A stretch of 48,777 nt of DNA from assembly GCF_002211445.1 (NCBI RefSeq), contig NZ_LSTO01000001.1, forward strand, positions 3,211,419-3,260,195. Reading direction: 5' to 3'. The notes beneath the pieces were generated by a model. The model saw only the letters and a program-made list of their open reading frames with translations, searched no databases and had not been told where the DNA came from. Below, one piece after another: positions 1-48,777 of the stretch. The first letter of the stretch is position 1. Every line of letters begins with the position of its first letter. A program made the position numbers and the translations under genes. The DNA comes from Noviherbaspirillum denitrificans (GTDB taxonomy: Bacteria > Pseudomonadota > Gammaproteobacteria > Burkholderiales > Burkholderiaceae_D).

Positions 1-348
1 GACCGTGTGGCTGTTGAAATAGCGCGTCACCTTGACGTCAGCCGCCTTGCGCAGATCGCTCATGCGCGAGGCGCCCGACACAGCGGTGTGATAGCGTGGC
101 GATGCGCCGGATACATCGTCCGCCACGATCGTGCCCTCGACCGACCAGTCGCCCGCCACCGGTGCCATGAACGCCACCGAGGGCGTGTGCACCGAGATGC
201 GCTCCAGGCCGGGCTGCCATTCCTTGTAGTCGAGATAGCGCATGCTGACGTAACCCCGGTCGGGCGCGCTTTCCGCCTGCGCCTGCACACCGGGCAGTGC
301 AAGCGCCGCCGCGAGGAGGGCATCGGTCCTGAATGGGCGGCCTGCCAT
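1..348 (-). CDS. DUF3570 protein, 5' part only (runs off the window)
   Basis: The first 116 codons of a minus-strand gene whose 3' end lies outside the window. The ATG (346-348) overlaps the TGA of the DUF4266 gene in an ATGA junction, so the two are translationally coupled. The product begins with a signal-peptide-like stretch (LLAAALALPGVQAQA) and continues with blocks I recognise from DUF3570: YVSMRYLDYKEWQPG near residue 35 and DDVSGASPRYHTAVSGASRM near residue 80. Family members are predicted outer-membrane beta-barrel proteins of unknown function encoded beside DUF4266 and a thioredoxin-like protein, the same arrangement as here. The family call is firm; the function is unknown. Confidence 0.85.
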   Translation of the reverse strand, partial: MAGRPFRTDALLAAALALPGVQAQAESAPDRGYVSMRYLDYKEWQPGLERISVHTPSVAFMAPVAGDWSVEGTIVADDVSGASPRYHTAVSGASRMSDLRKAADVKVTRYFNSHTV

Positions 349-554
349 CAGTTGCACCCGCAACCACCGCCGCCGACCCCGGTGCCGCCGGACGCGCCTT
401 CGCGGCTGGTGTAGGTGTGGTCGCCGTAGCGCGTCTCGAGCGGGGATGTGTCGAAACCCATTTCGGGGAGCGCGAGCATGCCTTTTTCCCATGACTGGAC
501 TTCGGCGCATCCCGCGCATGCGGCAACGGCAATCACGAGCAGGATGCGTTTCAT
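348..554 (-). CDS. DUF4266 small Gly/Cys-rich lipoprotein
   Basis: 68 residues. The N-terminus is a lipoprotein signal (MKRILLVIAVAACAGC) with likely lipidated Cys16. The middle holds LPEMGFDTSPLETRYGDHTY, and the C-terminus is a glycine run ending GGGGCGCN with two cysteines. This is the usual DUF4266 layout. The start ATG at 554 has a good ribosome site (GGAGGG about 8 nt upstream) and overlaps the stop of the thioredoxin gene; its own stop overlaps the DUF3570 start. The terminal Cys-Gly-Cys could be a redox partner of the neighbouring thioredoxin or a metal site; that is inference. Function unknown. Confidence 0.85.
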   Translation of the reverse strand: MKRILLVIAVAACAGCAEVQSWEKGMLALPEMGFDTSPLETRYGDHTYTSREGASGGTGVGGGGCGCN

Positions 555-1039
555 TTTGACGTCCCTCCCAGCGCCGCGGCGATCCGGCTTTCCAGCACTG
601 CTTTGTCCGATTCGCGGAATCCTGTGTGGGTCATCAGGATGCGCCCGTCGGGGCCGACCAGCACGCTGCTGGGCATGCCCTTGATGCCATAGCTGCGCGG
701 CGTGGTCCCGGCGGGGTCGAACACGACCGTGAATTGAGCCGGCGTCGCCGCAAGGAAGCGCCTGGCGTCTTCTTCCTTCGTGTCGAGGTTGATGCCGATG
801 ACTTGCAAGCCATGTGCCGAAAACCTGGCAGGCAACGCATTCATCCAGGGGAAGGATTGCCGGCACGGGCCGCACCAGGACGCCCAGAAGTCGATGTAGA
901 CGGGCTTGCCGCGAAAATCCGCGAGCTTCATGGTTCCGGCCGTGCCGGGCAATTCGAAGGCGGGCGCAATGCTGCCCGTTTCGGCGCCGGCACCAGCGGC
1001 AAGCAGCGCGGCGAGGGCTGCGGCCGCAGCGCGCTTCAC
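551..1039 (-). CDS. TlpA/ResA-like thioredoxin-fold protein
   Basis: 162 residues with an N-terminal signal peptide (to about residue 19) and a thioredoxin fold. The active site WCGPC is at residues 55-59, preceded by VYIDFWAS; the cis-proline loop appears as GIKGMPSSVL. It should work as a periplasmic thiol-disulfide oxidoreductase, reducing cysteines of exported proteins or of cytochrome c haem-binding motifs. The start is GTG at 1039, supported by AAGGAGG about 6 nt upstream and by a GTGA overlap with the stop of the preceding gene. The preceding gene encodes a CxxCH protein and the following one a cysteine-rich lipoprotein, so both are plausible substrates (inference). Confidence 0.9.
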   Translation of the reverse strand: MKRAAAAALAALLAAGAGAETGSIAPAFELPGTAGTMKLADFRGKPVYIDFWASWCGPCRQSFPWMNALPARFSAHGLQVIGINLDTKEEDARRFLAATPAQFTVVFDPAGTTPRSYGIKGMPSSVLVGPDGRILMTHTGFRESDKAVLESRIAAALGGTSK

Positions 1040-2157
1040 GGTGTGCCTCCTTCAAACCATGCAGCAACGATGGCGCGTTCGGCGGCCGTCATCTGGGTCG
1101 CATTCCCCAACGGCATGCGCTGCAAGACAACGACCTGCTGGTAGATGCGCGCCGCATTGGTGCGCAGCACGGCCTCTGTATCCACCCGGATGCCAGCCGG
1201 CGGATTGGGGACGTTATGGCAGAGGAAACAGCGCTGGGTGGTGATGGCGAGGACCTGCGCCGTCGTCGGCACCGAGGGAGCCGGCGCCGGGTTCAGCAGG
1301 CTGAAACTGCTGTCGGCCATGTTGATCTGGCTGATCGCGGCCGTTGTCGATTCCGGCGTGACGGCAGCGGCGATGGCCATGGTGTTGGTAATGGAAGCCT
1401 CGCTGGTATTGAAGTTCAGGCCGTGCTGCACGGCGAAGTAGCGTGCGACGGTGTTCTTGTTGTCGAGCAAGGCCGGCACCCAGCCCCAGGTCGGGTCGCC
1501 GGCGAAGGATCGCGCGGAGTCGAGCATCGTGCTGATCAGGCTGCCCTTGGTCGCGCGCCCGGCTGCCAGTTCGCCGCTCCAGTACTGCACGTCGGCATCC
1601 GGCGGCGCGGTTGCTCCGCTCCTGCCGAGGACATTCTTGTAAATGACGCGCACGAATTCGTCATTGGTCATCGTTACCGAGTAGCCTGTCAGCGAGGAAA
1701 ACTGTATGGCGGCGGCATAAAAGCTTTCGGAAATCTGGACGATGGTCTGGCCGGCCTTGAACTGGTCGATCCAGTAGCTCAGTCCATCCGCGTCCGGAAC
1801 GCGGTTGAAGAAGGCGACATACAGGTCGATGAGCGTGCGCAGTTCGATCGAGGAAAGCGTCTTCGACTTGTCGCCGATGCCGAGGTTGACGGTGACGTCG
1901 TCGAACCGGATGCTGTCGGTGCCCGTGACGCTGGAACTGACGCCGGTGGCCGCGTTGGTGACGCTGTAGCCGGTGCTGGTCCGTGCGAGACGGTAATTGT
2001 TCCGGGGGCCGGCGAAGCTGGCAACGATCGGGGCGAACTGTGCGACCGCCAGGCGTTTTTCAGCACCCTGCGACGGCGTACCGGTTTCGGAACCGCCCCC
2101 GCATGCGGTCACCGCGGCTGCTGCAGTCATGGCCAGGATAGTTTTGCGCAGCATCAT
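1036..2157 (-). CDS. DUF4214 lipoprotein with a C-terminal cytochrome c motif
   Basis: 373 residues from ATG 2157, preceded by a purine-rich ribosome site (GGGGGAG). It has a lipoprotein-like signal with VTAC and Cys19 as the probable lipidation site. Around residues 105-215 are two DUF4214-type repeats (LIDLYVAFFNRVPDADGLSYW and EFVRVIYKNVLGR), a helical module usually found in large secreted or S-layer-like proteins. The C-terminal 70 residues carry one haem-binding CFLCH motif (Cys310, Cys313, His314) and a possible axial Met348 in QRMPLGN. It is therefore probably an envelope-anchored mono-haem protein. It is first in the operon, and its stop overlaps the start of the thioredoxin gene. 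The DUF4214 plus cytochrome combination is uncommon. Confidence 0.8.
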   Translation of the reverse strand: MMLRKTILAMTAAAAVTACGGGSETGTPSQGAEKRLAVAQFAPIVASFAGPRNNYRLARTSTGYSVTNAATGVSSSVTGTDSIRFDDVTVNLGIGDKSKTLSSIELRTLIDLYVAFFNRVPDADGLSYWIDQFKAGQTIVQISESFYAAAIQFSSLTGYSVTMTNDEFVRVIYKNVLGRSGATAPPDADVQYWSGELAAGRATKGSLISTMLDSARSFAGDPTWGWVPALLDNKNTVARYFAVQHGLNFNTSEASITNTMAIAAAVTPESTTAAISQINMADSSFSLLNPAPAPSVPTTAQVLAITTQRCFLCHNVPNPPAGIRVDTEAVLRTNAARIYQQVVVLQRMPLGNATQMTAAERAIVAAWFEGGTP

Positions 2158-2277
2158 TCCCGCTCCCCCTTTTGTTGTACTTCGTTCGGGTGCCTGTTCC
2201 AGGTTAGCCCTGCCGCTTGTTTCGGCAAGGTGTCGGACGGTATACAAGCTGGAGCGTGGTCTTATTCCGCAGGGACG

Positions 2278-2302
2278 AAAAAAAAGCCGGCGAGGCCGGC
2301 TT
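2278..2302 (-). terminator. Rho-independent terminator of ahpF
   Basis: On the minus strand an 8-bp stem (arms 2284-2291 and 2295-2302, AAGCCGGC/GCCGGCTT) with a 3-nt loop is followed by eight T residues (2278-2285). It lies 10 bp past the ahpF stop codon, separating ahpF from the downstream DUF4214 operon. Confidence 0.9.
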
Positions 2303-2311
2303 GAAGGGGTG

Positions 2312-3892
2312 TCAGGCAGCAACAGGGATTTTTTCGTCCGCCGGCGCCGATGTCCGGATCAGGTGGTCGAAGGCTGACAGTGCCGCTTTCGAACCTTCCC
2401 CCATCGCAATGATGATCTGCTTGTACGGCACCGTGGTGGCGTCCCCGGCGGCGAATACGCCCGGCACCGAGGTCTGGCCGCGTGCATCGACTTCAATCTC
2501 GCCGCGGTTGGTCAGGGCGACGGTGCCCTTGAGCCAATCGGTGTTGGGCAGCAGGCCGATCTGCACGAAGATGCCTTCGAGTTCGACATGGCGCGATTCG
2601 CCCGACTGGCGGTCGGTGTAGCGCAGTCCGTTGACTTTGGCACCGTCGCCGGTCACTTCGGTGGTCTGTGCCTGGGTAACGACGGTCACATTCGGCAAGC
2701 TGTGCAGTTTGCGTTGCAACACGGCATCGGCGCGCAGCTTGCTGTCGAATTCAATCAGCGTCACATGGGAAACGATGCCGGCCAGATCGATTGCCGCTTC
2801 CACGCCCGAATTGCCGCCGCCGATCACCGCCACGCGCTTGCCCTTGAACAGCGGTCCGTCGCAGTGTGGGCAGTAGGCCACGCCGCGGTTGCGGTATTCC
2901 TTCTCGCCCGGCACGTTCATTTCACGCCAGCGGGCGCCGGTGGCCAGCACCACGGTCTTTGCCTTCAGGCTGGCGCCGGAAGTAAGTTTCACTTCGATCA
3001 CGTCGCCCGGGACCAGTGCTTCGGCGCGCTGCAGGTTCATCACGTCGACGTCATAGTTCTTGACGTGCTGCTCCAGCGCCGTGGCAAGTTTCGGCCCTTC
3101 GGTTTCCTTCACCGAGATGAAGTTTTCGATGCCCATGGTGTCCAGCACCTGACCGCCGAAACGCTCGGCAACGACGCCGGTACGGATGCCCTTGCGTGCA
3201 GAATAGATCGCTGCCGAGGCGCCTGCGGGACCGCCGCCGACGACCAGCATGTCGAACACGTCTTTCTGCGCCAGCTTGGCGGCTTCGCGGACAGCAGCGC
3301 CGGTGTCCAGTTTGGCGAGGATTTCCTCGAGGCCCATGCGGCCCTGGCCGAAGGTTTCGCCATTCAGGAACACGGTCGGCACGGCCATGATCTGGCGCTG
3401 GTTGACTTCATCCTGGAACAGCGCGCCGTCGATCATCACATGGGTGACGTTCGGGTTGAGCACGGCCATCAGGTTCAGCGCCTGCACGACATCCGGGCAG
3501 TTCTGGCAGGACAGCGAGATATAGGTCTCGAAGCGGAATTCGCCTTCGAGGTTGCGAATCTGCTCGATCACGTCGGCTTCGACCTTGGGCGGGTGGCCGC
3601 CGACCTGCAGCAGCGCCAGAACCAGCGAAGTGAACTCGTGGCCCATGGGGATGCCCGCGAAGCGGATGCCCATGTTGCTGCCGGCGCGGTTCAGCGCGAA
3701 GGAGGGCGCGCGTTCGCCGTCGCCGCTGCGCTCCGTCAGGGAGATGCGCGGGGACAGTTCCTTGATGTCCTTGAGCAGCGCGAGCATTTCGCGCGACTTG
3801 TCGCTATCGTCCAGCGATGCAGTGATCTCGATCGGTTGGGTGACTTTTTCGAGATAGGCCTTGAGTTGGGTCTTCAGGTTGTTGTCCAACAT
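2312..3892 (-). CDS. ahpF: Alkyl hydroperoxide reductase subunit F
   Basis: 526 residues, the normal length for AhpF, an FAD flavoprotein that passes electrons from NAD(P)H to AhpC. The N-terminal thioredoxin-like domain holds Cys129/Cys132 (SCQNC). The C-terminal thioredoxin-reductase-like part starts near residue 212 with the FAD motif [15 protein letters not shown], has the redox pair Cys341/Cys344 (YCPHCDG) and the NAD motif [11 protein letters not shown] chose ATG 3892 because [15 protein letters not shown] is the family's usual N-terminus and AAGGA lies 8 nt upstream; longer readings upstream lack support. It follows ahpC on the same strand after 159 bp containing two hairpins, and is closed by a clear terminator. 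Confidence 0.97.
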
Positions 3893-3989
3893 GATGGCTT
3901 CCTTTGTAAGGTTGCGAATATTTAGCATGAGCAGTGCCAATTCCGGATCAACCGGATCACTCGGGATGGATCGGGGATTGGCGCTGCCG

Positions 3990-4039
3990 CCGGGCGCTTG
4001 CGCTGCGCCCGGGGAGCGGTTGCGCCGCTGGTGCGGCGC
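3990..4039 (-). other. Two tandem hairpins between ahpC and ahpF
   Basis: Two perfect inverted repeats lie between ahpC and ahpF: CCGGGCGC/GCGCCCGG (3990-3997, 4005-4012, 7-nt loop) and GCGCCGC/GCGGCGC (4022-4028, 4033-4039, 4-nt loop). Neither is followed by a T run on the minus strand, so they are not simple terminators. They may lower read-through or protect the 3' end of the ahpC message so that more AhpC than AhpF is made (inference). Confidence 0.5.
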
Positions 4040-4051
4040 GTGTGAATCGTC

Positions 4052-4615
4052 TTAGATCTTGCCGACGAGGTCCAGCGACGGAGCCAGGGTTTCTGCGCCC
4101 GGGGTCCACTTGGCGGGGCAGACTTCGCCCGGGTGGGAAGCAACGTACTGGGCTGCCTGCACCTTGCGCAGCAGTTCCTTGGCGTCGCGACCGATGCCGT
4201 TGTCATGGACTTCGCACAGCTTGATCTGGCCTTCCGGGTTGATCACGAAAGTACCGCGCAGTGCCAGGCCCTCTTCTTCGATCATCACTTCAAAGTTGCG
4301 GGTGATGGCGCCGGTTGGGTCGCCGATCAGCGGATAGCGGATCTTGGCGATGGTTTCGGACGTGTCGTGCCATGCCTTGTGGGTGAAGTGGGTGTCGGTC
4401 GACACGCCGTAGACTTCCACGCCCAGGGACTTGAAGGTGTCGTAGTTGTCAGCCAGGTCGCCCAGTTCGGTCGGGCAGACGAAGGTGAAGTCAGCCGGGT
4501 AGAAGAACACCACGGACCACTTGCCCTTCAGGTCGTTTTCAGTCACGTCGACGAACTTGCCATTGTGGAAAGCGGTTGCTTTGAAGGGCTTGACTTGGGT
4601 ATTGATCAGGGACAT
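4052..4615 (-). CDS. ahpC: Alkyl hydroperoxide reductase subunit C (typical 2-Cys peroxiredoxin)
   Basis: 187 residues, full length. AhpC reduces hydrogen peroxide and organic hydroperoxides in the cytoplasm and is recycled by AhpF. The peroxidatic Cys47 lies in DFTFVCPTE and the resolving Cys166 in [10 protein letters not shown], the same positions as in enterobacterial AhpC within one residue. ATG 4615 has a ribosome site (GAGAGG) about 8 nt upstream. A promoter with an adjoining OxyR-like motif precedes the gene (4655-4720), so induction by peroxide is likely. ahpF follows downstream. Confidence 0.98.
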
Positions 4616-4654
4616 TGCCTACCTCTCTTGGTTGAAAAAAGTGTTGATGAGTGA

Positions 4655-4720
4655 ATGATAGAGATGAACTATTGTTTTGTGAAATCAATAGTTTCTATAT
4701 ATGCGATAGCGTAGCTTTAT
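4655..4720 (-). promoter_or_regulatory. Putative OxyR-activated ahpC promoter
   Basis: Read on the minus strand: a -35 TTCACA (4678-4683), a 17-bp spacer and a -10 TATCAT (4655-4660), giving a start near 4648, about 33 nt before the ahpC ATG. Directly upstream of the -35 are four tetranucleotides at 7-nt spacing (ATAA, CTAT, ATAG, TGAT; 4684-4720). They match the OxyR pattern ATAG-N7-CTAT-N7-ATAG-N7-CTAT at 13 of 16 core bases. A further exact ATAG-N7-CTAT half-site pair lies at 4658-4672, overlapping the -10. The geometry fits class I OxyR activation; binding itself is inferred. Confidence 0.65.
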
Positions 4721-4814
4721 TGCAGGTCCGTATTCTATTGTTTTATTGGCAATCCTGCAGGCGTGGGTGGTCGTTTTGATCAGATGAACATCGCCTGGAT
4801 TGGTTCGGCGCGAC

Positions 4815-6029
4815 TCAGCCAGTAGTGACAGGCCTGACGCGGGAGGCGGCTTCCTTTGCCCGGTTGCGCGCGGTCTCGATGTCCGGGGCGGTGGCGAGCG
4901 CGACACCCATCCGGCGGCGGGCGAAGGATTCCGGCTTGCCGAACAGGCGAATATCGGCACCTGGCACCTGCAATGCTTCCGCCACGCCCTCGAATGCAAT
5001 TGCCTTGGCTTCGTGCTTTCCGTAAATGACAGCGGATGCCGCGGGAGAAACCAGCGCGACGTCCACCGGCAGGCCGAGGATGGCCTTGGCATGCAGCTCG
5101 AATTCGTTCTGGCGCTGGCTGGCCATGGTCACCATACCTGTGTCATGCGGGCGTGGGCTGACCTCCGAGAACCACACCATGTCGCCCTTGACGAACAGTT
5201 CGACGCCGAAGATGCCCAGCCCGCCGAGTTCATCCGTCACCTTCTTCGCGATGTGGCGCGACTTTTCCAGTGCAGCGGACGGCATCGGGTGCGGCTGCCA
5301 CGACTCGATGTAGTCGCCTTTTTCCTGCACATGCCCGATCGGTTCGCAAAAATGGGTGGTGACAACGCCATCCTTGAGGGCGCGCACGGTGAGCTGGGTG
5401 ATTTCGTAGTCGAAGTCGATGAAGCCTTCCACGATCACGCGGCCCGCATTGACGCGGCTGCCGGACGCCGCGTAATTCCATGCGGCTTCGATTTCGTCCG
5501 GGCCGTCGATTTTCGACTGCCCCTTGCCCGAGGAGGACATGACCGGCTTGATCACGCAAGGAAAGCCGAGGGCGGCGCAGGCGGCCTTCAGTTCGTCCAG
5601 GCTGTCGGCGAAGCGATAGGGCGAGGTTGGCAAGCCGAGCTGCTCTGCGGCAAGACAACGAATGCCCTCGCGGTTCATGGTGAGCCAGGCGGCGCGCGCC
5701 GTCGGGATGACGGTCGCCGTGCCTTGCCTTTCCAGCTCCACCAGCGCCGTCGTGGCAATGGCTTCGATCTCCGGCACCACGAGGTCCGGCTTTTCCTGTT
5801 CGATCAATGCGGTGAGGGTGGCTGCGTCGGTCATGTCGATGACATGGAAGCGATGCGCCACCTGGTGGCCGGGAGCATTCGGATAGCGGTCGACAGCAAC
5901 TACTTCGACGCCGAGGCGCTGCAGTGAAATGATCACTTCCTTGCCCAGCTCCCCTGAGCCGAGCAGCATGACCTTGGCGGCGGACGGGGAAAGCGGGGTA
6001 CCGAGGCGGATCGAGCGGGGTGTTGTCAT
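4815..6029 (-). CDS. purT: Formate-dependent GAR transformylase PurT
   Basis: 404 residues, an ATP-grasp enzyme that makes formyl-GAR from GAR, formate and ATP, a folate-free version of the third step of purine synthesis. The N-terminal domain begins with [20 protein letters not shown] and [15 protein letters not shown]; the ATP-grasp part contains [11 protein letters not shown] near residue 160 and [16 protein letters not shown] near residue 280, all typical of PurT. Start ATG 6029. It stands alone: 199 bp of ahpC control region lie downstream, and 272 bp of divergent intergenic DNA lie upstream. Confidence 0.97.
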
Positions 6030-6301
6030 GGTAGTGGAATGGTGTAGTGCAGGGCAGCGGGTAGTGTACTTTCATTCCCGGTTGCACACATCGTATAACC
6101 GGAATGCCGCATGCGCATTTCCGACAGGCATTCATGTCCACGCCGATTCGCGCAATCTTTGCGCAAGCCCGCGTGTAGCGACGCAACGATTCTCCCACTA
6201 TGCCGTCCAACAGGCGGGCAGGCGGCTGTGCTGATTCCCTGAGAAAAGCAATGAAGCAGCGCCTGGACTATCCAACCTGATTTGGCAGAAAGGAGCAGGC
6301 A
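6030..6301. promoter_or_regulatory. Divergent control region between purT and the BON/SRPBCC gene
   Basis: This 272-bp region separates divergent genes and must hold both promoters, though I could not fix a convincing -35/-10 pair. It contains an inverted repeat CATTCCCGGTT (6073-6083) / AACCGGAATG (6097-6106), perfect except for one extra C, lying 44-77 bp upstream of purT. A short hairpin GCGCAA-TCT-TTGCGC lies at 6150-6164. No ORF here looks real. Confidence 0.35.
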
Positions 6302-7405
6302 ATGAGAGAGGAGTACGAAAGCGAAAGCAACCAATCGCGCCTCGCATGGATGCTGGGAGGATTATCACTGGGCGCCCTCGCCATGTACCTTGCGGATCCG
6401 GAACGCGGTCCGCAACGTCGGGCGCAGGCGAGGGATGCAATGCGCGGTGCGTTGTCCAGCACCGGCGACGTGCTGGATGTCGCACGGCGCGACCTTGGAA
6501 GCCGTGTCCAGGGCTGGCGGGCCCAGGCCGACACCATGCTGACGCGAGGCAAGGAACAGATCGACGACCAGATGCTGAAGGCACGCGTGCGCCAGAAGCT
6601 CATCGGCGCAGCCTCGCAGCCCGGCCAGATCGATATCGAGGTCAACCAGGGAACCGTGACGTTGAGCGGCACCGTGCCAAAACACGAGCGGCAATACGTG
6701 CTGGACACGGTCAGGCGTATTGATGGCGTGAACAGCGTGCAGGACTTCCTCGACACGCAGCAGGATACAACGGAGAGCCGCCAACGCTACAGCAGCTATC
6801 AGGAAGACACGGCGGAGGAAGGCTGGTCGCCATCCGTCCGGACCATCGTCATGCTTGCGGGCAGCGCGATCGGCCTGTACCTTCTGACCCAGCGCTCGTC
6901 CACCTTCAGCAGCGCGCGTGAACCCATCATCCTCAACAAGACCATCCACGTGGATGCGGCGCCGGAACGTGTCTTCGAAATGTGGAGCAACTACGAGAAC
7001 TTCCCGCGCTTCATGTCCAACGTGCAGGAAGTGCGCGACCTCGGCAACGGCCGTTCGCACTGGGTGGTGAAGGGGCCGGCAGGAACGATGGTGGAGTGGG
7101 ATGCGCGCCTGACCGATTCGCGCCGCAGCGAAGTGCTCGCCTGGCAGAGCGAAGCGGACGCCGATATCCAGAACAGCGGCCAGGTCCGTTTCGAGCCGGA
7201 AGGCAAGGGCACGCGCGTGAGCGTCTACCTGTCCTATACGCCGCCGGGAGGCGGCATCGGCCATGCGATCGCCTCGCTATTCGGATCCAATCCGAAGCAG
7301 GAAATGGATGAGGACCTCGCGCGCATGAAGTCTTACATCGAGACCGGCGCCGTCCAGTCGGGCGCCACGCAGCCGACGCAGTCTTCGGCCTCCATCCTGC
7401 ATTGA
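6302..7405 (+). CDS. Membrane-anchored BON and SRPBCC (polyketide cyclase-like) domain protein
   Basis: 367 residues. A short hydrophobic segment (residues 14-31, ending at an ADPERG turn) is followed by a charged helical stretch, a BON domain (about 90-153, IDIEVNQGTVTLSGTV) and a second transmembrane helix (about 180-197). A START-like SRPBCC domain follows (about 208-345, beginning IILNKTIHVDAAPERVFEMW). BON domains bind membranes or lipids; SRPBCC domains form hydrophobic ligand pockets. Similar proteins are annotated as stress-related cyclase/dehydrase-family proteins; the ligand is unknown. The start ATG has AAAGGAG 7 nt upstream. A strong hairpin follows the stop. Confidence 0.85.
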   Translation: MREEYESESNQSRLAWMLGGLSLGALAMYLADPERGPQRRAQARDAMRGALSSTGDVLDVARRDLGSRVQGWRAQADTMLTRGKEQIDDQMLKARVRQKLIGAASQPGQIDIEVNQGTVTLSGTVPKHERQYVLDTVRRIDGVNSVQDFLDTQQDTTESRQRYSSYQEDTAEEGWSPSVRTIVMLAGSAIGLYLLTQRSSTFSSAREPIILNKTIHVDAAPERVFEMWSNYENFPRFMSNVQEVRDLGNGRSHWVVKGPAGTMVEWDARLTDSRRSEVLAWQSEADADIQNSGQVRFEPEGKGTRVSVYLSYTPPGGGIGHAIASLFGSNPKQEMDEDLARMKSYIETGAVQSGATQPTQSSASILH

Positions 7406-7411
7406 CCATGG

Positions 7412-7441
7412 AAGCCTTCCGTGTCCTGACACGGAAGGCTT
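7412..7441 (+). terminator. Strong hairpin terminator after the SRPBCC gene
   Basis: A perfect 13-bp stem (AAGCCTTCCGTGT, 7412-7424, with ACACGGAAGGCTT, 7429-7441) and a 4-nt loop begin 7 bp after the stop codon. The T run is short (TTTCC), so termination may be partial. Confidence 0.7.
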
Positions 7442-7543
7442 TCCGGGTTGATGCAGGCAAGGTCCGCGGTTGGGAAGGATCAAGCCCCATGGGCGATGCG
7501 TCCCTATCATGAGTGGAAAGGCATATCCCACCGGAGGACACGC

Positions 7544-8581
7544 GTGACGCTGGCAGGCATCGAGGAAGACACGAGCAAAGCTATTCCGCTGCTGCGGAGG
7601 ATGACGGTACAACGGATGGCTATCTTTCGCGCGCTGCAGGTGGGCGACATGCTGTGCGCAGTGCCTGCATTGCGGGCGATACGCGCGGCCTTGCCACAGG
7701 CGCACATCACGCTGGTCGGCCTGCCGTGGGCGGAACAATTCGCACGGCGTTACAGGCACTACGTGGATGCATTCGCGGCCTTTCCGGGACATCCCGCCTT
7801 CCCGGAACAGCCTGTACGCGAAGCAGAGCTCGAAACCTTCTACACCACGATGCGGGCGCAGGAATTCGATCTCGTATTGCAGATGCACGGCAGCGGGCAG
7901 GTCAGCAACCGCATCGTTACCGAATTCGGCGCAAAAGCCGTGGCCGGTTCCGTCGTGCCAGGCAGCCATCCGGCGGATCCTGGGTCATTCATGGAATACC
8001 CGGAGGAAGGCGCTGAACCCCTGCGCCTGTTACGCCTGGCCGAATTCATCGGCGCACCCTCCGCCGGCAGCCACCTGGAATTTCCGCTGACGAAGGAAGA
8101 CGAACGCGAACTGGAAGCAAGCGGCCTTGCCGCCGGTCTGGTGCCGCGCGAATACATCTGCATCCATCCCGGAGCGCGCCTGCGGGACAAGTGCTGGCCG
8201 CCGCAACGCTTTGCCGAGATTGCGGATGCGCTCGTGGATGAATTCGGCATCAAGGTGGTGTTGACCGGTTCGGCGAAGGAAGCAGACCTTACCGCACAAG
8301 TCGCGGCCTGCATGCGCCACGCGGCCATCGACACGGCATCTCCGTTGTCCATTGGCGCCATGGCGGCGCTGATGAGCCGGGCGCGCCTGCTGGTGTGCAA
8401 CGACACCGGCGTTTCGCATATCGCCGCGGGCCTGTGTTTGCCCAGCGTGGTGGTGTTCAGCAAGGCGGACATGCAACGATGGGCGCCGCTTGACCAGGAC
8501 AGGCATCGCTGCATCTGGGATCCTGAAGGCGGGCGCGCGGAACTCGTGCTGCAGCATGCGCGTGTGCTGATGAAAATATAA
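7544..8581 (+). CDS. Glycosyltransferase family 9 (heptosyltransferase-like)
   Basis: 345 residues from GTG 7544, chosen because GGAGG lies exactly 6 nt upstream; the reading frame is open further upstream but without a ribosome site. The GT9 pattern is clear: MAIFRALQVGDMLCAVPALRAIRAALP at the N-terminus, a second Rossmann domain with CIHPGARLRDKCWPPQRFAE and VLTGSAKE, then LLVCNDTGVSHIAAGL. GT9 enzymes transfer heptose or similar sugars from nucleotide donors to lipopolysaccharide core on the cytoplasmic face. The acceptor is unknown. It converges on a second GT9 gene (8647-9711), only distantly similar to it. Confidence 0.9.
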   Translation: MTLAGIEEDTSKAIPLLRRMTVQRMAIFRALQVGDMLCAVPALRAIRAALPQAHITLVGLPWAEQFARRYRHYVDAFAAFPGHPAFPEQPVREAELETFYTTMRAQEFDLVLQMHGSGQVSNRIVTEFGAKAVAGSVVPGSHPADPGSFMEYPEEGAEPLRLLRLAEFIGAPSAGSHLEFPLTKEDERELEASGLAAGLVPREYICIHPGARLRDKCWPPQRFAEIADALVDEFGIKVVLTGSAKEADLTAQVAACMRHAAIDTASPLSIGAMAALMSRARLLVCNDTGVSHIAAGLCLPSVVVFSKADMQRWAPLDQDRHRCIWDPEGGRAELVLQHARVLMKI

Positions 8582-8583
8582 AG

Positions 8584-8642
8584 AACGGTAGGGTGGGTTT
8601 CGCTCCGCTCTACCTCGGCGGCCCCACCCACCCTACGGTTCC
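8584..8642. repeat. REP-like imperfect palindrome between convergent genes
   Basis: GAACGGTAGGGTGGG (8584-8598) and CCCACCCTACGGTTC (8628-8642) are inverted copies with one mismatch, enclosing a 29-nt centre. The element fills the 65-bp gap between two convergent glycosyltransferase genes, so it probably acts as a bidirectional terminator. GTAGGGTGGG-type palindromes look like dispersed intergenic repeats I know from various bacterial genomes; only this copy is seen here. Confidence 0.6.
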
Positions 8643-8646
8643 TTAT

Positions 8647-9711
8647 TTACTCGCGGTACAGCGACAACGCAAGCTCGCTCACTTCCTCCACCGTCGCCCC
8701 GTCGACAAAGCTCTCGTCGTGAGGGCAACGTGTCTTCAGGTTCTCCGCACCGCATACCTGGCAATGCACACGCAATGACATCGCCGCGCGATGATGATCC
8801 TGCCGCAGCGGCGCGGATTCCAGCAGGTTGGTCAGCCAGTAGATCCCGACGGCAGGCGTGCCGATGGCGAGCGCGAGGTGCAGCGGGCCGGTGTCGTTGG
8901 AAATCACCAGCGATGCACGTTCCAGCAGGCCGCACAGGCCGGACAGCGACAGCTGGCCCGCGAGATTGAGGGCAGGCTGGCGCATGCGTTCGAGGACGGC
9001 GGCGACGATGCCGGCTTCCTCGGCGCTGCCGTTGATGGCCACCATCGCGCCTTCACGCGCCAGGATGTCGGCAAGCGCGGCATAACGTTCCGCCGGCCAG
9101 CGCCTGCGGGGATCGCTGGCGCCGGGCTGGAGTACAACAAGTGGACGCTTGCCGATGGTATCGAGCACATGAGCTGCTTCCCGCCGGTCTTCCGCGGTCA
9201 CGTGCAGTTCACGTCCGAACCGTACTGTCGTGGCGCCTGTCAGCGACGCGACTTCAAGCAGTTGCAGCCGCCGGTTCTGCAGCGGGCCATAGGACACCCA
9301 CCGGTCGAGCGCCGCCGCCTCCGGTGCCCGCATGCCGGCGGTCAAGCGTGCGGCAAATTCCATCAGGAAGGGATTCGAATACAGTCCGCCGCCGTATGCC
9401 TGCAGCGCGATATCGTACCGGGCGTCGCGCATACGTTCGATAAAGTGGCGGACAGGCAGCGGATCTACTCGCGCATCGGGCGGAAGGCCGATGCCGGGGA
9501 TAGGGGGCAGCACCTCGACTTCGTCCACGGGACCGGGACGGTTGGCAAGGAAATCCGCATGCCACTGCCGGCCGATATAGGTGATACGGGCGTCGGGATA
9601 GGCGACGCGCAGCGCGTGCAAGCTCGGCAGCGCAAACACGAAGTCGCCGACTGCGCTGGGCCGTAGGAAGGCAATCCGGCGTACGCCGGGCAAAAGAGGG
9701 AAATCCGTCAT
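8647..9711 (-). CDS. Glycosyltransferase family 9
   Basis: 354 residues from ATG 9711, which overlaps the TGA of the GT2 gene (ATGA). The N-terminal GT9 motif is RRIAFLRPSAVGDFVFALPS; the C-terminal domain has VVLQPGASDPRRRWPAERYA, NGSAEE and LVISNDTGPLHLALAIG. Near the end, CQVCGAENLKTRCPHDE places three cysteines in a possible structural or zinc site, a feature of some GT9 proteins. It is last in the DUF4254-GT2-GT9 unit and likely adds a heptose-like sugar to a surface glycan. The donor and acceptor cannot be told from sequence. Confidence 0.9.
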   Translation of the reverse strand: MTDFPLLPGVRRIAFLRPSAVGDFVFALPSLHALRVAYPDARITYIGRQWHADFLANRPGPVDEVEVLPPIPGIGLPPDARVDPLPVRHFIERMRDARYDIALQAYGGGLYSNPFLMEFAARLTAGMRAPEAAALDRWVSYGPLQNRRLQLLEVASLTGATTVRFGRELHVTAEDRREAAHVLDTIGKRPLVVLQPGASDPRRRWPAERYAALADILAREGAMVAINGSAEEAGIVAAVLERMRQPALNLAGQLSLSGLCGLLERASLVISNDTGPLHLALAIGTPAVGIYWLTNLLESAPLRQDHHRAAMSLRVHCQVCGAENLKTRCPHDESFVDGATVEEVSELALSLYRE

Positions 9712-10532
9712 GGCGTGATGGAAAGCGGCAGCACTTTGGGAGCGTCGATGTCGCGGGTGGCGATGGTGGTCGGCAATTCCAGGTGGTAGGCACCGGAGGG
9801 AATCATGCCGCAGCCGCCGTAGCGTTCCATCACGCGCAGCTGTGCCAGCACGTCTTCGCCGCAATGCGCTTCCGGCAACTGCTCCCAGAAATCGAATCCG
9901 CCCGCGCTGCGCAGCTTTTCCGTGTCGAACAGCACGCAGCCGCCAATCCACGCAACGCGATAGAGACGCGTCGTGGCGCGCGTCAATCCGAGTTTCGCCT
10001 GTACATGGAACAGGTTGGCCGCGCTATGCAGGTGGTGCCGTGTCCAGGCGGGGCTGCCCGGTGCCACGCGTTCCGGCTCGACCTTGCCATCCCAGAATTC
10101 GATGTGCTGCTGGTGCGGGCGGATATCATCGAGGAAGCTCATGCCATGCAGCGCGCTACCCACGAAACCGCATTGCTGCATGGTGATCGCATGGTGCATG
10201 CGCTCGACCATGTCGTTTTCCAGCAGCACGTCATCGTCGAGATAGAGGCAGTGGCGCGCCGTCGCCTGCGCCAGCAGGAAGGCACGCTGCTCCGCCATGC
10301 CGCGCCGTGGGAGGTGACGCAGTGCCAGCACATCGATGCCTGTGGCGCGCATCTGCCGCATGACCGCCTGCGCTTCGGGTTTGGAGAACGAAGCCGCGTC
10401 ATCCGACTGGTCGGAAATGACCACGCGGAAGTCCCTGAATGTCTGCGCCGACAGCGAAGCCAGTGTGACGGCGAGTGCGCAGGGACGGTTGCGGGTGGGA
10501 ATGAGGATGTCGATGGCCGCGCGGGCGTTCAT
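9708..10532 (-). CDS. Glycosyltransferase family 2
   Basis: 274 residues from ATG 10532, which overlaps the stop of the DUF4254 gene (ATGA). GT-A fold signatures: IDILIPTRNRPCALAVTLAS at the start, VVISDQSDDA, and the metal-binding acidic motif in CLYLDDDVLLENDMVERM near residue 120. Later, VAWIGGCVLFDTEKLRSAGGF and HCGEDVLAQLRVMERYG resemble the acceptor-side region of GT2 enzymes. There is no membrane segment, so it acts in the cytoplasm. It is translationally coupled with both neighbours, so all three proteins probably build one glycan. Confidence 0.9.
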   Translation of the reverse strand: MNARAAIDILIPTRNRPCALAVTLASLSAQTFRDFRVVISDQSDDAASFSKPEAQAVMRQMRATGIDVLALRHLPRRGMAEQRAFLLAQATARHCLYLDDDVLLENDMVERMHHAITMQQCGFVGSALHGMSFLDDIRPHQQHIEFWDGKVEPERVAPGSPAWTRHHLHSAANLFHVQAKLGLTRATTRLYRVAWIGGCVLFDTEKLRSAGGFDFWEQLPEAHCGEDVLAQLRVMERYGGCGMIPSGAYHLELPTTIATRDIDAPKVLPLSITP

Positions 10533-11161
10533 TGCGCGATGCCTCCCGTCGCTGCGCCTTGCCGTTGCGCTCCGTAGAGATAGGGATTGAGCGAGGGATC
10601 GTTGTACATCTTGAACTGGCGATAGACCTTGAAGTACGTGCGTCCCTCGCGTGCTTCGGCGAGCAGCCTGTCGAAGCAGTTGCCGAGGTCCTGCCGCTGG
10701 ATGAGCAGGCGCTGCAGCTTGCCGCTGCATTTGGCGATGTGGTCCGGGCCGGCATCGACGCGCTGGGTCTGCTCGCGCATGTGGTAGATCTTCAGGCTGA
10801 GGATGGAAAGGCGGTCGATCATCGCGCCCGCGGTTTCACTGTTGAGGCGGGCATCCGGCGCGGGCTCGCAGTCTTCGAGTGCCGAGAGGATCGCTTCATC
10901 GATGGCTTCGACCGCATCGTTGCGCTTCTGGTTGTACTGGTCGATCAGGCGCTTGCATGCGGCGATTTCACTGGCGCCGACATCCGTGCGCCTGGCCTTG
11001 TCTTCCTCGTTCCACAGCAAGGTGTTGTAGCGGTGGTTCGCTTCGATCCAGAACCACGCGCCCGGACGCTCGTCAAGCGACTGTACCGCCGGCCATTGCG
11101 GATTGGCCAGCATGTCGTCGTGGAACTGCGTGAGCGAGGAAGCGGTGAGGTCGTTGAGCAT
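10529..11161 (-). CDS. DUF4254 protein
   Basis: 210 residues from ATG 11161, with AAAGGA 6 nt upstream. The sequence (WFWIEANHRYNTLLWNEED, ACKRLIDQYNQKRNDAVEAI, AGAMIDRLSILSLKIYHM) is mainly helical and matches DUF4254 as I know it, a family found in glycosyltransferase clusters of Gram-negative bacteria. No enzymatic motif is visible. It heads a coupled three-gene unit (DUF4254-GT2-GT9). Its ribosome site lies inside a perfect 9-bp hairpin (11168-11191), suggesting control of translation. Its role in glycan assembly is inferred only from neighbours. Confidence 0.8.
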   Translation of the reverse strand: MLNDLTASSLTQFHDDMLANPQWPAVQSLDERPGAWFWIEANHRYNTLLWNEEDKARRTDVGASEIAACKRLIDQYNQKRNDAVEAIDEAILSALEDCEPAPDARLNSETAGAMIDRLSILSLKIYHMREQTQRVDAGPDHIAKCSGKLQRLLIQRQDLGNCFDRLLAEAREGRTYFKVYRQFKMYNDPSLNPYLYGAQRQGAATGGIAQ

Positions 11162-11166
11162 AGTTG

Positions 11167-11191
11167 TCCTTTCGATAGTTCGATCGAAAGG
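11167..11191 (-). promoter_or_regulatory. Hairpin sequestering the ribosome site of the DUF4254 gene
   Basis: On the minus strand CCTTTCGAT, a 6-nt loop and ATCGAAAGG form a perfect 9-bp stem (11168-11176 with 11183-11191). Its 3' arm contains most of the AAAGGA ribosome site, ending 6 nt before the ATG. Such a stem would block initiation until melted or rearranged. It could be a thermosensor-like or protein-responsive element; alternatively it only stabilises the 5' end. Confidence 0.5.
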
Positions 11192-11294
11192 GGCGGGTGC
11201 AAGAAGCGTGCTATGGCACCCGGCAGCGCAATACGGTCGCACATGCCGTGGCACGCACGGCAATTTGTACATGTGCCTGTAAAAATGGCGCCGG

Positions 11295-13463
11295 TCACGC
11301 AACCACAACCACTTCCGCCGGCCCTTCCTTGCTGATCACATTCACACCCACATTGTTCGGATAGCGCTGCAGCAAGAGATCGACTGTCGATCCGGCAATC
11401 GACAGCCCACGCACCTCGACGCGTTCAAGGAAGGGCGGCAACTGCGGATGGCGGAAACGGATTTCGGGCTTGTGCGGATCGAAGGACAAACCGAGGCAGG
11501 CCTGCAGCAGGGAAAACACAGTCGCGGCAGCCCACGCCTGCGGCGAGCAGGCAACCGGGTACAGGGTCGGACCTTCGTCCGGACGTTTTTCGAAGCCGCA
11601 GAACAGTTCCGGCATGCGGCTCTGGTCCATGTACAGGCAGGCGTCGCGCAAGGCGCTGAATACCTGCATCGCCTTGTGCGTGAAGCCGTAGCGCGCCATG
11701 CCTTCGGCGATCAATGCATTGTCATGCGGCCAGACCGAGCCGTTGTGGTAGGCCATCGGGTTGTAGCGCGACGCGCTCTTCGGGATCGTGCGAATGCCCC
11801 AGCCGCAGAAGAAATCGTCGGTCAGCATCTGGTCGGCAATGCGCGCCGCATACTCTTGCGTGGCAATGCCGGACCAGAGGGTATGGCCGGCATTGGACGA
11901 TGGGACGGAACATTTCTGTTTGTTGCCATCGAGCGCGATGGCATAGGTGCCGATCTCTTCGCACCAGAAGGTGTCGTTGAATTTCTGCTTGAGGGTTTCG
12001 GCGGCGTTTTGCAGCTTGTTCGCCAGCGCAGTGTCGCCCAGCAGGTGCGCCAGCTCGGAAGCGCGGACCTTCGCTTCATAGACGTAGCCCTGTACTTCGC
12101 ACAGCGCGATCGGTGCATCGGCTAGCCGGCCGTCGCTGTGGAAGACTGAGTCGTTCGAATCCTTCCATCCCTGTTGCACAAGACCGCTGTCGCTGTAGCG
12201 CGCGTACTCGACAAAGCCGTCGCCGTCACGGTCGCCGTATTCGTCGATCCAGTTGAGCGCCTTGCGAATGTTGCCCCATATGCTGCGAATGAAGTCGAGG
12301 TCGCCGGTGCGCTCGTAATACGCGCCGGCGAGTCCGACGAAAAGTGGTGTCGCGTCCACGGTGCCGTAGTAGCGGCCGAAGGGGATTTCATTCAAGGCCG
12401 CAAGTTCGCCCTTGCGCGCCTCGTGCAGGATCTTGCCCGGCTCGGCATCTCGCGCGGGATCGAATTCAGTAGCCTGCGTGGCGGCGAGCAGCGCAAGTAC
12501 GCCTTTCGCCATCTCGGGATCGATCCACAGGTATTCGCGCGCAGTGAGGATGCCGTCGCGGCCGAAGGTCGTCGAATACCATGGCAGTCCGGCATAGGGA
12601 TAGTCGCCATCCTTCGTATTGGTCGTTAGCATCACGAGGTCGGCAGTCGAGCGGTCCACCCATTTGTTGAACAGCGGATCGGAGGTGGTGATGCTGCAGC
12701 GGTTTTTCAGCCGCTCGCTGACGGTACGGTTCAACTCCGTGAAGGCGCCGAAATAATCGGTGCTGTTCTTCACGACGTGGCCGTCGTGTTCGACGCCCAT
12801 GGTCGCGTAAATATGCGATTCGGCCTTGGGCTCGAGGCGGATGCGATAGTCGGCGCGGCCGGCAGTGAGTTTTTCCGGCACCGGATCGAAGGTGATGCGC
12901 GTGCGCCGGATCTGGTTGTCGACGCCTTGGTAGCCGAGCACGAATTCGGTCTTCGATACTTCCGGTTCGAGCATCTTGCCGCGCTGTTCGCGGCTGAAGC
13001 CGCGCACCTCGAAGATATCCTTGAAGTCTGCGCCGAACTCCATGGAGATCGTGGCTTCGATCGGCTCGAGGCCATAGTTGACGACGCGCACATGCTCGTA
13101 GCAGGCGTTGTTCCACAGCAGCTTGGCACGGAAGATGTGCAGGTCGCCCTTGGCAATGCGGTTCCCGCCATCCGGGTGCAGGTCGGGATTCATCAGTTCG
13201 ACGATGAACAGCCCGTTGTCGTCCTTCACCGTCGAGTTCAGGTACATCGGCCGCACGCCCTCGATCAGCAGTTCCTGGTGCGAGAGGAAGCAGGTGTCGC
13301 CGTGATAGATGCCTTCCTCGCCGAGGCCGATCGGCTGGATGTCGCCGAAGCGGTCGAACATCGCGAACAGGTCATTGTGCTTCAGCACGCGCCGGCGCTC
13401 GTCGGCCGGTGAGGAGGTGGCGAGGATGTACCATTGCTCGCCCAAACGAATCTTTTCAACCAT
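11295..13463 (-). CDS. Amylo-alpha-1,6-glucosidase (glycogen debranching enzyme-like)
   Basis: 722 residues from ATG 13463, with GGAGG 6 nt upstream. The N-terminal half (about 10-220) is the beta-rich GDE_N_bis domain (LKHNDLFAMFDRFGDIQPIG, GIYHGDTCFLSHQELLIEG). The C-terminal half is an (alpha/alpha)6 barrel with WYSTTFGRDGILTAREYLW, NEIPFGRYYGTVDATPLFV, GWKDSNDSVFHSDG and YHNGSVWPHDNALIAEG, where the catalytic acids of this glycosidase group lie. It should hydrolyse alpha-1,6 branches of glycogen-like or related glucans. It follows a GT4 gene by 35 bp on the same strand, so the pair is probably one operon for a storage or osmotic glucan. The true substrate is uncertain. Confidence 0.9.
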   Translation of the reverse strand: MVEKIRLGEQWYILATSSPADERRRVLKHNDLFAMFDRFGDIQPIGLGEEGIYHGDTCFLSHQELLIEGVRPMYLNSTVKDDNGLFIVELMNPDLHPDGGNRIAKGDLHIFRAKLLWNNACYEHVRVVNYGLEPIEATISMEFGADFKDIFEVRGFSREQRGKMLEPEVSKTEFVLGYQGVDNQIRRTRITFDPVPEKLTAGRADYRIRLEPKAESHIYATMGVEHDGHVVKNSTDYFGAFTELNRTVSERLKNRCSITTSDPLFNKWVDRSTADLVMLTTNTKDGDYPYAGLPWYSTTFGRDGILTAREYLWIDPEMAKGVLALLAATQATEFDPARDAEPGKILHEARKGELAALNEIPFGRYYGTVDATPLFVGLAGAYYERTGDLDFIRSIWGNIRKALNWIDEYGDRDGDGFVEYARYSDSGLVQQGWKDSNDSVFHSDGRLADAPIALCEVQGYVYEAKVRASELAHLLGDTALANKLQNAAETLKQKFNDTFWCEEIGTYAIALDGNKQKCSVPSSNAGHTLWSGIATQEYAARIADQMLTDDFFCGWGIRTIPKSASRYNPMAYHNGSVWPHDNALIAEGMARYGFTHKAMQVFSALRDACLYMDQSRMPELFCGFEKRPDEGPTLYPVACSPQAWAAATVFSLLQACLGLSFDPHKPEIRFRHPQLPPFLERVEVRGLSIAGSTVDLLLQRYPNNVGVNVISKEGPAEVVVVA

Positions 13464-13498
13464 GGGATCCTCCGTTTGCGTTGATGTTTCCCGTGGGG

Positions 13499-14524
13499 CT
13501 ACGTGGCCAGCAGCCGGCGGTAGGCTTCGAGGTAGTTGGCGGCCATGTGGGGGGCGGTGAACCTGCGCTCGAATGCTGCCCTGCAATTCTCTCGGCTGAT
13601 GGAATCAATGTGCATCGCCGCGCGCACTGCTTCTTCCTGGTTTGAAACGATGAAGCCCGTCACGCCGTCCTCGACGATCTCAGGTACCGATCCATGTCCG
13701 TAGGCGACGACCGGCGTGCCGCACGAAAACGATTCGATCATGACCAGGCCGAATGGTTCGGGCCAGTCGATGGGGAAGAGCAGGGCAGCGGCATTTTCAA
13801 GCAGCTCGCGCTTATCCTTGCCGCCGACTTCGCCTACATAGGTGACCAGCGGATGCCGGAGCAAAGGCTTGATGAATTCCTTGAAGTAGGGCTCTTCCGC
13901 CTTGTTCAGCTTGGCGCCGATGAAGATGGGGCGGTCGCAGCGCAAGGCGATTTCAATGGCGCGATCGACGCGCTTCTCGGGCGAAATGCGGCCGAGAAAG
14001 AGGAAGTAGTCGCCAGGATCCGGGTTGAAGGAATATAAGTCATCCGGAATGCCGTGGTGGACCGTGGCAAGCCAGTTGGCCCAACGCAGCGGTTCACGCT
14101 GGCTGTCCGAGATCGACACCAGGTGCTGGCTGTCGAAGTGGCGGTAGAGCGGGACGAGATAGGGCAGGTCGAGCCGCCCGTGCAGCGTCGTGACATGCGG
14201 GGTGGAAAAGTATTTTGCTGTCGGAAACTGCAGGAAATCGGTGTGGAAGTGGATGATGTCGAATTCTTCCGCCATCGCTGCCAGGACATCCATCTGGATC
14301 AGGTGGTAGCCCATCCACGAATGATCCAGCGCGCTGTCGCGCACGCTTTGCTCGACGGAGGAAATCAGCCTGGCCTTGGTCTCGGAGTCGCCCGATGCAA
14401 ACAGCGTGACGTCGTGTCCCTGGCGAACCAGTTCTTCCGTCAGGTAGGAAACAACCCGTTCGGTGCCGCCGTAAGCCTTCGGCGGGACGGATTCGAACAG
14501 GGGAGATACTTGAGCGATCTTCAT
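13499..14524 (-). CDS. Glycosyltransferase family 4 (GT-B fold)
   Basis: 341 residues from ATG 14524. The N-terminus MKIAQVSPLFESVPPKAYGGTERVV is typical of GT4 enzymes that use nucleotide-sugar donors. The donor domain shows FLFLGRISPEKRVDRAIEIA and the E-x7-E motif in PEPFGLVMIESFSCGTPVVAY, followed by EIVEDGVTGFIV. It sits 35 bp upstream of the amylo-alpha-1,6-glucosidase on the same strand, and this pairing recurs in bacteria with glucan metabolism genes. The ribosome site is weak. Product unknown, possibly an alpha-glucan or glycoside. Confidence 0.9.
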   Translation of the reverse strand: MKIAQVSPLFESVPPKAYGGTERVVSYLTEELVRQGHDVTLFASGDSETKARLISSVEQSVRDSALDHSWMGYHLIQMDVLAAMAEEFDIIHFHTDFLQFPTAKYFSTPHVTTLHGRLDLPYLVPLYRHFDSQHLVSISDSQREPLRWANWLATVHHGIPDDLYSFNPDPGDYFLFLGRISPEKRVDRAIEIALRCDRPIFIGAKLNKAEEPYFKEFIKPLLRHPLVTYVGEVGGKDKRELLENAAALLFPIDWPEPFGLVMIESFSCGTPVVAYGHGSVPEIVEDGVTGFIVSNQEEAVRAAMHIDSISRENCRAAFERRFTAPHMAANYLEAYRRLLAT

Positions 14525-14710
14525 GGTCGTGGCACGCCTCGATTCAATCAAGTTGTCGGCTTCTGCGGCCATGCAATCGCAATGGATGTCATGGCTGTAC
14601 CTGCCCGTGCAGGGCATATCAACAGCCGGGGTCAGTGGAGGATAGAGAGGTGCATGCGTGCACTTGTTCCCGTGATTACACAGGAGACGACGCGGGACTG
14701 GCGGGGAGGG

Positions 14711-14735
14711 GGTCTCGCCGCAGTGCGGCGAGACC
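14711..14735. terminator. Perfect 11-bp hairpin downstream of fpr
   Basis: GGTCTCGCCGC (14711-14721), loop AGT and GCGGCGAGACC (14725-14735) lie 30 bp beyond the fpr stop on the minus strand. There is no T run on either side, so it is a weak or factor-assisted terminator. Apart from this I see nothing in the 240-bp gap between the GT4 gene and fpr. Confidence 0.5.
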
Positions 14736-14764
14736 GGGAGGCAGGAAATTATTCCCTGAAGGGA

Positions 14765-15538
14765 TTACTGCTCGGCAAACGCGCGTTCGATCACGAAGTC
14801 GCCGGGGATGGAGGTGTTGCCTTCCTTGAAGCCGCGCTGTTCGAGCATCACCTTCAGGTCGCGCAGCATCGCCGGGCTGCCGCAGATCATCACGCGGTCG
14901 TTGGCCGGATCGATCTGGGGAACGCTGAGGTCGTCGAAAATCTTGCCGTTCTCGATCAGGTTGGTGACACGGCCCATGTTCTTGTAGGCTTCGCGGGTCA
15001 CGGTCGGGTAGTAACGCAGCTTGCTGGTCACCAGTTCGCCGAGGAATTCATGGTTCGGCAGGTGTTCGACCAGCAGGTCGTGGTAGGCCAGCTCGTCGAC
15101 CTGGCGCACACCGTGCACGAGGATGACCTGGTCGAATTTTTCGTAGGTTTCCGGATCGCGCACGATGCTCATGAAGGGGGCGAGGCCGGTGCCGGTGGAC
15201 AGCAAGTACAGGCGCTTGCCGGGCAGCAGGTAGTCGATCAGCAGAGTGCCAGTCGGCTTGCGGCCGACGATGACGGTATCGCCTACCTTGATGTGCTGCA
15301 GGCGGGAGGTCAGCGGGCCGTTGGGGACCTTGATGCTCAGGAATTCGAGGTGTTCTTCATAGTTCGCGCTGACGATGCTGTATGCACGCAGCAGCGGCTT
15401 GTCGTTCACGCGCAGGCCGATCATGGTGAAGTGGCCGTTGGAAAACCGCAGGGACGGGTCGCGGGTGGTGGTGAAGGTGAACAGCTTGTCGGTCCAGTGA
15501 TGCACGCTCAGGACGCGCTCTTCGTTGAATGCACTCAT
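14765..15538 (-). CDS. fpr: Ferredoxin/flavodoxin-NADP reductase
   Basis: 257 residues, normal size for bacterial Fpr. It moves electrons between NADPH and ferredoxin or flavodoxin in the cytoplasm. FAD-binding motif RAYSIVSANYEEHLEFLSIKVP near residue 50; phosphate-binding stretch GPLTSRL; NADP domain with LLSTGTGLAPFMSIVRDPET near residue 110 and MICGSPAMLRDLKVMLEQRGF near the end. The C-terminus VIERAFAEQ fits the longer bacterial subclass. Start ATG 15538. It is monocistronic by context, with a hairpin downstream. Confidence 0.95.
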   Translation of the reverse strand: MSAFNEERVLSVHHWTDKLFTFTTTRDPSLRFSNGHFTMIGLRVNDKPLLRAYSIVSANYEEHLEFLSIKVPNGPLTSRLQHIKVGDTVIVGRKPTGTLLIDYLLPGKRLYLLSTGTGLAPFMSIVRDPETYEKFDQVILVHGVRQVDELAYHDLLVEHLPNHEFLGELVTSKLRYYPTVTREAYKNMGRVTNLIENGKIFDDLSVPQIDPANDRVMICGSPAMLRDLKVMLEQRGFKEGNTSIPGDFVIERAFAEQ

Positions 15539-15689
15539 GATTGATGACAGTAGGCGGAATGAAACCGGGCTTGCGGACGCGGCGCTGAATGGACGCGTGA
15601 AGCGAAACCGGGGATTTTACCATTCTCCGGGGCCGATTGACCCTGAAAAGTATCGGATTTGCATGCAAAACCGTGCTGGATTGCGGGTT

Positions 15690-16460
15690 TCAGCCCTTCG
15701 CTGCCGCAATAACGGCCTCCACGCCGCTGGTCTTCATGATTTTCATGAGGGATTCGGGCGGCCGGATGTTCGTGAACAATTTGTCAACTTGCGAAATGTG
15801 GCCCATGCGCACCAGGGCTTCGCGCCCGAATTTGTTGCCGTCCGCGACCAGCCACACCTCGCGCGACTGCTCGATGATGGTCTGCGCCACCCGCACCTCG
15901 CGCGGGTCGAAGTCGCGCAGCGTGCCGTCCGGCTCGATGCTGGAAATGCCGATGATGCCGATGTCGACCTTGAACTGGCGGATGAAATCGCTGGTCGCCT
16001 CGCCGATGATCGCCCGGTCGCGCTTGCGCACGACACCGCCCGCGAGGATGACTTCCGAGGTCGGGTTGTCACACAAGATGCTGGCGACGTTCAGGTTGTT
16101 GGTAATGACGTGCAGGTCCTGGTGGTTGACCAGGGCGCGCGCCACTTCCTCGGTGGTGGTGCCGATGTTGATGAGGAGGGAGCAGCCCGGCTTCACGCGC
16201 TTTGCGACTTCCGCTGCGATACCGCGTTTGGCCCCCAGCTGCAGGGACTGGCGCTGCAGGTAATCGATGTTTTCCACCGATGAGGCCAGGCCGACGCCGC
16301 CGTGGTAGCGCGACAGCAGCTTCGCTTCTTCCATGGCCTTGATGTCGCGCCGCACGGTCTGGGGCGTGACGTCGAATTTCCTCGCCAGCTCCTCGACCGA
16401 CACCGTCTCGTGCTGACGGACGAAATCGAGCAATTGCCGCTGCCGGGGATTGAGTGCCAA
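15690..16460 (-). CDS. DeoR/GlpR-family transcriptional regulator
   Basis: 256 residues. N-terminal winged helix (residues 1-57: PRQRQLLDFVRQHETVSVEELA, VTPQTVRRDIKAME) and a C-terminal sugar-phosphate-sensing domain (INIGTTTEEVARAL, VITNNLNVA, DIGIIGISSIEPDGTLRDFD). The start codon is TTG 16460, supported by GGAG 6 nt upstream; MALNPRQRQ fits the family N-terminus. It most resembles GlpR, the glycerol-3-phosphate repressor, but no glp gene is in the window. It is divergent from an ABC solute-binding protein gene 117 bp away, which it may control. Confidence 0.92.
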   Translation of the reverse strand: MALNPRQRQLLDFVRQHETVSVEELARKFDVTPQTVRRDIKAMEEAKLLSRYHGGVGLASSVENIDYLQRQSLQLGAKRGIAAEVAKRVKPGCSLLINIGTTTEEVARALVNHQDLHVITNNLNVASILCDNPTSEVILAGGVVRKRDRAIIGEATSDFIRQFKVDIGIIGISSIEPDGTLRDFDPREVRVAQTIIEQSREVWLVADGNKFGREALVRMGHISQVDKLFTNIRPPESLMKIMKTSGVEAVIAAAKG

Positions 16461-16577
16461 GGTGTTCTCCGAAAGGTGTGAAAGCGCATGATTTTAGAAC
16501 AACTGCTCTACCGGAGGCACTTTCTTGCCTCGCGAAAACTCGTTAGATTTGCCTGACAACAACTATCAGGAGACAAC

Positions 16578-17702
16578 ATGATCATCAAAACCCTGGCAGC
16601 CCTTGCTGCCTGCTCGGCCTTTGGCCTTGCACATGCTGCTGAAGTCAGGATCGGCTCCGTGTTCGGCCTGACCGGCCCTACTGCTGCGACTGCGGCTGAG
16701 GGCATGGCGATCGCCAACGGCTACCTCGAGATGATCAATGCGAAGGGCGGCGTCAACGGCAACACGCTCAAGCTCTCGGTGCGGGACGACCAGTACGACC
16801 CGCGCAAGACGCCGGCGCTGGTCGAGGAACTCATTGCGAAGGAAAACATCGTCGCGCTGGTCAACGGGCTCGGCACGGCGAATACCGCTGCGCTGATGAA
16901 AACCGGCGTCCTGGCGCAGCATCGCGTGCCGCTGGTGGGCGTGTTCAGCGGTTCCGACGTCATCCGCGGCCCTGGCTCGGAACAGATCTTCCACACCCGC
17001 GCCAGCTATACCGACGAGGTCATGAAGATCTCGCGCCTGGCCAGCACCCTCGGGCTCAAGCGCGTGGCCGTGCTGTACCAGGAAGATGGCTTCGGCGCCA
17101 GCATCAACCAGGCCGTGGCGAAGGCGGCCGAGACCTATGGCTACGAAATCGTGCAAAAGGTGCCGTACAAGCCCGGCGAAACGAATTTTGCGGCGCATGC
17201 GAAGCAGATGAGCGATGCGCGGCCGCAGGCGATTTTCCTGATGGGCGTGCCGGAAGCGGTGTCGCATTTCATGCAGGTCTTCGACAAGTCGAAGTCGATG
17301 GCGCAGGTCTACGCACTGTCCTTCGTGCCGGCCAAGGCGCTCGCCGATGCGGCCGGCGAACAGCGGGTGCGCGGTGTCGGCATCAGCCAGGTGGTGCCCA
17401 ACCCGGCATCGACCACGCTGCCGCTGGCCAAGGAGTTCCAGACCTTTTTGAAGTCGCCCTATGGCAAGGGAATCAGTTCCAATCCGCTGAACTTCGAAGT
17501 GTTCCTCAACCTGCGGCTGGCAGTGGAGGCCATCCGCATGGCGGGGCCGAAGCCGACACCGGAAAAGGTGACGCAGGCACTGACCTCGATGAGCAGTTTC
17601 ATGCTGGCGGGCTATCCGATCAGCTTCAGCGAGACTAACCGGCGCGGCGCGCACTACCTCGACATTGCGGTGGTGGGCGCCAACGGCAGGCTTTCTTATT
17701 GA
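16578..17702 (+). CDS. ABC transporter substrate-binding protein, branched-chain amino acid type
   Basis: 374 residues with a Sec signal peptide cleaved after AHA at residue 20. The mature protein has the LivK-like (Peripla_BP_6) pattern: VRIGSVFGLTGPTAATAAEG, INAKGGVNGNTLKLSVRDDQYDP, ALVNGLGTANTAALM. It would capture a small amino-acid-like or aromatic ligand in the periplasm. No permease or ATPase gene is adjacent, so it is an orphan receptor whose transporter must lie elsewhere or be shared. ATG 16578 has AGGAG 6 nt upstream. It ends 44 bp from selD, converging with it. Confidence 0.92.
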   Translation: MIIKTLAALAACSAFGLAHAAEVRIGSVFGLTGPTAATAAEGMAIANGYLEMINAKGGVNGNTLKLSVRDDQYDPRKTPALVEELIAKENIVALVNGLGTANTAALMKTGVLAQHRVPLVGVFSGSDVIRGPGSEQIFHTRASYTDEVMKISRLASTLGLKRVAVLYQEDGFGASINQAVAKAAETYGYEIVQKVPYKPGETNFAAHAKQMSDARPQAIFLMGVPEAVSHFMQVFDKSKSMAQVYALSFVPAKALADAAGEQRVRGVGISQVVPNPASTTLPLAKEFQTFLKSPYGKGISSNPLNFEVFLNLRLAVEAIRMAGPKPTPEKVTQALTSMSSFMLAGYPISFSETNRRGAHYLDIAVVGANGRLSY

Positions 17703-17746
17703 ACAGGCAACCGGCGCCGCAGCCTGCCAAGCAGTTCGGGAAGGCG

Positions 17747-18802
17747 TTACTTGACGTGCACCTGCGGTGCTCCGGCAGCAACTTCGCCGATGACTGCCGC
17801 ATCCGCGAAGCCTTCCCGCTGGAACAGGGCGAGGACTTCCGGCACCGCCGCCGGATCGCAGGAGACGAGCAGGCCGCCGGAGGTCTGCGGGTCGGTCAGC
17901 AGGGCTTTCTGCACCGCCGAGACTGATTCGGCGAGGATGATGCTTTCACCATAGCCAGCCCAGTTGCGCGCCGACGCACCCGTGACGAAACCAGCTTCTG
18001 CCAGCGCCGATACGCCCGGAAGCACCGGCACACTGGACATGTCGATCTGCACCGAGACGCCTGCGCCGCGCGCCAGTTCGAGCGCATGTCCGAGCAGCCC
18101 GAAGCCGGTCACGTCCGTCATGGCATGGACGCCGGGCATGGAGGACAGCAGGCGGCCGGGCTTGTTGAGCCGGGTCGTGTTGACGATCATCGCCTTGTAG
18201 CCTTCGGCATCGAGCGCGTTCTTCTTGAGTGCGGCGGACAGCACGCCTACGCCGAGCGGCTTGCCGAGCACCAGCTTGTCTCCGGGGCGCGCGTCGGCAT
18301 TGCGCTTGACCCTGTCCGGATGGACCAGGCCCATCACCACCAGCCCGTAAATCGGTTCGACGGAATCGATAGTGTGCCCTCCTGCGATCGGTATGCCTGC
18401 TTCCGCGCACACCGCTTCGCCACCCTGGATGATCTTGCCGATGACGTCGACCGGGAGCTGGTTGATCGGCATTGCCACTAGCGCAAGCGCCATGATGGGG
18501 GTGCCGCCCATCGCGTAGACATCGGAAATCGCGTTCGTCGCCGCAATGCGTCCGAAGTCGTACGGATCGTCGACGATAGGCATGAAGAAATCCGTGGTGG
18601 CGATCAGCGCCTGTTCGTCGTTCAGCTTGTAGACGGCGGCATCGTCCGAGGTTTCTATTCCGACAAGCAATTCCTTCGGCACCGGAAAGCCGCTGGAGCG
18701 CTTCAGGATATCGGCCAGCACGCCGGGTGCAATCTTGCAGCCACAGCCGCCGCCGTGGGAAAACGAGGTGAGCCGAATCGGGTTGTCGACGGAAGTATTC
18801 AT
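17747..18802 (-). CDS. selD: Selenide, water dikinase (selenophosphate synthetase)
   Basis: 351 residues. SelD makes selenophosphate, the selenium donor for selenocysteine and tRNA selenouridine. The catalytic N-terminal loop SHGGGCGCK has Cys20 and Lys23, equivalent to E. coli Cys17 and Lys20; here it is an ordinary cysteine, not an in-frame TGA. ATP-binding signatures ETSDDAAVYKL, TTDFFMPIVDDPYDFGRIAA and NAISDVYAMGG follow. I chose ATG 18802 by comparison with known SelD starts; a TTG ten codons upstream is less likely. mnmH lies 4.2 kb away on the other strand. No selA, selB or tRNA-Sec is in the window. Confidence 0.96.
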   Translation of the reverse strand: MNTSVDNPIRLTSFSHGGGCGCKIAPGVLADILKRSSGFPVPKELLVGIETSDDAAVYKLNDEQALIATTDFFMPIVDDPYDFGRIAATNAISDVYAMGGTPIMALALVAMPINQLPVDVIGKIIQGGEAVCAEAGIPIAGGHTIDSVEPIYGLVVMGLVHPDRVKRNADARPGDKLVLGKPLGVGVLSAALKKNALDAEGYKAMIVNTTRLNKPGRLLSSMPGVHAMTDVTGFGLLGHALELARGAGVSVQIDMSSVPVLPGVSALAEAGFVTGASARNWAGYGESIILAESVSAVQKALLTDPQTSGGLLVSCDPAAVPEVLALFQREGFADAAVIGEVAAGAPQVHVK

Positions 18803-18879
18803 TGCTGTGGGAGTGGTCAGGGAAGGGGGCAAGAATACCCCGGAACGCGCCGCGCGTCATATTGGCGTCCCGGAATTTT

Positions 18880-18895
18880 ATTGACTATAGTCAAT
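18880..18895. promoter_or_regulatory. 16-bp perfect palindrome between selD and the FIST gene
   Basis: ATTGACTATAGTCAAT is a perfect 16-bp palindrome in the 141-bp divergent gap, 49 bp before the FIST start and 78 bp before the selD start. It contains TTGACT, a -35-like hexamer, on both strands. A dimeric repressor could act here on both genes. The regulator is unknown. Confidence 0.5.
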
Positions 18896-18943
18896 TGGAT
18901 ACCCACGATAAGCGGGGCGCAGGCCGGGGGGAGGGAGACCGCC

Positions 18944-20101
18944 ATGAGCACGCAGCAACCGATTCGCACGTCCCAGTCCTGCGCTGCGGACGCGCGGGAA
19001 GCCGTGCGCGAATTTCACGCCAGCGTGGCACACGCCGAGATGGCGCTGGTGATGTTTTTTTGCTCGATCGACTACGACCTTGATGCCGTGGCCGATGAAA
19101 TGCGCCGGCTGTTCGGGAATACGCCGGTGGTCGGCTGCACGACGGCGGGTGAAATCGGGCCTGCCGGTTACCGCGGGCAAAGCATTTCGGGGGCGAGCTT
19201 TCCGGCCGGCTCCTGTACGGCAGTGACCGGTCACCTGGATTGCTTGCGACAGTTCGAAATGACGCGCGGACAGGCGTTCACCCAATCCCTGCTGCATCGC
19301 CTGCAGGCGATGGCGCCGGGCGCCGATCCCCATAACAGCTTCGCCTTCCTGCTGATCGACGGGATGTCGGTGCGCGAGGAGCCGGTCACGCGCTCCCTGC
19401 AAATGACGCTCGGGCGCCTGCCAATGTTCGGCGGCTCGGCCGGGGACGGGTTGAAATTCGCGGCCACGCAAGTCTTTCACGACGGCAGCTTCCATGAGGA
19501 CAGCGCTGTCCTCGTTGTCGCGACCACGGCGCTGCCGTTCCGTATTTTCAAGACGCAGCATTTCATTTCGACCGACGAACGGATGGTCGTGACCGAAGCC
19601 GACGCGGACGCCCGCATCGTGCGGGAAATCAACGGCCTGCCGGCGGCGCAGGAGTATGCGCGCATGGTCGGGGTGGACGTTGACGACCTCGATCCGATGC
19701 GTTTCGCCGCTTCTCCGGTCGTGGTGCTGATCGATGGAATGGATTACGTTCGCTCGATCCAGAAGGCCAACCCCGACGGCAGCCTCACGTTTTACTGCGC
19801 CATCGAGGAGGGCCTGGTGCTCCGTGTGGCGCGCGGCGTCGACCTGGTGGAAAACCTGGTGGAGGCGCTCGAGCGCGTCGAGGCGGAAATCGGCCGGCCG
19901 CAAGTCGTCTTCGGCTGCGACTGCATCCTGCGCCAGCTCGAAATTGTGCAGTGCGGACTGCGGGAGCGCGTGTCCGAGGTGCTCGGCAAGTACAACACCG
20001 TCGGCTTCAATACCTACGGCGAGCAGTTCGGCGGGGTGCACGTCAACCAGACCTTTACCGGTATTGCCATCGGCAGCCCGAAAGAGGCGGGCAATGGCTG
20101 A
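18944..20101 (+). CDS. FIST-domain sensory protein
   Basis: 385 residues from ATG 18944 (GGGAGG 8 nt upstream). FIST_N covers roughly residues 20-215 (MALVMFFCSIDYDLDAVADEM, VVGCTTAGEIGPAGY, FAFLLIDGMSVREE, MFGGSAGDGLKF). FIST_C covers about 225-365 (GLPAAQEYARMVGVDVDDL, VFGCDCILRQLE, VGFNTYGEQFGGVHVNQTFTG). FIST domains are thought to bind small ligands, perhaps amino acids, and to pass signals to linked enzymes. The stop overlaps the start of a GGDEF-EAL-REC gene by 8 bp, so the FIST protein is very probably its soluble sensory partner. It lacks a signal peptide and membrane helices. Confidence 0.92.
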   Translation: MSTQQPIRTSQSCAADAREAVREFHASVAHAEMALVMFFCSIDYDLDAVADEMRRLFGNTPVVGCTTAGEIGPAGYRGQSISGASFPAGSCTAVTGHLDCLRQFEMTRGQAFTQSLLHRLQAMAPGADPHNSFAFLLIDGMSVREEPVTRSLQMTLGRLPMFGGSAGDGLKFAATQVFHDGSFHEDSAVLVVATTALPFRIFKTQHFISTDERMVVTEADADARIVREINGLPAAQEYARMVGVDVDDLDPMRFAASPVVVLIDGMDYVRSIQKANPDGSLTFYCAIEEGLVLRVARGVDLVENLVEALERVEAEIGRPQVVFGCDCILRQLEIVQCGLRERVSEVLGKYNTVGFNTYGEQFGGVHVNQTFTGIAIGSPKEAGNG

Positions 20102-22991
20102 TCCCGCATCAGGGGGACCGTCCGCTAACGAGCAGGGGATGCGCGACGAAATCGTGCGCCTCAAGAAGATGGTCCAGGCGCTCATGAATCGTGCCGAGCG
20201 CAGCACCAGCGCGCGCGGGTCCGACTTCAGCCTGTTCCAGACGGCGATCCTGCTGGAAGACCAGGTGCGCCGTCGCACGGAAGACCTCGAAGCCGCGCTT
20301 CGAGAGAATGAAAAGATCACCCGCGTGCTGCAGAACACCTCCCTGCAGATGGAGATGGAAATCAGCCAGCGGCGGCGGGTGCAGGATGCGCTGTTCCAGA
20401 GCGAGCAGCGCTACCGCACCGCCACTGAAGCGGCACAGGATATTTTCATCACGGTGGACGACGATAACGTCATCGTTTTCGTCAACCCCTCGGTGCAGCG
20501 GATACTTGGCTATGCGCCGTCTCAGCTGATCGGCCGCGACTTCGGCACGCTGATGCCGCCGCACCTGCGCACGGCGAAGCGCAACCTGTCCTGGAACGGC
20601 GTCCAGGTGCCCTGCCTGCACCAGGACGGCAGCGAGGTGCCGCTCGAGTTTTCGTTTGGCGAATTTGTGCAGAATGGCCGGCGCTACTTCACCGGGATCG
20701 CGCGCGACATCACCGAGCGCAAGCGTGCCGAGGCGCTACGTGAAGGCCAATTGCGCGTGCTGGAAATGATCGCACTCGACGCGCCTCTGGAAGAGTCGCT
20801 TGCCTCCCTGCAGCAATGCATTGAAGCCCAGTACGAAGGCATGCTCAGCGCGGTCATCCTGCCCGACGAAAGCGCCCGCTTGATGCTTTACTGCATCGCG
20901 CCGAGCCTGCCTGCAAGCTTCCGCGAAGCGCTGGTCGGATGCCCCATCGGCCCCGATGCCGGATGCTGCGGCAGCGCCATGTATCGGCGCGAGCCGGTCA
21001 TCGTGCCTGACGTCATGGTCGATCCGCTGTGCGCCGGCCTGCGTGGCATCGCCGAAGCCAACGGCTTGCGGGCATGCTGGTCGCATCCGATCATTTCCGG
21101 GGCCGGCAAGGTGCTTGGCGCGTTCAGCGTCTATTACCGCCACGTGCGGATGCCGGACAAGCCGGAGCTGAAACTCATCGAACTCGCCGTGCGCATCGCC
21201 GGAATCGCCATCGAGCGCAAGCAGGACGAGGACTACATCCGGCACATGGCCCATCACGATGCGCTGACCGGCCTGCCCAACCGCCTGCTGCTGGAAGACC
21301 GCTTGAGTCAGGCCATCGCGCGCGCCGCCCGTTACCATGCGCTGGTCGCGGTCCTGTTCGTCGATCTCGACCATTTCAAGCACGTCAACGATTCCCTCGG
21401 CCACCATATCGGCGACAAGCTGCTGCAGGCGATCGGCGAACGCATGCAGGACTGCCTGCGGGAAGGCGACAGCATCGCGCGCCTGGGCGGCGACGAGTTC
21501 GTGATCTGCCTTGCCGAGGTCAGCCGCAACCGCGATGCGGCCGCCGTGGCGCAAAAGATCCAGGCGGCGCTGGCGGAAAGTTTCACTGTCGACGGCAATG
21601 TGCTGCAGGTCGGCAGCAGCATCGGCATCAGCCTCTATCCGCTCGATGGTGCCGATGCGGAAGCGCTGCTGCGGGCGGCGGACGCGGCCATGTATGACGC
21701 CAAGGCCAAGGGGCGGGGAAACTACCAGTTCTTCACGCCTGCACTCAATATCGCGGCGCAGCAGAGGCTGACGGTGTCGAACCAGCTGCGCCAGGCCTTG
21801 GTGCGCGGCGAATTCGTGCTGTACTACCAACCTCAGGTCAGCCTGCGCTCGGGCGCCATTGTCGGCGTGGAAGCCTTGATGCGCTGGAAGCGTTGCCAGC
21901 ACGGAAAGCATGATCTCGTTTCGCCCACCCATTTCATCCCTATCCTCGAAGAGATCGGGCTGATGGCCGAAGCCGGGAAGTGGGTCCTGCGCGAAGCCTG
22001 CATGCAGGCCGCGGCATGGCAAAAGATGGGACTGGCGCCGATCCGGCTGGCGGTCAACCTGTCCGCGCGCCAGTTCGCCGGCGACGACATCGTCCGCACG
22101 GTCATCGAGGTGCTGGACGAATCCGGACTCGGGCCGGAATGGCTGGAACTGGAAATCACCGAAAGCCTGATGTTCGACGACTCGGAGCGGATCATCCATG
22201 CGATGCATGAACTCAAACGCCTGGGCGTGAGCCTGTCGCTCGACGATTTCGGCACGGGTTACTCCTCCCTGTCCTACCTGCGGCGCTTCCCGGTGGACCG
22301 GGTAAAGATCGACCGTTCCTTCGTGCAGGACCTGACCACCAACGCCGGCGGCGCGGATATCGTGCGCAGCATCCTGGCGCTGTCGCAAAAACTCGGCCTG
22401 GCCGCCATTGCAGAGGGCGTGGAGACCGAAGCACAGCTCGGTTACCTGCGCCAGCAGGGCTGCGCCGAGATCCAGGGTTACCTGTTCAGCCCGCCTTTCC
22501 CGGCAGAAGAAATGACGCTGCTGCTGCGCTCCGACAGGCGCATTCCACTGTTTTCCCATTTGCCGCTGCCCGAGCATACGCTGATGGTCGTGGATGACGA
22601 CGAGCAGGTCGGCGCCGCGCTGAAGCGTTTGCTGCACAAGGAGGGACTTCACGTGTTGTGCGCGTCACGCGTGGAGGACGCCTTTGAACTGCTGGCGTGC
22701 AACAGCGTCGGCGTGATCCTTGCCGACCTCGATATTTCGGGCGACAGCGGGATCGACTTCCTGGCGCGCACCAAGCGCCTGCATCCGGACTCCATCCGCA
22801 TCCTGCTGACCGGGGAAGCGGAGATTGCGGCGGTCGTCAATGCCATCAACAAGGGCGCGATCTACAAGATCCTCGTCAAGCCATGGGTCGACCAGTTTCT
22901 GGTCGAGAATATCCGGGAGGCTTTTGCACTGTACGCCGCACTCAAGGAAGCCTTTGTCCTGCATCCTGTCACTGACTACGGTTCGCTGTAG
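20094..22991 (+). CDS. PAS-GAF-GGDEF-EAL-REC cyclic di-GMP enzyme
   Basis: 965 residues from ATG 20094. Order: coiled coil (about 50-105), PAS (105-210), GAF-like (220-375), GGDEF (385-548), EAL (560-805), receiver (828-945). The diguanylate cyclase site LGGDEF is intact (465-469) with an RxxD inhibitory site (Arg456-Asp459). The EAL domain keeps E593AL, NLSARQF, EITE, DDFGTGYSS and AEGVET. The receiver has VVDDDEQ and probable phospho-Asp878. Both making and breaking of c-di-GMP are therefore possible. A C-terminal receiver is unusual; most sit at the N-terminus. The gene overlaps the FIST gene and is followed 13 bp later by mnmH. Confidence 0.93.
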   Translation: MADPASGGPSANEQGMRDEIVRLKKMVQALMNRAERSTSARGSDFSLFQTAILLEDQVRRRTEDLEAALRENEKITRVLQNTSLQMEMEISQRRRVQDALFQSEQRYRTATEAAQDIFITVDDDNVIVFVNPSVQRILGYAPSQLIGRDFGTLMPPHLRTAKRNLSWNGVQVPCLHQDGSEVPLEFSFGEFVQNGRRYFTGIARDITERKRAEALREGQLRVLEMIALDAPLEESLASLQQCIEAQYEGMLSAVILPDESARLMLYCIAPSLPASFREALVGCPIGPDAGCCGSAMYRREPVIVPDVMVDPLCAGLRGIAEANGLRACWSHPIISGAGKVLGAFSVYYRHVRMPDKPELKLIELAVRIAGIAIERKQDEDYIRHMAHHDALTGLPNRLLLEDRLSQAIARAARYHALVAVLFVDLDHFKHVNDSLGHHIGDKLLQAIGERMQDCLREGDSIARLGGDEFVICLAEVSRNRDAAAVAQKIQAALAESFTVDGNVLQVGSSIGISLYPLDGADAEALLRAADAAMYDAKAKGRGNYQFFTPALNIAAQQRLTVSNQLRQALVRGEFVLYYQPQVSLRSGAIVGVEALMRWKRCQHGKHDLVSPTHFIPILEEIGLMAEAGKWVLREACMQAAAWQKMGLAPIRLAVNLSARQFAGDDIVRTVIEVLDESGLGPEWLELEITESLMFDDSERIIHAMHELKRLGVSLSLDDFGTGYSSLSYLRRFPVDRVKIDRSFVQDLTTNAGGADIVRSILALSQKLGLAAIAEGVETEAQLGYLRQQGCAEIQGYLFSPPFPAEEMTLLLRSDRRIPLFSHLPLPEHTLMVVDDDEQVGAALKRLLHKEGLHVLCASRVEDAFELLACNSVGVILADLDISGDSGIDFLARTKRLHPDSIRILLTGEAEIAAVVNAINKGAIYKILVKPWVDQFLVENIREAFALYAALKEAFVLHPVTDYGSL

Positions 22992-23004
22992 GTAAAATAC
23001 GGGG

Positions 23005-24054
23005 ATGCAAAATTTCGATTCCTACGATCTGATCATCGACGCCCGCAGTCCGCGTGAATACGAGGAAGACCATATTCCCGGCGCCATCAACCTGCCTGTC
23101 GTCGACAACGCCGAATACGCCGAAGTCGGGACACTCCACCGCACCGACCCGCTTGCCGCCTACCAGCTCGGCGCGCGCTATTCGCTGATGAACATCGCCC
23201 GCCACATCGAGCAGCATGTGGCGAAATACCCGGCCAAGAGCCGCATCCTGGTGTACTGCTTCCGTGGCGGAAAACGCAGCAAGGTCTGGTTCGACGTGCT
23301 CGACACCATCGGCTACCGGGTGGAGAAACTCAAGGGGGGATGGAAAGCTTACCGGCGCTGGGTGAATGAGGAAATGGCAACATTCCCGGCCGGGTTCCGC
23401 TACGTCGTTGTCTCCGGCCCCACCGGCTGCGGCAAGACCCGCCTGCTCGGCGCTCTGCACCAGGCAGGCGCGCAGGTGCTGGACCTGGAAGGCATTGCCA
23501 CCCATCGCGGCTCAATCATCGGCGCTGTTCCGGGGAAGAACCAGCCGACCCAGAAGATGTTCGACAGCCTGCTGCTGCGCCAGCTCAAGCAGTTCGATCC
23601 GGCGCGCCCCGTGTGGGTGGAGTCGGAGAGCAAGAAGATCGGCAAGGTGCAGTTGCCCGATGCGCTGCTGGAGCGCATGCGCGGCGGCTTCACGGTCAGT
23701 GTCGACGCGCCGATGCCGCAGCGGGTGCAATTGCTGCGCGAGGATTACGCGCATTTCGAGCAGGACCCGCAATCCATGATCGATCGTCTTGCCTTCCTGC
23801 GTCCGCTGATCGGGGGCGAGGAGTTTTCGGCATGGGAGGACCTTGCAGCGCGGCGTGAAGTACCGGCCCTGTTCGAGCGACTGATGCGCAACCATTACGA
23901 TCCGACATACAGGCGATCGACCTTGCGCAATTATCCGGATATCGACAAATCGCCGAAGGTGATGCTGGAAGACCTGTCTGCTGAAGGATTATTGCCCGTG
24001 GCAAGGGAGCTTCGCGCGCAGTTCGATGTCGCCGACGACGCCAAGGCAGCGTAA
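23005..24054 (+). CDS. mnmH: tRNA 2-selenouridine synthase
   Basis: 349 residues (also called SelU/YbbB). It replaces sulfur with selenium at the wobble 2-thiouridine of tRNAs for Lys, Glu and Gln, using selenophosphate from SelD. The N-terminal rhodanese domain has DARSPREYEEDHIPGAINLP and the active Cys85 in YCFRGGKRS. The C-terminal P-loop domain has GPTGCGKT (138-145). The start ATG follows the upstream c-di-GMP gene by only 13 bp with a weak ribosome site (CGGGG), so expression probably depends on that operon. selD is the other half of the pathway, 4.2 kb upstream on the opposite strand. Confidence 0.96.
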   Translation: MQNFDSYDLIIDARSPREYEEDHIPGAINLPVVDNAEYAEVGTLHRTDPLAAYQLGARYSLMNIARHIEQHVAKYPAKSRILVYCFRGGKRSKVWFDVLDTIGYRVEKLKGGWKAYRRWVNEEMATFPAGFRYVVVSGPTGCGKTRLLGALHQAGAQVLDLEGIATHRGSIIGAVPGKNQPTQKMFDSLLLRQLKQFDPARPVWVESESKKIGKVQLPDALLERMRGGFTVSVDAPMPQRVQLLREDYAHFEQDPQSMIDRLAFLRPLIGGEEFSAWEDLAARREVPALFERLMRNHYDPTYRRSTLRNYPDIDKSPKVMLEDLSAEGLLPVARELRAQFDVADDAKAA

Positions 24055-24056
24055 AC

Positions 24057-24082
24057 AAAAAAAAGGCGGCACGAGGGCCGCC
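24057..24082 (-). terminator. Rho-independent terminator of the NrfJ-like gene
   Basis: On the minus strand the stem GGCGGC/GCCGCC (24065-24070 with 24077-24082, 6-nt loop) is followed by eight T residues (24057-24064). It sits 26 bp past the stop of the minus gene and just after the mnmH stop on plus. Confidence 0.85.
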
Positions 24083-24107
24083 CGGAGAGGGAGGAGAAAG
24101 AGGTGCG

Positions 24108-24485
24108 TTACGGCTTTTCGTTCGTGACGACCACGCGGTTCACGAACATCACGGACGGGAAAGTGCGGTCGAGCAGCTTGCTGCGGAAATTGGTCATCAC
24201 CGCGCCGTCTTCAAAGCGGACCACGGCGTCTTTTTTTACCGCGACCTTCGGTGCGGCCAGCCACAGGGTTTCCTTGCCCTTGGCAACTTCGATATAGGTG
24301 TACTCGCTTGCGTCCAGCGTGCTCAGCACCTTGCCCTTGAGCGGCAGGTCAGCGTCGGGCGTGTTCTTCGGTGCTTTCAACATGTCGGCCGACATGGACG
24401 GCGACGGATGCCCGGTCGGTGCAGCCTGCACGGAAACGGAAACAGCCAGTGCGGCGATCGCGAACAGGGCGGAAATGGCTTTCAT
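24108..24485 (-). CDS. NrfJ-like small periplasmic protein
   Basis: 125 residues with a signal peptide (cleavage near residue 21, after VQA). The mature part has LKGKVLSTLDASEYTYIEVAKG, ETLWLAAPKVAVKKDAVVRF and NFRSKLLDRTFPSVMFVNRV. This is a beta-barrel-like pattern I associate with NrfJ-related proteins, which are exported and often found near respiratory or copper/redox genes. The molecular role is unknown. A ribosome site (AAAGGA) lies 8 nt before ATG 24485. A perfect 12-bp-arm palindrome lies 25 bp further upstream, and a terminator closes the gene, so it is a single regulated unit. Confidence 0.65.
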   Translation of the reverse strand: MKAISALFAIAALAVSVSVQAAPTGHPSPSMSADMLKAPKNTPDADLPLKGKVLSTLDASEYTYIEVAKGKETLWLAAPKVAVKKDAVVRFEDGAVMTNFRSKLLDRTFPSVMFVNRVVVTNEKP

Positions 24486-24509
24486 CGATATTGTCCTTTT
24501 GTAGGTGAA

Positions 24510-24534
24510 TGAATGACAGGCTGCCTGTCATTCA
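24510..24534. promoter_or_regulatory. 25-bp perfect inverted repeat before the NrfJ-like gene
   Basis: Arms TGAATGACAGGC (24510-24521) and its exact complement (24523-24534) flank a single T. It begins 25 bp upstream of the start codon of the minus-strand gene, so it may be an operator for a dimeric repressor, or a 5' UTR hairpin if transcription starts upstream. There is no T run, so it is not a terminator. The rest of the 242-bp gap holds the terminator of the FtsH-like gene and no ORF. Confidence 0.6.
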
Positions 24535-24681
24535 GTGAAACGCTTTTTCGTTAAAGCATCTTTCGCGCCAGCAGCACCAGTCTGACGCCACGACTGGGAA
24601 AGCGCCGGATTTCAGCTGATTTTCTGGACGAAAAATCCCAAATGCGGGACTGCTTTTTTCTCGAATCCGGGAAGCAGAACG

Positions 24682-24707
24682 AAAAAAGCCCCGGGGCAAC
24701 CGGGGCT
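24682..24707 (-). terminator. Rho-independent terminator of the FtsH-like gene
   Basis: The stem AGCCCCGG/CCGGGGCT (24687-24694 with 24700-24707, 5-nt loop) is followed on the minus strand by six T residues (24682-24687), 20 bp past the stop codon. Confidence 0.9.
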
Positions 24708-24727
24708 CGATATGGAACGGCTCGGAA

Positions 24728-26659
24728 TCAGGCCGCTGCTGTCGCCGGTTGCGGCATGGTCATGTCGGACAGCAGTTCGAAGACTTCATCCTTCGACAGG
24801 ACATAACGCTCGAGCAGCGTATCCTTCAGCGCCCACATGATGTCCTTGTAATCCTTCATCGCCTCCAGCGAACGGGTGTACAGCTCGTCGGCCTTGGCTT
24901 CCACCTGGCGGACCGCGTCTTCGCTTGCACCTTCACGCTTGAACTGCGTGTAGTCGACCTTGGAACGTGAATACATCGACAACTGGTTGACCATCAGGTC
25001 GAGTTTGGCCGTGATCTTCTGGATGTCGTTCTGGCTGCCGGTCGAGATGCCGCGCGCGCCGTAGAACAGTTCCTCTGCCGCCACGCCACCGTAGAGCTGG
25101 ATCACGTCCTGTTCCATTTCTTCCAGCGTCTGCAGGGAGACATCCTCGTTCGACGACAGCACATAGCCCAGCGCGCCGACCTTGGATACGGATTCGGTGC
25201 TGATCTTGAGCAGCGGCGACTTCGCCTTCACTTCATCCCAGCTCATGCCCTGGCGCAGGAAAGGATCGATCTGCATGAAGAAGTGGCCGAGTTCGTGCAG
25301 TGCGACGCGCTCGCGCTTCTTGTCCTGTTCCGCGGTGGTCGCGCGGTCGGTCAGGCCGATCATCGAACGCTCGAAAGCGCGGAACATCACATCGGTGGTG
25401 ATCAGGAGCTTTTCCTGGATGGCGATCATGCTGGCGCGGTCGACCACGGTTTCCAGCAGCGCGGGACTGAGGTTGGCGGTGATCTCGGCGGCATAGTCGA
25501 GATTCAGGTTGGCCCAGTCCACGCATTCCGGATCCTTCTTCGCGAGGAACACGTTCAGCAGTTCACGACGCTCAGCCTTGTTGGGCAGGCGGAAATTGAT
25601 CTTCACAGCGAAGCGGCGCAGCATCGCCTCGTCCATCTGCGTGGTCGCGTCGTTGAAGTTGGACGCCACGACCCAGATCACGCCCGAGCCCTTGTCGCTC
25701 TTGATGCCGTCGAGCAGCGAGAGCAGGGTGTTGGCAGTGTCGTCATCCCACTTCTTGTCGCCGCGGCCGCGCGGCATGAACAGGCTTTGCGCTTCATCCA
25801 GGAAGATGATGCAGCGTTCCATCGAGCAAGCCTTTTTGTAGATGGCGTTGAGCGCCTTGGAACCGCCGCCGACGAGGCCGGACTCGAGGCCGGAACCGGA
25901 CGCCTGGATCAGCGGAATCTCCAGCTTCTTGGCGAGGTAGCCGGCCAGCTTGGTCTTGCCGGTGCCCGCCGGGCCGGTCAGCATGACGTTGAAGGGCTTG
26001 TCGATGTTGTGCGAACGATAAAGGTCGCGGTTACGGATCATTTCTTCCAGGTGCGCGACTTCCTGCTTGATGTCTTCCATCCCGATCAGGTCGTCCATGC
26101 TGCCTTTCAGGTTTTCCGGCTTGACGACGGACGCGCCGCCACCCAGGCCCATGCCCGGCAAGCCCTTGCGCAGGCCGACGAACAGCAGGACCAGCATGGC
26201 GATGCCAATGGCATTGCGCGCGAGGAATCCGCTCGCCTCGCTCAGGGCGCTGGCCTTGGTTTCCTTGTCTTCGAAGATTTCCTTGTGGGCTTCCAGGTAT
26301 TCGGTATTGGCAATTGCATAAGGAATGCTGTTCTTGAGCAGCACTTCACGTTCGAGGTTGCTGTGCGAGGTGCTCGGCACCTTCACCACATTGATCTGCG
26401 CCGCGTCCTTGTACTTGAACACGTAGCGCGGGAAATCCGACAGCGGCTGTGCCACCAGCAAATATTCGAGGCGGCCGGCGTTGTTCGCGAGGCGGGTGAT
26501 TTCGGAAATATCCTGGGAATGCACGATCGGGTTGGCGTCGCGCAGCGCCAGTGGCTTGAATACGACGGCGGCTACGCTCGCAAAGGCGAGCAGCACCATC
26601 AGTACCGCACCGACATAGGCATTGTTGAAGGCGTCATAAAGCTTGGAACATCGTGACAT
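24728..26659 (-). CDS. Divergent FtsH-like membrane AAA metalloprotease
   Basis: 643 residues from ATG 26659 (GAGG 8 nt upstream). The FtsH plan is kept: transmembrane helix 13-37, a periplasmic segment of about 110 residues, a second helix (about 148-164), an AAA domain and an M41-type peptidase. Walker A GPAGTGKT is at 229-236 and Walker B ends FLDEAQSLF (Asp288, Glu289), where housekeeping FtsH has a DEID motif. The arginine-finger region is DEAMLRRF. The zinc site is HELGH (455-459) rather than the usual HEAGH, and STGSQNDI probably supplies the third ligand. The protease is likely active, and probably a paralogue beside a normal FtsH elsewhere. It is transcribed alone. Confidence 0.88.
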   Translation of the reverse strand: MSRCSKLYDAFNNAYVGAVLMVLLAFASVAAVVFKPLALRDANPIVHSQDISEITRLANNAGRLEYLLVAQPLSDFPRYVFKYKDAAQINVVKVPSTSHSNLEREVLLKNSIPYAIANTEYLEAHKEIFEDKETKASALSEASGFLARNAIGIAMLVLLFVGLRKGLPGMGLGGGASVVKPENLKGSMDDLIGMEDIKQEVAHLEEMIRNRDLYRSHNIDKPFNVMLTGPAGTGKTKLAGYLAKKLEIPLIQASGSGLESGLVGGGSKALNAIYKKACSMERCIIFLDEAQSLFMPRGRGDKKWDDDTANTLLSLLDGIKSDKGSGVIWVVASNFNDATTQMDEAMLRRFAVKINFRLPNKAERRELLNVFLAKKDPECVDWANLNLDYAAEITANLSPALLETVVDRASMIAIQEKLLITTDVMFRAFERSMIGLTDRATTAEQDKKRERVALHELGHFFMQIDPFLRQGMSWDEVKAKSPLLKISTESVSKVGALGYVLSSNEDVSLQTLEEMEQDVIQLYGGVAAEELFYGARGISTGSQNDIQKITAKLDLMVNQLSMYSRSKVDYTQFKREGASEDAVRQVEAKADELYTRSLEAMKDYKDIMWALKDTLLERYVLSKDEVFELLSDMTMPQPATAAA

Positions 26660-26747
26660 TCGGTCGTCCTCTAGGAAGGTCTGTTGAGAGCGCGAATCCC
26701 GGATGCTGTGTCCAGAGCGCGCAACGTTGCTGATCAGAAGCCAATAG

Positions 26748-26772
26748 GACAGGGCAGGAGCGTTTTGGTTGC
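26748..26772 (-). promoter_or_regulatory. Possible ECF-sigma-like promoter of the FtsH-like gene
   Basis: On the minus strand GGGCAAC (ending at 26768), 17 bp and GTCCTA lie about 90 bp before the FtsH-like start. The element resembles one before the small gene at 35993 (shared TGC-GGG-AAC block and an identical GCTCCTGC). The match to GGAAC...GTC extracytoplasmic-function promoters is imperfect. Confidence 0.3.
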
Positions 26773-26906
26773 CCCGCAAAAAAGAAAAATGCGCAGATTT
26801 TTTTTATGGACGCGATAGCGTGCTGCCGATCGTTCCGCAGGGAAAAATTACCGAGCGCAACGTACCGTTGACAATGCGCAAGCGCGAGGGGGAGCGAGGT
26901 GCTTAA

Positions 26907-27098
26907 ATGAAGTCATGCGACAGCGCGTCTCAGGAGACAGGGGCGATGGTAACTATAATAATTCTGGCATTGGGATTCCTCACGGCGGCGCTCGTCGTCG
27001 GGGTCTTCATTGTGGCGGTCATGGAGCTCAATGAAATTGACAACATAGGCGAGAGCACGCGCGCACCGGAGTTCAGGCACCCTGTTTCTGCTCGCTGA
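26907..27098 (+). CDS. Small single-span membrane protein (possible gene)
   Basis: 63 residues from ATG 26907 (GAGG 7 nt upstream), or 50 from ATG 26946 (GGAG about 9 nt upstream). One strong transmembrane helix (VTIIILALGFLTAALVVGVF) is followed by an acidic tail. It is divergent from the FtsH-like protease, and its 3' end overlaps the convergent small gene at 27073 by 26 bp. I do not recognise it. Hydrophobicity and ribosome sites make it plausible, but the codon evidence is thin. It could be a small adaptor of the protease (speculative). Confidence 0.4.
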   Translation: MKSCDSASQETGAMVTIIILALGFLTAALVVGVFIVAVMELNEIDNIGESTRAPEFRHPVSAR

Positions 27099-27252
27099 AG
27101 TGCCGCTCGATCAGGCGGGCGAACGCAACCAGTTCCTTTTCGGTCGCCATGTCGTTCAGGAAGCAGAGTTCGCCGTCGACGATCATCAACCTGGCCTGAT
27201 GGGCTAGTTCAAGTATGGCGTCACGCCTCAGTTCGTGATGCAGGTTTTTCAT
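27073..27252 (-). CDS. Small hypothetical protein, 59 aa
   Basis: I chose ATG 27252, which has AGGA 8 nt upstream; the frame stays open to 27345 without a good start. The product (MKNLHHELRRDAILELAHQA, then a charged C-terminus) is helical and soluble with one cysteine. I do not recognise it. A GGAAC-N18-GTC element lies about 55 bp upstream, similar to one before the small gene at 35993. This suggests both are short, co-regulated stress-type proteins (inference). Confidence 0.5.
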   Translation of the reverse strand: MKNLHHELRRDAILELAHQARLMIVDGELCFLNDMATEKELVAFARLIERHFSEQKQGA

Positions 27253-27304
27253 GGCGGTTCCTGGAAGTGGATGGAAAGAAATTCTTTTGAGAAATTCCTC
27301 CTGT

Positions 27305-27330
27305 GACGCCGTTCCTCCTCGCTTAGTTCC
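27305..27330 (-). promoter_or_regulatory. Possible ECF-sigma-like promoter of the 59-aa gene
   Basis: GGAAC (27326-27330) and GTCAC (GTC at 27305-27307) are separated by 18 bp on the minus strand, 53 bp before the ATG. The spacing is the same as in the element at 36250-36275. Confidence 0.35.
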
Positions 27331-27380
27331 GCCGCCGGCTGTCATCTTTAAAACGTATCAAAGTGGTAACATACTGCGCC

Positions 27381-29867
27381 ATGCGCGCAAGTTACCAACC
27401 CTCATCATTCCCTCTTGATACAGCGGCCAGCCCGGCCGTTCGGGAAGCCATCCGCCGCCTCGCCGAGGAGGCTTCCATGATCGTATGGGAAGCCGATGCG
27501 GATGGGTGTTGCACCTATCTGAATCCTGACGCGGCGCAGGCGTTTTCGTCACCGCGCGAATTGCACATCAACGACTGGTTTTCGCACATTCATCCCGAGG
27601 ATGCGCCAGCAGCCATCCAGAGCATCCTTGAAGCACGCCGCACCCGCCGCCAATACCGGCTCGAATACCGGATCAGTTGTCGAAACGGCAGCACCCGCTG
27701 GATTTCCGATACCGGTGCCCCGCGCCTGGACGCGCAAGGCAAGCTGCTCGGCTATCTCGGTACCCTTCTGGATGTGACGGAAAACCATGAAGTCCGCGCC
27801 AGGCTGATGCGCAGTGAAATCGAACACCGCCTGCTGACGGAAAACGCGCGCGACCTGATTTCCTACAGCGACGCCAGCAACATCTACGTGTACGCCTCGC
27901 CTTCGCACAAGGACACGCTCGGTTATGAGCTGCATGAACTGGTCGGGACGCATCTGTACGATTACATCCACCCGGACGATGTCGCCGCAGAGCCTCCGGG
28001 CCCGCGGTCCAAGCGCCGCGGCCTGGTCAATATCCGTTTCCGCCACAAGAAGGGGCATTGGGTATGGCTGGGCGCGAGTACGCGCACGGTGCGCGATCCT
28101 CAGAGCGGGGCGAAGATGGGGATCGTGGCGATTGCACGTGACATTACGACGCAACTGGAGGCCGGCAAGGAACTGGCGCGGCGCGAGGAGCGCTTCCGCA
28201 GCCTGACGACCCTGTCGTCGGACTGGTATTGGGAAACCGATGCCCGCATCCGCTTCAGCTTTTTTTCCGAAGGCATCTACCAGCGGCTCGGCCAGCGCAC
28301 GACCGAGCTGCTCGGTTCCAGCTTCGAAGAGCATATCGCCGATCCCAAGGCCGCCGGATTCATCGTCTGCGCCGAAAGCGTCGCCGCCCGCAAGCCTTTC
28401 CACGACCTCATTTACCCGGTCTGGTCGCTTACCAAGCCAGGCGACATCCGTTTCCTGCGCATTTCGGGCGAACCGTTCAGCGAGGACGGCGTTTTCTGCG
28501 GTTACCGTGGCGTCAGCCGCGACGTCACCCATGAAGTACGGACCGCCAACGCCCTCGAACAGCTCGCCACCCGCGATACGCTGACCAAGCTGCCGAACCG
28601 CGAGCTGTTGCAGCGCCGCCTGCGCCAATGGCTCGAGGAACGGCGGCCTGATGCACAGCTGGCCGTATTCTTCATCGACCTCGACAACTTCAAGGAAGTC
28701 AACGACTCGCTCGGGCATGCGGCGGGAGATGCGCTGCTCAAGAATATCGCTGCCAGGCTCCGGCGCTGCATCCGGCCCAGCGATACTGTCGCCCGGCTGG
28801 GTGGGGACGAGTTCGTGGTCCTTGCCGAATGCAGGTATGGTGATACCTCCGCCATGCGTCTCGGAGAAAAGCTGTGCCGGGCACTCGACCCGCCGGCGAT
28901 GATCGAGGGACACGAGGTGCGCGCCTGCGCATCGATCGGCATCAGCATGTTCCCGCAGGACGGCGAAACCAGCGACGTGCTGCTGCAAAATGCGGATACC
29001 GCGTTGTACCGCGCCAAGGCGGCCGGCGGTAACTGTTTCCGCTTCTACACGCCCGACATGAGTGCCGAGTCGCGCACCCGCATGATGCGCCACGCCGCCT
29101 TGCGCCATGCGCTCGATCGCAACGAATTCGTCGTGTATTACCAGCCGCGCGTCGACCTGAAGACTTCGCGCCTGACTGGCGTCGAAGCCTTGTTGCGCTG
29201 GACGCATCCGCAGCTCGGCGAGGTGTCGCCGGTGGATTTCATTCCGCTGGCGGAGGAAAGTGGCCTGATCGACAGCATTACCGACTGGGTGTTACGGCGC
29301 GCAACGCAGCAGGTGCAGGAATGGACGCTGCGCCATGGACGCCCATTCACTGTTTCGGTCAACCTCTCCGCGCGCCAGCTGCGCAACGAAAAGATCCTGG
29401 CTTCGGTCAGGCAAGCGCTGCGTGCCAGCGGCCTGCATCCCGGGCAGCTGGAACTGGAACTCACCGAATCGGCATTGATGGAAGACGCCGATACTGCGGC
29501 CATCCTGCTGAAGGAGCTCAAGCGTCACGGCCTGCGCCTGTCGGTCGACGACTTCGGCACCGGCTATTCATCGCTTGCCTATTTGCGCCGCTTCCCGCTC
29601 GATTGCCTGAAGCTGGACCGGTCCTTCCTGCTGCAAAACCATTCTGATGAAGTCAGTCCCTGGAAGCTGGCGGAGGCTGTCATCAACCTGGCGCATACAC
29701 TGGGCTTGTCGGTGGTGGCGGAAGGTGTGGAGAGCGAGGAGCACCTGGCCTTCCTGCGGACCACCTCCTGCGACGAAATCCAGGGATCGTGCATCAGCGC
29801 TCCCATGCCGCCGGAAGACATGGAACGCCTGTTGTGCTCGACGCATTCCGAACAGCTCTTGGCCTGA
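27381..29867 (+). CDS. PAS(x3)-GGDEF-EAL cyclic di-GMP enzyme
   Basis: 828 residues from ATG 27381; a GTG six codons earlier is possible but neither has a strong ribosome site. Three PAS modules (about 25-135, 145-258, 268-385) feed a GGDEF domain (390-555) and an EAL domain (565-820). The cyclase motif LGGDEF is intact (474-478) with RPSD as the inhibitory site. The EAL residues E602AL, NLSARQL, ELTE, DDFGTGYSS and AEGVES are present. No membrane helix, so it senses cytoplasmic cues. Its stop codon directly abuts that of the convergent SpmA/B-like gene. Confidence 0.92.
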   Translation: MRASYQPSSFPLDTAASPAVREAIRRLAEEASMIVWEADADGCCTYLNPDAAQAFSSPRELHINDWFSHIHPEDAPAAIQSILEARRTRRQYRLEYRISCRNGSTRWISDTGAPRLDAQGKLLGYLGTLLDVTENHEVRARLMRSEIEHRLLTENARDLISYSDASNIYVYASPSHKDTLGYELHELVGTHLYDYIHPDDVAAEPPGPRSKRRGLVNIRFRHKKGHWVWLGASTRTVRDPQSGAKMGIVAIARDITTQLEAGKELARREERFRSLTTLSSDWYWETDARIRFSFFSEGIYQRLGQRTTELLGSSFEEHIADPKAAGFIVCAESVAARKPFHDLIYPVWSLTKPGDIRFLRISGEPFSEDGVFCGYRGVSRDVTHEVRTANALEQLATRDTLTKLPNRELLQRRLRQWLEERRPDAQLAVFFIDLDNFKEVNDSLGHAAGDALLKNIAARLRRCIRPSDTVARLGGDEFVVLAECRYGDTSAMRLGEKLCRALDPPAMIEGHEVRACASIGISMFPQDGETSDVLLQNADTALYRAKAAGGNCFRFYTPDMSAESRTRMMRHAALRHALDRNEFVVYYQPRVDLKTSRLTGVEALLRWTHPQLGEVSPVDFIPLAEESGLIDSITDWVLRRATQQVQEWTLRHGRPFTVSVNLSARQLRNEKILASVRQALRASGLHPGQLELELTESALMEDADTAAILLKELKRHGLRLSVDDFGTGYSSLAYLRRFPLDCLKLDRSFLLQNHSDEVSPWKLAEAVINLAHTLGLSVVAEGVESEEHLAFLRTTSCDEIQGSCISAPMPPEDMERLLCSTHSEQLLA

Positions 29868-31094
29868 TCAGCCGAAGAACCAGTAACACACCCAGATCGA
29901 CGCAAGCACGCCTGCGAGGTCGGCGAGCAGCGCGCATCCTACCGCATGCCGCGCCCGCTGGATGCCGACTGCCCCGAAATACACGGCGAGCACGTAGAAA
30001 GTGGTCTCGGTGCTGCCCTGGACAGTCGCGGCAACGAGCGCGGGGAAACTGTCGACCCCGCCGCTCTTCATCAGCTCGATCAGCATGGCGCGCGCGGCAC
30101 TGCCTGAAAACGGTTTGACCAGAGCGGTCGGGAGGGCGTCAACGAAACGTGTATCCCAACCCAGCGTCACGACGACGTAACGAATGCCATCCAGCGCCGC
30201 CTCCAGCGCACCGGAAGCGCGCAGCACGCCGACCGCGCAGAGCATGGCGACGAGGTAGGGCAGGAGGTTCTTTGCGACGTCGAAGCCTTCCTTCGCGCCT
30301 TCAACGAAGGTCTCATAGACAGGCACGCGCCGCGATGCGCCGACCAGCAGGAAGAGCAGGATCAGTCCGAACAGGACAAGGTTGCCGAGCAGGGAGGAAA
30401 GTGCGGCAAGTCCTGCGGTCGACATGCCGCCCAGGGTCGCCATGAAGCCGCCAAGCAGCAGCGCGAACCCGCCCAGCCAGGCGAGGACGACGGGATCCCA
30501 TATCTTCAGGCGCTGCATCAGTGCGACCGACAGGAAACCGGTGAGGGTAGAGGCGCTGGTGGCAATCAGGATGGGCAGGAAGACCATGGTCGGATCCGGC
30601 GCGCCCTGTTGCAGGCGGTACATGAAGATGGATACCGGCAGCAGCGTGAGGGAGGAGGCGTTCAGGACCAGGAACAGGATCTGTGCATTGGTGGCCGTGT
30701 CGGGCCGGTCGTTCAGTTCCTGCAACGCGCGCATGGCCTTGAGGCCGATGGGTGTTGCGGCGTTGTCCAAACCAAGACCGTTCGCGGTGAAGTTCAGCGT
30801 GATCAATCCCAGAGCGGGATGGCCGGCCGGCACGCCGGGCATGAGGCGCCGGAACAGCGGCGTCAGCACGCGTGCAAGCAATTCCACCAGGCCCGCCTTT
30901 TCGGCGATGCGCAGGAATCCCATCCATAGGGTGAGCGTGCCGAACAGGAGGATCATGACTTCGACGGACAGCTTCGCCATCGCAAACAGGCTTTCCACCA
31001 TCGCGCCGAATACGCCCGGGTCACCCGCCAGCCAGCGGGCCGCTGCGCTGATCGCGGCGACCAGGAAAAATCCGAGCCACAATCCGTTCAGCAT
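29868..31094 (-). CDS. Nucleoside-recognition (SpmA/SpmB-type) membrane protein
   Basis: 408 residues with about ten hydrophobic segments. The N-terminal half resembles SpmA (LTLWMGFLRIAEKAGLVELLA, ITLNFTANGLGLDNAATPIGLKAMRALQELN) and the C-terminal half SpmB (FVEGAKEGFDVAKNLLPYLVAML, GSTETTFYVLAVYFGAVGI), so it is the fused form seen in many Gram-negatives. Named after spore maturation in Bacillus, the family has a gate domain shared with nucleoside transporters; its substrate here is unknown. Start ATG 31094 with GGGGA upstream. Confidence 0.88.
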   Translation of the reverse strand: MLNGLWLGFFLVAAISAAARWLAGDPGVFGAMVESLFAMAKLSVEVMILLFGTLTLWMGFLRIAEKAGLVELLARVLTPLFRRLMPGVPAGHPALGLITLNFTANGLGLDNAATPIGLKAMRALQELNDRPDTATNAQILFLVLNASSLTLLPVSIFMYRLQQGAPDPTMVFLPILIATSASTLTGFLSVALMQRLKIWDPVVLAWLGGFALLLGGFMATLGGMSTAGLAALSSLLGNLVLFGLILLFLLVGASRRVPVYETFVEGAKEGFDVAKNLLPYLVAMLCAVGVLRASGALEAALDGIRYVVVTLGWDTRFVDALPTALVKPFSGSAARAMLIELMKSGGVDSFPALVAATVQGSTETTFYVLAVYFGAVGIQRARHAVGCALLADLAGVLASIWVCYWFFG

Positions 31095-31250
31095 GCGCCG
31101 GTCCCCGCGCAAGATAGTTGTTTAGAAATTGGTGGAGTGCGCAGACAGGCGGAGGTCATCGAAAATGCGGCGAAGATGTTCGTGTTAACATCAGCATGAT
31201 ACCGGTGGAAATCTCCGCCGGATTGATTTTCAGCCCGGCTTTCGATAAAC

Positions 31251-32387
31251 GTGAACTCTCCCGTATCTCTTTTTTCCACACTGCCCACGCCGGCGATCAT
31301 CCTCGATCGCCAGCGGCTCGAAGCGAATTGCGCGCGCATGGCGCGACGTGCCGCCGACGCTGGCGTCCGACTCCGGCCCCACCTGAAGACCGCGAAAAGC
31401 GCCGAGGTTGCCCGGATCGCAACAGCCGGCCAGTTTGGCGGCATTACCGTATCGACGATAGCGGAGCTCGCCTATTTCTTCGAGGCCGGCTTCCGCGACA
31501 TCACCTATGCAGTCGGGATCGCGCCTTCGAAGCTGACTGCCATCGAAGCGTATATCGCGCGTGGCGCACGGATCAGCATCGTCCTGGATTCGGTGCGCGC
31601 GGCGGAGGCGATCGCCGGCCACGCCGGTGCACCGCTGTCGGTGCTGATCGAAATCGATTGCGGCGGCCATCGCGCCGGCGTCGCTGCCGGCAGCGACGCA
31701 TTGATTGCCATCGCCAAGCGGATTGCAGACGCCCCCGGATTGCATCTGGAAGGCGTGCTGACCCATGCCGGACACTCCTATCATGCGGCAAGCGAAGCGG
31801 CGCGCGCGCAAATTGCCATTGCCGAGCGCGATGCGGCGGTGCTGGCGGCGGAACGCATCCGCGCCGCCGGCATGACATGCGACACAGTGAGCATCGGCTC
31901 GACGCCGACCGCACTGACCGACGTGCCGCTCGACGGCGTGACCGAGATCCGGCCTGGCGTGTATGTGTTTTTCGACCTCTCGCAGGCGCGCCTGGGCGTC
32001 TGCAATGTGGACGACATCGCGGTCAGCGTGCTGGCGACAGTCATCGGGCATCATCGTGAAGCCGGCCACATGCTGGTCGATGCAGGCGCACTGGCGATTT
32101 CAAAGGATGTCAGCGCGAACGAGCATGACCCGCACATCGGCTACGGGCTGGTATGCGACATCGATGGCCGGCCCATCGACGGTTTGTATGTCGCGGATGT
32201 GCATCAGGAACATGGATTCGTGCGCAGCACACATGGGACGCCGCCGTTCGAGCGCTTTCCCGTCGGATCGCAGTTGCGCATCCTGCCGAACCACGCGTGC
32301 ATGACCGTCGCCCCGTATCGCGAGTACCATGTGCTTGACACGGCATCGGACGCGCTGACCAAATGGAGCAAGACGTATGGCTGGTAA
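31251..32387 (+). CDS. DSD1-type PLP enzyme (D-serine dehydratase / D-threonine aldolase family)
   Basis: 378 residues from GTG 31251; LPTPAIILDRQRLEAN is the conserved family N-terminus, so a later start is unlikely although the ribosome site is weak. It is an alanine racemase-like TIM barrel with the PLP lysine in RPHLKTAK (Lys46), followed by a beta-domain. The zinc ligands expected in the eukaryote-like D-serine dehydratase are present as PNHACMTV (His348, Cys350). It should act on a D-3-hydroxy amino acid such as D-serine or D-threonine. A receiver gene overlaps its 3' end by 11 bp. A short hairpin (31202-31221) lies in the leader region. Confidence 0.88.
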   Translation: MNSPVSLFSTLPTPAIILDRQRLEANCARMARRAADAGVRLRPHLKTAKSAEVARIATAGQFGGITVSTIAELAYFFEAGFRDITYAVGIAPSKLTAIEAYIARGARISIVLDSVRAAEAIAGHAGAPLSVLIEIDCGGHRAGVAAGSDALIAIAKRIADAPGLHLEGVLTHAGHSYHAASEAARAQIAIAERDAAVLAAERIRAAGMTCDTVSIGSTPTALTDVPLDGVTEIRPGVYVFFDLSQARLGVCNVDDIAVSVLATVIGHHREAGHMLVDAGALAISKDVSANEHDPHIGYGLVCDIDGRPIDGLYVADVHQEHGFVRSTHGTPPFERFPVGSQLRILPNHACMTVAPYREYHVLDTASDALTKWSKTYGW

Positions 32388-32742
32388 ACGCCTGTTGGTG
32401 ATCGAGGATGACCCGGCCAACCTGCGGCTGATGGTCCTGCTGCTGAAAGCCGCAGGACACGAGGTGACGGGTGCGCTGAATGGCGGGGAGGGATTGCTGG
32501 CGGCACGTCGTGATTTGCCCGACCTGATCCTGTGCGACGGCCGCATGCCGGACATGACGGGAATCGAGGTATTGCGCAGCCTTCGCGGCGATGCGGCGAC
32601 GGCAGGAATCCCGATGGTTGCCGTCACCGGGCTGGCGCGGGACGGCGAGGTGCACGAGCTGCTCGACGCAGGCTTCAACGGCTATATCGCGAAGCCCTTC
32701 GATATCAAGACGTTTGCGGCGCAGGTAGCGTCTTTTTTATAG
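32377..32742 (+). CDS. Stand-alone response-regulator receiver domain
   Basis: 121 residues, a single CheY-like receiver without output domain. The acidic pocket is VIEDD, the phospho-acceptor Asp54 lies in LILCDGRMPDMTGIEVL, Thr is in AVTGLA and the conserved lysine in IAKPFD. Such proteins act as phosphorelay intermediates or allosteric regulators. It overlaps the DSD1-type gene by 11 bp, so the two are co-translated, an odd pairing with no obvious logic. It ends 1 bp from the convergent GGDEF/EAL gene, a possible target. No histidine kinase is in the window. Confidence 0.92.
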   Translation: MAGKRLLVIEDDPANLRLMVLLLKAAGHEVTGALNGGEGLLAARRDLPDLILCDGRMPDMTGIEVLRSLRGDAATAGIPMVAVTGLARDGEVHELLDAGFNGYIAKPFDIKTFAAQVASFL

Positions 32743-32743
32743 G

Positions 32744-34906
32744 CTATTTCGCCGCGCGCTGTTCTATGGTGACGGTGAGGTTGAGACGCTTCCCGTCACG
32801 CACCATACGTTCGAAGTCGCCCGCCACGACTGGTGGGCTGAACAGGTAACCCTGGAGCTGGTCGCAGCCGAGGTCGCGCAGGAAGGCCATCTGTTCCGGC
32901 GTCTCGACACCCTCGGCGACAATCTCCTGGCGCAATTGCTGGCCCATCGTCACGATGGCGCGCGCAATCGCGCAATCGTTTTCTTCCTGCGGCAAACCAA
33001 TCACGAAGGCGCGGTCGATCTTGAGCGTGCTGATCGGGAATTTCTTCAGGTAGGCGAGGCTGGAATAGCCGGTGCCGAAATCGTCGAGCGCCAGCGCCAG
33101 GCCGCGCGCCGCCAGTTCGTTCATGATCGGGATGACGGTGTCCGGGCCGCGGACCAGCAGTGTCTCGGTGATTTCCAGCTTGATGCGGTCGGCGGCGATG
33201 CCGTGGCGCTCAAGGACTTCCTGGATGCGGTCCGGCAGGTGCCGGTCGAACTGGCGCGATGACAGGTTGACGGCCACGGGCGGCACATCGACGCCCGCAT
33301 CCTGCCATTGGCGGATCTGGCGGCAGGCTTCGTCCAGCACCCAGGTGCCGAGTTCGAGGATCAGTCCGGTTTCTTCCGCGACCGGAATGAAAATACCGGG
33401 CGAGACCATGCCGCGATCGGGATGTTTCCAGCGCAGCAGCGCTTCGGCGCCGACGATGCGGCCGCTGCGCAGGCTGACCTTCGGCTGGTAATGCAGCTGC
33501 AGGTGATTGCCGACGAGCGCACGCCGCAATTCGCTTTCGAACCAGAGGTGCTCCTTCGCCCGTTCGTTCATTTCCGGGCTGTAGAACATGTAGCCGTTGG
33601 CGCCGTTGTCGTGCACGCGCACCCGCGCCGCATCCGCGTAGCGCAGCAGTGCCGCGGTGTCCATGCCGTCTTCCGGATAGACCGAGATGCCGATGCTGGC
33701 GCCGATGCGCAGGTTGTGCTCCTCGATCTCGAAGGGTGCGTCGAGCTTGGAAAGCAGCTTGTTGGCGACGATACCGGCGTGTTCCCGCTTCTGTATCTCG
33801 AACAGCGCCACCGCGAACTTGTCGCCGTCGATGCGCGCAAGCACGTCTTCGTCGCGCAGCACATGACGGAATCGCGCGCTCACCTCGCCCAGCAGGGCGT
33901 CGCCGACTTCATGGCCAAGGGTGTCGTAGATGGAGTGGAAGCGCTGCAGGTTGATCACCAGCAGGGCACCATGCGACCTGCTACGGCGCGCGGAGGCCAG
34001 CGCCTGGCCGACCAGCTGGTTGAGCAGTGCGCGGTTCGGCAGTCCGGTCAGGGTGTCGTAGTTGGCCAGTCGCTGCATGCGCGCTTCAGCTTCCTTGAAG
34101 ACGCTGATGTCGGAGAAGATCGAGAAGGCGTGGGTGATCTGCCCCTTGTCGTTGCGTACGACACTGATCGTGACCGACTGCGGGAAGACGTCGCCATTCT
34201 TGCGCTTGCCGAAAATCTCGCCCTGCCAAGGCCCGGCGCCTTGCATGGCCGACCGCACTTGTGCGCGGAAGTCGGCGGTGTGCTTGCCGGAGCGGAGCAG
34301 GTCGGGCGTCTTGCCGATGGCTTCGGCGGCAGAGTAACCGGTGATGCGGGTGAAGGCAGTGTTGACGGAGACGATGCGCTCCTCGCCGTCGGTGATCAGG
34401 ATGCCCTGGTCGCTGTCTTCGATGATGCGCGCATGCAGGCGCAGCTTGTCTTCATCTGACAGGCGCTCGGTGATTTCGGACATGCGGGCCACCATGCCCG
34501 CCGGATGGCCGGCCTCGTCCAAGGTCATCGACAGCGCCAGGCTGGCCCAGAAGATTTCGCCGGATTTCTTGCGGCGCCGAACCTCCATCAGCGACGTGCC
34601 TTCTTCCAGGAAGAGTTCGGCGACCTGGTCGTCGTCATCGGCGTACAGGAAGAGCACGTGCTGGCCGACTGCTTCTTCCGGCGTGTAGCCGAACAGGCGC
34701 TCGGCGCCGTCGTTCCAGCTGGTGATATAGCCCGCCGGATCCATGCCGATCACCGGCTCGGACAGTTTGGCGCGCGGGGATTGGCCCTTCAGTCCGGCCA
34801 GTTCCGCTTCAAGCGCGCTCAAGGCTTGCAGTTGGGCCGCGCCATCGAGTGAACGCGCCTCGCGGCACAATGCAAGGCAGCGCTCGATGGCGTTCTGGTC
34901 AGGCAT
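32744..34906 (-). CDS. PAS-PAS-(degenerate GGDEF)-EAL phosphodiesterase
   Basis: 720 residues from ATG 34906 (GGAGG 6 nt upstream). Two PAS domains (about 45-148, 155-272), a GGDEF-like domain (280-445) and an EAL domain (455-710). The GGDEF motif has become DGDKF (360-364), the metal-binding Asp before it is changed (INLQRF), and the end motif AMYxAK is lost, so cyclase activity is unlikely. The EAL domain is complete (E488AL, NLSSRQF, EITE, DDFGTGYSS, KIDRAF, AEGVET), predicting c-di-GMP breakdown. The start overlaps the end of the HDOD gene by 8 bp, so the two form an operon. Confidence 0.92.
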   Translation of the reverse strand: MPDQNAIERCLALCREARSLDGAAQLQALSALEAELAGLKGQSPRAKLSEPVIGMDPAGYITSWNDGAERLFGYTPEEAVGQHVLFLYADDDDQVAELFLEEGTSLMEVRRRKKSGEIFWASLALSMTLDEAGHPAGMVARMSEITERLSDEDKLRLHARIIEDSDQGILITDGEERIVSVNTAFTRITGYSAAEAIGKTPDLLRSGKHTADFRAQVRSAMQGAGPWQGEIFGKRKNGDVFPQSVTISVVRNDKGQITHAFSIFSDISVFKEAEARMQRLANYDTLTGLPNRALLNQLVGQALASARRSRSHGALLVINLQRFHSIYDTLGHEVGDALLGEVSARFRHVLRDEDVLARIDGDKFAVALFEIQKREHAGIVANKLLSKLDAPFEIEEHNLRIGASIGISVYPEDGMDTAALLRYADAARVRVHDNGANGYMFYSPEMNERAKEHLWFESELRRALVGNHLQLHYQPKVSLRSGRIVGAEALLRWKHPDRGMVSPGIFIPVAEETGLILELGTWVLDEACRQIRQWQDAGVDVPPVAVNLSSRQFDRHLPDRIQEVLERHGIAADRIKLEITETLLVRGPDTVIPIMNELAARGLALALDDFGTGYSSLAYLKKFPISTLKIDRAFVIGLPQEENDCAIARAIVTMGQQLRQEIVAEGVETPEQMAFLRDLGCDQLQGYLFSPPVVAGDFERMVRDGKRLNLTVTIEQRAAK

Positions 34907-35894
34907 GTTGTCCTCCGGCGCTTTCGCGCACGACGTCCAGCATCCAGTTGTGGGCTTGCACATTCAACAGGTTGAATTCGGCGGCCGCCAGGTGCAGGCC
35001 TTGCAGGCAGGCTTCTACTGCTGGCAAGTCGCGGCCTTCGGCCGCTTCGGCCAGTGTCAGGAGCCGCCCGATGTCGCCCTCGCGGCGCAGCAGCGCGCCC
35101 AGTAGGGTTTCGCTGATCCTGAGAGGGCGCAGGACTTCCTCCAGCGGCATGCCGAACAGCACACCGAGAAGCGAGAACATGCCGGCCATGAAAGCCGATT
35201 CCTGGTTCGACTTGTCGAGGCCGCTGGCCTTCGCGGCCAGCTCCATCAAGCGGGCGCGGACCGCAACGCGCGCCAGCAGCATGGCAGAACCTTCATCGCC
35301 GGAGCGCGCGGAAAACAGCATCAGGTTGAGCCAGCGCCGCAGCTGCGCGCGCCCGAGGATCAGGATGGCCTGGGAAAAACTGGTGATTTGCCGGCTCATG
35401 CCCATGCCGAGCGAATTGACGAGACGCAGCAGGTGATAGGACAGCGTGGGATCGCGCCTCAGGACGGCTTCGATTTCATGTGTGTCAGCATCGGTGGACA
35501 CGAGCTGGACCAGCTGCAGCGCCAGCGCGCGGGACGCGGCCTGGCTGCCCGCCGGCTTGGCGCGCGGCGCCATGTACCACGGGCCGGCGATCCAGTCGAT
35601 CTCGGGCGGAAACGGTTCTTCGGGAAGGCGATCGATGCGTGCAAGCGATCCGGCAGGCACAGGGCGGCAACCCGCCTCCACGACTGCTGGTTCGAGCGAT
35701 GGTGACATGCCGCCGGTAGTGAACCGGCATGGGAACCGCCCCGCAAGCGCGCGGAAGTCTTCGTGTTGGGCCAGCGGGATGAACGCGTCGTCGGCGCCAC
35801 TGTTGCTGAACTCAAGCAGCAGCGCGGCCGGTGTACGGTTCCGGTCAGAGAGCAGATCGACCGACAGGAGCGGGGCAGGGGGCAGGACGCTCAT
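34899..35894 (-). CDS. HDOD-domain signalling protein with a shortened N-terminal region
   Basis: 331 residues from ATG 35894. The HDOD domain starts near residue 120 (ALQLVQLVSTDADTHEIEAVL, DPTLSYHLLRLVNSLGMG, SQAILILGRAQLRRWLNLML). Related YuxH-type proteins carry a full EAL domain in front of HDOD; here only about 115 residues remain and I see no EAL motif, so that part looks reduced or divergent. HDOD proteins are non-catalytic relatives of HD phosphohydrolases acting in signalling. It overlaps the downstream phosphodiesterase gene, so the two probably work on the same pathway. Confidence 0.85.
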   Translation of the reverse strand: MSVLPPAPLLSVDLLSDRNRTPAALLLEFSNSGADDAFIPLAQHEDFRALAGRFPCRFTTGGMSPSLEPAVVEAGCRPVPAGSLARIDRLPEEPFPPEIDWIAGPWYMAPRAKPAGSQAASRALALQLVQLVSTDADTHEIEAVLRRDPTLSYHLLRLVNSLGMGMSRQITSFSQAILILGRAQLRRWLNLMLFSARSGDEGSAMLLARVAVRARLMELAAKASGLDKSNQESAFMAGMFSLLGVLFGMPLEEVLRPLRISETLLGALLRREGDIGRLLTLAEAAEGRDLPAVEACLQGLHLAAAEFNLLNVQAHNWMLDVVRESAGGQHA

Positions 35895-35992
35895 GGCGAC
35901 TTCGGACGGCAAATATCAATCCTGATATGTTACCCCGAAAGACGGCCATGTGTTGACAAAGGGAAATGTAGTTTGAAAAGTGTTGCTCTAGA

Positions 35993-36211
35993 TTAGCCTG
36001 TTGACGTATCCGGTTTCGCAGAACGGAACGCAGTCCGGGATTTTCGAATGGCGGATTTCCGTGCATTAACCACCTCGCGCAAGGCAACGGCGAGCATTTC
36101 CTGGCGGCGATAGGCCGGAATCATGTGCGCCGTCAGGCTATACGCCCGCACGGTCCGCTCCAGGTTACGCAGTGCGCGCAGTTCTTCGCTGTGTTGCTCG
36201 TCAAGCATCAT
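35993..36211 (-). CDS. Small hypothetical protein, 72 aa
   Basis: ATG 36211 is preceded by AGGA at 9 nt; a second ATG follows directly. The product is highly charged and helical (EELRALRNLERTVRAYS, RRQEMLAVALREVVNARKS), basic at the C-terminus, without membrane helix. I do not recognise it. It has its own candidate ECF-like promoter at 36250-36275, which supports its being a real gene. Confidence 0.5.
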   Translation of the reverse strand: MMLDEQHSEELRALRNLERTVRAYSLTAHMIPAYRRQEMLAVALREVVNARKSAIRKSRTAFRSAKPDTSTG

Positions 36212-36249
36212 GATGGTCGTTCCTGTCAAAAGCTACTCGGTACTCCCTA

Positions 36250-36275
36250 GACCGGAGCAGGAGCATTTTTGTTCC
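36250..36275 (-). promoter_or_regulatory. Possible ECF-sigma-like promoter of the 72-aa gene
   Basis: GGGAAC (GGAAC at 36271-36275) and GGTCTA (GTC at 36250-36252) are 18 bp apart on the minus strand, about 40 bp before the ATG. The block TGCAGGGAAC plus GCTCCTGC recurs before the FtsH-like gene. Confidence 0.4.
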
Positions 36276-36364
36276 CTGCAGGAAAATGTTCGGCGACCTT
36301 TCAGGTAAGAATCATCTAGTGGATATCCTCTACAAATAGTATCGAAGCAAGCTGACTCTATAGA

Positions 36365-36370
36365 TATAAT
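36365..36370 (+). promoter_or_regulatory. -10 box (TATAAT) upstream of the membrane GGDEF gene
   Basis: A consensus TATAAT lies 114 bp before the ATG at 36485, in a local A/T-rich patch. The -35 at 17 bp (TCGAAG) is poor, so activation by a regulator is possible. The 273-bp gap 36212-36484 otherwise contains only the divergent ECF-like element. Confidence 0.5.
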
Positions 36371-36484
36371 AGTTGCCGCAAGGCAATAACAATAACCTGG
36401 AGACAACCCGGCATAGCGCGGTGCGGCCACTCGCCTGCACTTCTCTTGCGCGTACCGAGGAGCCCCCGATCCGGACAAGGCGCC

Positions 36485-37561
36485 ATGGATATTCCTGTAA
36501 CGGCTTCACCGTCTAAAACGCGGCACCTGAACCTTGGCAGCGAAATGGGCCATGCGTGCTTCCGCCTCGCCGGGACCATGGTATTCGTCGCCTATATCGC
36601 GATTGCCTGGGGGATGGGGCATATCCTCGACCTGCACGAGGCAGTGGCCGGCATTGCCGCCTTTCTCGGATTCAGCGCGGCGTGGATCGGCGTCGTCGGT
36701 TTTTCCCTGCTCAACTTCCGCACACGGCGCATCCTTTCCATCGTCCTCGACCAGGCAGTGTTCGCGTTTGCCTTGTACGAAGCGGGCGACGTGCTTGCGC
36801 CGGTCATCTGGGCACCGGTCGTGATGGCTGTCGGCAACGGTTTGCGCAACGGCCCGAGATACGCCCGGCTATCGTCGGTCATCGGCGGCGCATGCGTTGG
36901 GGTGGCGCTGGGACTGTCGCCGCACTGGCAGGCAGGCAAACTGGTGACGGAAGGCATCGTGCTGTCCATCCTCGTGCTGCCTTGGTATACATTGAAGCTG
37001 TCCGAGCAGATTGCGCAAGCCAAGCGCGAGATGCAGCAGCGCGCCGCGCGTTTCGAATCGGCGTCGCGCACGGATTCGCTGACCGGCCTGATGAACCGGG
37101 CGGGTTTCTTCCAATGCCTGCAGAAGCAGCTGCACGATGCAGGGCGGAGCGGCGCGCGCAGCGCAGTGATGCTGCTCGATCTCGATGGCTTCAAGGCAGT
37201 CAATGATGTCGGCGGCCATGGTATGGGCGATGAAGTGCTCAAGCACATCGCCAACCGGTTGCACGATTGCGTCGAAGCCAACGACCGCGTGGCGCGGCTG
37301 GGCGGTGACGAGTTCGGCATCGTTGTTTCCGACGCCTCGGACCTCACGGAGCTGGAAAGGCTGGCGCAATCGATCGTCGAGACGATCGCGGCTGTCCACG
37401 TGCACGGCCAGGGCGATTTGCGCATCGGCGCCAGCGTCGGCATCTGCCTGCTTCCCGACGACGGTTGCCGCGACGAATCGTCCGTGATGGAAACTGCCGA
37501 CCGCCTGATGTACCAGGCAAAGAAGTCCGGCAAGAACCGCTACTGCATCAATCCTCATTGA
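36485..37561 (+). CDS. Membrane-bound GGDEF diguanylate cyclase
   Basis: 358 residues from ATG 36485. About five hydrophobic segments (residues 25-170, from ACFRLAGTMVFVAYIAIAWG on) form an N-terminal membrane sensor, followed by a short coiled coil and a GGDEF domain (190-350). The active motif LGGDEF is intact, with VMLLDLDGFKAVND supplying the metal site. The inhibitory RxxD motif reads EAND, so product inhibition through that site is probably lost. It makes c-di-GMP in response to a membrane signal. It lies 183 bp upstream of the exporter operon on the same strand with no clear terminator, so read-through is possible. Confidence 0.9.
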   Translation: MDIPVTASPSKTRHLNLGSEMGHACFRLAGTMVFVAYIAIAWGMGHILDLHEAVAGIAAFLGFSAAWIGVVGFSLLNFRTRRILSIVLDQAVFAFALYEAGDVLAPVIWAPVVMAVGNGLRNGPRYARLSSVIGGACVGVALGLSPHWQAGKLVTEGIVLSILVLPWYTLKLSEQIAQAKREMQQRAARFESASRTDSLTGLMNRAGFFQCLQKQLHDAGRSGARSAVMLLDLDGFKAVNDVGGHGMGDEVLKHIANRLHDCVEANDRVARLGGDEFGIVVSDASDLTELERLAQSIVETIAAVHVHGQGDLRIGASVGICLLPDDGCRDESSVMETADRLMYQAKKSGKNRYCINPH

Positions 37562-37744
37562 CGCGCGTTTGACCACGCGCAAACATCCCCGGCGCATGAA
37601 ATCCTAAGGTTTCTGTAACGCTTGCTGGCGCGCGGCCACGCTTCGAACGCGCGAGCCTTGCGCCAGATCCAATTTCATGCCGGGGAGCAGTGAACCCGCT
37701 CTCCATGCCTTGCATCCAACAGGGCTAACCGCAAGGAGGGGACG

Positions 37745-38497
37745 ATGACGGCGATTGTGCGTATTGACGATGAAGTCATCCGTGTCGAGGACTTCGTCAG
37801 GACACTGAAGCTCACCGGGCAGTTCGAGGGCCTCATCGAGCAGATTGTCAGGGACAAGCTGACGGTGCGTGCGGCGAAGAAACACGGCATCAAGGTAACG
37901 CCGGAAGAGATCCAGGAACGTGCCGACAACTTCCGCCGCGTGCAGGGCCTGCACCGCGCGGCCGACATGAACAACTATCTCAATGCGCTGGGCGTGAGCC
38001 TTGACGAATTCGAGACCTTCGTCACCGACAGCCTGTACCAGGAAAAGATGATGGCCGACGTCTGCAGCGACAAGGCCATCGAGCATTACTTCAAGCTCAA
38101 CTCGCCGAAGTTCGACAGCATCGAAGTCAGCCACATGGTGCTCGACGCCGAAGGCAAGGCCAAGGAAATGGTGTCCTACCTGCGCGATGATCCGGATGCC
38201 TTCGGCGACATGGCGCGTGAGCATTCCGTTGCCGATACAAAGGAGCAGGGCGGGCGCATCGGCAAGGTGCTGCGCGGCTCGCTGAAGACCGATATCGAAG
38301 CCAAGGTCTTCAATGCATCCGAGGGCGACCTGCTCGGACCGTTTGCGTCGCCGGACAGGTCAGTGTTTGAAATCTTCAAGGTGGATGCCAAGCATCCGGC
38401 TCGGCTGGATGACGACACGGCGGCCGAGATCCGCCGCCTGCTGCGAGAGGAATGGCTGTTTGCCCGCGCGCAGGAACACATCATCGAAGCACGGTAA
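37745..38497 (+). CDS. Cytoplasmic parvulin-type peptidyl-prolyl isomerase
   Basis: 250 residues from ATG 37745 with a strong ribosome site (AAGGAGG). The N-terminal 105 residues are helical and SurA/PpiD-like (FVRTLKLTGQFEGLIEQIV, VTPEEIQERADNFRRVQGL). The parvulin domain (about 120-225) has SVADTKEQGGRIGKVLRGSL and GPFASPDRSVFEIFKV. Unlike SurA or PrsA it has no signal peptide or membrane anchor, so it acts in the cytoplasm. Being 9 bp upstream of a C39-peptidase exporter, it is probably a chaperone keeping the export substrate unfolded or presenting its leader (inference). First gene of a four-gene operon. Confidence 0.88.
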   Translation: MTAIVRIDDEVIRVEDFVRTLKLTGQFEGLIEQIVRDKLTVRAAKKHGIKVTPEEIQERADNFRRVQGLHRAADMNNYLNALGVSLDEFETFVTDSLYQEKMMADVCSDKAIEHYFKLNSPKFDSIEVSHMVLDAEGKAKEMVSYLRDDPDAFGDMAREHSVADTKEQGGRIGKVLRGSLKTDIEAKVFNASEGDLLGPFASPDRSVFEIFKVDAKHPARLDDDTAAEIRRLLREEWLFARAQEHIIEAR

Positions 38498-38506
38498 TCC
38501 CCTTTC

Positions 38507-41500
38507 ATGGACGCGGCGCAGAAACAGCAGCAGCCCCTGGCGGATTTCCTCGCGTCCGTCGAGCTCCTTTCTCCCTTCAGCCGCGACGAGATCGAGCGGC
38601 TGGCAGAGCATGCGGAGTCCCGCTTCTTCGCATTCGGCGACACGGTCTGCAATGCCGGTGACCCGGCCGGTGGATTGTTCATCGTCAAGTCCGGTTCGGT
38701 GCGCGTCTTTACCGAGGAGAACGGCAAGGAAATCAGCATGGGCGTGCGCAAGGAGCGCGAGGTCATCGCCGAGATCGCGATGCTGCGCGACTACCGGCAC
38801 GAATCATCGGTGCGCGCGTCGCTCAAGACCGAACTGCTGTTCATCCCGCGCAAGGTCATCGAGCCGATCATCGCGCGCAATCCCGCGGCGCTGGAGTTCA
38901 TCGCCAGTTATGTGGCGATCAGCTCGGCCGGCGGATTCGTCACGCGGCTGTTCGATCTGCGCGGCAAGGTCAACAAGGCGGAGCTGGAAGAGTTCGTGCG
39001 CAGCGTGGGCGTCAAGCGCGTTGCGGCCGGCAGGGACATCCTGAAGCAGGATTCGAAGGAAGACCGGCGCCTTTATGTGATCCGACAGGGGGAAGTCAGG
39101 CTGTTGCGCACCGAGGAGGGCACCGAGTATCCGCTCGCTACATTGCACCAGGGCGACATCTTCGGCGAGAAGGCGTGCCTGATGCGGCAGGAACAGATGG
39201 TGACGGTGACCGCCGTTACCGACACCACGCTGCTGGTGATCCCGGAAAAGACCATCCACCTGATCCTGGAGCGCAACCCGAAGCTGCGTGAAGTGCTGGA
39301 AGACCGCATCCGCATTGTCGAGCGGGAACTGCAGCGGCAGAAGAAGCTCGAGGAGCGGCGCAAGCGCCCGGTGCTGCTCGACCTGCAATCAAAGCCCGCA
39401 ATGGGCGAGAAGGTCATTCGCCGCTTCCCGCTGGTCGAACAGGCGGAAGAGATGGATTGCGGCGCCGCCTGCCTGGCGATGATCTGCAAGCACTACGGCA
39501 TCCCGATGACGCTGGGCAAGCTGCGCGAACTGGCCAATGTGACTACGGCCGGCGCCACGCTCGACAGCCTCGCGCGCGTGGGCGACTCGCTTGGATTCTC
39601 CACGCGCGGCGTGCAGTGCACCTACGAATCCCTGCTCGGATTCCAGCTGCCGTTCATCGCGCACTGGGAGGGTTACCACTACATCATCGTCTATGGCGTC
39701 TCCAAGACCCACGTGTGGGTCGCCGATCCGGCCATCGGCTTCAAGAAAATGGCGGTCGAGGAATTCGAGCGCGGCTGGAGCGGCACCTGCCTCGTCTTCA
39801 CGCCGGGGCAGGACATGGTGCAGCTCGCGGCGTCGCGCTCACCCTGGATACGTTTCGTCGGCTATCTCAAACCGTACAAGAAGATCCTGCTGCATATCTT
39901 CCTTGCCACCTTCGTCATCCAGGTGCTCGGGCTGGTGCCGCCGCTCATCATCCAGAACATCCTCGACGGCGTCATCGTGCACCAGAACTTCAACCTGCTG
40001 CACCTGCTGATCGTCGGGCTGGTCATATCAAGCCTGTTCACGCAGCTGATGACGACCATACGTTCCTTCCTCGCCGGGTTCATGGTGCGCAACCTCGACT
40101 TCGCAATGATGTCGCACTTCTTCAAGCACACCATGTCGCTGCCGTTTTCCTTCTTCGCCAAGCGCAAGACGGGCGATATCCTCGCGCGCTTCCAGGAAAA
40201 CCACACCATCCGCGCCTTCCTGACAGAGTCGACGATCACCACCATCCTCAACCTGCTGATGGTATTCATCTACTTCACCATCATGTTCCTGTACAACGTC
40301 AAGCTGACGATGGTGCTGATCGCCTTCGTCATACCGATCATTACACTGACGGTGTTGGCGACGCCGAGGGTGAAGAATTTCGCACGCGAGGCATTCGCCG
40401 CATCGACCGACGCGCAAGCCTTCCTGATGGAGGCGTTGGGTGGCGTCGAAACCGTGAAGGGCATGGGGACCGAACGCCCGGTGCGCCTCAAGTGGGAAAA
40501 AAAATACGTGAAGGCGCTGGAGGTGCAGTACCGCGCGCAGACCTTCAACATCTGCATTTCGCTCGTGGGCCAGATCCTCAATGCCGCGACCACCATTGCG
40601 GTGCTCTGGGTCGGCGCGAGCCTGGTGCTCTCGCGCGAGCTGAGCATCGGCCAGCTGATCGCCTTCAACGCCTTGATGGGCAGCGTGCTGGCGCCGCTGA
40701 TGGGCCTGGTCGGCCTGTGGAATCTGCTCAATGATGCCGGCGTGGCGATGGAGCGGCTGGGCGACGTGCTCGACATGGAACCGGAGCAGAAGCCGCAAGA
40801 CTTGCCGTCGCGCGTGGTGCTGCCCGACCTGCAGGGCGAGATCAAGCTGGAAGGCCTCTACTTCCGTTATGGCGGCGACGACACGGCCTATGTGTTGGAA
40901 AACATCAGCCTCGACATCAAGCCGGGCGAACTGGTTGCCATTGTCGGCCGCAGCGGATCGGGCAAGACCACACTGGCCAAGCTGCTGGTCGGCTTCTACA
41001 TGCCCACGGAAGGCAAGATCGTGGTCGACGGCTACGACATGAGCGTGATCGACAAGGATTACTACCGCGCGCAGGTCGGCTATGTCATGCAAAGCAATCT
41101 GCTGTTCTCGGGCACGATCGCCGAGAACATCGCAAGCGGCGAAGAAAGCCCGGACCGCCGGCGCATCGAGGAAGTGGCAAAGATGGCCGATGCGCACGCC
41201 TTCATCAGCAAGCTTCCGCTGGGTTATGAACAGGTGGTCGGCGAGCGAGGCATGGGCTTGTCCGGCGGCCAGATCCAGCGCTTGTGCATCGCCCGCGCGC
41301 TCTACCACGACCCGCGGCTGCTGGTGTTCGACGAAGCGACCTCAGCGCTCGACACCCAGTCCGAAAGCAACATCATGGGCAACATGCACGAGATCCTCAA
41401 GGGCCGCACCGCGGTCGTCATCGCCCATCGCCTCAGTACCATCATGCGTGCCGACAAGATCCTGGTGCTGTTTGAAGGCGCGGTGGTCGAGCAGGGACGG

Positions 41501-41569
41501 CACGAGGAACTCGTCGCGCGCCGCGGCATGTACTACGAACTCGTCCAGAAACAATTGAGCGCCGCATGA
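38507..41569 (+). CDS. Peptidase-containing ABC exporter with two N-terminal CNB-like domains
   Basis: 1020 residues. Order: CNB-like 1 (about 15-130), CNB-like 2 (165-275), C39 peptidase (305-435), six-helix membrane domain (445-740), ATPase (780-1015). The peptidase is complete: Gln312, Cys318 (MDCGAAC), His391 (GYHYIIVYG) and Asp407 (VADPAIG). It should cut after a Gly-Gly leader during export. ATPase motifs are GRSGSGKTT, LSGGQ, LLVFDEATSALD and AHR. Neither CNB domain keeps the phosphate-binding arginine, so the ligand may not be cAMP. The layout recalls the cyanobacterial exporter HetC. No HlyD or TolC gene is in the window. The stop overlaps the next start (ATGA). Confidence 0.93.
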   Translation: MDAAQKQQQPLADFLASVELLSPFSRDEIERLAEHAESRFFAFGDTVCNAGDPAGGLFIVKSGSVRVFTEENGKEISMGVRKEREVIAEIAMLRDYRHESSVRASLKTELLFIPRKVIEPIIARNPAALEFIASYVAISSAGGFVTRLFDLRGKVNKAELEEFVRSVGVKRVAAGRDILKQDSKEDRRLYVIRQGEVRLLRTEEGTEYPLATLHQGDIFGEKACLMRQEQMVTVTAVTDTTLLVIPEKTIHLILERNPKLREVLEDRIRIVERELQRQKKLEERRKRPVLLDLQSKPAMGEKVIRRFPLVEQAEEMDCGAACLAMICKHYGIPMTLGKLRELANVTTAGATLDSLARVGDSLGFSTRGVQCTYESLLGFQLPFIAHWEGYHYIIVYGVSKTHVWVADPAIGFKKMAVEEFERGWSGTCLVFTPGQDMVQLAASRSPWIRFVGYLKPYKKILLHIFLATFVIQVLGLVPPLIIQNILDGVIVHQNFNLLHLLIVGLVISSLFTQLMTTIRSFLAGFMVRNLDFAMMSHFFKHTMSLPFSFFAKRKTGDILARFQENHTIRAFLTESTITTILNLLMVFIYFTIMFLYNVKLTMVLIAFVIPIITLTVLATPRVKNFAREAFAASTDAQAFLMEALGGVETVKGMGTERPVRLKWEKKYVKALEVQYRAQTFNICISLVGQILNAATTIAVLWVGASLVLSRELSIGQLIAFNALMGSVLAPLMGLVGLWNLLNDAGVAMERLGDVLDMEPEQKPQDLPSRVVLPDLQGEIKLEGLYFRYGGDDTAYVLENISLDIKPGELVAIVGRSGSGKTTLAKLLVGFYMPTEGKIVVDGYDMSVIDKDYYRAQVGYVMQSNLLFSGTIAENIASGEESPDRRRIEEVAKMADAHAFISKLPLGYEQVVGERGMGLSGGQIQRLCIARALYHDPRLLVFDEATSALDTQSESNIMGNMHEILKGRTAVVIAHRLSTIMRADKILVLFEGAVVEQGRHEELVARRGMYYELVQKQLSAA

Positions 41570-42873
41570 AACTCTTTGACCAACGGCTGGGCGGCACCAG
41601 CGTCACCTACGCCGGCGTGCTGGAAAAAATCGAGATCATGCGCAACACCCTGCGCTGGGCATCGAAGCTGGAGCGAGCGGATATCGAAAAGCTGCTGCGG
41701 CACGCCAATACGCTGCGCGACGAAGTGATGCAAATGTCGCACAAGGAGCGTTTCGTGCGTGCGGCCACCGCCGAGGTCGAGCCGCTGGAGCCGATCGAAC
41801 GTCCGCCGGGTGAGCGGCGCAAGGGCCTGATGGACCGCAGCTTCATCTTTGAAGGCACCTTCGGCGACAACCCCAAGCTGTTGGAATCGCTGGAAATCGC
41901 GGAAAAGGCCGCGCCCACCGATCTGCCGGTGCTGATCGACGGCGAAAGCGGCACTGGCAAGGAACTGATGGCCAAGGTCATCCATGCGAACGGCTCGCGC
42001 GCGGACAAACCTTACATTTCCGTCAACTGCGGCGCGATCCCTGACAACCTGCTGGAATCGGAACTGTTCGGCCACAAGAAAGGCGCGTTCACCGGCGCGG
42101 CCAACGACCGCAAGGGCAAGTTCGAGAGCGCGCACAAGGGCACCATCTTCCTCGACGAGATCGGCGAACTGCCATTGCAGGGGCAAGTGAAGCTGCTGCG
42201 CGTGCTGCAGGCGCACGAAATCCAGCGCGTCGGCTCGGACGAGATCATCAACGTCGACACGCGCATTGTCGCCGCCACCAACAAGAACCTGCGCAAACTG
42301 ATCGAGGAAGGAAGCTTCCGTGAAGACCTGTTTTACCGGCTGAGCGTCATCCACGTCACGCTGCCGCCGCTGCGCGAGCGCAAGGACGAGATTCCGCTGC
42401 TGATTTCCTTCTTTTGCGACGAGGCGGCGGAGGCGCTGAAGCGTGCGCCGGTCAAGATGACGCCGCGCCTGCGCGACTTCATGCTCCACTATTCCTATCC
42501 CGGCAACATCCGCGAGCTGCGCAACCTGATCTACCGGCTTTCCTGCCTGGCAGGGGACATGGCGGATATCGTGCACCTGCCCGAGGATATCCGGCCCAAG
42601 GCGCCGGCGCGTGCGATCACGGCAGGGCCGATGGACATCGAGGCAATGAAGCTGACCTCCCTCAGCGATGCCAAGCGTGCGGCGAGCGACGAAGCCGAGC
42701 GGGCCTTCCTCGAGCACGGCCTGAAGGAAGTCGGCGGAACCGTGGCCGAACTGGCAAGACGCTGCGACATGAACCGGTCGCACCTGCAGATGTTGCTGAA
42801 GAAGCACGGCATCCGGTCCAAGGATTTCCGGCGGCAGGCGGCGGAGGCGCAGGAGAAGGGCAAGGCGCACTGA
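41566..42873 (+). CDS. Sigma-54-dependent transcriptional activator without receiver domain
   Basis: 435 residues, start ATG overlapping the exporter stop. An N-terminal segment of about 95 residues with coiled-coil character (EKIEIMRNTLRWASKLERADIEK) has no recognisable receiver, GAF or PAS domain. The AAA+ domain has GESGTGKE (126-133), the sigma-54-contacting GAFTGA loop (173-178), Walker B FLDEIGE and FREDLFYRLSV. A Fis-type helix-turn-helix is at the C-terminus (GTVAELARRCDMNRSHLQMLL). It should open sigma-54 promoters; a good candidate lies before the kinase gene at 47374-47390. Its control input is unknown, possibly binding by the exporter or HDOD partner. Confidence 0.93.
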   Translation: MKLFDQRLGGTSVTYAGVLEKIEIMRNTLRWASKLERADIEKLLRHANTLRDEVMQMSHKERFVRAATAEVEPLEPIERPPGERRKGLMDRSFIFEGTFGDNPKLLESLEIAEKAAPTDLPVLIDGESGTGKELMAKVIHANGSRADKPYISVNCGAIPDNLLESELFGHKKGAFTGAANDRKGKFESAHKGTIFLDEIGELPLQGQVKLLRVLQAHEIQRVGSDEIINVDTRIVAATNKNLRKLIEEGSFREDLFYRLSVIHVTLPPLRERKDEIPLLISFFCDEAAEALKRAPVKMTPRLRDFMLHYSYPGNIRELRNLIYRLSCLAGDMADIVHLPEDIRPKAPARAITAGPMDIEAMKLTSLSDAKRAASDEAERAFLEHGLKEVGGTVAELARRCDMNRSHLQMLLKKHGIRSKDFRRQAAEAQEKGKAH

Positions 42874-42982
42874 ATTGGTGTTTTGATAATGCTGCGCATC
42901 CGGTTTTTCTTGAGCTGGATGCGTACACCGCAACGGCACGGCACAGTACACTGTCCGCTGCCCGTCGAATTGCCTGCCGCCT

Positions 42983-43996
42983 ATGTTCAAGAAGCTCATC
43001 GACCGATTTTTCCACCGCAGCCCCGGGCCATTGGTGCCGGACGAGGACCTTGCGCTCAATCCGCTGACCGTGCTGGCCGTCGAGCCGCCCGAGCCGGTGG
43101 AGATGATCGACATCGACAACCTGTTTTTCCCCTGGCTGCTTGGCATGGGCACGGGCGTGGCTGACGGGATGAACGATGCCGAGAACCGCCTGCTGCGCAC
43201 ACTCAAGCGCGTGGCCGACGCCGACGATCCTGCCACCGCGGACCTCGTTCCCCGCATTCCATCGGTGATTCCCCTGCTGCTGCGCAGCCTGCGCGACCGC
43301 AATGTCTCCAACAGCCAGCTGGCGGAGCAGGTGTCGCAGGATGCAGTGCTTGTCGCGGCAGTGCTGAAGCAGGTGAACAGTTCCTATTACCGCCGTGCGT
43401 CGGCGGTCAAGACCATCGAAGAGGCGATTGCTGTCATTGGCCAGAACGGCCTGCGCATGCTGGTCGCGGGCGTCGCTTTCCAGCCGCTTTTCAACGCGGG
43501 TCTCGGCCACTTCACCGGACAAGGCGCGCCGCGCGTCTGGGAACTGTCGGAGCCCTATGGCGTCGCTTGCCGCCATTTTGCAAAAGTGCGCCGGGTGGAC
43601 GGTTTCGAAGCTTTCCTTGCCGGGCTGCTGCAGGGCGTGGGTGTGATCGTCGCACTGCGCGTGATTGACCAGGCTGGCGGCGCGGCACCCGGCGAGCTGC
43701 GTTCGCTCGACTTCCAGTCTTCATTCGCGCATTACGCACGGCGCCTCGCGTGCGTGATCGGCAAGCAGTGGGAATTCCCGGAACAGGCCATCGCGGCGAT
43801 CGATCGTTCCGGTCCGGCCTCCGCGCTGGCGAGCACCGTGCGCGCAGCCGACCGCGTCGGCAAGATCCGCGTGCTCGTCAGGCATGGCATGCTGCGGACC
43901 GACCTTGCGGAAGTCTGCCTTGAAGAGAGCGGTGCCACCGCCTGCTACAAAGAAATCCTCGCAATGGAAGACGCGCAGGAGAGATCGGCTGCCTGA
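42983..43996 (+). CDS. HDOD-domain protein of the exporter operon
   Basis: 337 residues from ATG 42983, with a weak ribosome site. The N-terminal 95 residues are Pro/acid-rich and include IDIDNLFFPWLLGM. The HDOD domain (about 105-300) has LAEQVSQDAVLVAAVLKQVNSS, TIEEAIAVIGQNGLRMLVA and YGVACRHFAKVR. No HD metal residues or catalytic motifs, as expected. It is last in the prolyl isomerase-exporter-activator operon, 109 bp after the activator gene; the gap contains only a 7-bp inverted repeat (42895-42923). Likely a regulatory scaffold for the system; its partner is unknown. Confidence 0.88.
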   Translation: MFKKLIDRFFHRSPGPLVPDEDLALNPLTVLAVEPPEPVEMIDIDNLFFPWLLGMGTGVADGMNDAENRLLRTLKRVADADDPATADLVPRIPSVIPLLLRSLRDRNVSNSQLAEQVSQDAVLVAAVLKQVNSSYYRRASAVKTIEEAIAVIGQNGLRMLVAGVAFQPLFNAGLGHFTGQGAPRVWELSEPYGVACRHFAKVRRVDGFEAFLAGLLQGVGVIVALRVIDQAGGAAPGELRSLDFQSSFAHYARRLACVIGKQWEFPEQAIAAIDRSGPASALASTVRAADRVGKIRVLVRHGMLRTDLAEVCLEESGATACYKEILAMEDAQERSAA

Positions 43997-43999
43997 GCC

Positions 44000-44593
44000 T
44001 TATTCGTCCCGATCCCTTGCCGGCAGCGCGTCGCGGAAGGAATCAAATGTCTTCCACGCGGGCACCGGCGGTGTGTAGCCGGGCCGCGGTGCGTACGCAG
44101 AGTATTCGGTCAGCTGCATCTTGTGGATATAGCGCGGGCAGTTCGGGAAGATAGCTGCCGCTTCCACGCGCACGATGAACACCGATCCGGGAAAGTCATC
44201 GCGCAGGGGATCATCTTCGCTGATGGTAGCCGTCCCGTTGATGCGCAGGCGCTTCGGGCTTTCAAAATCAAGGAACAGCATGCCGACGTTCGCGTTCACG
44301 AGCACATTTCCCCACGTGCGATACATGCCGTTGCCGTCGTAGTCGGGAAAGGCGAGGGTGCGCTCGCCGACGACATGCACGAATCCCGGCAGTCCGCCCT
44401 TGTAGGAGCAATCCGGCCGACCCTCGGCATCGGCGGTGGCGATGAAGAACATCGGACTGCGTTCGATGAAGGCGCGGTCCTCCTCGGTGAACGCGGTGCG
44501 CAATGTCACTTCGCGCAGTCTGTCCGCCAGCCGCCTGGTGTCGCGCGCGTCCTGCAGGCGCCGCATTCCGTCGTGGTAAACGTCGCTAGCCAT
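44000..44593 (-). CDS. Pyridoxamine 5'-phosphate oxidase-family flavoprotein
   Basis: 197 residues from ATG 44593 with AGGAGG 4 nt upstream. The split-barrel FMN-binding pattern is present: FIERSPMFFIATADAEGRPDCSYKGG near residue 42, LAFPDYDGNGMYRTWGNVLVN near 82 and VGMLFLDFESPKRLRINGTAT near 102. It belongs to the group of uncharacterised FMN- or F420-like oxidoreductases rather than to PdxH itself. It lies between the exporter operon (stop codons 4 bp apart, convergent) and the kinase gene on its own strand. I see no reason to tie it functionally to the exporter. Confidence 0.88.
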   Translation of the reverse strand: MASDVYHDGMRRLQDARDTRRLADRLREVTLRTAFTEEDRAFIERSPMFFIATADAEGRPDCSYKGGLPGFVHVVGERTLAFPDYDGNGMYRTWGNVLVNANVGMLFLDFESPKRLRINGTATISEDDPLRDDFPGSVFIVRVEAAAIFPNCPRYIHKMQLTEYSAYAPRPGYTPPVPAWKTFDSFRDALPARDRDE

Positions 44594-44703
44594 AAGGCCT
44601 CCTCGTGGTCCGGACGCTTTCAGTTTTAGCGTCCTGGCACAGGATTGCAAGCTTGCTACCGCGCCAGGTCTCGGGTTGCGTAGCGTGATACACCGGATAG
44701 CTG

Positions 44704-47304
44704 TCAGTACCCCGACGACTCATTCGCCACGTTCCTGCGCCCGGCATTCTGCGTATTGTTCGCCGGCGTATCCGCCTCGGGATTCTTCTGGGACTGCTCG
44801 GCAAACACCATCTTGCCGTTCTCGGTCCGCTTGTCGTCCCTGAACTCGCCTTCCCAGTAGCTGCCGTTGGCCCAGGTATAGCGGCCCTGGCCATGGCTCT
44901 TGCCGCGCAGCCAGTTGCCGTCGTAGACGTCACCGCTCTTGAAGCGCGTTGCGCCGCGGCCATTGGGCATGCCGTCGCGCACTTCACCTTCATAGCGGCT
45001 GCCGTCCGCGAAGGTGATGGTGCCGCGTCCGTTCGGCATGTCACGCGCCCAGTCGCCGCTGTAGCGCTGGCCGTTGCTCCAGACAAAGCGGCCTTTGCCT
45101 TCCTTCATGCCGCGCACGAGCGTGCCTTCGAACTGGTTGCCGTTGGTCCAGGTGATCTTGCCGGTGCCGGACACGGCGCCGGACTTTGGATCGACCGAGA
45201 AATTGCCGACCATGGTCTGGTCATCCAGCACCAGCGGCTTGCGGGCTGAAGCGGTGGGTGTCTCGGTGCCGGCGGGCGTCGCCGGCCGCGACTCCAGGGC
45301 CGATTTTGGCGGCGGCGTGACGACCCGCTCGGGCGGCTTGATGCTCGCGACCCGATCGGCGGGTTCCGGCGGTTTGTGCTCCGTAACGGCAGGGGCGGAC
45401 GCCGCCGGAACCGGTGCAGCCTGCGGTGCAGCCGGAGCGGGCGTCGGTGCTGGCGCAGCGGCTATCGGGGGCGGCGTCTCCTTCTTCACGCTCGCTGCCG
45501 GTGGCACAGCCGGCACCGGCTCCTCGCGCTCGGTCCTGTCAGGCTGCTTGAAGCTGGCGATCCGGTCCTTCGCCAGTGCGGCGTAGCGGCCCTTCGGATA
45601 CTTCTTCAGGTAGGTCTCGTAAGAGGTCTGCGTGTGCACTGTGGTCGACGCGGTCCAGAGGTCTTCCTCGGACGAGGACGGCGTTTCCTTCGACTGCTTG
45701 ATGCTGTCTAGGCGCAGGCGGGCAACCGCAGCGTAACGGCCGCGCGGGAACTCCTTCAGGTACTTTTCATACGCACCGGGCTTGTCCGAACTGCTTGCCT
45801 TTTGCCAGGCGTCGTCCTCTCGCGTGGTGGATGGCGCAGGCGGCGCGTCGCCGATGCGGGGAGTTTCCTGCAGGACGGGCGCAGGAGCCGGCACCGGCGC
45901 CTTGGCGACAGGCGGAGGCAGGGGCTGCGCGGGCCGGGTTTCGACGGGCTTGAGCGTATAGGAGGGCGGCTTGCGCTCTTCCTTTTCGTCTGGTGTCTCG
46001 CTTGCGCCGGAGGACTCCATCGCCGTGCTGCTGCCCGAGCCTGCGCCCAGGCCCCGCCAGGACGAACCTGTTCCGAGATAAATGCCGGATGCAACCCCTG
46101 CTGTCAGAAGAATGCCGAGGATGCTCCATTCGCGCTTGCCGTAGGACGAGCCCCGGGTTGGGGGGCGGCCCGCAGGCTGCGGCTGGGAGCGCTGGCGTTC
46201 GCTGCGTTGGGTGACCGGCGGCGCGATGCGGGTCCTGACGTCCTGCATCATGTCCAGCGGCATCTGCGTGCGCACCGGATCCATGTCGGGACTGCGGACC
46301 ATGGTAGTGGTGAAACCGGGATCCGATTGCGGCAGGGTGCGCGGCGGCGCTTCCATGATGTCGAGCGCATGGCGCAGTTCGCCGATGGAGCGGAAGCGCT
46401 GTTCCGGCTTGACCGACAGCGCCTTGTCGATGGCGGCCAGGAAGCCTGCGCTGTAGCGGCCCTTGCCGACTTCGCGCGCGGGCACCAGTTCGTCATGCAC
46501 CATGCGCGCGACAGCAGGCGGCGGCGCCTTGCCGGCGATCAGGTAGTAGACCACGGCAGACAAGGCGTAGATGTCCGTCCATGGCCCCTGGCGCAGGCCG
46601 GCGATGTCGGCGTACTGTTCGATCGGCGCATAGCCTGGCTTGAGGATCGCCGTGAGGCACTGCGTCAGGTCGCCGATCACGCGGCGTGCGGCACCGAAGT
46701 CGAGCAGTAGCGGACGGCCGTCCTTGAGCAGCAGGATGTTGTCTGGCGCGATATCGCGGTGCAGGCATTGCCCACGGTGGATGATCTCGATGGCATCGAA
46801 CAGGTCGCCCAGCAGCACGCGCACCCAGGATTCCGAAGGCGTGATGCGGCGCTGCTTGAGCGCCTGCTTCAGCGTGATGCCTTCGTAGAATGGCATCACC
46901 ATGTAGGCGGTGCCGTTGCCTTCCCAGAAGCGATGCACCTTTACCAGCGAGGGCGAGTCGAACTGCGCCAGCATCTTGGCCTCGTTGATGAAGCTCTTCA
47001 AGCCGGCGGTGAAGGTCTCGACGTTGTGTTGCGATCGTACCGTAACGGCCAGGCGCGTGGTGCGCATGGCAAGGCCGGAGGGCATGTATTCCTTCAGCGC
47101 GACCTGGCGTTCCAGCGAATGGTCGTAAGCCAGATACACAATGCCGAAGCCGCCCTCGCCGATGAGGTCGAGAACTTCGAACTCGCCCAGGTGCGTGCCG
47201 ACCGGGAGGACGTTCGCGCTGTGCTCCGCGTCACTTTCCGTCGTCGGCCGGAAGGGCATACGGCGGGTTCGCAATGCGGTCTTCTGATTGAAATCGTTCA
47301 CCAT
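44704..47304 (-). CDS. Hanks-type Ser/Thr kinase with membrane helix, YxxYLxxxPxGRY repeats and MORN repeats
   Basis: 866 residues from ATG 47304. Kinase domain about 38-315: glycine loop GEGGFG, Lys71 (VALKEY), catalytic Asp184 in HRDIAPDN, DFG 202-204. A transmembrane helix (about 393-411) follows a basic linker. The C-terminal region has a Pro/Ala-rich stretch, two related repeats (YEKYLKEFPRGRYAAVA at 512-528; YETYLKKYPKGRYAALA at 562-578) and five MORN repeats (about 705-825, e.g. NGQRYSGDWARDMPNGRGT). The C-terminus is therefore predicted periplasmic, where MORN repeats may bind lipid or envelope. A sigma-54 promoter and a PP2C phosphatase gene lie upstream, the expected partner set. 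Confidence 0.92.
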   Translation of the reverse strand: MVNDFNQKTALRTRRMPFRPTTESDAEHSANVLPVGTHLGEFEVLDLIGEGGFGIVYLAYDHSLERQVALKEYMPSGLAMRTTRLAVTVRSQHNVETFTAGLKSFINEAKMLAQFDSPSLVKVHRFWEGNGTAYMVMPFYEGITLKQALKQRRITPSESWVRVLLGDLFDAIEIIHRGQCLHRDIAPDNILLLKDGRPLLLDFGAARRVIGDLTQCLTAILKPGYAPIEQYADIAGLRQGPWTDIYALSAVVYYLIAGKAPPPAVARMVHDELVPAREVGKGRYSAGFLAAIDKALSVKPEQRFRSIGELRHALDIMEAPPRTLPQSDPGFTTTMVRSPDMDPVRTQMPLDMMQDVRTRIAPPVTQRSERQRSQPQPAGRPPTRGSSYGKREWSILGILLTAGVASGIYLGTGSSWRGLGAGSGSSTAMESSGASETPDEKEERKPPSYTLKPVETRPAQPLPPPVAKAPVPAPAPVLQETPRIGDAPPAPSTTREDDAWQKASSSDKPGAYEKYLKEFPRGRYAAVARLRLDSIKQSKETPSSSEEDLWTASTTVHTQTSYETYLKKYPKGRYAALAKDRIASFKQPDRTEREEPVPAVPPAASVKKETPPPIAAAPAPTPAPAAPQAAPVPAASAPAVTEHKPPEPADRVASIKPPERVVTPPPKSALESRPATPAGTETPTASARKPLVLDDQTMVGNFSVDPKSGAVSGTGKITWTNGNQFEGTLVRGMKEGKGRFVWSNGQRYSGDWARDMPNGRGTITFADGSRYEGEVRDGMPNGRGATRFKSGDVYDGNWLRGKSHGQGRYTWANGSYWEGEFRDDKRTENGKMVFAEQSQKNPEADTPANNTQNAGRRNVANESSGY

Positions 47305-47373
47305 GGGTATCTACCGAATCTGTTTGGTCAGCCGCCTCGCCAATGCATGAATGCGCAAGGAACATCCGCTTCT

Positions 47374-47390
47374 AGCACCTTTGGTGCCAG
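47374..47390 (-). promoter_or_regulatory. Sigma-54 (-24/-12) promoter of the kinase gene
   Basis: On the minus strand CTGGCACCAAAGGTGCT has GG and GC exactly 10 bp apart. It matches YTGGCACG-N4-TTGCW at 11 of 13 defined positions. Transcription would start near 47362, about 58 nt before the kinase ATG. A sigma-54 activator gene is encoded 4.5 kb away, which supports the call. Confidence 0.65.
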
Positions 47391-47529
47391 CCTGACGTGT
47401 GCGGTGGCTACAGGCGTCGTTGGAAGGATGGATCGGTCAGCGTGCATGGCGTCTGTCGGGGCTTGTCCAACATTTGCTCGCCGGCGCCGCTTCACCTGTT
47501 GGCATTCACGCGACACGCCGGCATCACCA

Positions 47530-47569
47530 GATCATGTGCGCGCCCGGCGCTGCAGACGGGCGCATGATC
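47530..47569. repeat. Large imperfect inverted repeat between the PP2C and kinase genes
   Basis: GATCATG plus CGCCCG (separated by 4 nt) pair with CGGGCG plus CATGATC, giving 13 bp around a 10-nt loop and one bulge. It lies 65 bp past the PP2C stop on the minus strand, without a T run. It may end or process the phosphatase transcript. The 329-bp gap 47305-47633 holds this, the sigma-54 promoter and no credible ORF. Confidence 0.5.
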
Positions 47570-47633
47570 CCCTGTCCATGATGGTCGTGACGGACGCACA
47601 GGGCTTGATCTGAATCGCTATTTGTCGAGATAG

Positions 47634-48404
47634 TCAGAGCGCGGGATTGAGGACGGTCTTGTCGCTCGTATGCAAGTCGTCAGCGCGTGCGACCACGGCG
47701 GAAATGTTGTCGCGTCCGCCGCGCATGAGAGCGATCTCGACCAGTTCATCCGCAGCCTGCGGACAATTGCCGGTCACCAGCGCGGCGCGAATCTCCTGTT
47801 CGCTCACTTCATTGCTGACGCCGTCGCTGCATAGCAGGAATATGTCGCCGTCGGCCACTTCAATCATCTCGCCGTCGACTTCAAGTGTTTCAGCCGCGCC
47901 GACAGCGCGCGTGATGAGGTTGCGCGCGGGATGGTGGATCGCATCTTCGGCGGTCAGGCTGCCACAGGCAAGCAGTTCCTCGACCTGGCTATGGTCGCGC
48001 GTGAGCTGCATGAGGTGACCGTTTCTGCAAAGATAAATGCGGCTGTCGCCCGCCCACAGGTAGGCGCAGCGACGGCCGTGCGCGAGCAGGACGACGACGG
48101 TGCTGCCGATGATTTGCGCGCCGCGATTGTGCGCTTCGGCGCGCAGCTGGCGGTTGACGGATTGCAGGCGGGCCTCTGCATCGGTGGCAAAGAGTTCGAG
48201 CGCATCGCCTGGTTGCAGGTCCGAGAGCGAGGCGACGATGGCGTTGCTGGCGAAGTCCCCCAGCGTGTGGCCGCCCATGCCGTCCGCCACTGCCCATATG
48301 CCGCGGTCGGCCAAGTCGAGCACGGAGTCTTCATTGATCTTGCGAACCAGTCCCGTATGCGTGCGGGAGGACGACGTCCATTTGAATGGCGTGGTTTGCG
48401 TCAC
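47634..48404 (-). CDS. PP2C-family Ser/Thr phosphatase
   Basis: 256 residues from GTG 48404, chosen because GGAG lies 6 nt upstream and NVTQTTPFKW leads straight into the domain. All PP2C metal-site blocks are present: THTGLVRKINEDSVLD, WAVADGMGGHTLGD, GSTVVVLL, WAGDSRIYL, LLCSDGVSNEVSEQEI and GGRDNISAVV. It is a soluble, Mn/Mg-dependent phosphatase and the natural antagonist of the neighbouring Hanks kinase. Kinase/PP2C pairs also occur in type VI secretion clusters, but no such gene is here. It sits 105 bp after the double-glycine peptide gene on the same strand. Confidence 0.94.
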   Translation of the reverse strand: MTQTTPFKWTSSSRTHTGLVRKINEDSVLDLADRGIWAVADGMGGHTLGDFASNAIVASLSDLQPGDALELFATDAEARLQSVNRQLRAEAHNRGAQIIGSTVVVLLAHGRRCAYLWAGDSRIYLCRNGHLMQLTRDHSQVEELLACGSLTAEDAIHHPARNLITRAVGAAETLEVDGEMIEVADGDIFLLCSDGVSNEVSEQEIRAALVTGNCPQAADELVEIALMRGGRDNISAVVARADDLHTSDKTVLNPAL

Positions 48405-48451
48405 GTTCACCTCCGACGGCAGGCGGCAATCCGGAATTCTTCCCTGCGATG

Positions 48452-48457
48452 AGTATA
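48452..48457 (-). promoter_or_regulatory. Possible -10 box (TATACT) of the PP2C gene
   Basis: TATACT on the minus strand lies 47 bp before the GTG start; the -35 region (GTGCAA at 16 bp) is weak. It suggests that the phosphatase can be transcribed separately from the peptide gene. Confidence 0.35.
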
Positions 48458-48509
48458 GAGCCCGTAACGCGGATTGCACGCAGTCCCGCGCAGAAGGATT
48501 GTCTTGCGT

Positions 48510-48777
48510 CTAATGCTTGGCGTTTGTGCCGGGCTTGATGTTTGTGCTGGCCTCGTTCAGCCCGACGTTGATGTTCGCGTTCGCGGCGGTGTTGTTGATA
48601 TCCACCATCTGGACCTGGTTGATCATCTGGTCGGCGTAGTTGTTGATCTGGTAGAAGTTGACCACCGCCGCCCCGCCGAACGGATTGCTATGGCGGTTGT
48701 AGGGACGGAACGCGCCAAAGACCCAGGAGCCGTCGCCGCCCCTGATGGACGACATCGCCTTGCGGTCGAGGATGCGG
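48510..48777 (-). CDS. Double-glycine-leader peptide precursor, Asn-rich (5' end outside the window)
   Basis: The frame is open to the window edge, so the start is missing; 88 codons are visible. The leader end reads ILDRKAMSSIRGG: Gly-Gly at -2/-1, Ile at -4, Met at -7 and Leu at -12, the hydrophobic spacing recognised by C39 peptidases. The predicted mature part has 74 residues beginning DGSWVFGAF, Gly/aromatic-rich at first, then Asn-rich (YQINNYADQMINQVQ, INNTAANANINVGLNEAS). It has no cysteine, so it is not a disulfide bacteriocin or lanthipeptide. The intact C39 exporter at 38507-41569 is the obvious processing partner. Function unknown: signal, bacteriocin-like or surface/amyloid-like protein. 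An ATG at 48755 would give an 81-residue reading without the full leader, which I consider wrong. Confidence 0.7.
   Translation of the reverse strand, partial: RILDRKAMSSIRGGDGSWVFGAFRPYNRHSNPFGGAAVVNFYQINNYADQMINQVQMVDINNTAANANINVGLNEASTNIKPGTNAKH

Follow-up and report, generated by a model that had tools for sequence, protein, structure and literature searches.

The stretch of DNA analysed here, referred to as the window, comprises 48,777 nucleotides of the Noviherbaspirillum denitrificans genome, and the genes of interest occupy positions 37745 to 48777. On the forward strand, a parvulin-type protein combining a SurA_N-like region with a rotamase domain (37745..38497; PF00639, 1.7e-11) is followed by an exporter with the domain order CNB-CNB-C39 protease-ABC permease/ATPase (38507..41569; two PF00027, PF03412, PF00664, PF00005) and by a receiver-less sigma-54 activator (41566..42873; PF00158, 3.4e-71, with GAFTGA at residue 173), whose start overlaps the exporter stop codon region (41566 versus 41569). 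An HDOD protein (42983..43996; PF08668) lies downstream. The reverse strand encodes a Hanks-type kinase with MORN repeats (44704..47304; PF00069, PF02493), a PP2C phosphatase (47634..48479; PF13672 and PF00481 over cut-off) and, running to the window end, a family A Gly-Gly precursor (48510..48777) recognised from its leader end and its homologues. Open reading frames and Pfam domains recovered every gene that an earlier note had named at this locus.

The exporter has the architecture of a C39 peptidase-ABC transporter, a Cys-His-Asp domain being fused to a permease and an ATPase in 80/80 orthologues. The catalytic triad, described as intact in the earlier note, is indeed so (C318/H391/D407) and is identical in all 80 orthologues, as is the Walker A motif. 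PF00027 matches the protein twice. Canonical cNMP-binding CNB domains carry an arginine in the phosphate-binding cassette, as in CRP; by hand alignment the corresponding positions of the exporter are His98 and Gln230, each in 80/80. An exporter on a Skermanella plasmid was considered as a sister system, with 35% identity along almost its entire length, a pair of CNB stretches and an accompanying HlyD; it was rejected, as its C39 domain has a serine aligned to C318, and the strict leader pattern gave 0 matches in the 23 kb around it.

Comparison of 80 related loci, 65 of them with long flanks (full loci), delimits the conserved gene set. The activator is present in 80/80, and the parvulin adjoins the exporter in 79/80, the contig of the remaining locus (L045) starting at the exporter. 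Within the full loci, the parvulin and the activator occur in 65/65, PP2C (71/80 overall) and a precursor in 60/65 each, and HlyD, an outer-membrane channel and an FHA protein in 58/65 each; the five full loci lacking a nearby precursor are L007, L008, L011, L025 and L075. The linkage proposed in the earlier note therefore holds for the parvulin, activator, PP2C and precursor but fails for the HDOD and MORN kinase genes, each found at 0/80 loci. On this count HDOD was rejected as a part of the system and is probably a neighbour outside it. The original part list was also incomplete, having overlooked HlyD, the channel, the FHA protein and a second, conserved kinase. In the window genome the machine is split, with HlyD, the FHA protein and the conserved kinase encoded elsewhere in the assembly, whereas in Caballeronia sp. 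SBC2 the complete set lies inside one 18-kb stretch.

Genome-wide co-occurrence supports the earlier suggestion that the Gly-Gly peptide forms one unit with its exporter and with the parvulin, activator and PP2C. Across 249 genomes of one family, a precursor was found in 79/79 genomes with the exporter versus 1/170 without it (Fisher 4e-65, a value that ignores kinship among the genomes). The single exception, G423, is a fragmented genome with a precursor and no exporter match. Among 250 genomes sampled across the order, 2 contain the exporter together with families A and B, and the other 248 contain none of the three.

Ser/Thr phosphorylation genes, likewise part of the original proposal, probably belong to the system on the evidence of PP2C and of the conserved kinase, although the latter is not the kinase of the window. 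This conserved protein is 27-29% identical to the MORN kinase, was present in 22/22 exporter genomes examined and lies within 17 kb of the exporter by coordinates in 18 of them; the MORN kinase was accordingly rejected for this role. The FHA protein was present in 12/12 exporter genomes examined, including 10 without an FHA gene near the exporter. PP2C scores 207 bits (2.8e-61) against NF033484, whose cut-off is 230. PADLOC returned generic kinase, ABC, CNB, PP2C and activator matches, from which no defence system was inferred.

The parvulin shows no evident signal peptide on reading of its N-terminus and is likely a cytoplasmic chaperone or isomerase for the precursors. Its match to TIGR04500, a graspetide partner family, reaches 89.1 bits, below the curated cut-off of 180, and spans profile positions 89-333 of 340.

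The precursor at the window end displays only the last 14 residues of its leader, RILDRKAMSSIRGG, because a 10-N scaffold gap lies directly beyond and removes the 5' end of the gene. The Gly-Gly terminus of the double-glycine leader reported earlier is thus present, but the leader start is cut; homologues, of which those from N. autotrophicum and N. aerium are 58% identical, show a full leader of ∼26 residues. The leader common to the precursors reads roughly MxxLxIKDLxxxxELDxxAMSAVRGG, and the leader pattern was found in 186 short open reading frames of the 80 related loci, versus none in reversed sequence and 3 after shuffling. The window genome encodes 13 further Gly-Gly peptides, Asn/Gln-rich and with the same leader, where the earlier note had seen a single one.

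Promoter analysis suggests a connection between these peptide genes and the activator. As previously claimed, a sigma-54 -24/-12 promoter, TGGCACCAAAGGTGCT (47374..47389, reverse strand; score 16.9 of 17.9), lies before the MORN kinase; it is located 85 nt from the ATG and is preceded by a predicted activator site matching TGTTGG-N7-CCAACA at 11/12 positions (47454..47472, reverse strand). Of the 6 sigma-54 sites of such score in the window, only this one has an upstream site; a match of at least 11/12 within 220 bp has a background of 31/3000. Because it carries the same promoter and upstream site, the MORN kinase, absent as a unit member from the other loci, is probably an added local member of this genome's regulon.

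The combination of promoter and upstream site precedes 98/186 Gly-Gly genes (family A, 41/67; remaining Gly-Gly genes, 57/119) versus 10/1280 other called genes, with the upstream motif derived from the same upstream regions in which it was counted. Outside the Burkholderiaceae, a minority of the motif input, a strong promoter precedes just 17/53 Gly-Gly genes, and the motif accompanies 13 of these 17. The sigma-54 control envisaged earlier is therefore borne out as to its promoters, but its predicted targets are the peptide genes themselves, about half of which carry the full regulon signature at the level of sequence. A strong promoter was absent from 76/186 Gly-Gly genes. In the site search, family C had 0/7 over the 99th percentile, and the channel, FHA, HlyD, parvulin, activator and PP2C genes had no site at that percentile. 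RNAalifold gave no consensus fold for the 5' UTRs.

Taken together, these features probably identify a type I secretion system dedicated to one family of mini-proteins that are rich in Asn/Gln and practically free of Cys. As the promoter architecture and the linkage of the genes suggest, the activator would bind the TGTTGG-N7-CCAACA palindromes and turn on the sigma-54 promoters of the precursor genes. The parvulin may keep the precursors, with their common leader ending in Gly-Gly, unfolded or present them to the machine. The intact catalytic residues suggest that the C39 domain cleaves after Gly-Gly, and the 35-85-residue product would leave through HlyD and a TolC/NodT-like channel, the conserved partners. 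The kinase, PP2C and the FHA-FHA membrane protein could adjust activity via Thr phosphorylation, and the CNB-like domains might sense a ligand. An extended version, in which export of sigma-54-induced N/Q-rich mini-proteins is gated by Thr phosphorylation and by a ligand bound to the CNB domains, the exported proteins then forming an extracellular polymer, is rather unlikely as a whole. The Thr phosphorylation set of this version echoes the type VI threonine pathway.

Several roles can be considered for the exported peptides. One tentative reading, possible but short of probable, is that they build up a polymer or matrix outside the cell, perhaps of an amyloid-like kind. N and Q make up 21-23% of their mature parts, in which Cys is almost absent and K, R and E are scarce; family B has a conserved core of Q-x3-Q-x-Q and NGNNxAF, and tandem copies that are identical or nearly so suggest that quantity is needed. 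Against this, five precursors, compared with Pfam at E values up to 1, matched no curlin repeat, and the AlphaFold models, with mean pLDDT 46 for family A and 65 for mature family B (no secondary structure assigned), are too poor to judge the fold.

Class II bacteriocins typically have double-glycine leaders, and each genome holds several variable paralogues, so that bacteriocins or contact-dependent inhibitors, as proposed for the cyanobacterial clusters that share this core machine, are also possible, if on the doubtful side; in the available part of its description, that nearest published machine is read as bacteriocin export. This role sits poorly with identical tandem copies (L006, 18731 and 21381) and with the conserved neighbours, among which no conserved small immunity gene is apparent in open reading frames of at least 70 codons. 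NCBIfam includes the NHLP/N11P precursor families, yet none of five precursors matched a described bacteriocin or NHLP/N11P family, or any other Pfam or NCBIfam entry, over cut-off (weak matches, E 0.04-0.15; the nearest being Bacteriocin_IIc, with E 0.08 in a single peptide), and 26 family B members found no match in PHROGs.

It is improbable that the peptides are signals, with the kinase, PP2C, FHA protein and activator forming the response: signalling genes are linked to the exporter system, but the paralogues are numerous in each genome, no dedicated receptor was noticed in passing and Pfam finds no receiver or ligand domain in the activator. An accident of synteny among mere neighbours, which would suit the HDOD and MORN kinase genes, is hardly credible for the core, given the co-occurrence of exporter and precursor across genomes and the presence of the FHA and kinase genes even where they are located apart.

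Read as a dedicated secretion system, the locus indicates that many Burkholderia-related soil bacteria possess a secretion machine for small asparagine-rich proteins with its own genetic switch and phosphorylation genes. One conserved gene set joins four elements that are usually separate: export with peptide cleavage, a parvulin of its own, control by sigma-54 and Ser/Thr phospho-signalling. It also defines a coherent group of peptides that are probably secreted and are readily overlooked because their genes are short, and it supplies a promoter signature usable for finding regulon members. The exporter system is present in the soil strains Paraburkholderia xenovorans LB400 and Cupriavidus necator; its function is therefore directly testable.

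The earlier view that no described system has this set needs correcting, since the core machine has been known from cyanobacteria since 2011. In the available part of that report, bacteriocin clusters of groups I, II and VI combine a long-type C39 exporter (∼300-residue N-terminal extension), a rotamase (SurA), HlyD and double-glycine precursors, and no sigma-54 activator or kinase/PP2C/FHA set is mentioned there (PMC3140520). The window system has the same defining elements: long exporter, rotamase, HlyD and precursors. The exporter of Nostoc sp. HK-01 is 43% identical over residues 305-1018, with HlyD and rotamase (26% identical each) beside it; it has one CNB domain over the Pfam cut-off where the window exporter has two, and the likeness of two HK-01 peptides to window-type precursors is limited to the Gly-Gly leader. 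Within open-licence literature, represented by titles and abstract openings, no paper on such a system in Burkholderiales was found, nor were the sigma-54 regulon, the kinase/PP2C/FHA module or the peptide families found in print. The available portion of a paper on P. fungorum gives only TolC and LapE for type I secretion, with HlyD, C39 and double-glycine unmentioned (PMC7474880), and that of PMC8277102 does not mention cyclic nucleotide, FHA domain, isomerase or double-glycine.

HetC of Nostoc PCC 7120 shares the CNB-C39-ABC order; its peptidase and ATPase residues are essential and its CNB binds ppGpp in vitro, but in the available text one CNB domain is described, and the role is in heterocyst formation (PMC10986499). 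MirC/TIGR04500 proteins, PpiC-related and clustered with a C39 exporter, were, according to the accessible part of their description, shown to be required for graspetides to form, and a chaperone function has been hypothesised for them (PMC13097080). The window parvulin seems to lack the MirC N-terminal domain, because its match begins at profile position 89, and, unlike in graspetide clusters, an ATP-grasp enzyme was not noticed in passing among the conserved neighbours. Class II microcin type I secretion pairs a C39 exporter with HlyD and TolC and uses a Gly-Gly leader; beyond that set, the system described here has CNB domains, a parvulin, a sigma-54 activator, phospho-signalling genes and many N/Q-rich paralogues.

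Species genomes were scanned protein-wise with the exporter (CNB-CNB-C39-ABC), which gave 263 confirmed places. The best 80 of these 263, 78-85% identical across almost their full length, were analysed; they come mostly from Noviherbaspirillum, other Oxalobacteraceae, Paraburkholderia, Caballeronia, Cupriavidus and Aromatoleum. Full loci, with at least 9 kb before and at least 8 kb after the exporter, number 65 of the 80. The activator is encoded in 80/80 loci (65/65 full loci) and the parvulin in 79/80 (65/65); the other counts are PP2C (71/80; 60/65), a family A double-glycine precursor, scored when one or the other of two methods detected it (70/80; 60/65), HlyD (67/80; 58/65), an FHA protein (66/80; 58/65) and an outer-membrane channel (65/80; 58/65). 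The five full loci with no precursor nearby are L007, L008, L011, L025 and L075. The system is real, conserved and coherent. Two members proposed in the earlier note are not among its conserved parts: among the best 80 of 263 loci, the HDOD gene was found in none, nor was the catalytic part of the MORN kinase, by a method that detects close relatives only. Another kinase family is represented by four called proteins, in loci L006, L026, L056 and L085 (the last a fragment).

Genome-wide co-occurrence links exporter and precursors further. In an order-wide sample of 250 genomes, the window's own included, the same two genomes carry all of exporter, family A and family B, and none of the three was found in the remaining 248. 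Among 249 genomes from the family of genome G158, the exporter occurs in 79 (a fragment in G486) and the precursor in 80, including 79/79 exporter genomes (Fisher's test 4e-65, uncorrected for relatedness). The single exception, G423, has a precursor but no exporter hit; its assembly is fragmented, and the precursor match contains a stop. The family A model comprised 22 rows, one being the window's truncated sequence.

In the window itself, all genes named by the earlier note are present with the claimed domains. The genes for parvulin, exporter and activator follow closely on one another: 9 bases separate parvulin from exporter, and the start of the activator overlaps the exporter stop. The window precursor lies at the extreme window end, directly before ten N and an apparently different gene beyond them; only its last 14 leader residues are visible, which can be aligned to the complete leaders of homologues. 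This scaffold gap (window 48777; approximately 693-702 in locus L003) is one of many 10-N joins in the assembly, across which gene order is not trustworthy. The same genome holds a second, weaker C39 match (G000:C1:2753074-2753481, locus L002) in an open frame of 284 codons.

Parts that had been missed include the channel, the FHA protein, HlyD and a conserved kinase distinct from the MORN kinase. The Burkholderiaceae operon runs outer-membrane channel, FHA-FHA membrane protein, HlyD, parvulin, exporter, activator. Caballeronia sp. SBC2 encodes, within ~18 kb, the kinase, a caspase-like gene, DUF4399, a Gly-Gly peptide, channel, FHA, HlyD, parvulin, exporter, activator, PP2C and precursor; in Burkholderia stagnalis these genes likewise occupy 18 kb, and the kinase lies at the opposite end. 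In Noviherbaspirillum autotrophicum the channel/FHA/HlyD set lies some kilobases off, behind Gly-Gly peptides and a kinase. The FHA protein was present in 12/12 genomes tested (10 without it near the exporter and two, those of L014 and L026, with it there), and the conserved kinase in 22/22 exporter genomes tested, less than 17 kb from the exporter by coordinates in 18/22, assuming the same contig. The window's genome encodes HlyD (71% identical), the FHA gene at two sites, each by a scaffold gap, and the gap-cut conserved kinase immediately before the larger FHA piece.

Further genes lie near these sets. An FHA + GAF + HD protein, a possible cyclic-di-GMP phosphodiesterase input, immediately precedes the channel gene in three genomes of Oxalobacteraceae (L119 6974-8929, L120 7389-9347, L121 5464-7500; domain scan for L119 only) and was not noticed in Burkholderiaceae. 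In N. autotrophicum, a gene for the type VI secretion-associated TagF_N domain (L119 18594-19589) follows 4.3 kb behind HlyD; the type VI threonine-phosphorylation pathway likewise uses a kinase, PP2C and FHA proteins. Yet another type of kinase, carrying a universal-stress-protein domain, is encoded beside a cluster of Gly-Gly peptides in the window's genome (L104 5585-7177).

All of the best 80 of 263 exporters share the same C39 triad and Walker A. The predicted export mechanism is well supported by the anatomy of the system. In CRP-type domains an arginine contacts cyclic nucleotides; by hand alignment, it is replaced in the two CNB domains by invariant His98 and Gln230, so a ligand, if any, is perhaps bound otherwise than cAMP. 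The parvulin shows weak similarity to PrsA/SurA-type proteins with solved structures (best 2.9e-06) and a TIGR04500 match under the cut-off. For the TIGR04500 protein MirC, a requirement in graspetide formation was shown, with a chaperone role as its authors' hypothesis (PMC13097080), which by analogy suggests that the parvulin may act as a chaperone.

The leader pattern identified 186 short ORFs from 73/80 loci (best 80 of 263), against 0 in reversed and 3 in shuffled sequence; at least two (L023 20268, L031 3841) are likely chance matches. A sorting rule assigned 67 to family A, 73 to B and 6 to C, leaving 37 unsorted, most of them family B-like; 3 with unknown residues were left out. Leaders of the 146 A-C ORFs almost always have -12 L, -7 M, -4 V or I, -2 G and -1 G, although the search pattern itself demands much of these. 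Mature parts span 35-85 residues (median 68), and those of families A-C contain 21-23% N+Q and at most 0.4% Cys. In family A, which adjoins PP2C, the start is WVYGW-like and the core NQMINQFQ-like; family B carries Q-x3-Q-x-Q and NGNNxAF; a short basic family is also present. The family B model hits 14 places in the window's genome: the window precursor plus 13 further ones, which form three clusters and of which one matches from position 25 only, with no visible leader. Five precursors gave no match over cut-off in Pfam or NCBIfam. As candidate roles of the peptides, polymer formation and antagonism have about equal probability.

Promoters were scored against the textbook -24/-12 consensus with our own weights, at the 99th percentile of random locus segments. 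This threshold was reached by 64% of 67 family A, 65% of 96 family B and 29% of 14 other Gly-Gly upstream regions, by 0/7 for family C, and by none for the channel, FHA, HlyD, parvulin, activator and PP2C genes. A gapped-dyad search found GTTGG-N7-CCAAC in 34/163 upstream regions versus 1.8 expected. Widened by eye to TGTTGG-N7-CCAACA, the palindrome accompanies a promoter at 41/67 family A, 57/119 other Gly-Gly and 10/1280 other called genes, the motif being derived from these same regions; a promoter without palindrome adds 2, 10 and 8, respectively. In non-Burkholderiaceae loci, a minority of the motif input, the promoter precedes 17/53 Gly-Gly genes, and the motif is found at 13 of those 17. 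The promoter evidence supports the predicted regulation by sigma-54. The promoter claimed before the MORN kinase is confirmed: among six promoter-like sites in the window, it alone has the palindrome upstream (11/12; background 31/3000), and this gene was not among the motif inputs. The MORN kinase is thus probably a regulon member special to the window's lineage.

Ten sites with the sigma-54 and palindrome signature precede a gene at ~16-17.5 kb in L028, L030, L031, L035, L038 and others, which clusters with an LRAT-domain (PF04970) member from L058 and is a possible further regulon member. In many loci a short inverted repeat of the CGAGC...GCTCG kind lies a little downstream of the sigma-54 promoter, within the presumed 5' UTR of family B genes (for example L058 before 3020, L102 8942-9030, L104 7835-7912). 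GAGCA-N7-TGCTC occurs in 31/163 upstream regions, and alignment folding of family B 5' UTRs gave no consensus.

The suggestion that no described system has this set has to be qualified. For the Burkholderiales version, which comes with a sigma-54 regulon, genes of phospho-signalling and N/Q-rich peptides, no description was found in the accessible parts of the literature searched. The core machine is of a known kind, as three comparisons indicate. According to Wang and colleagues (PMC3140520), cyanobacterial clusters of groups I, II and VI bring together a long-type C39 exporter, the rotamase protein SurA, HlyD and double-glycine precursors. HetC is a CNB-C39 exporter able to bind ppGpp, whose peptidase matters in vivo (PMC10986499). 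Nostoc sp. HK-01 shares the core machine; its exporter is 43% identical and has one CNB domain over cut-off.
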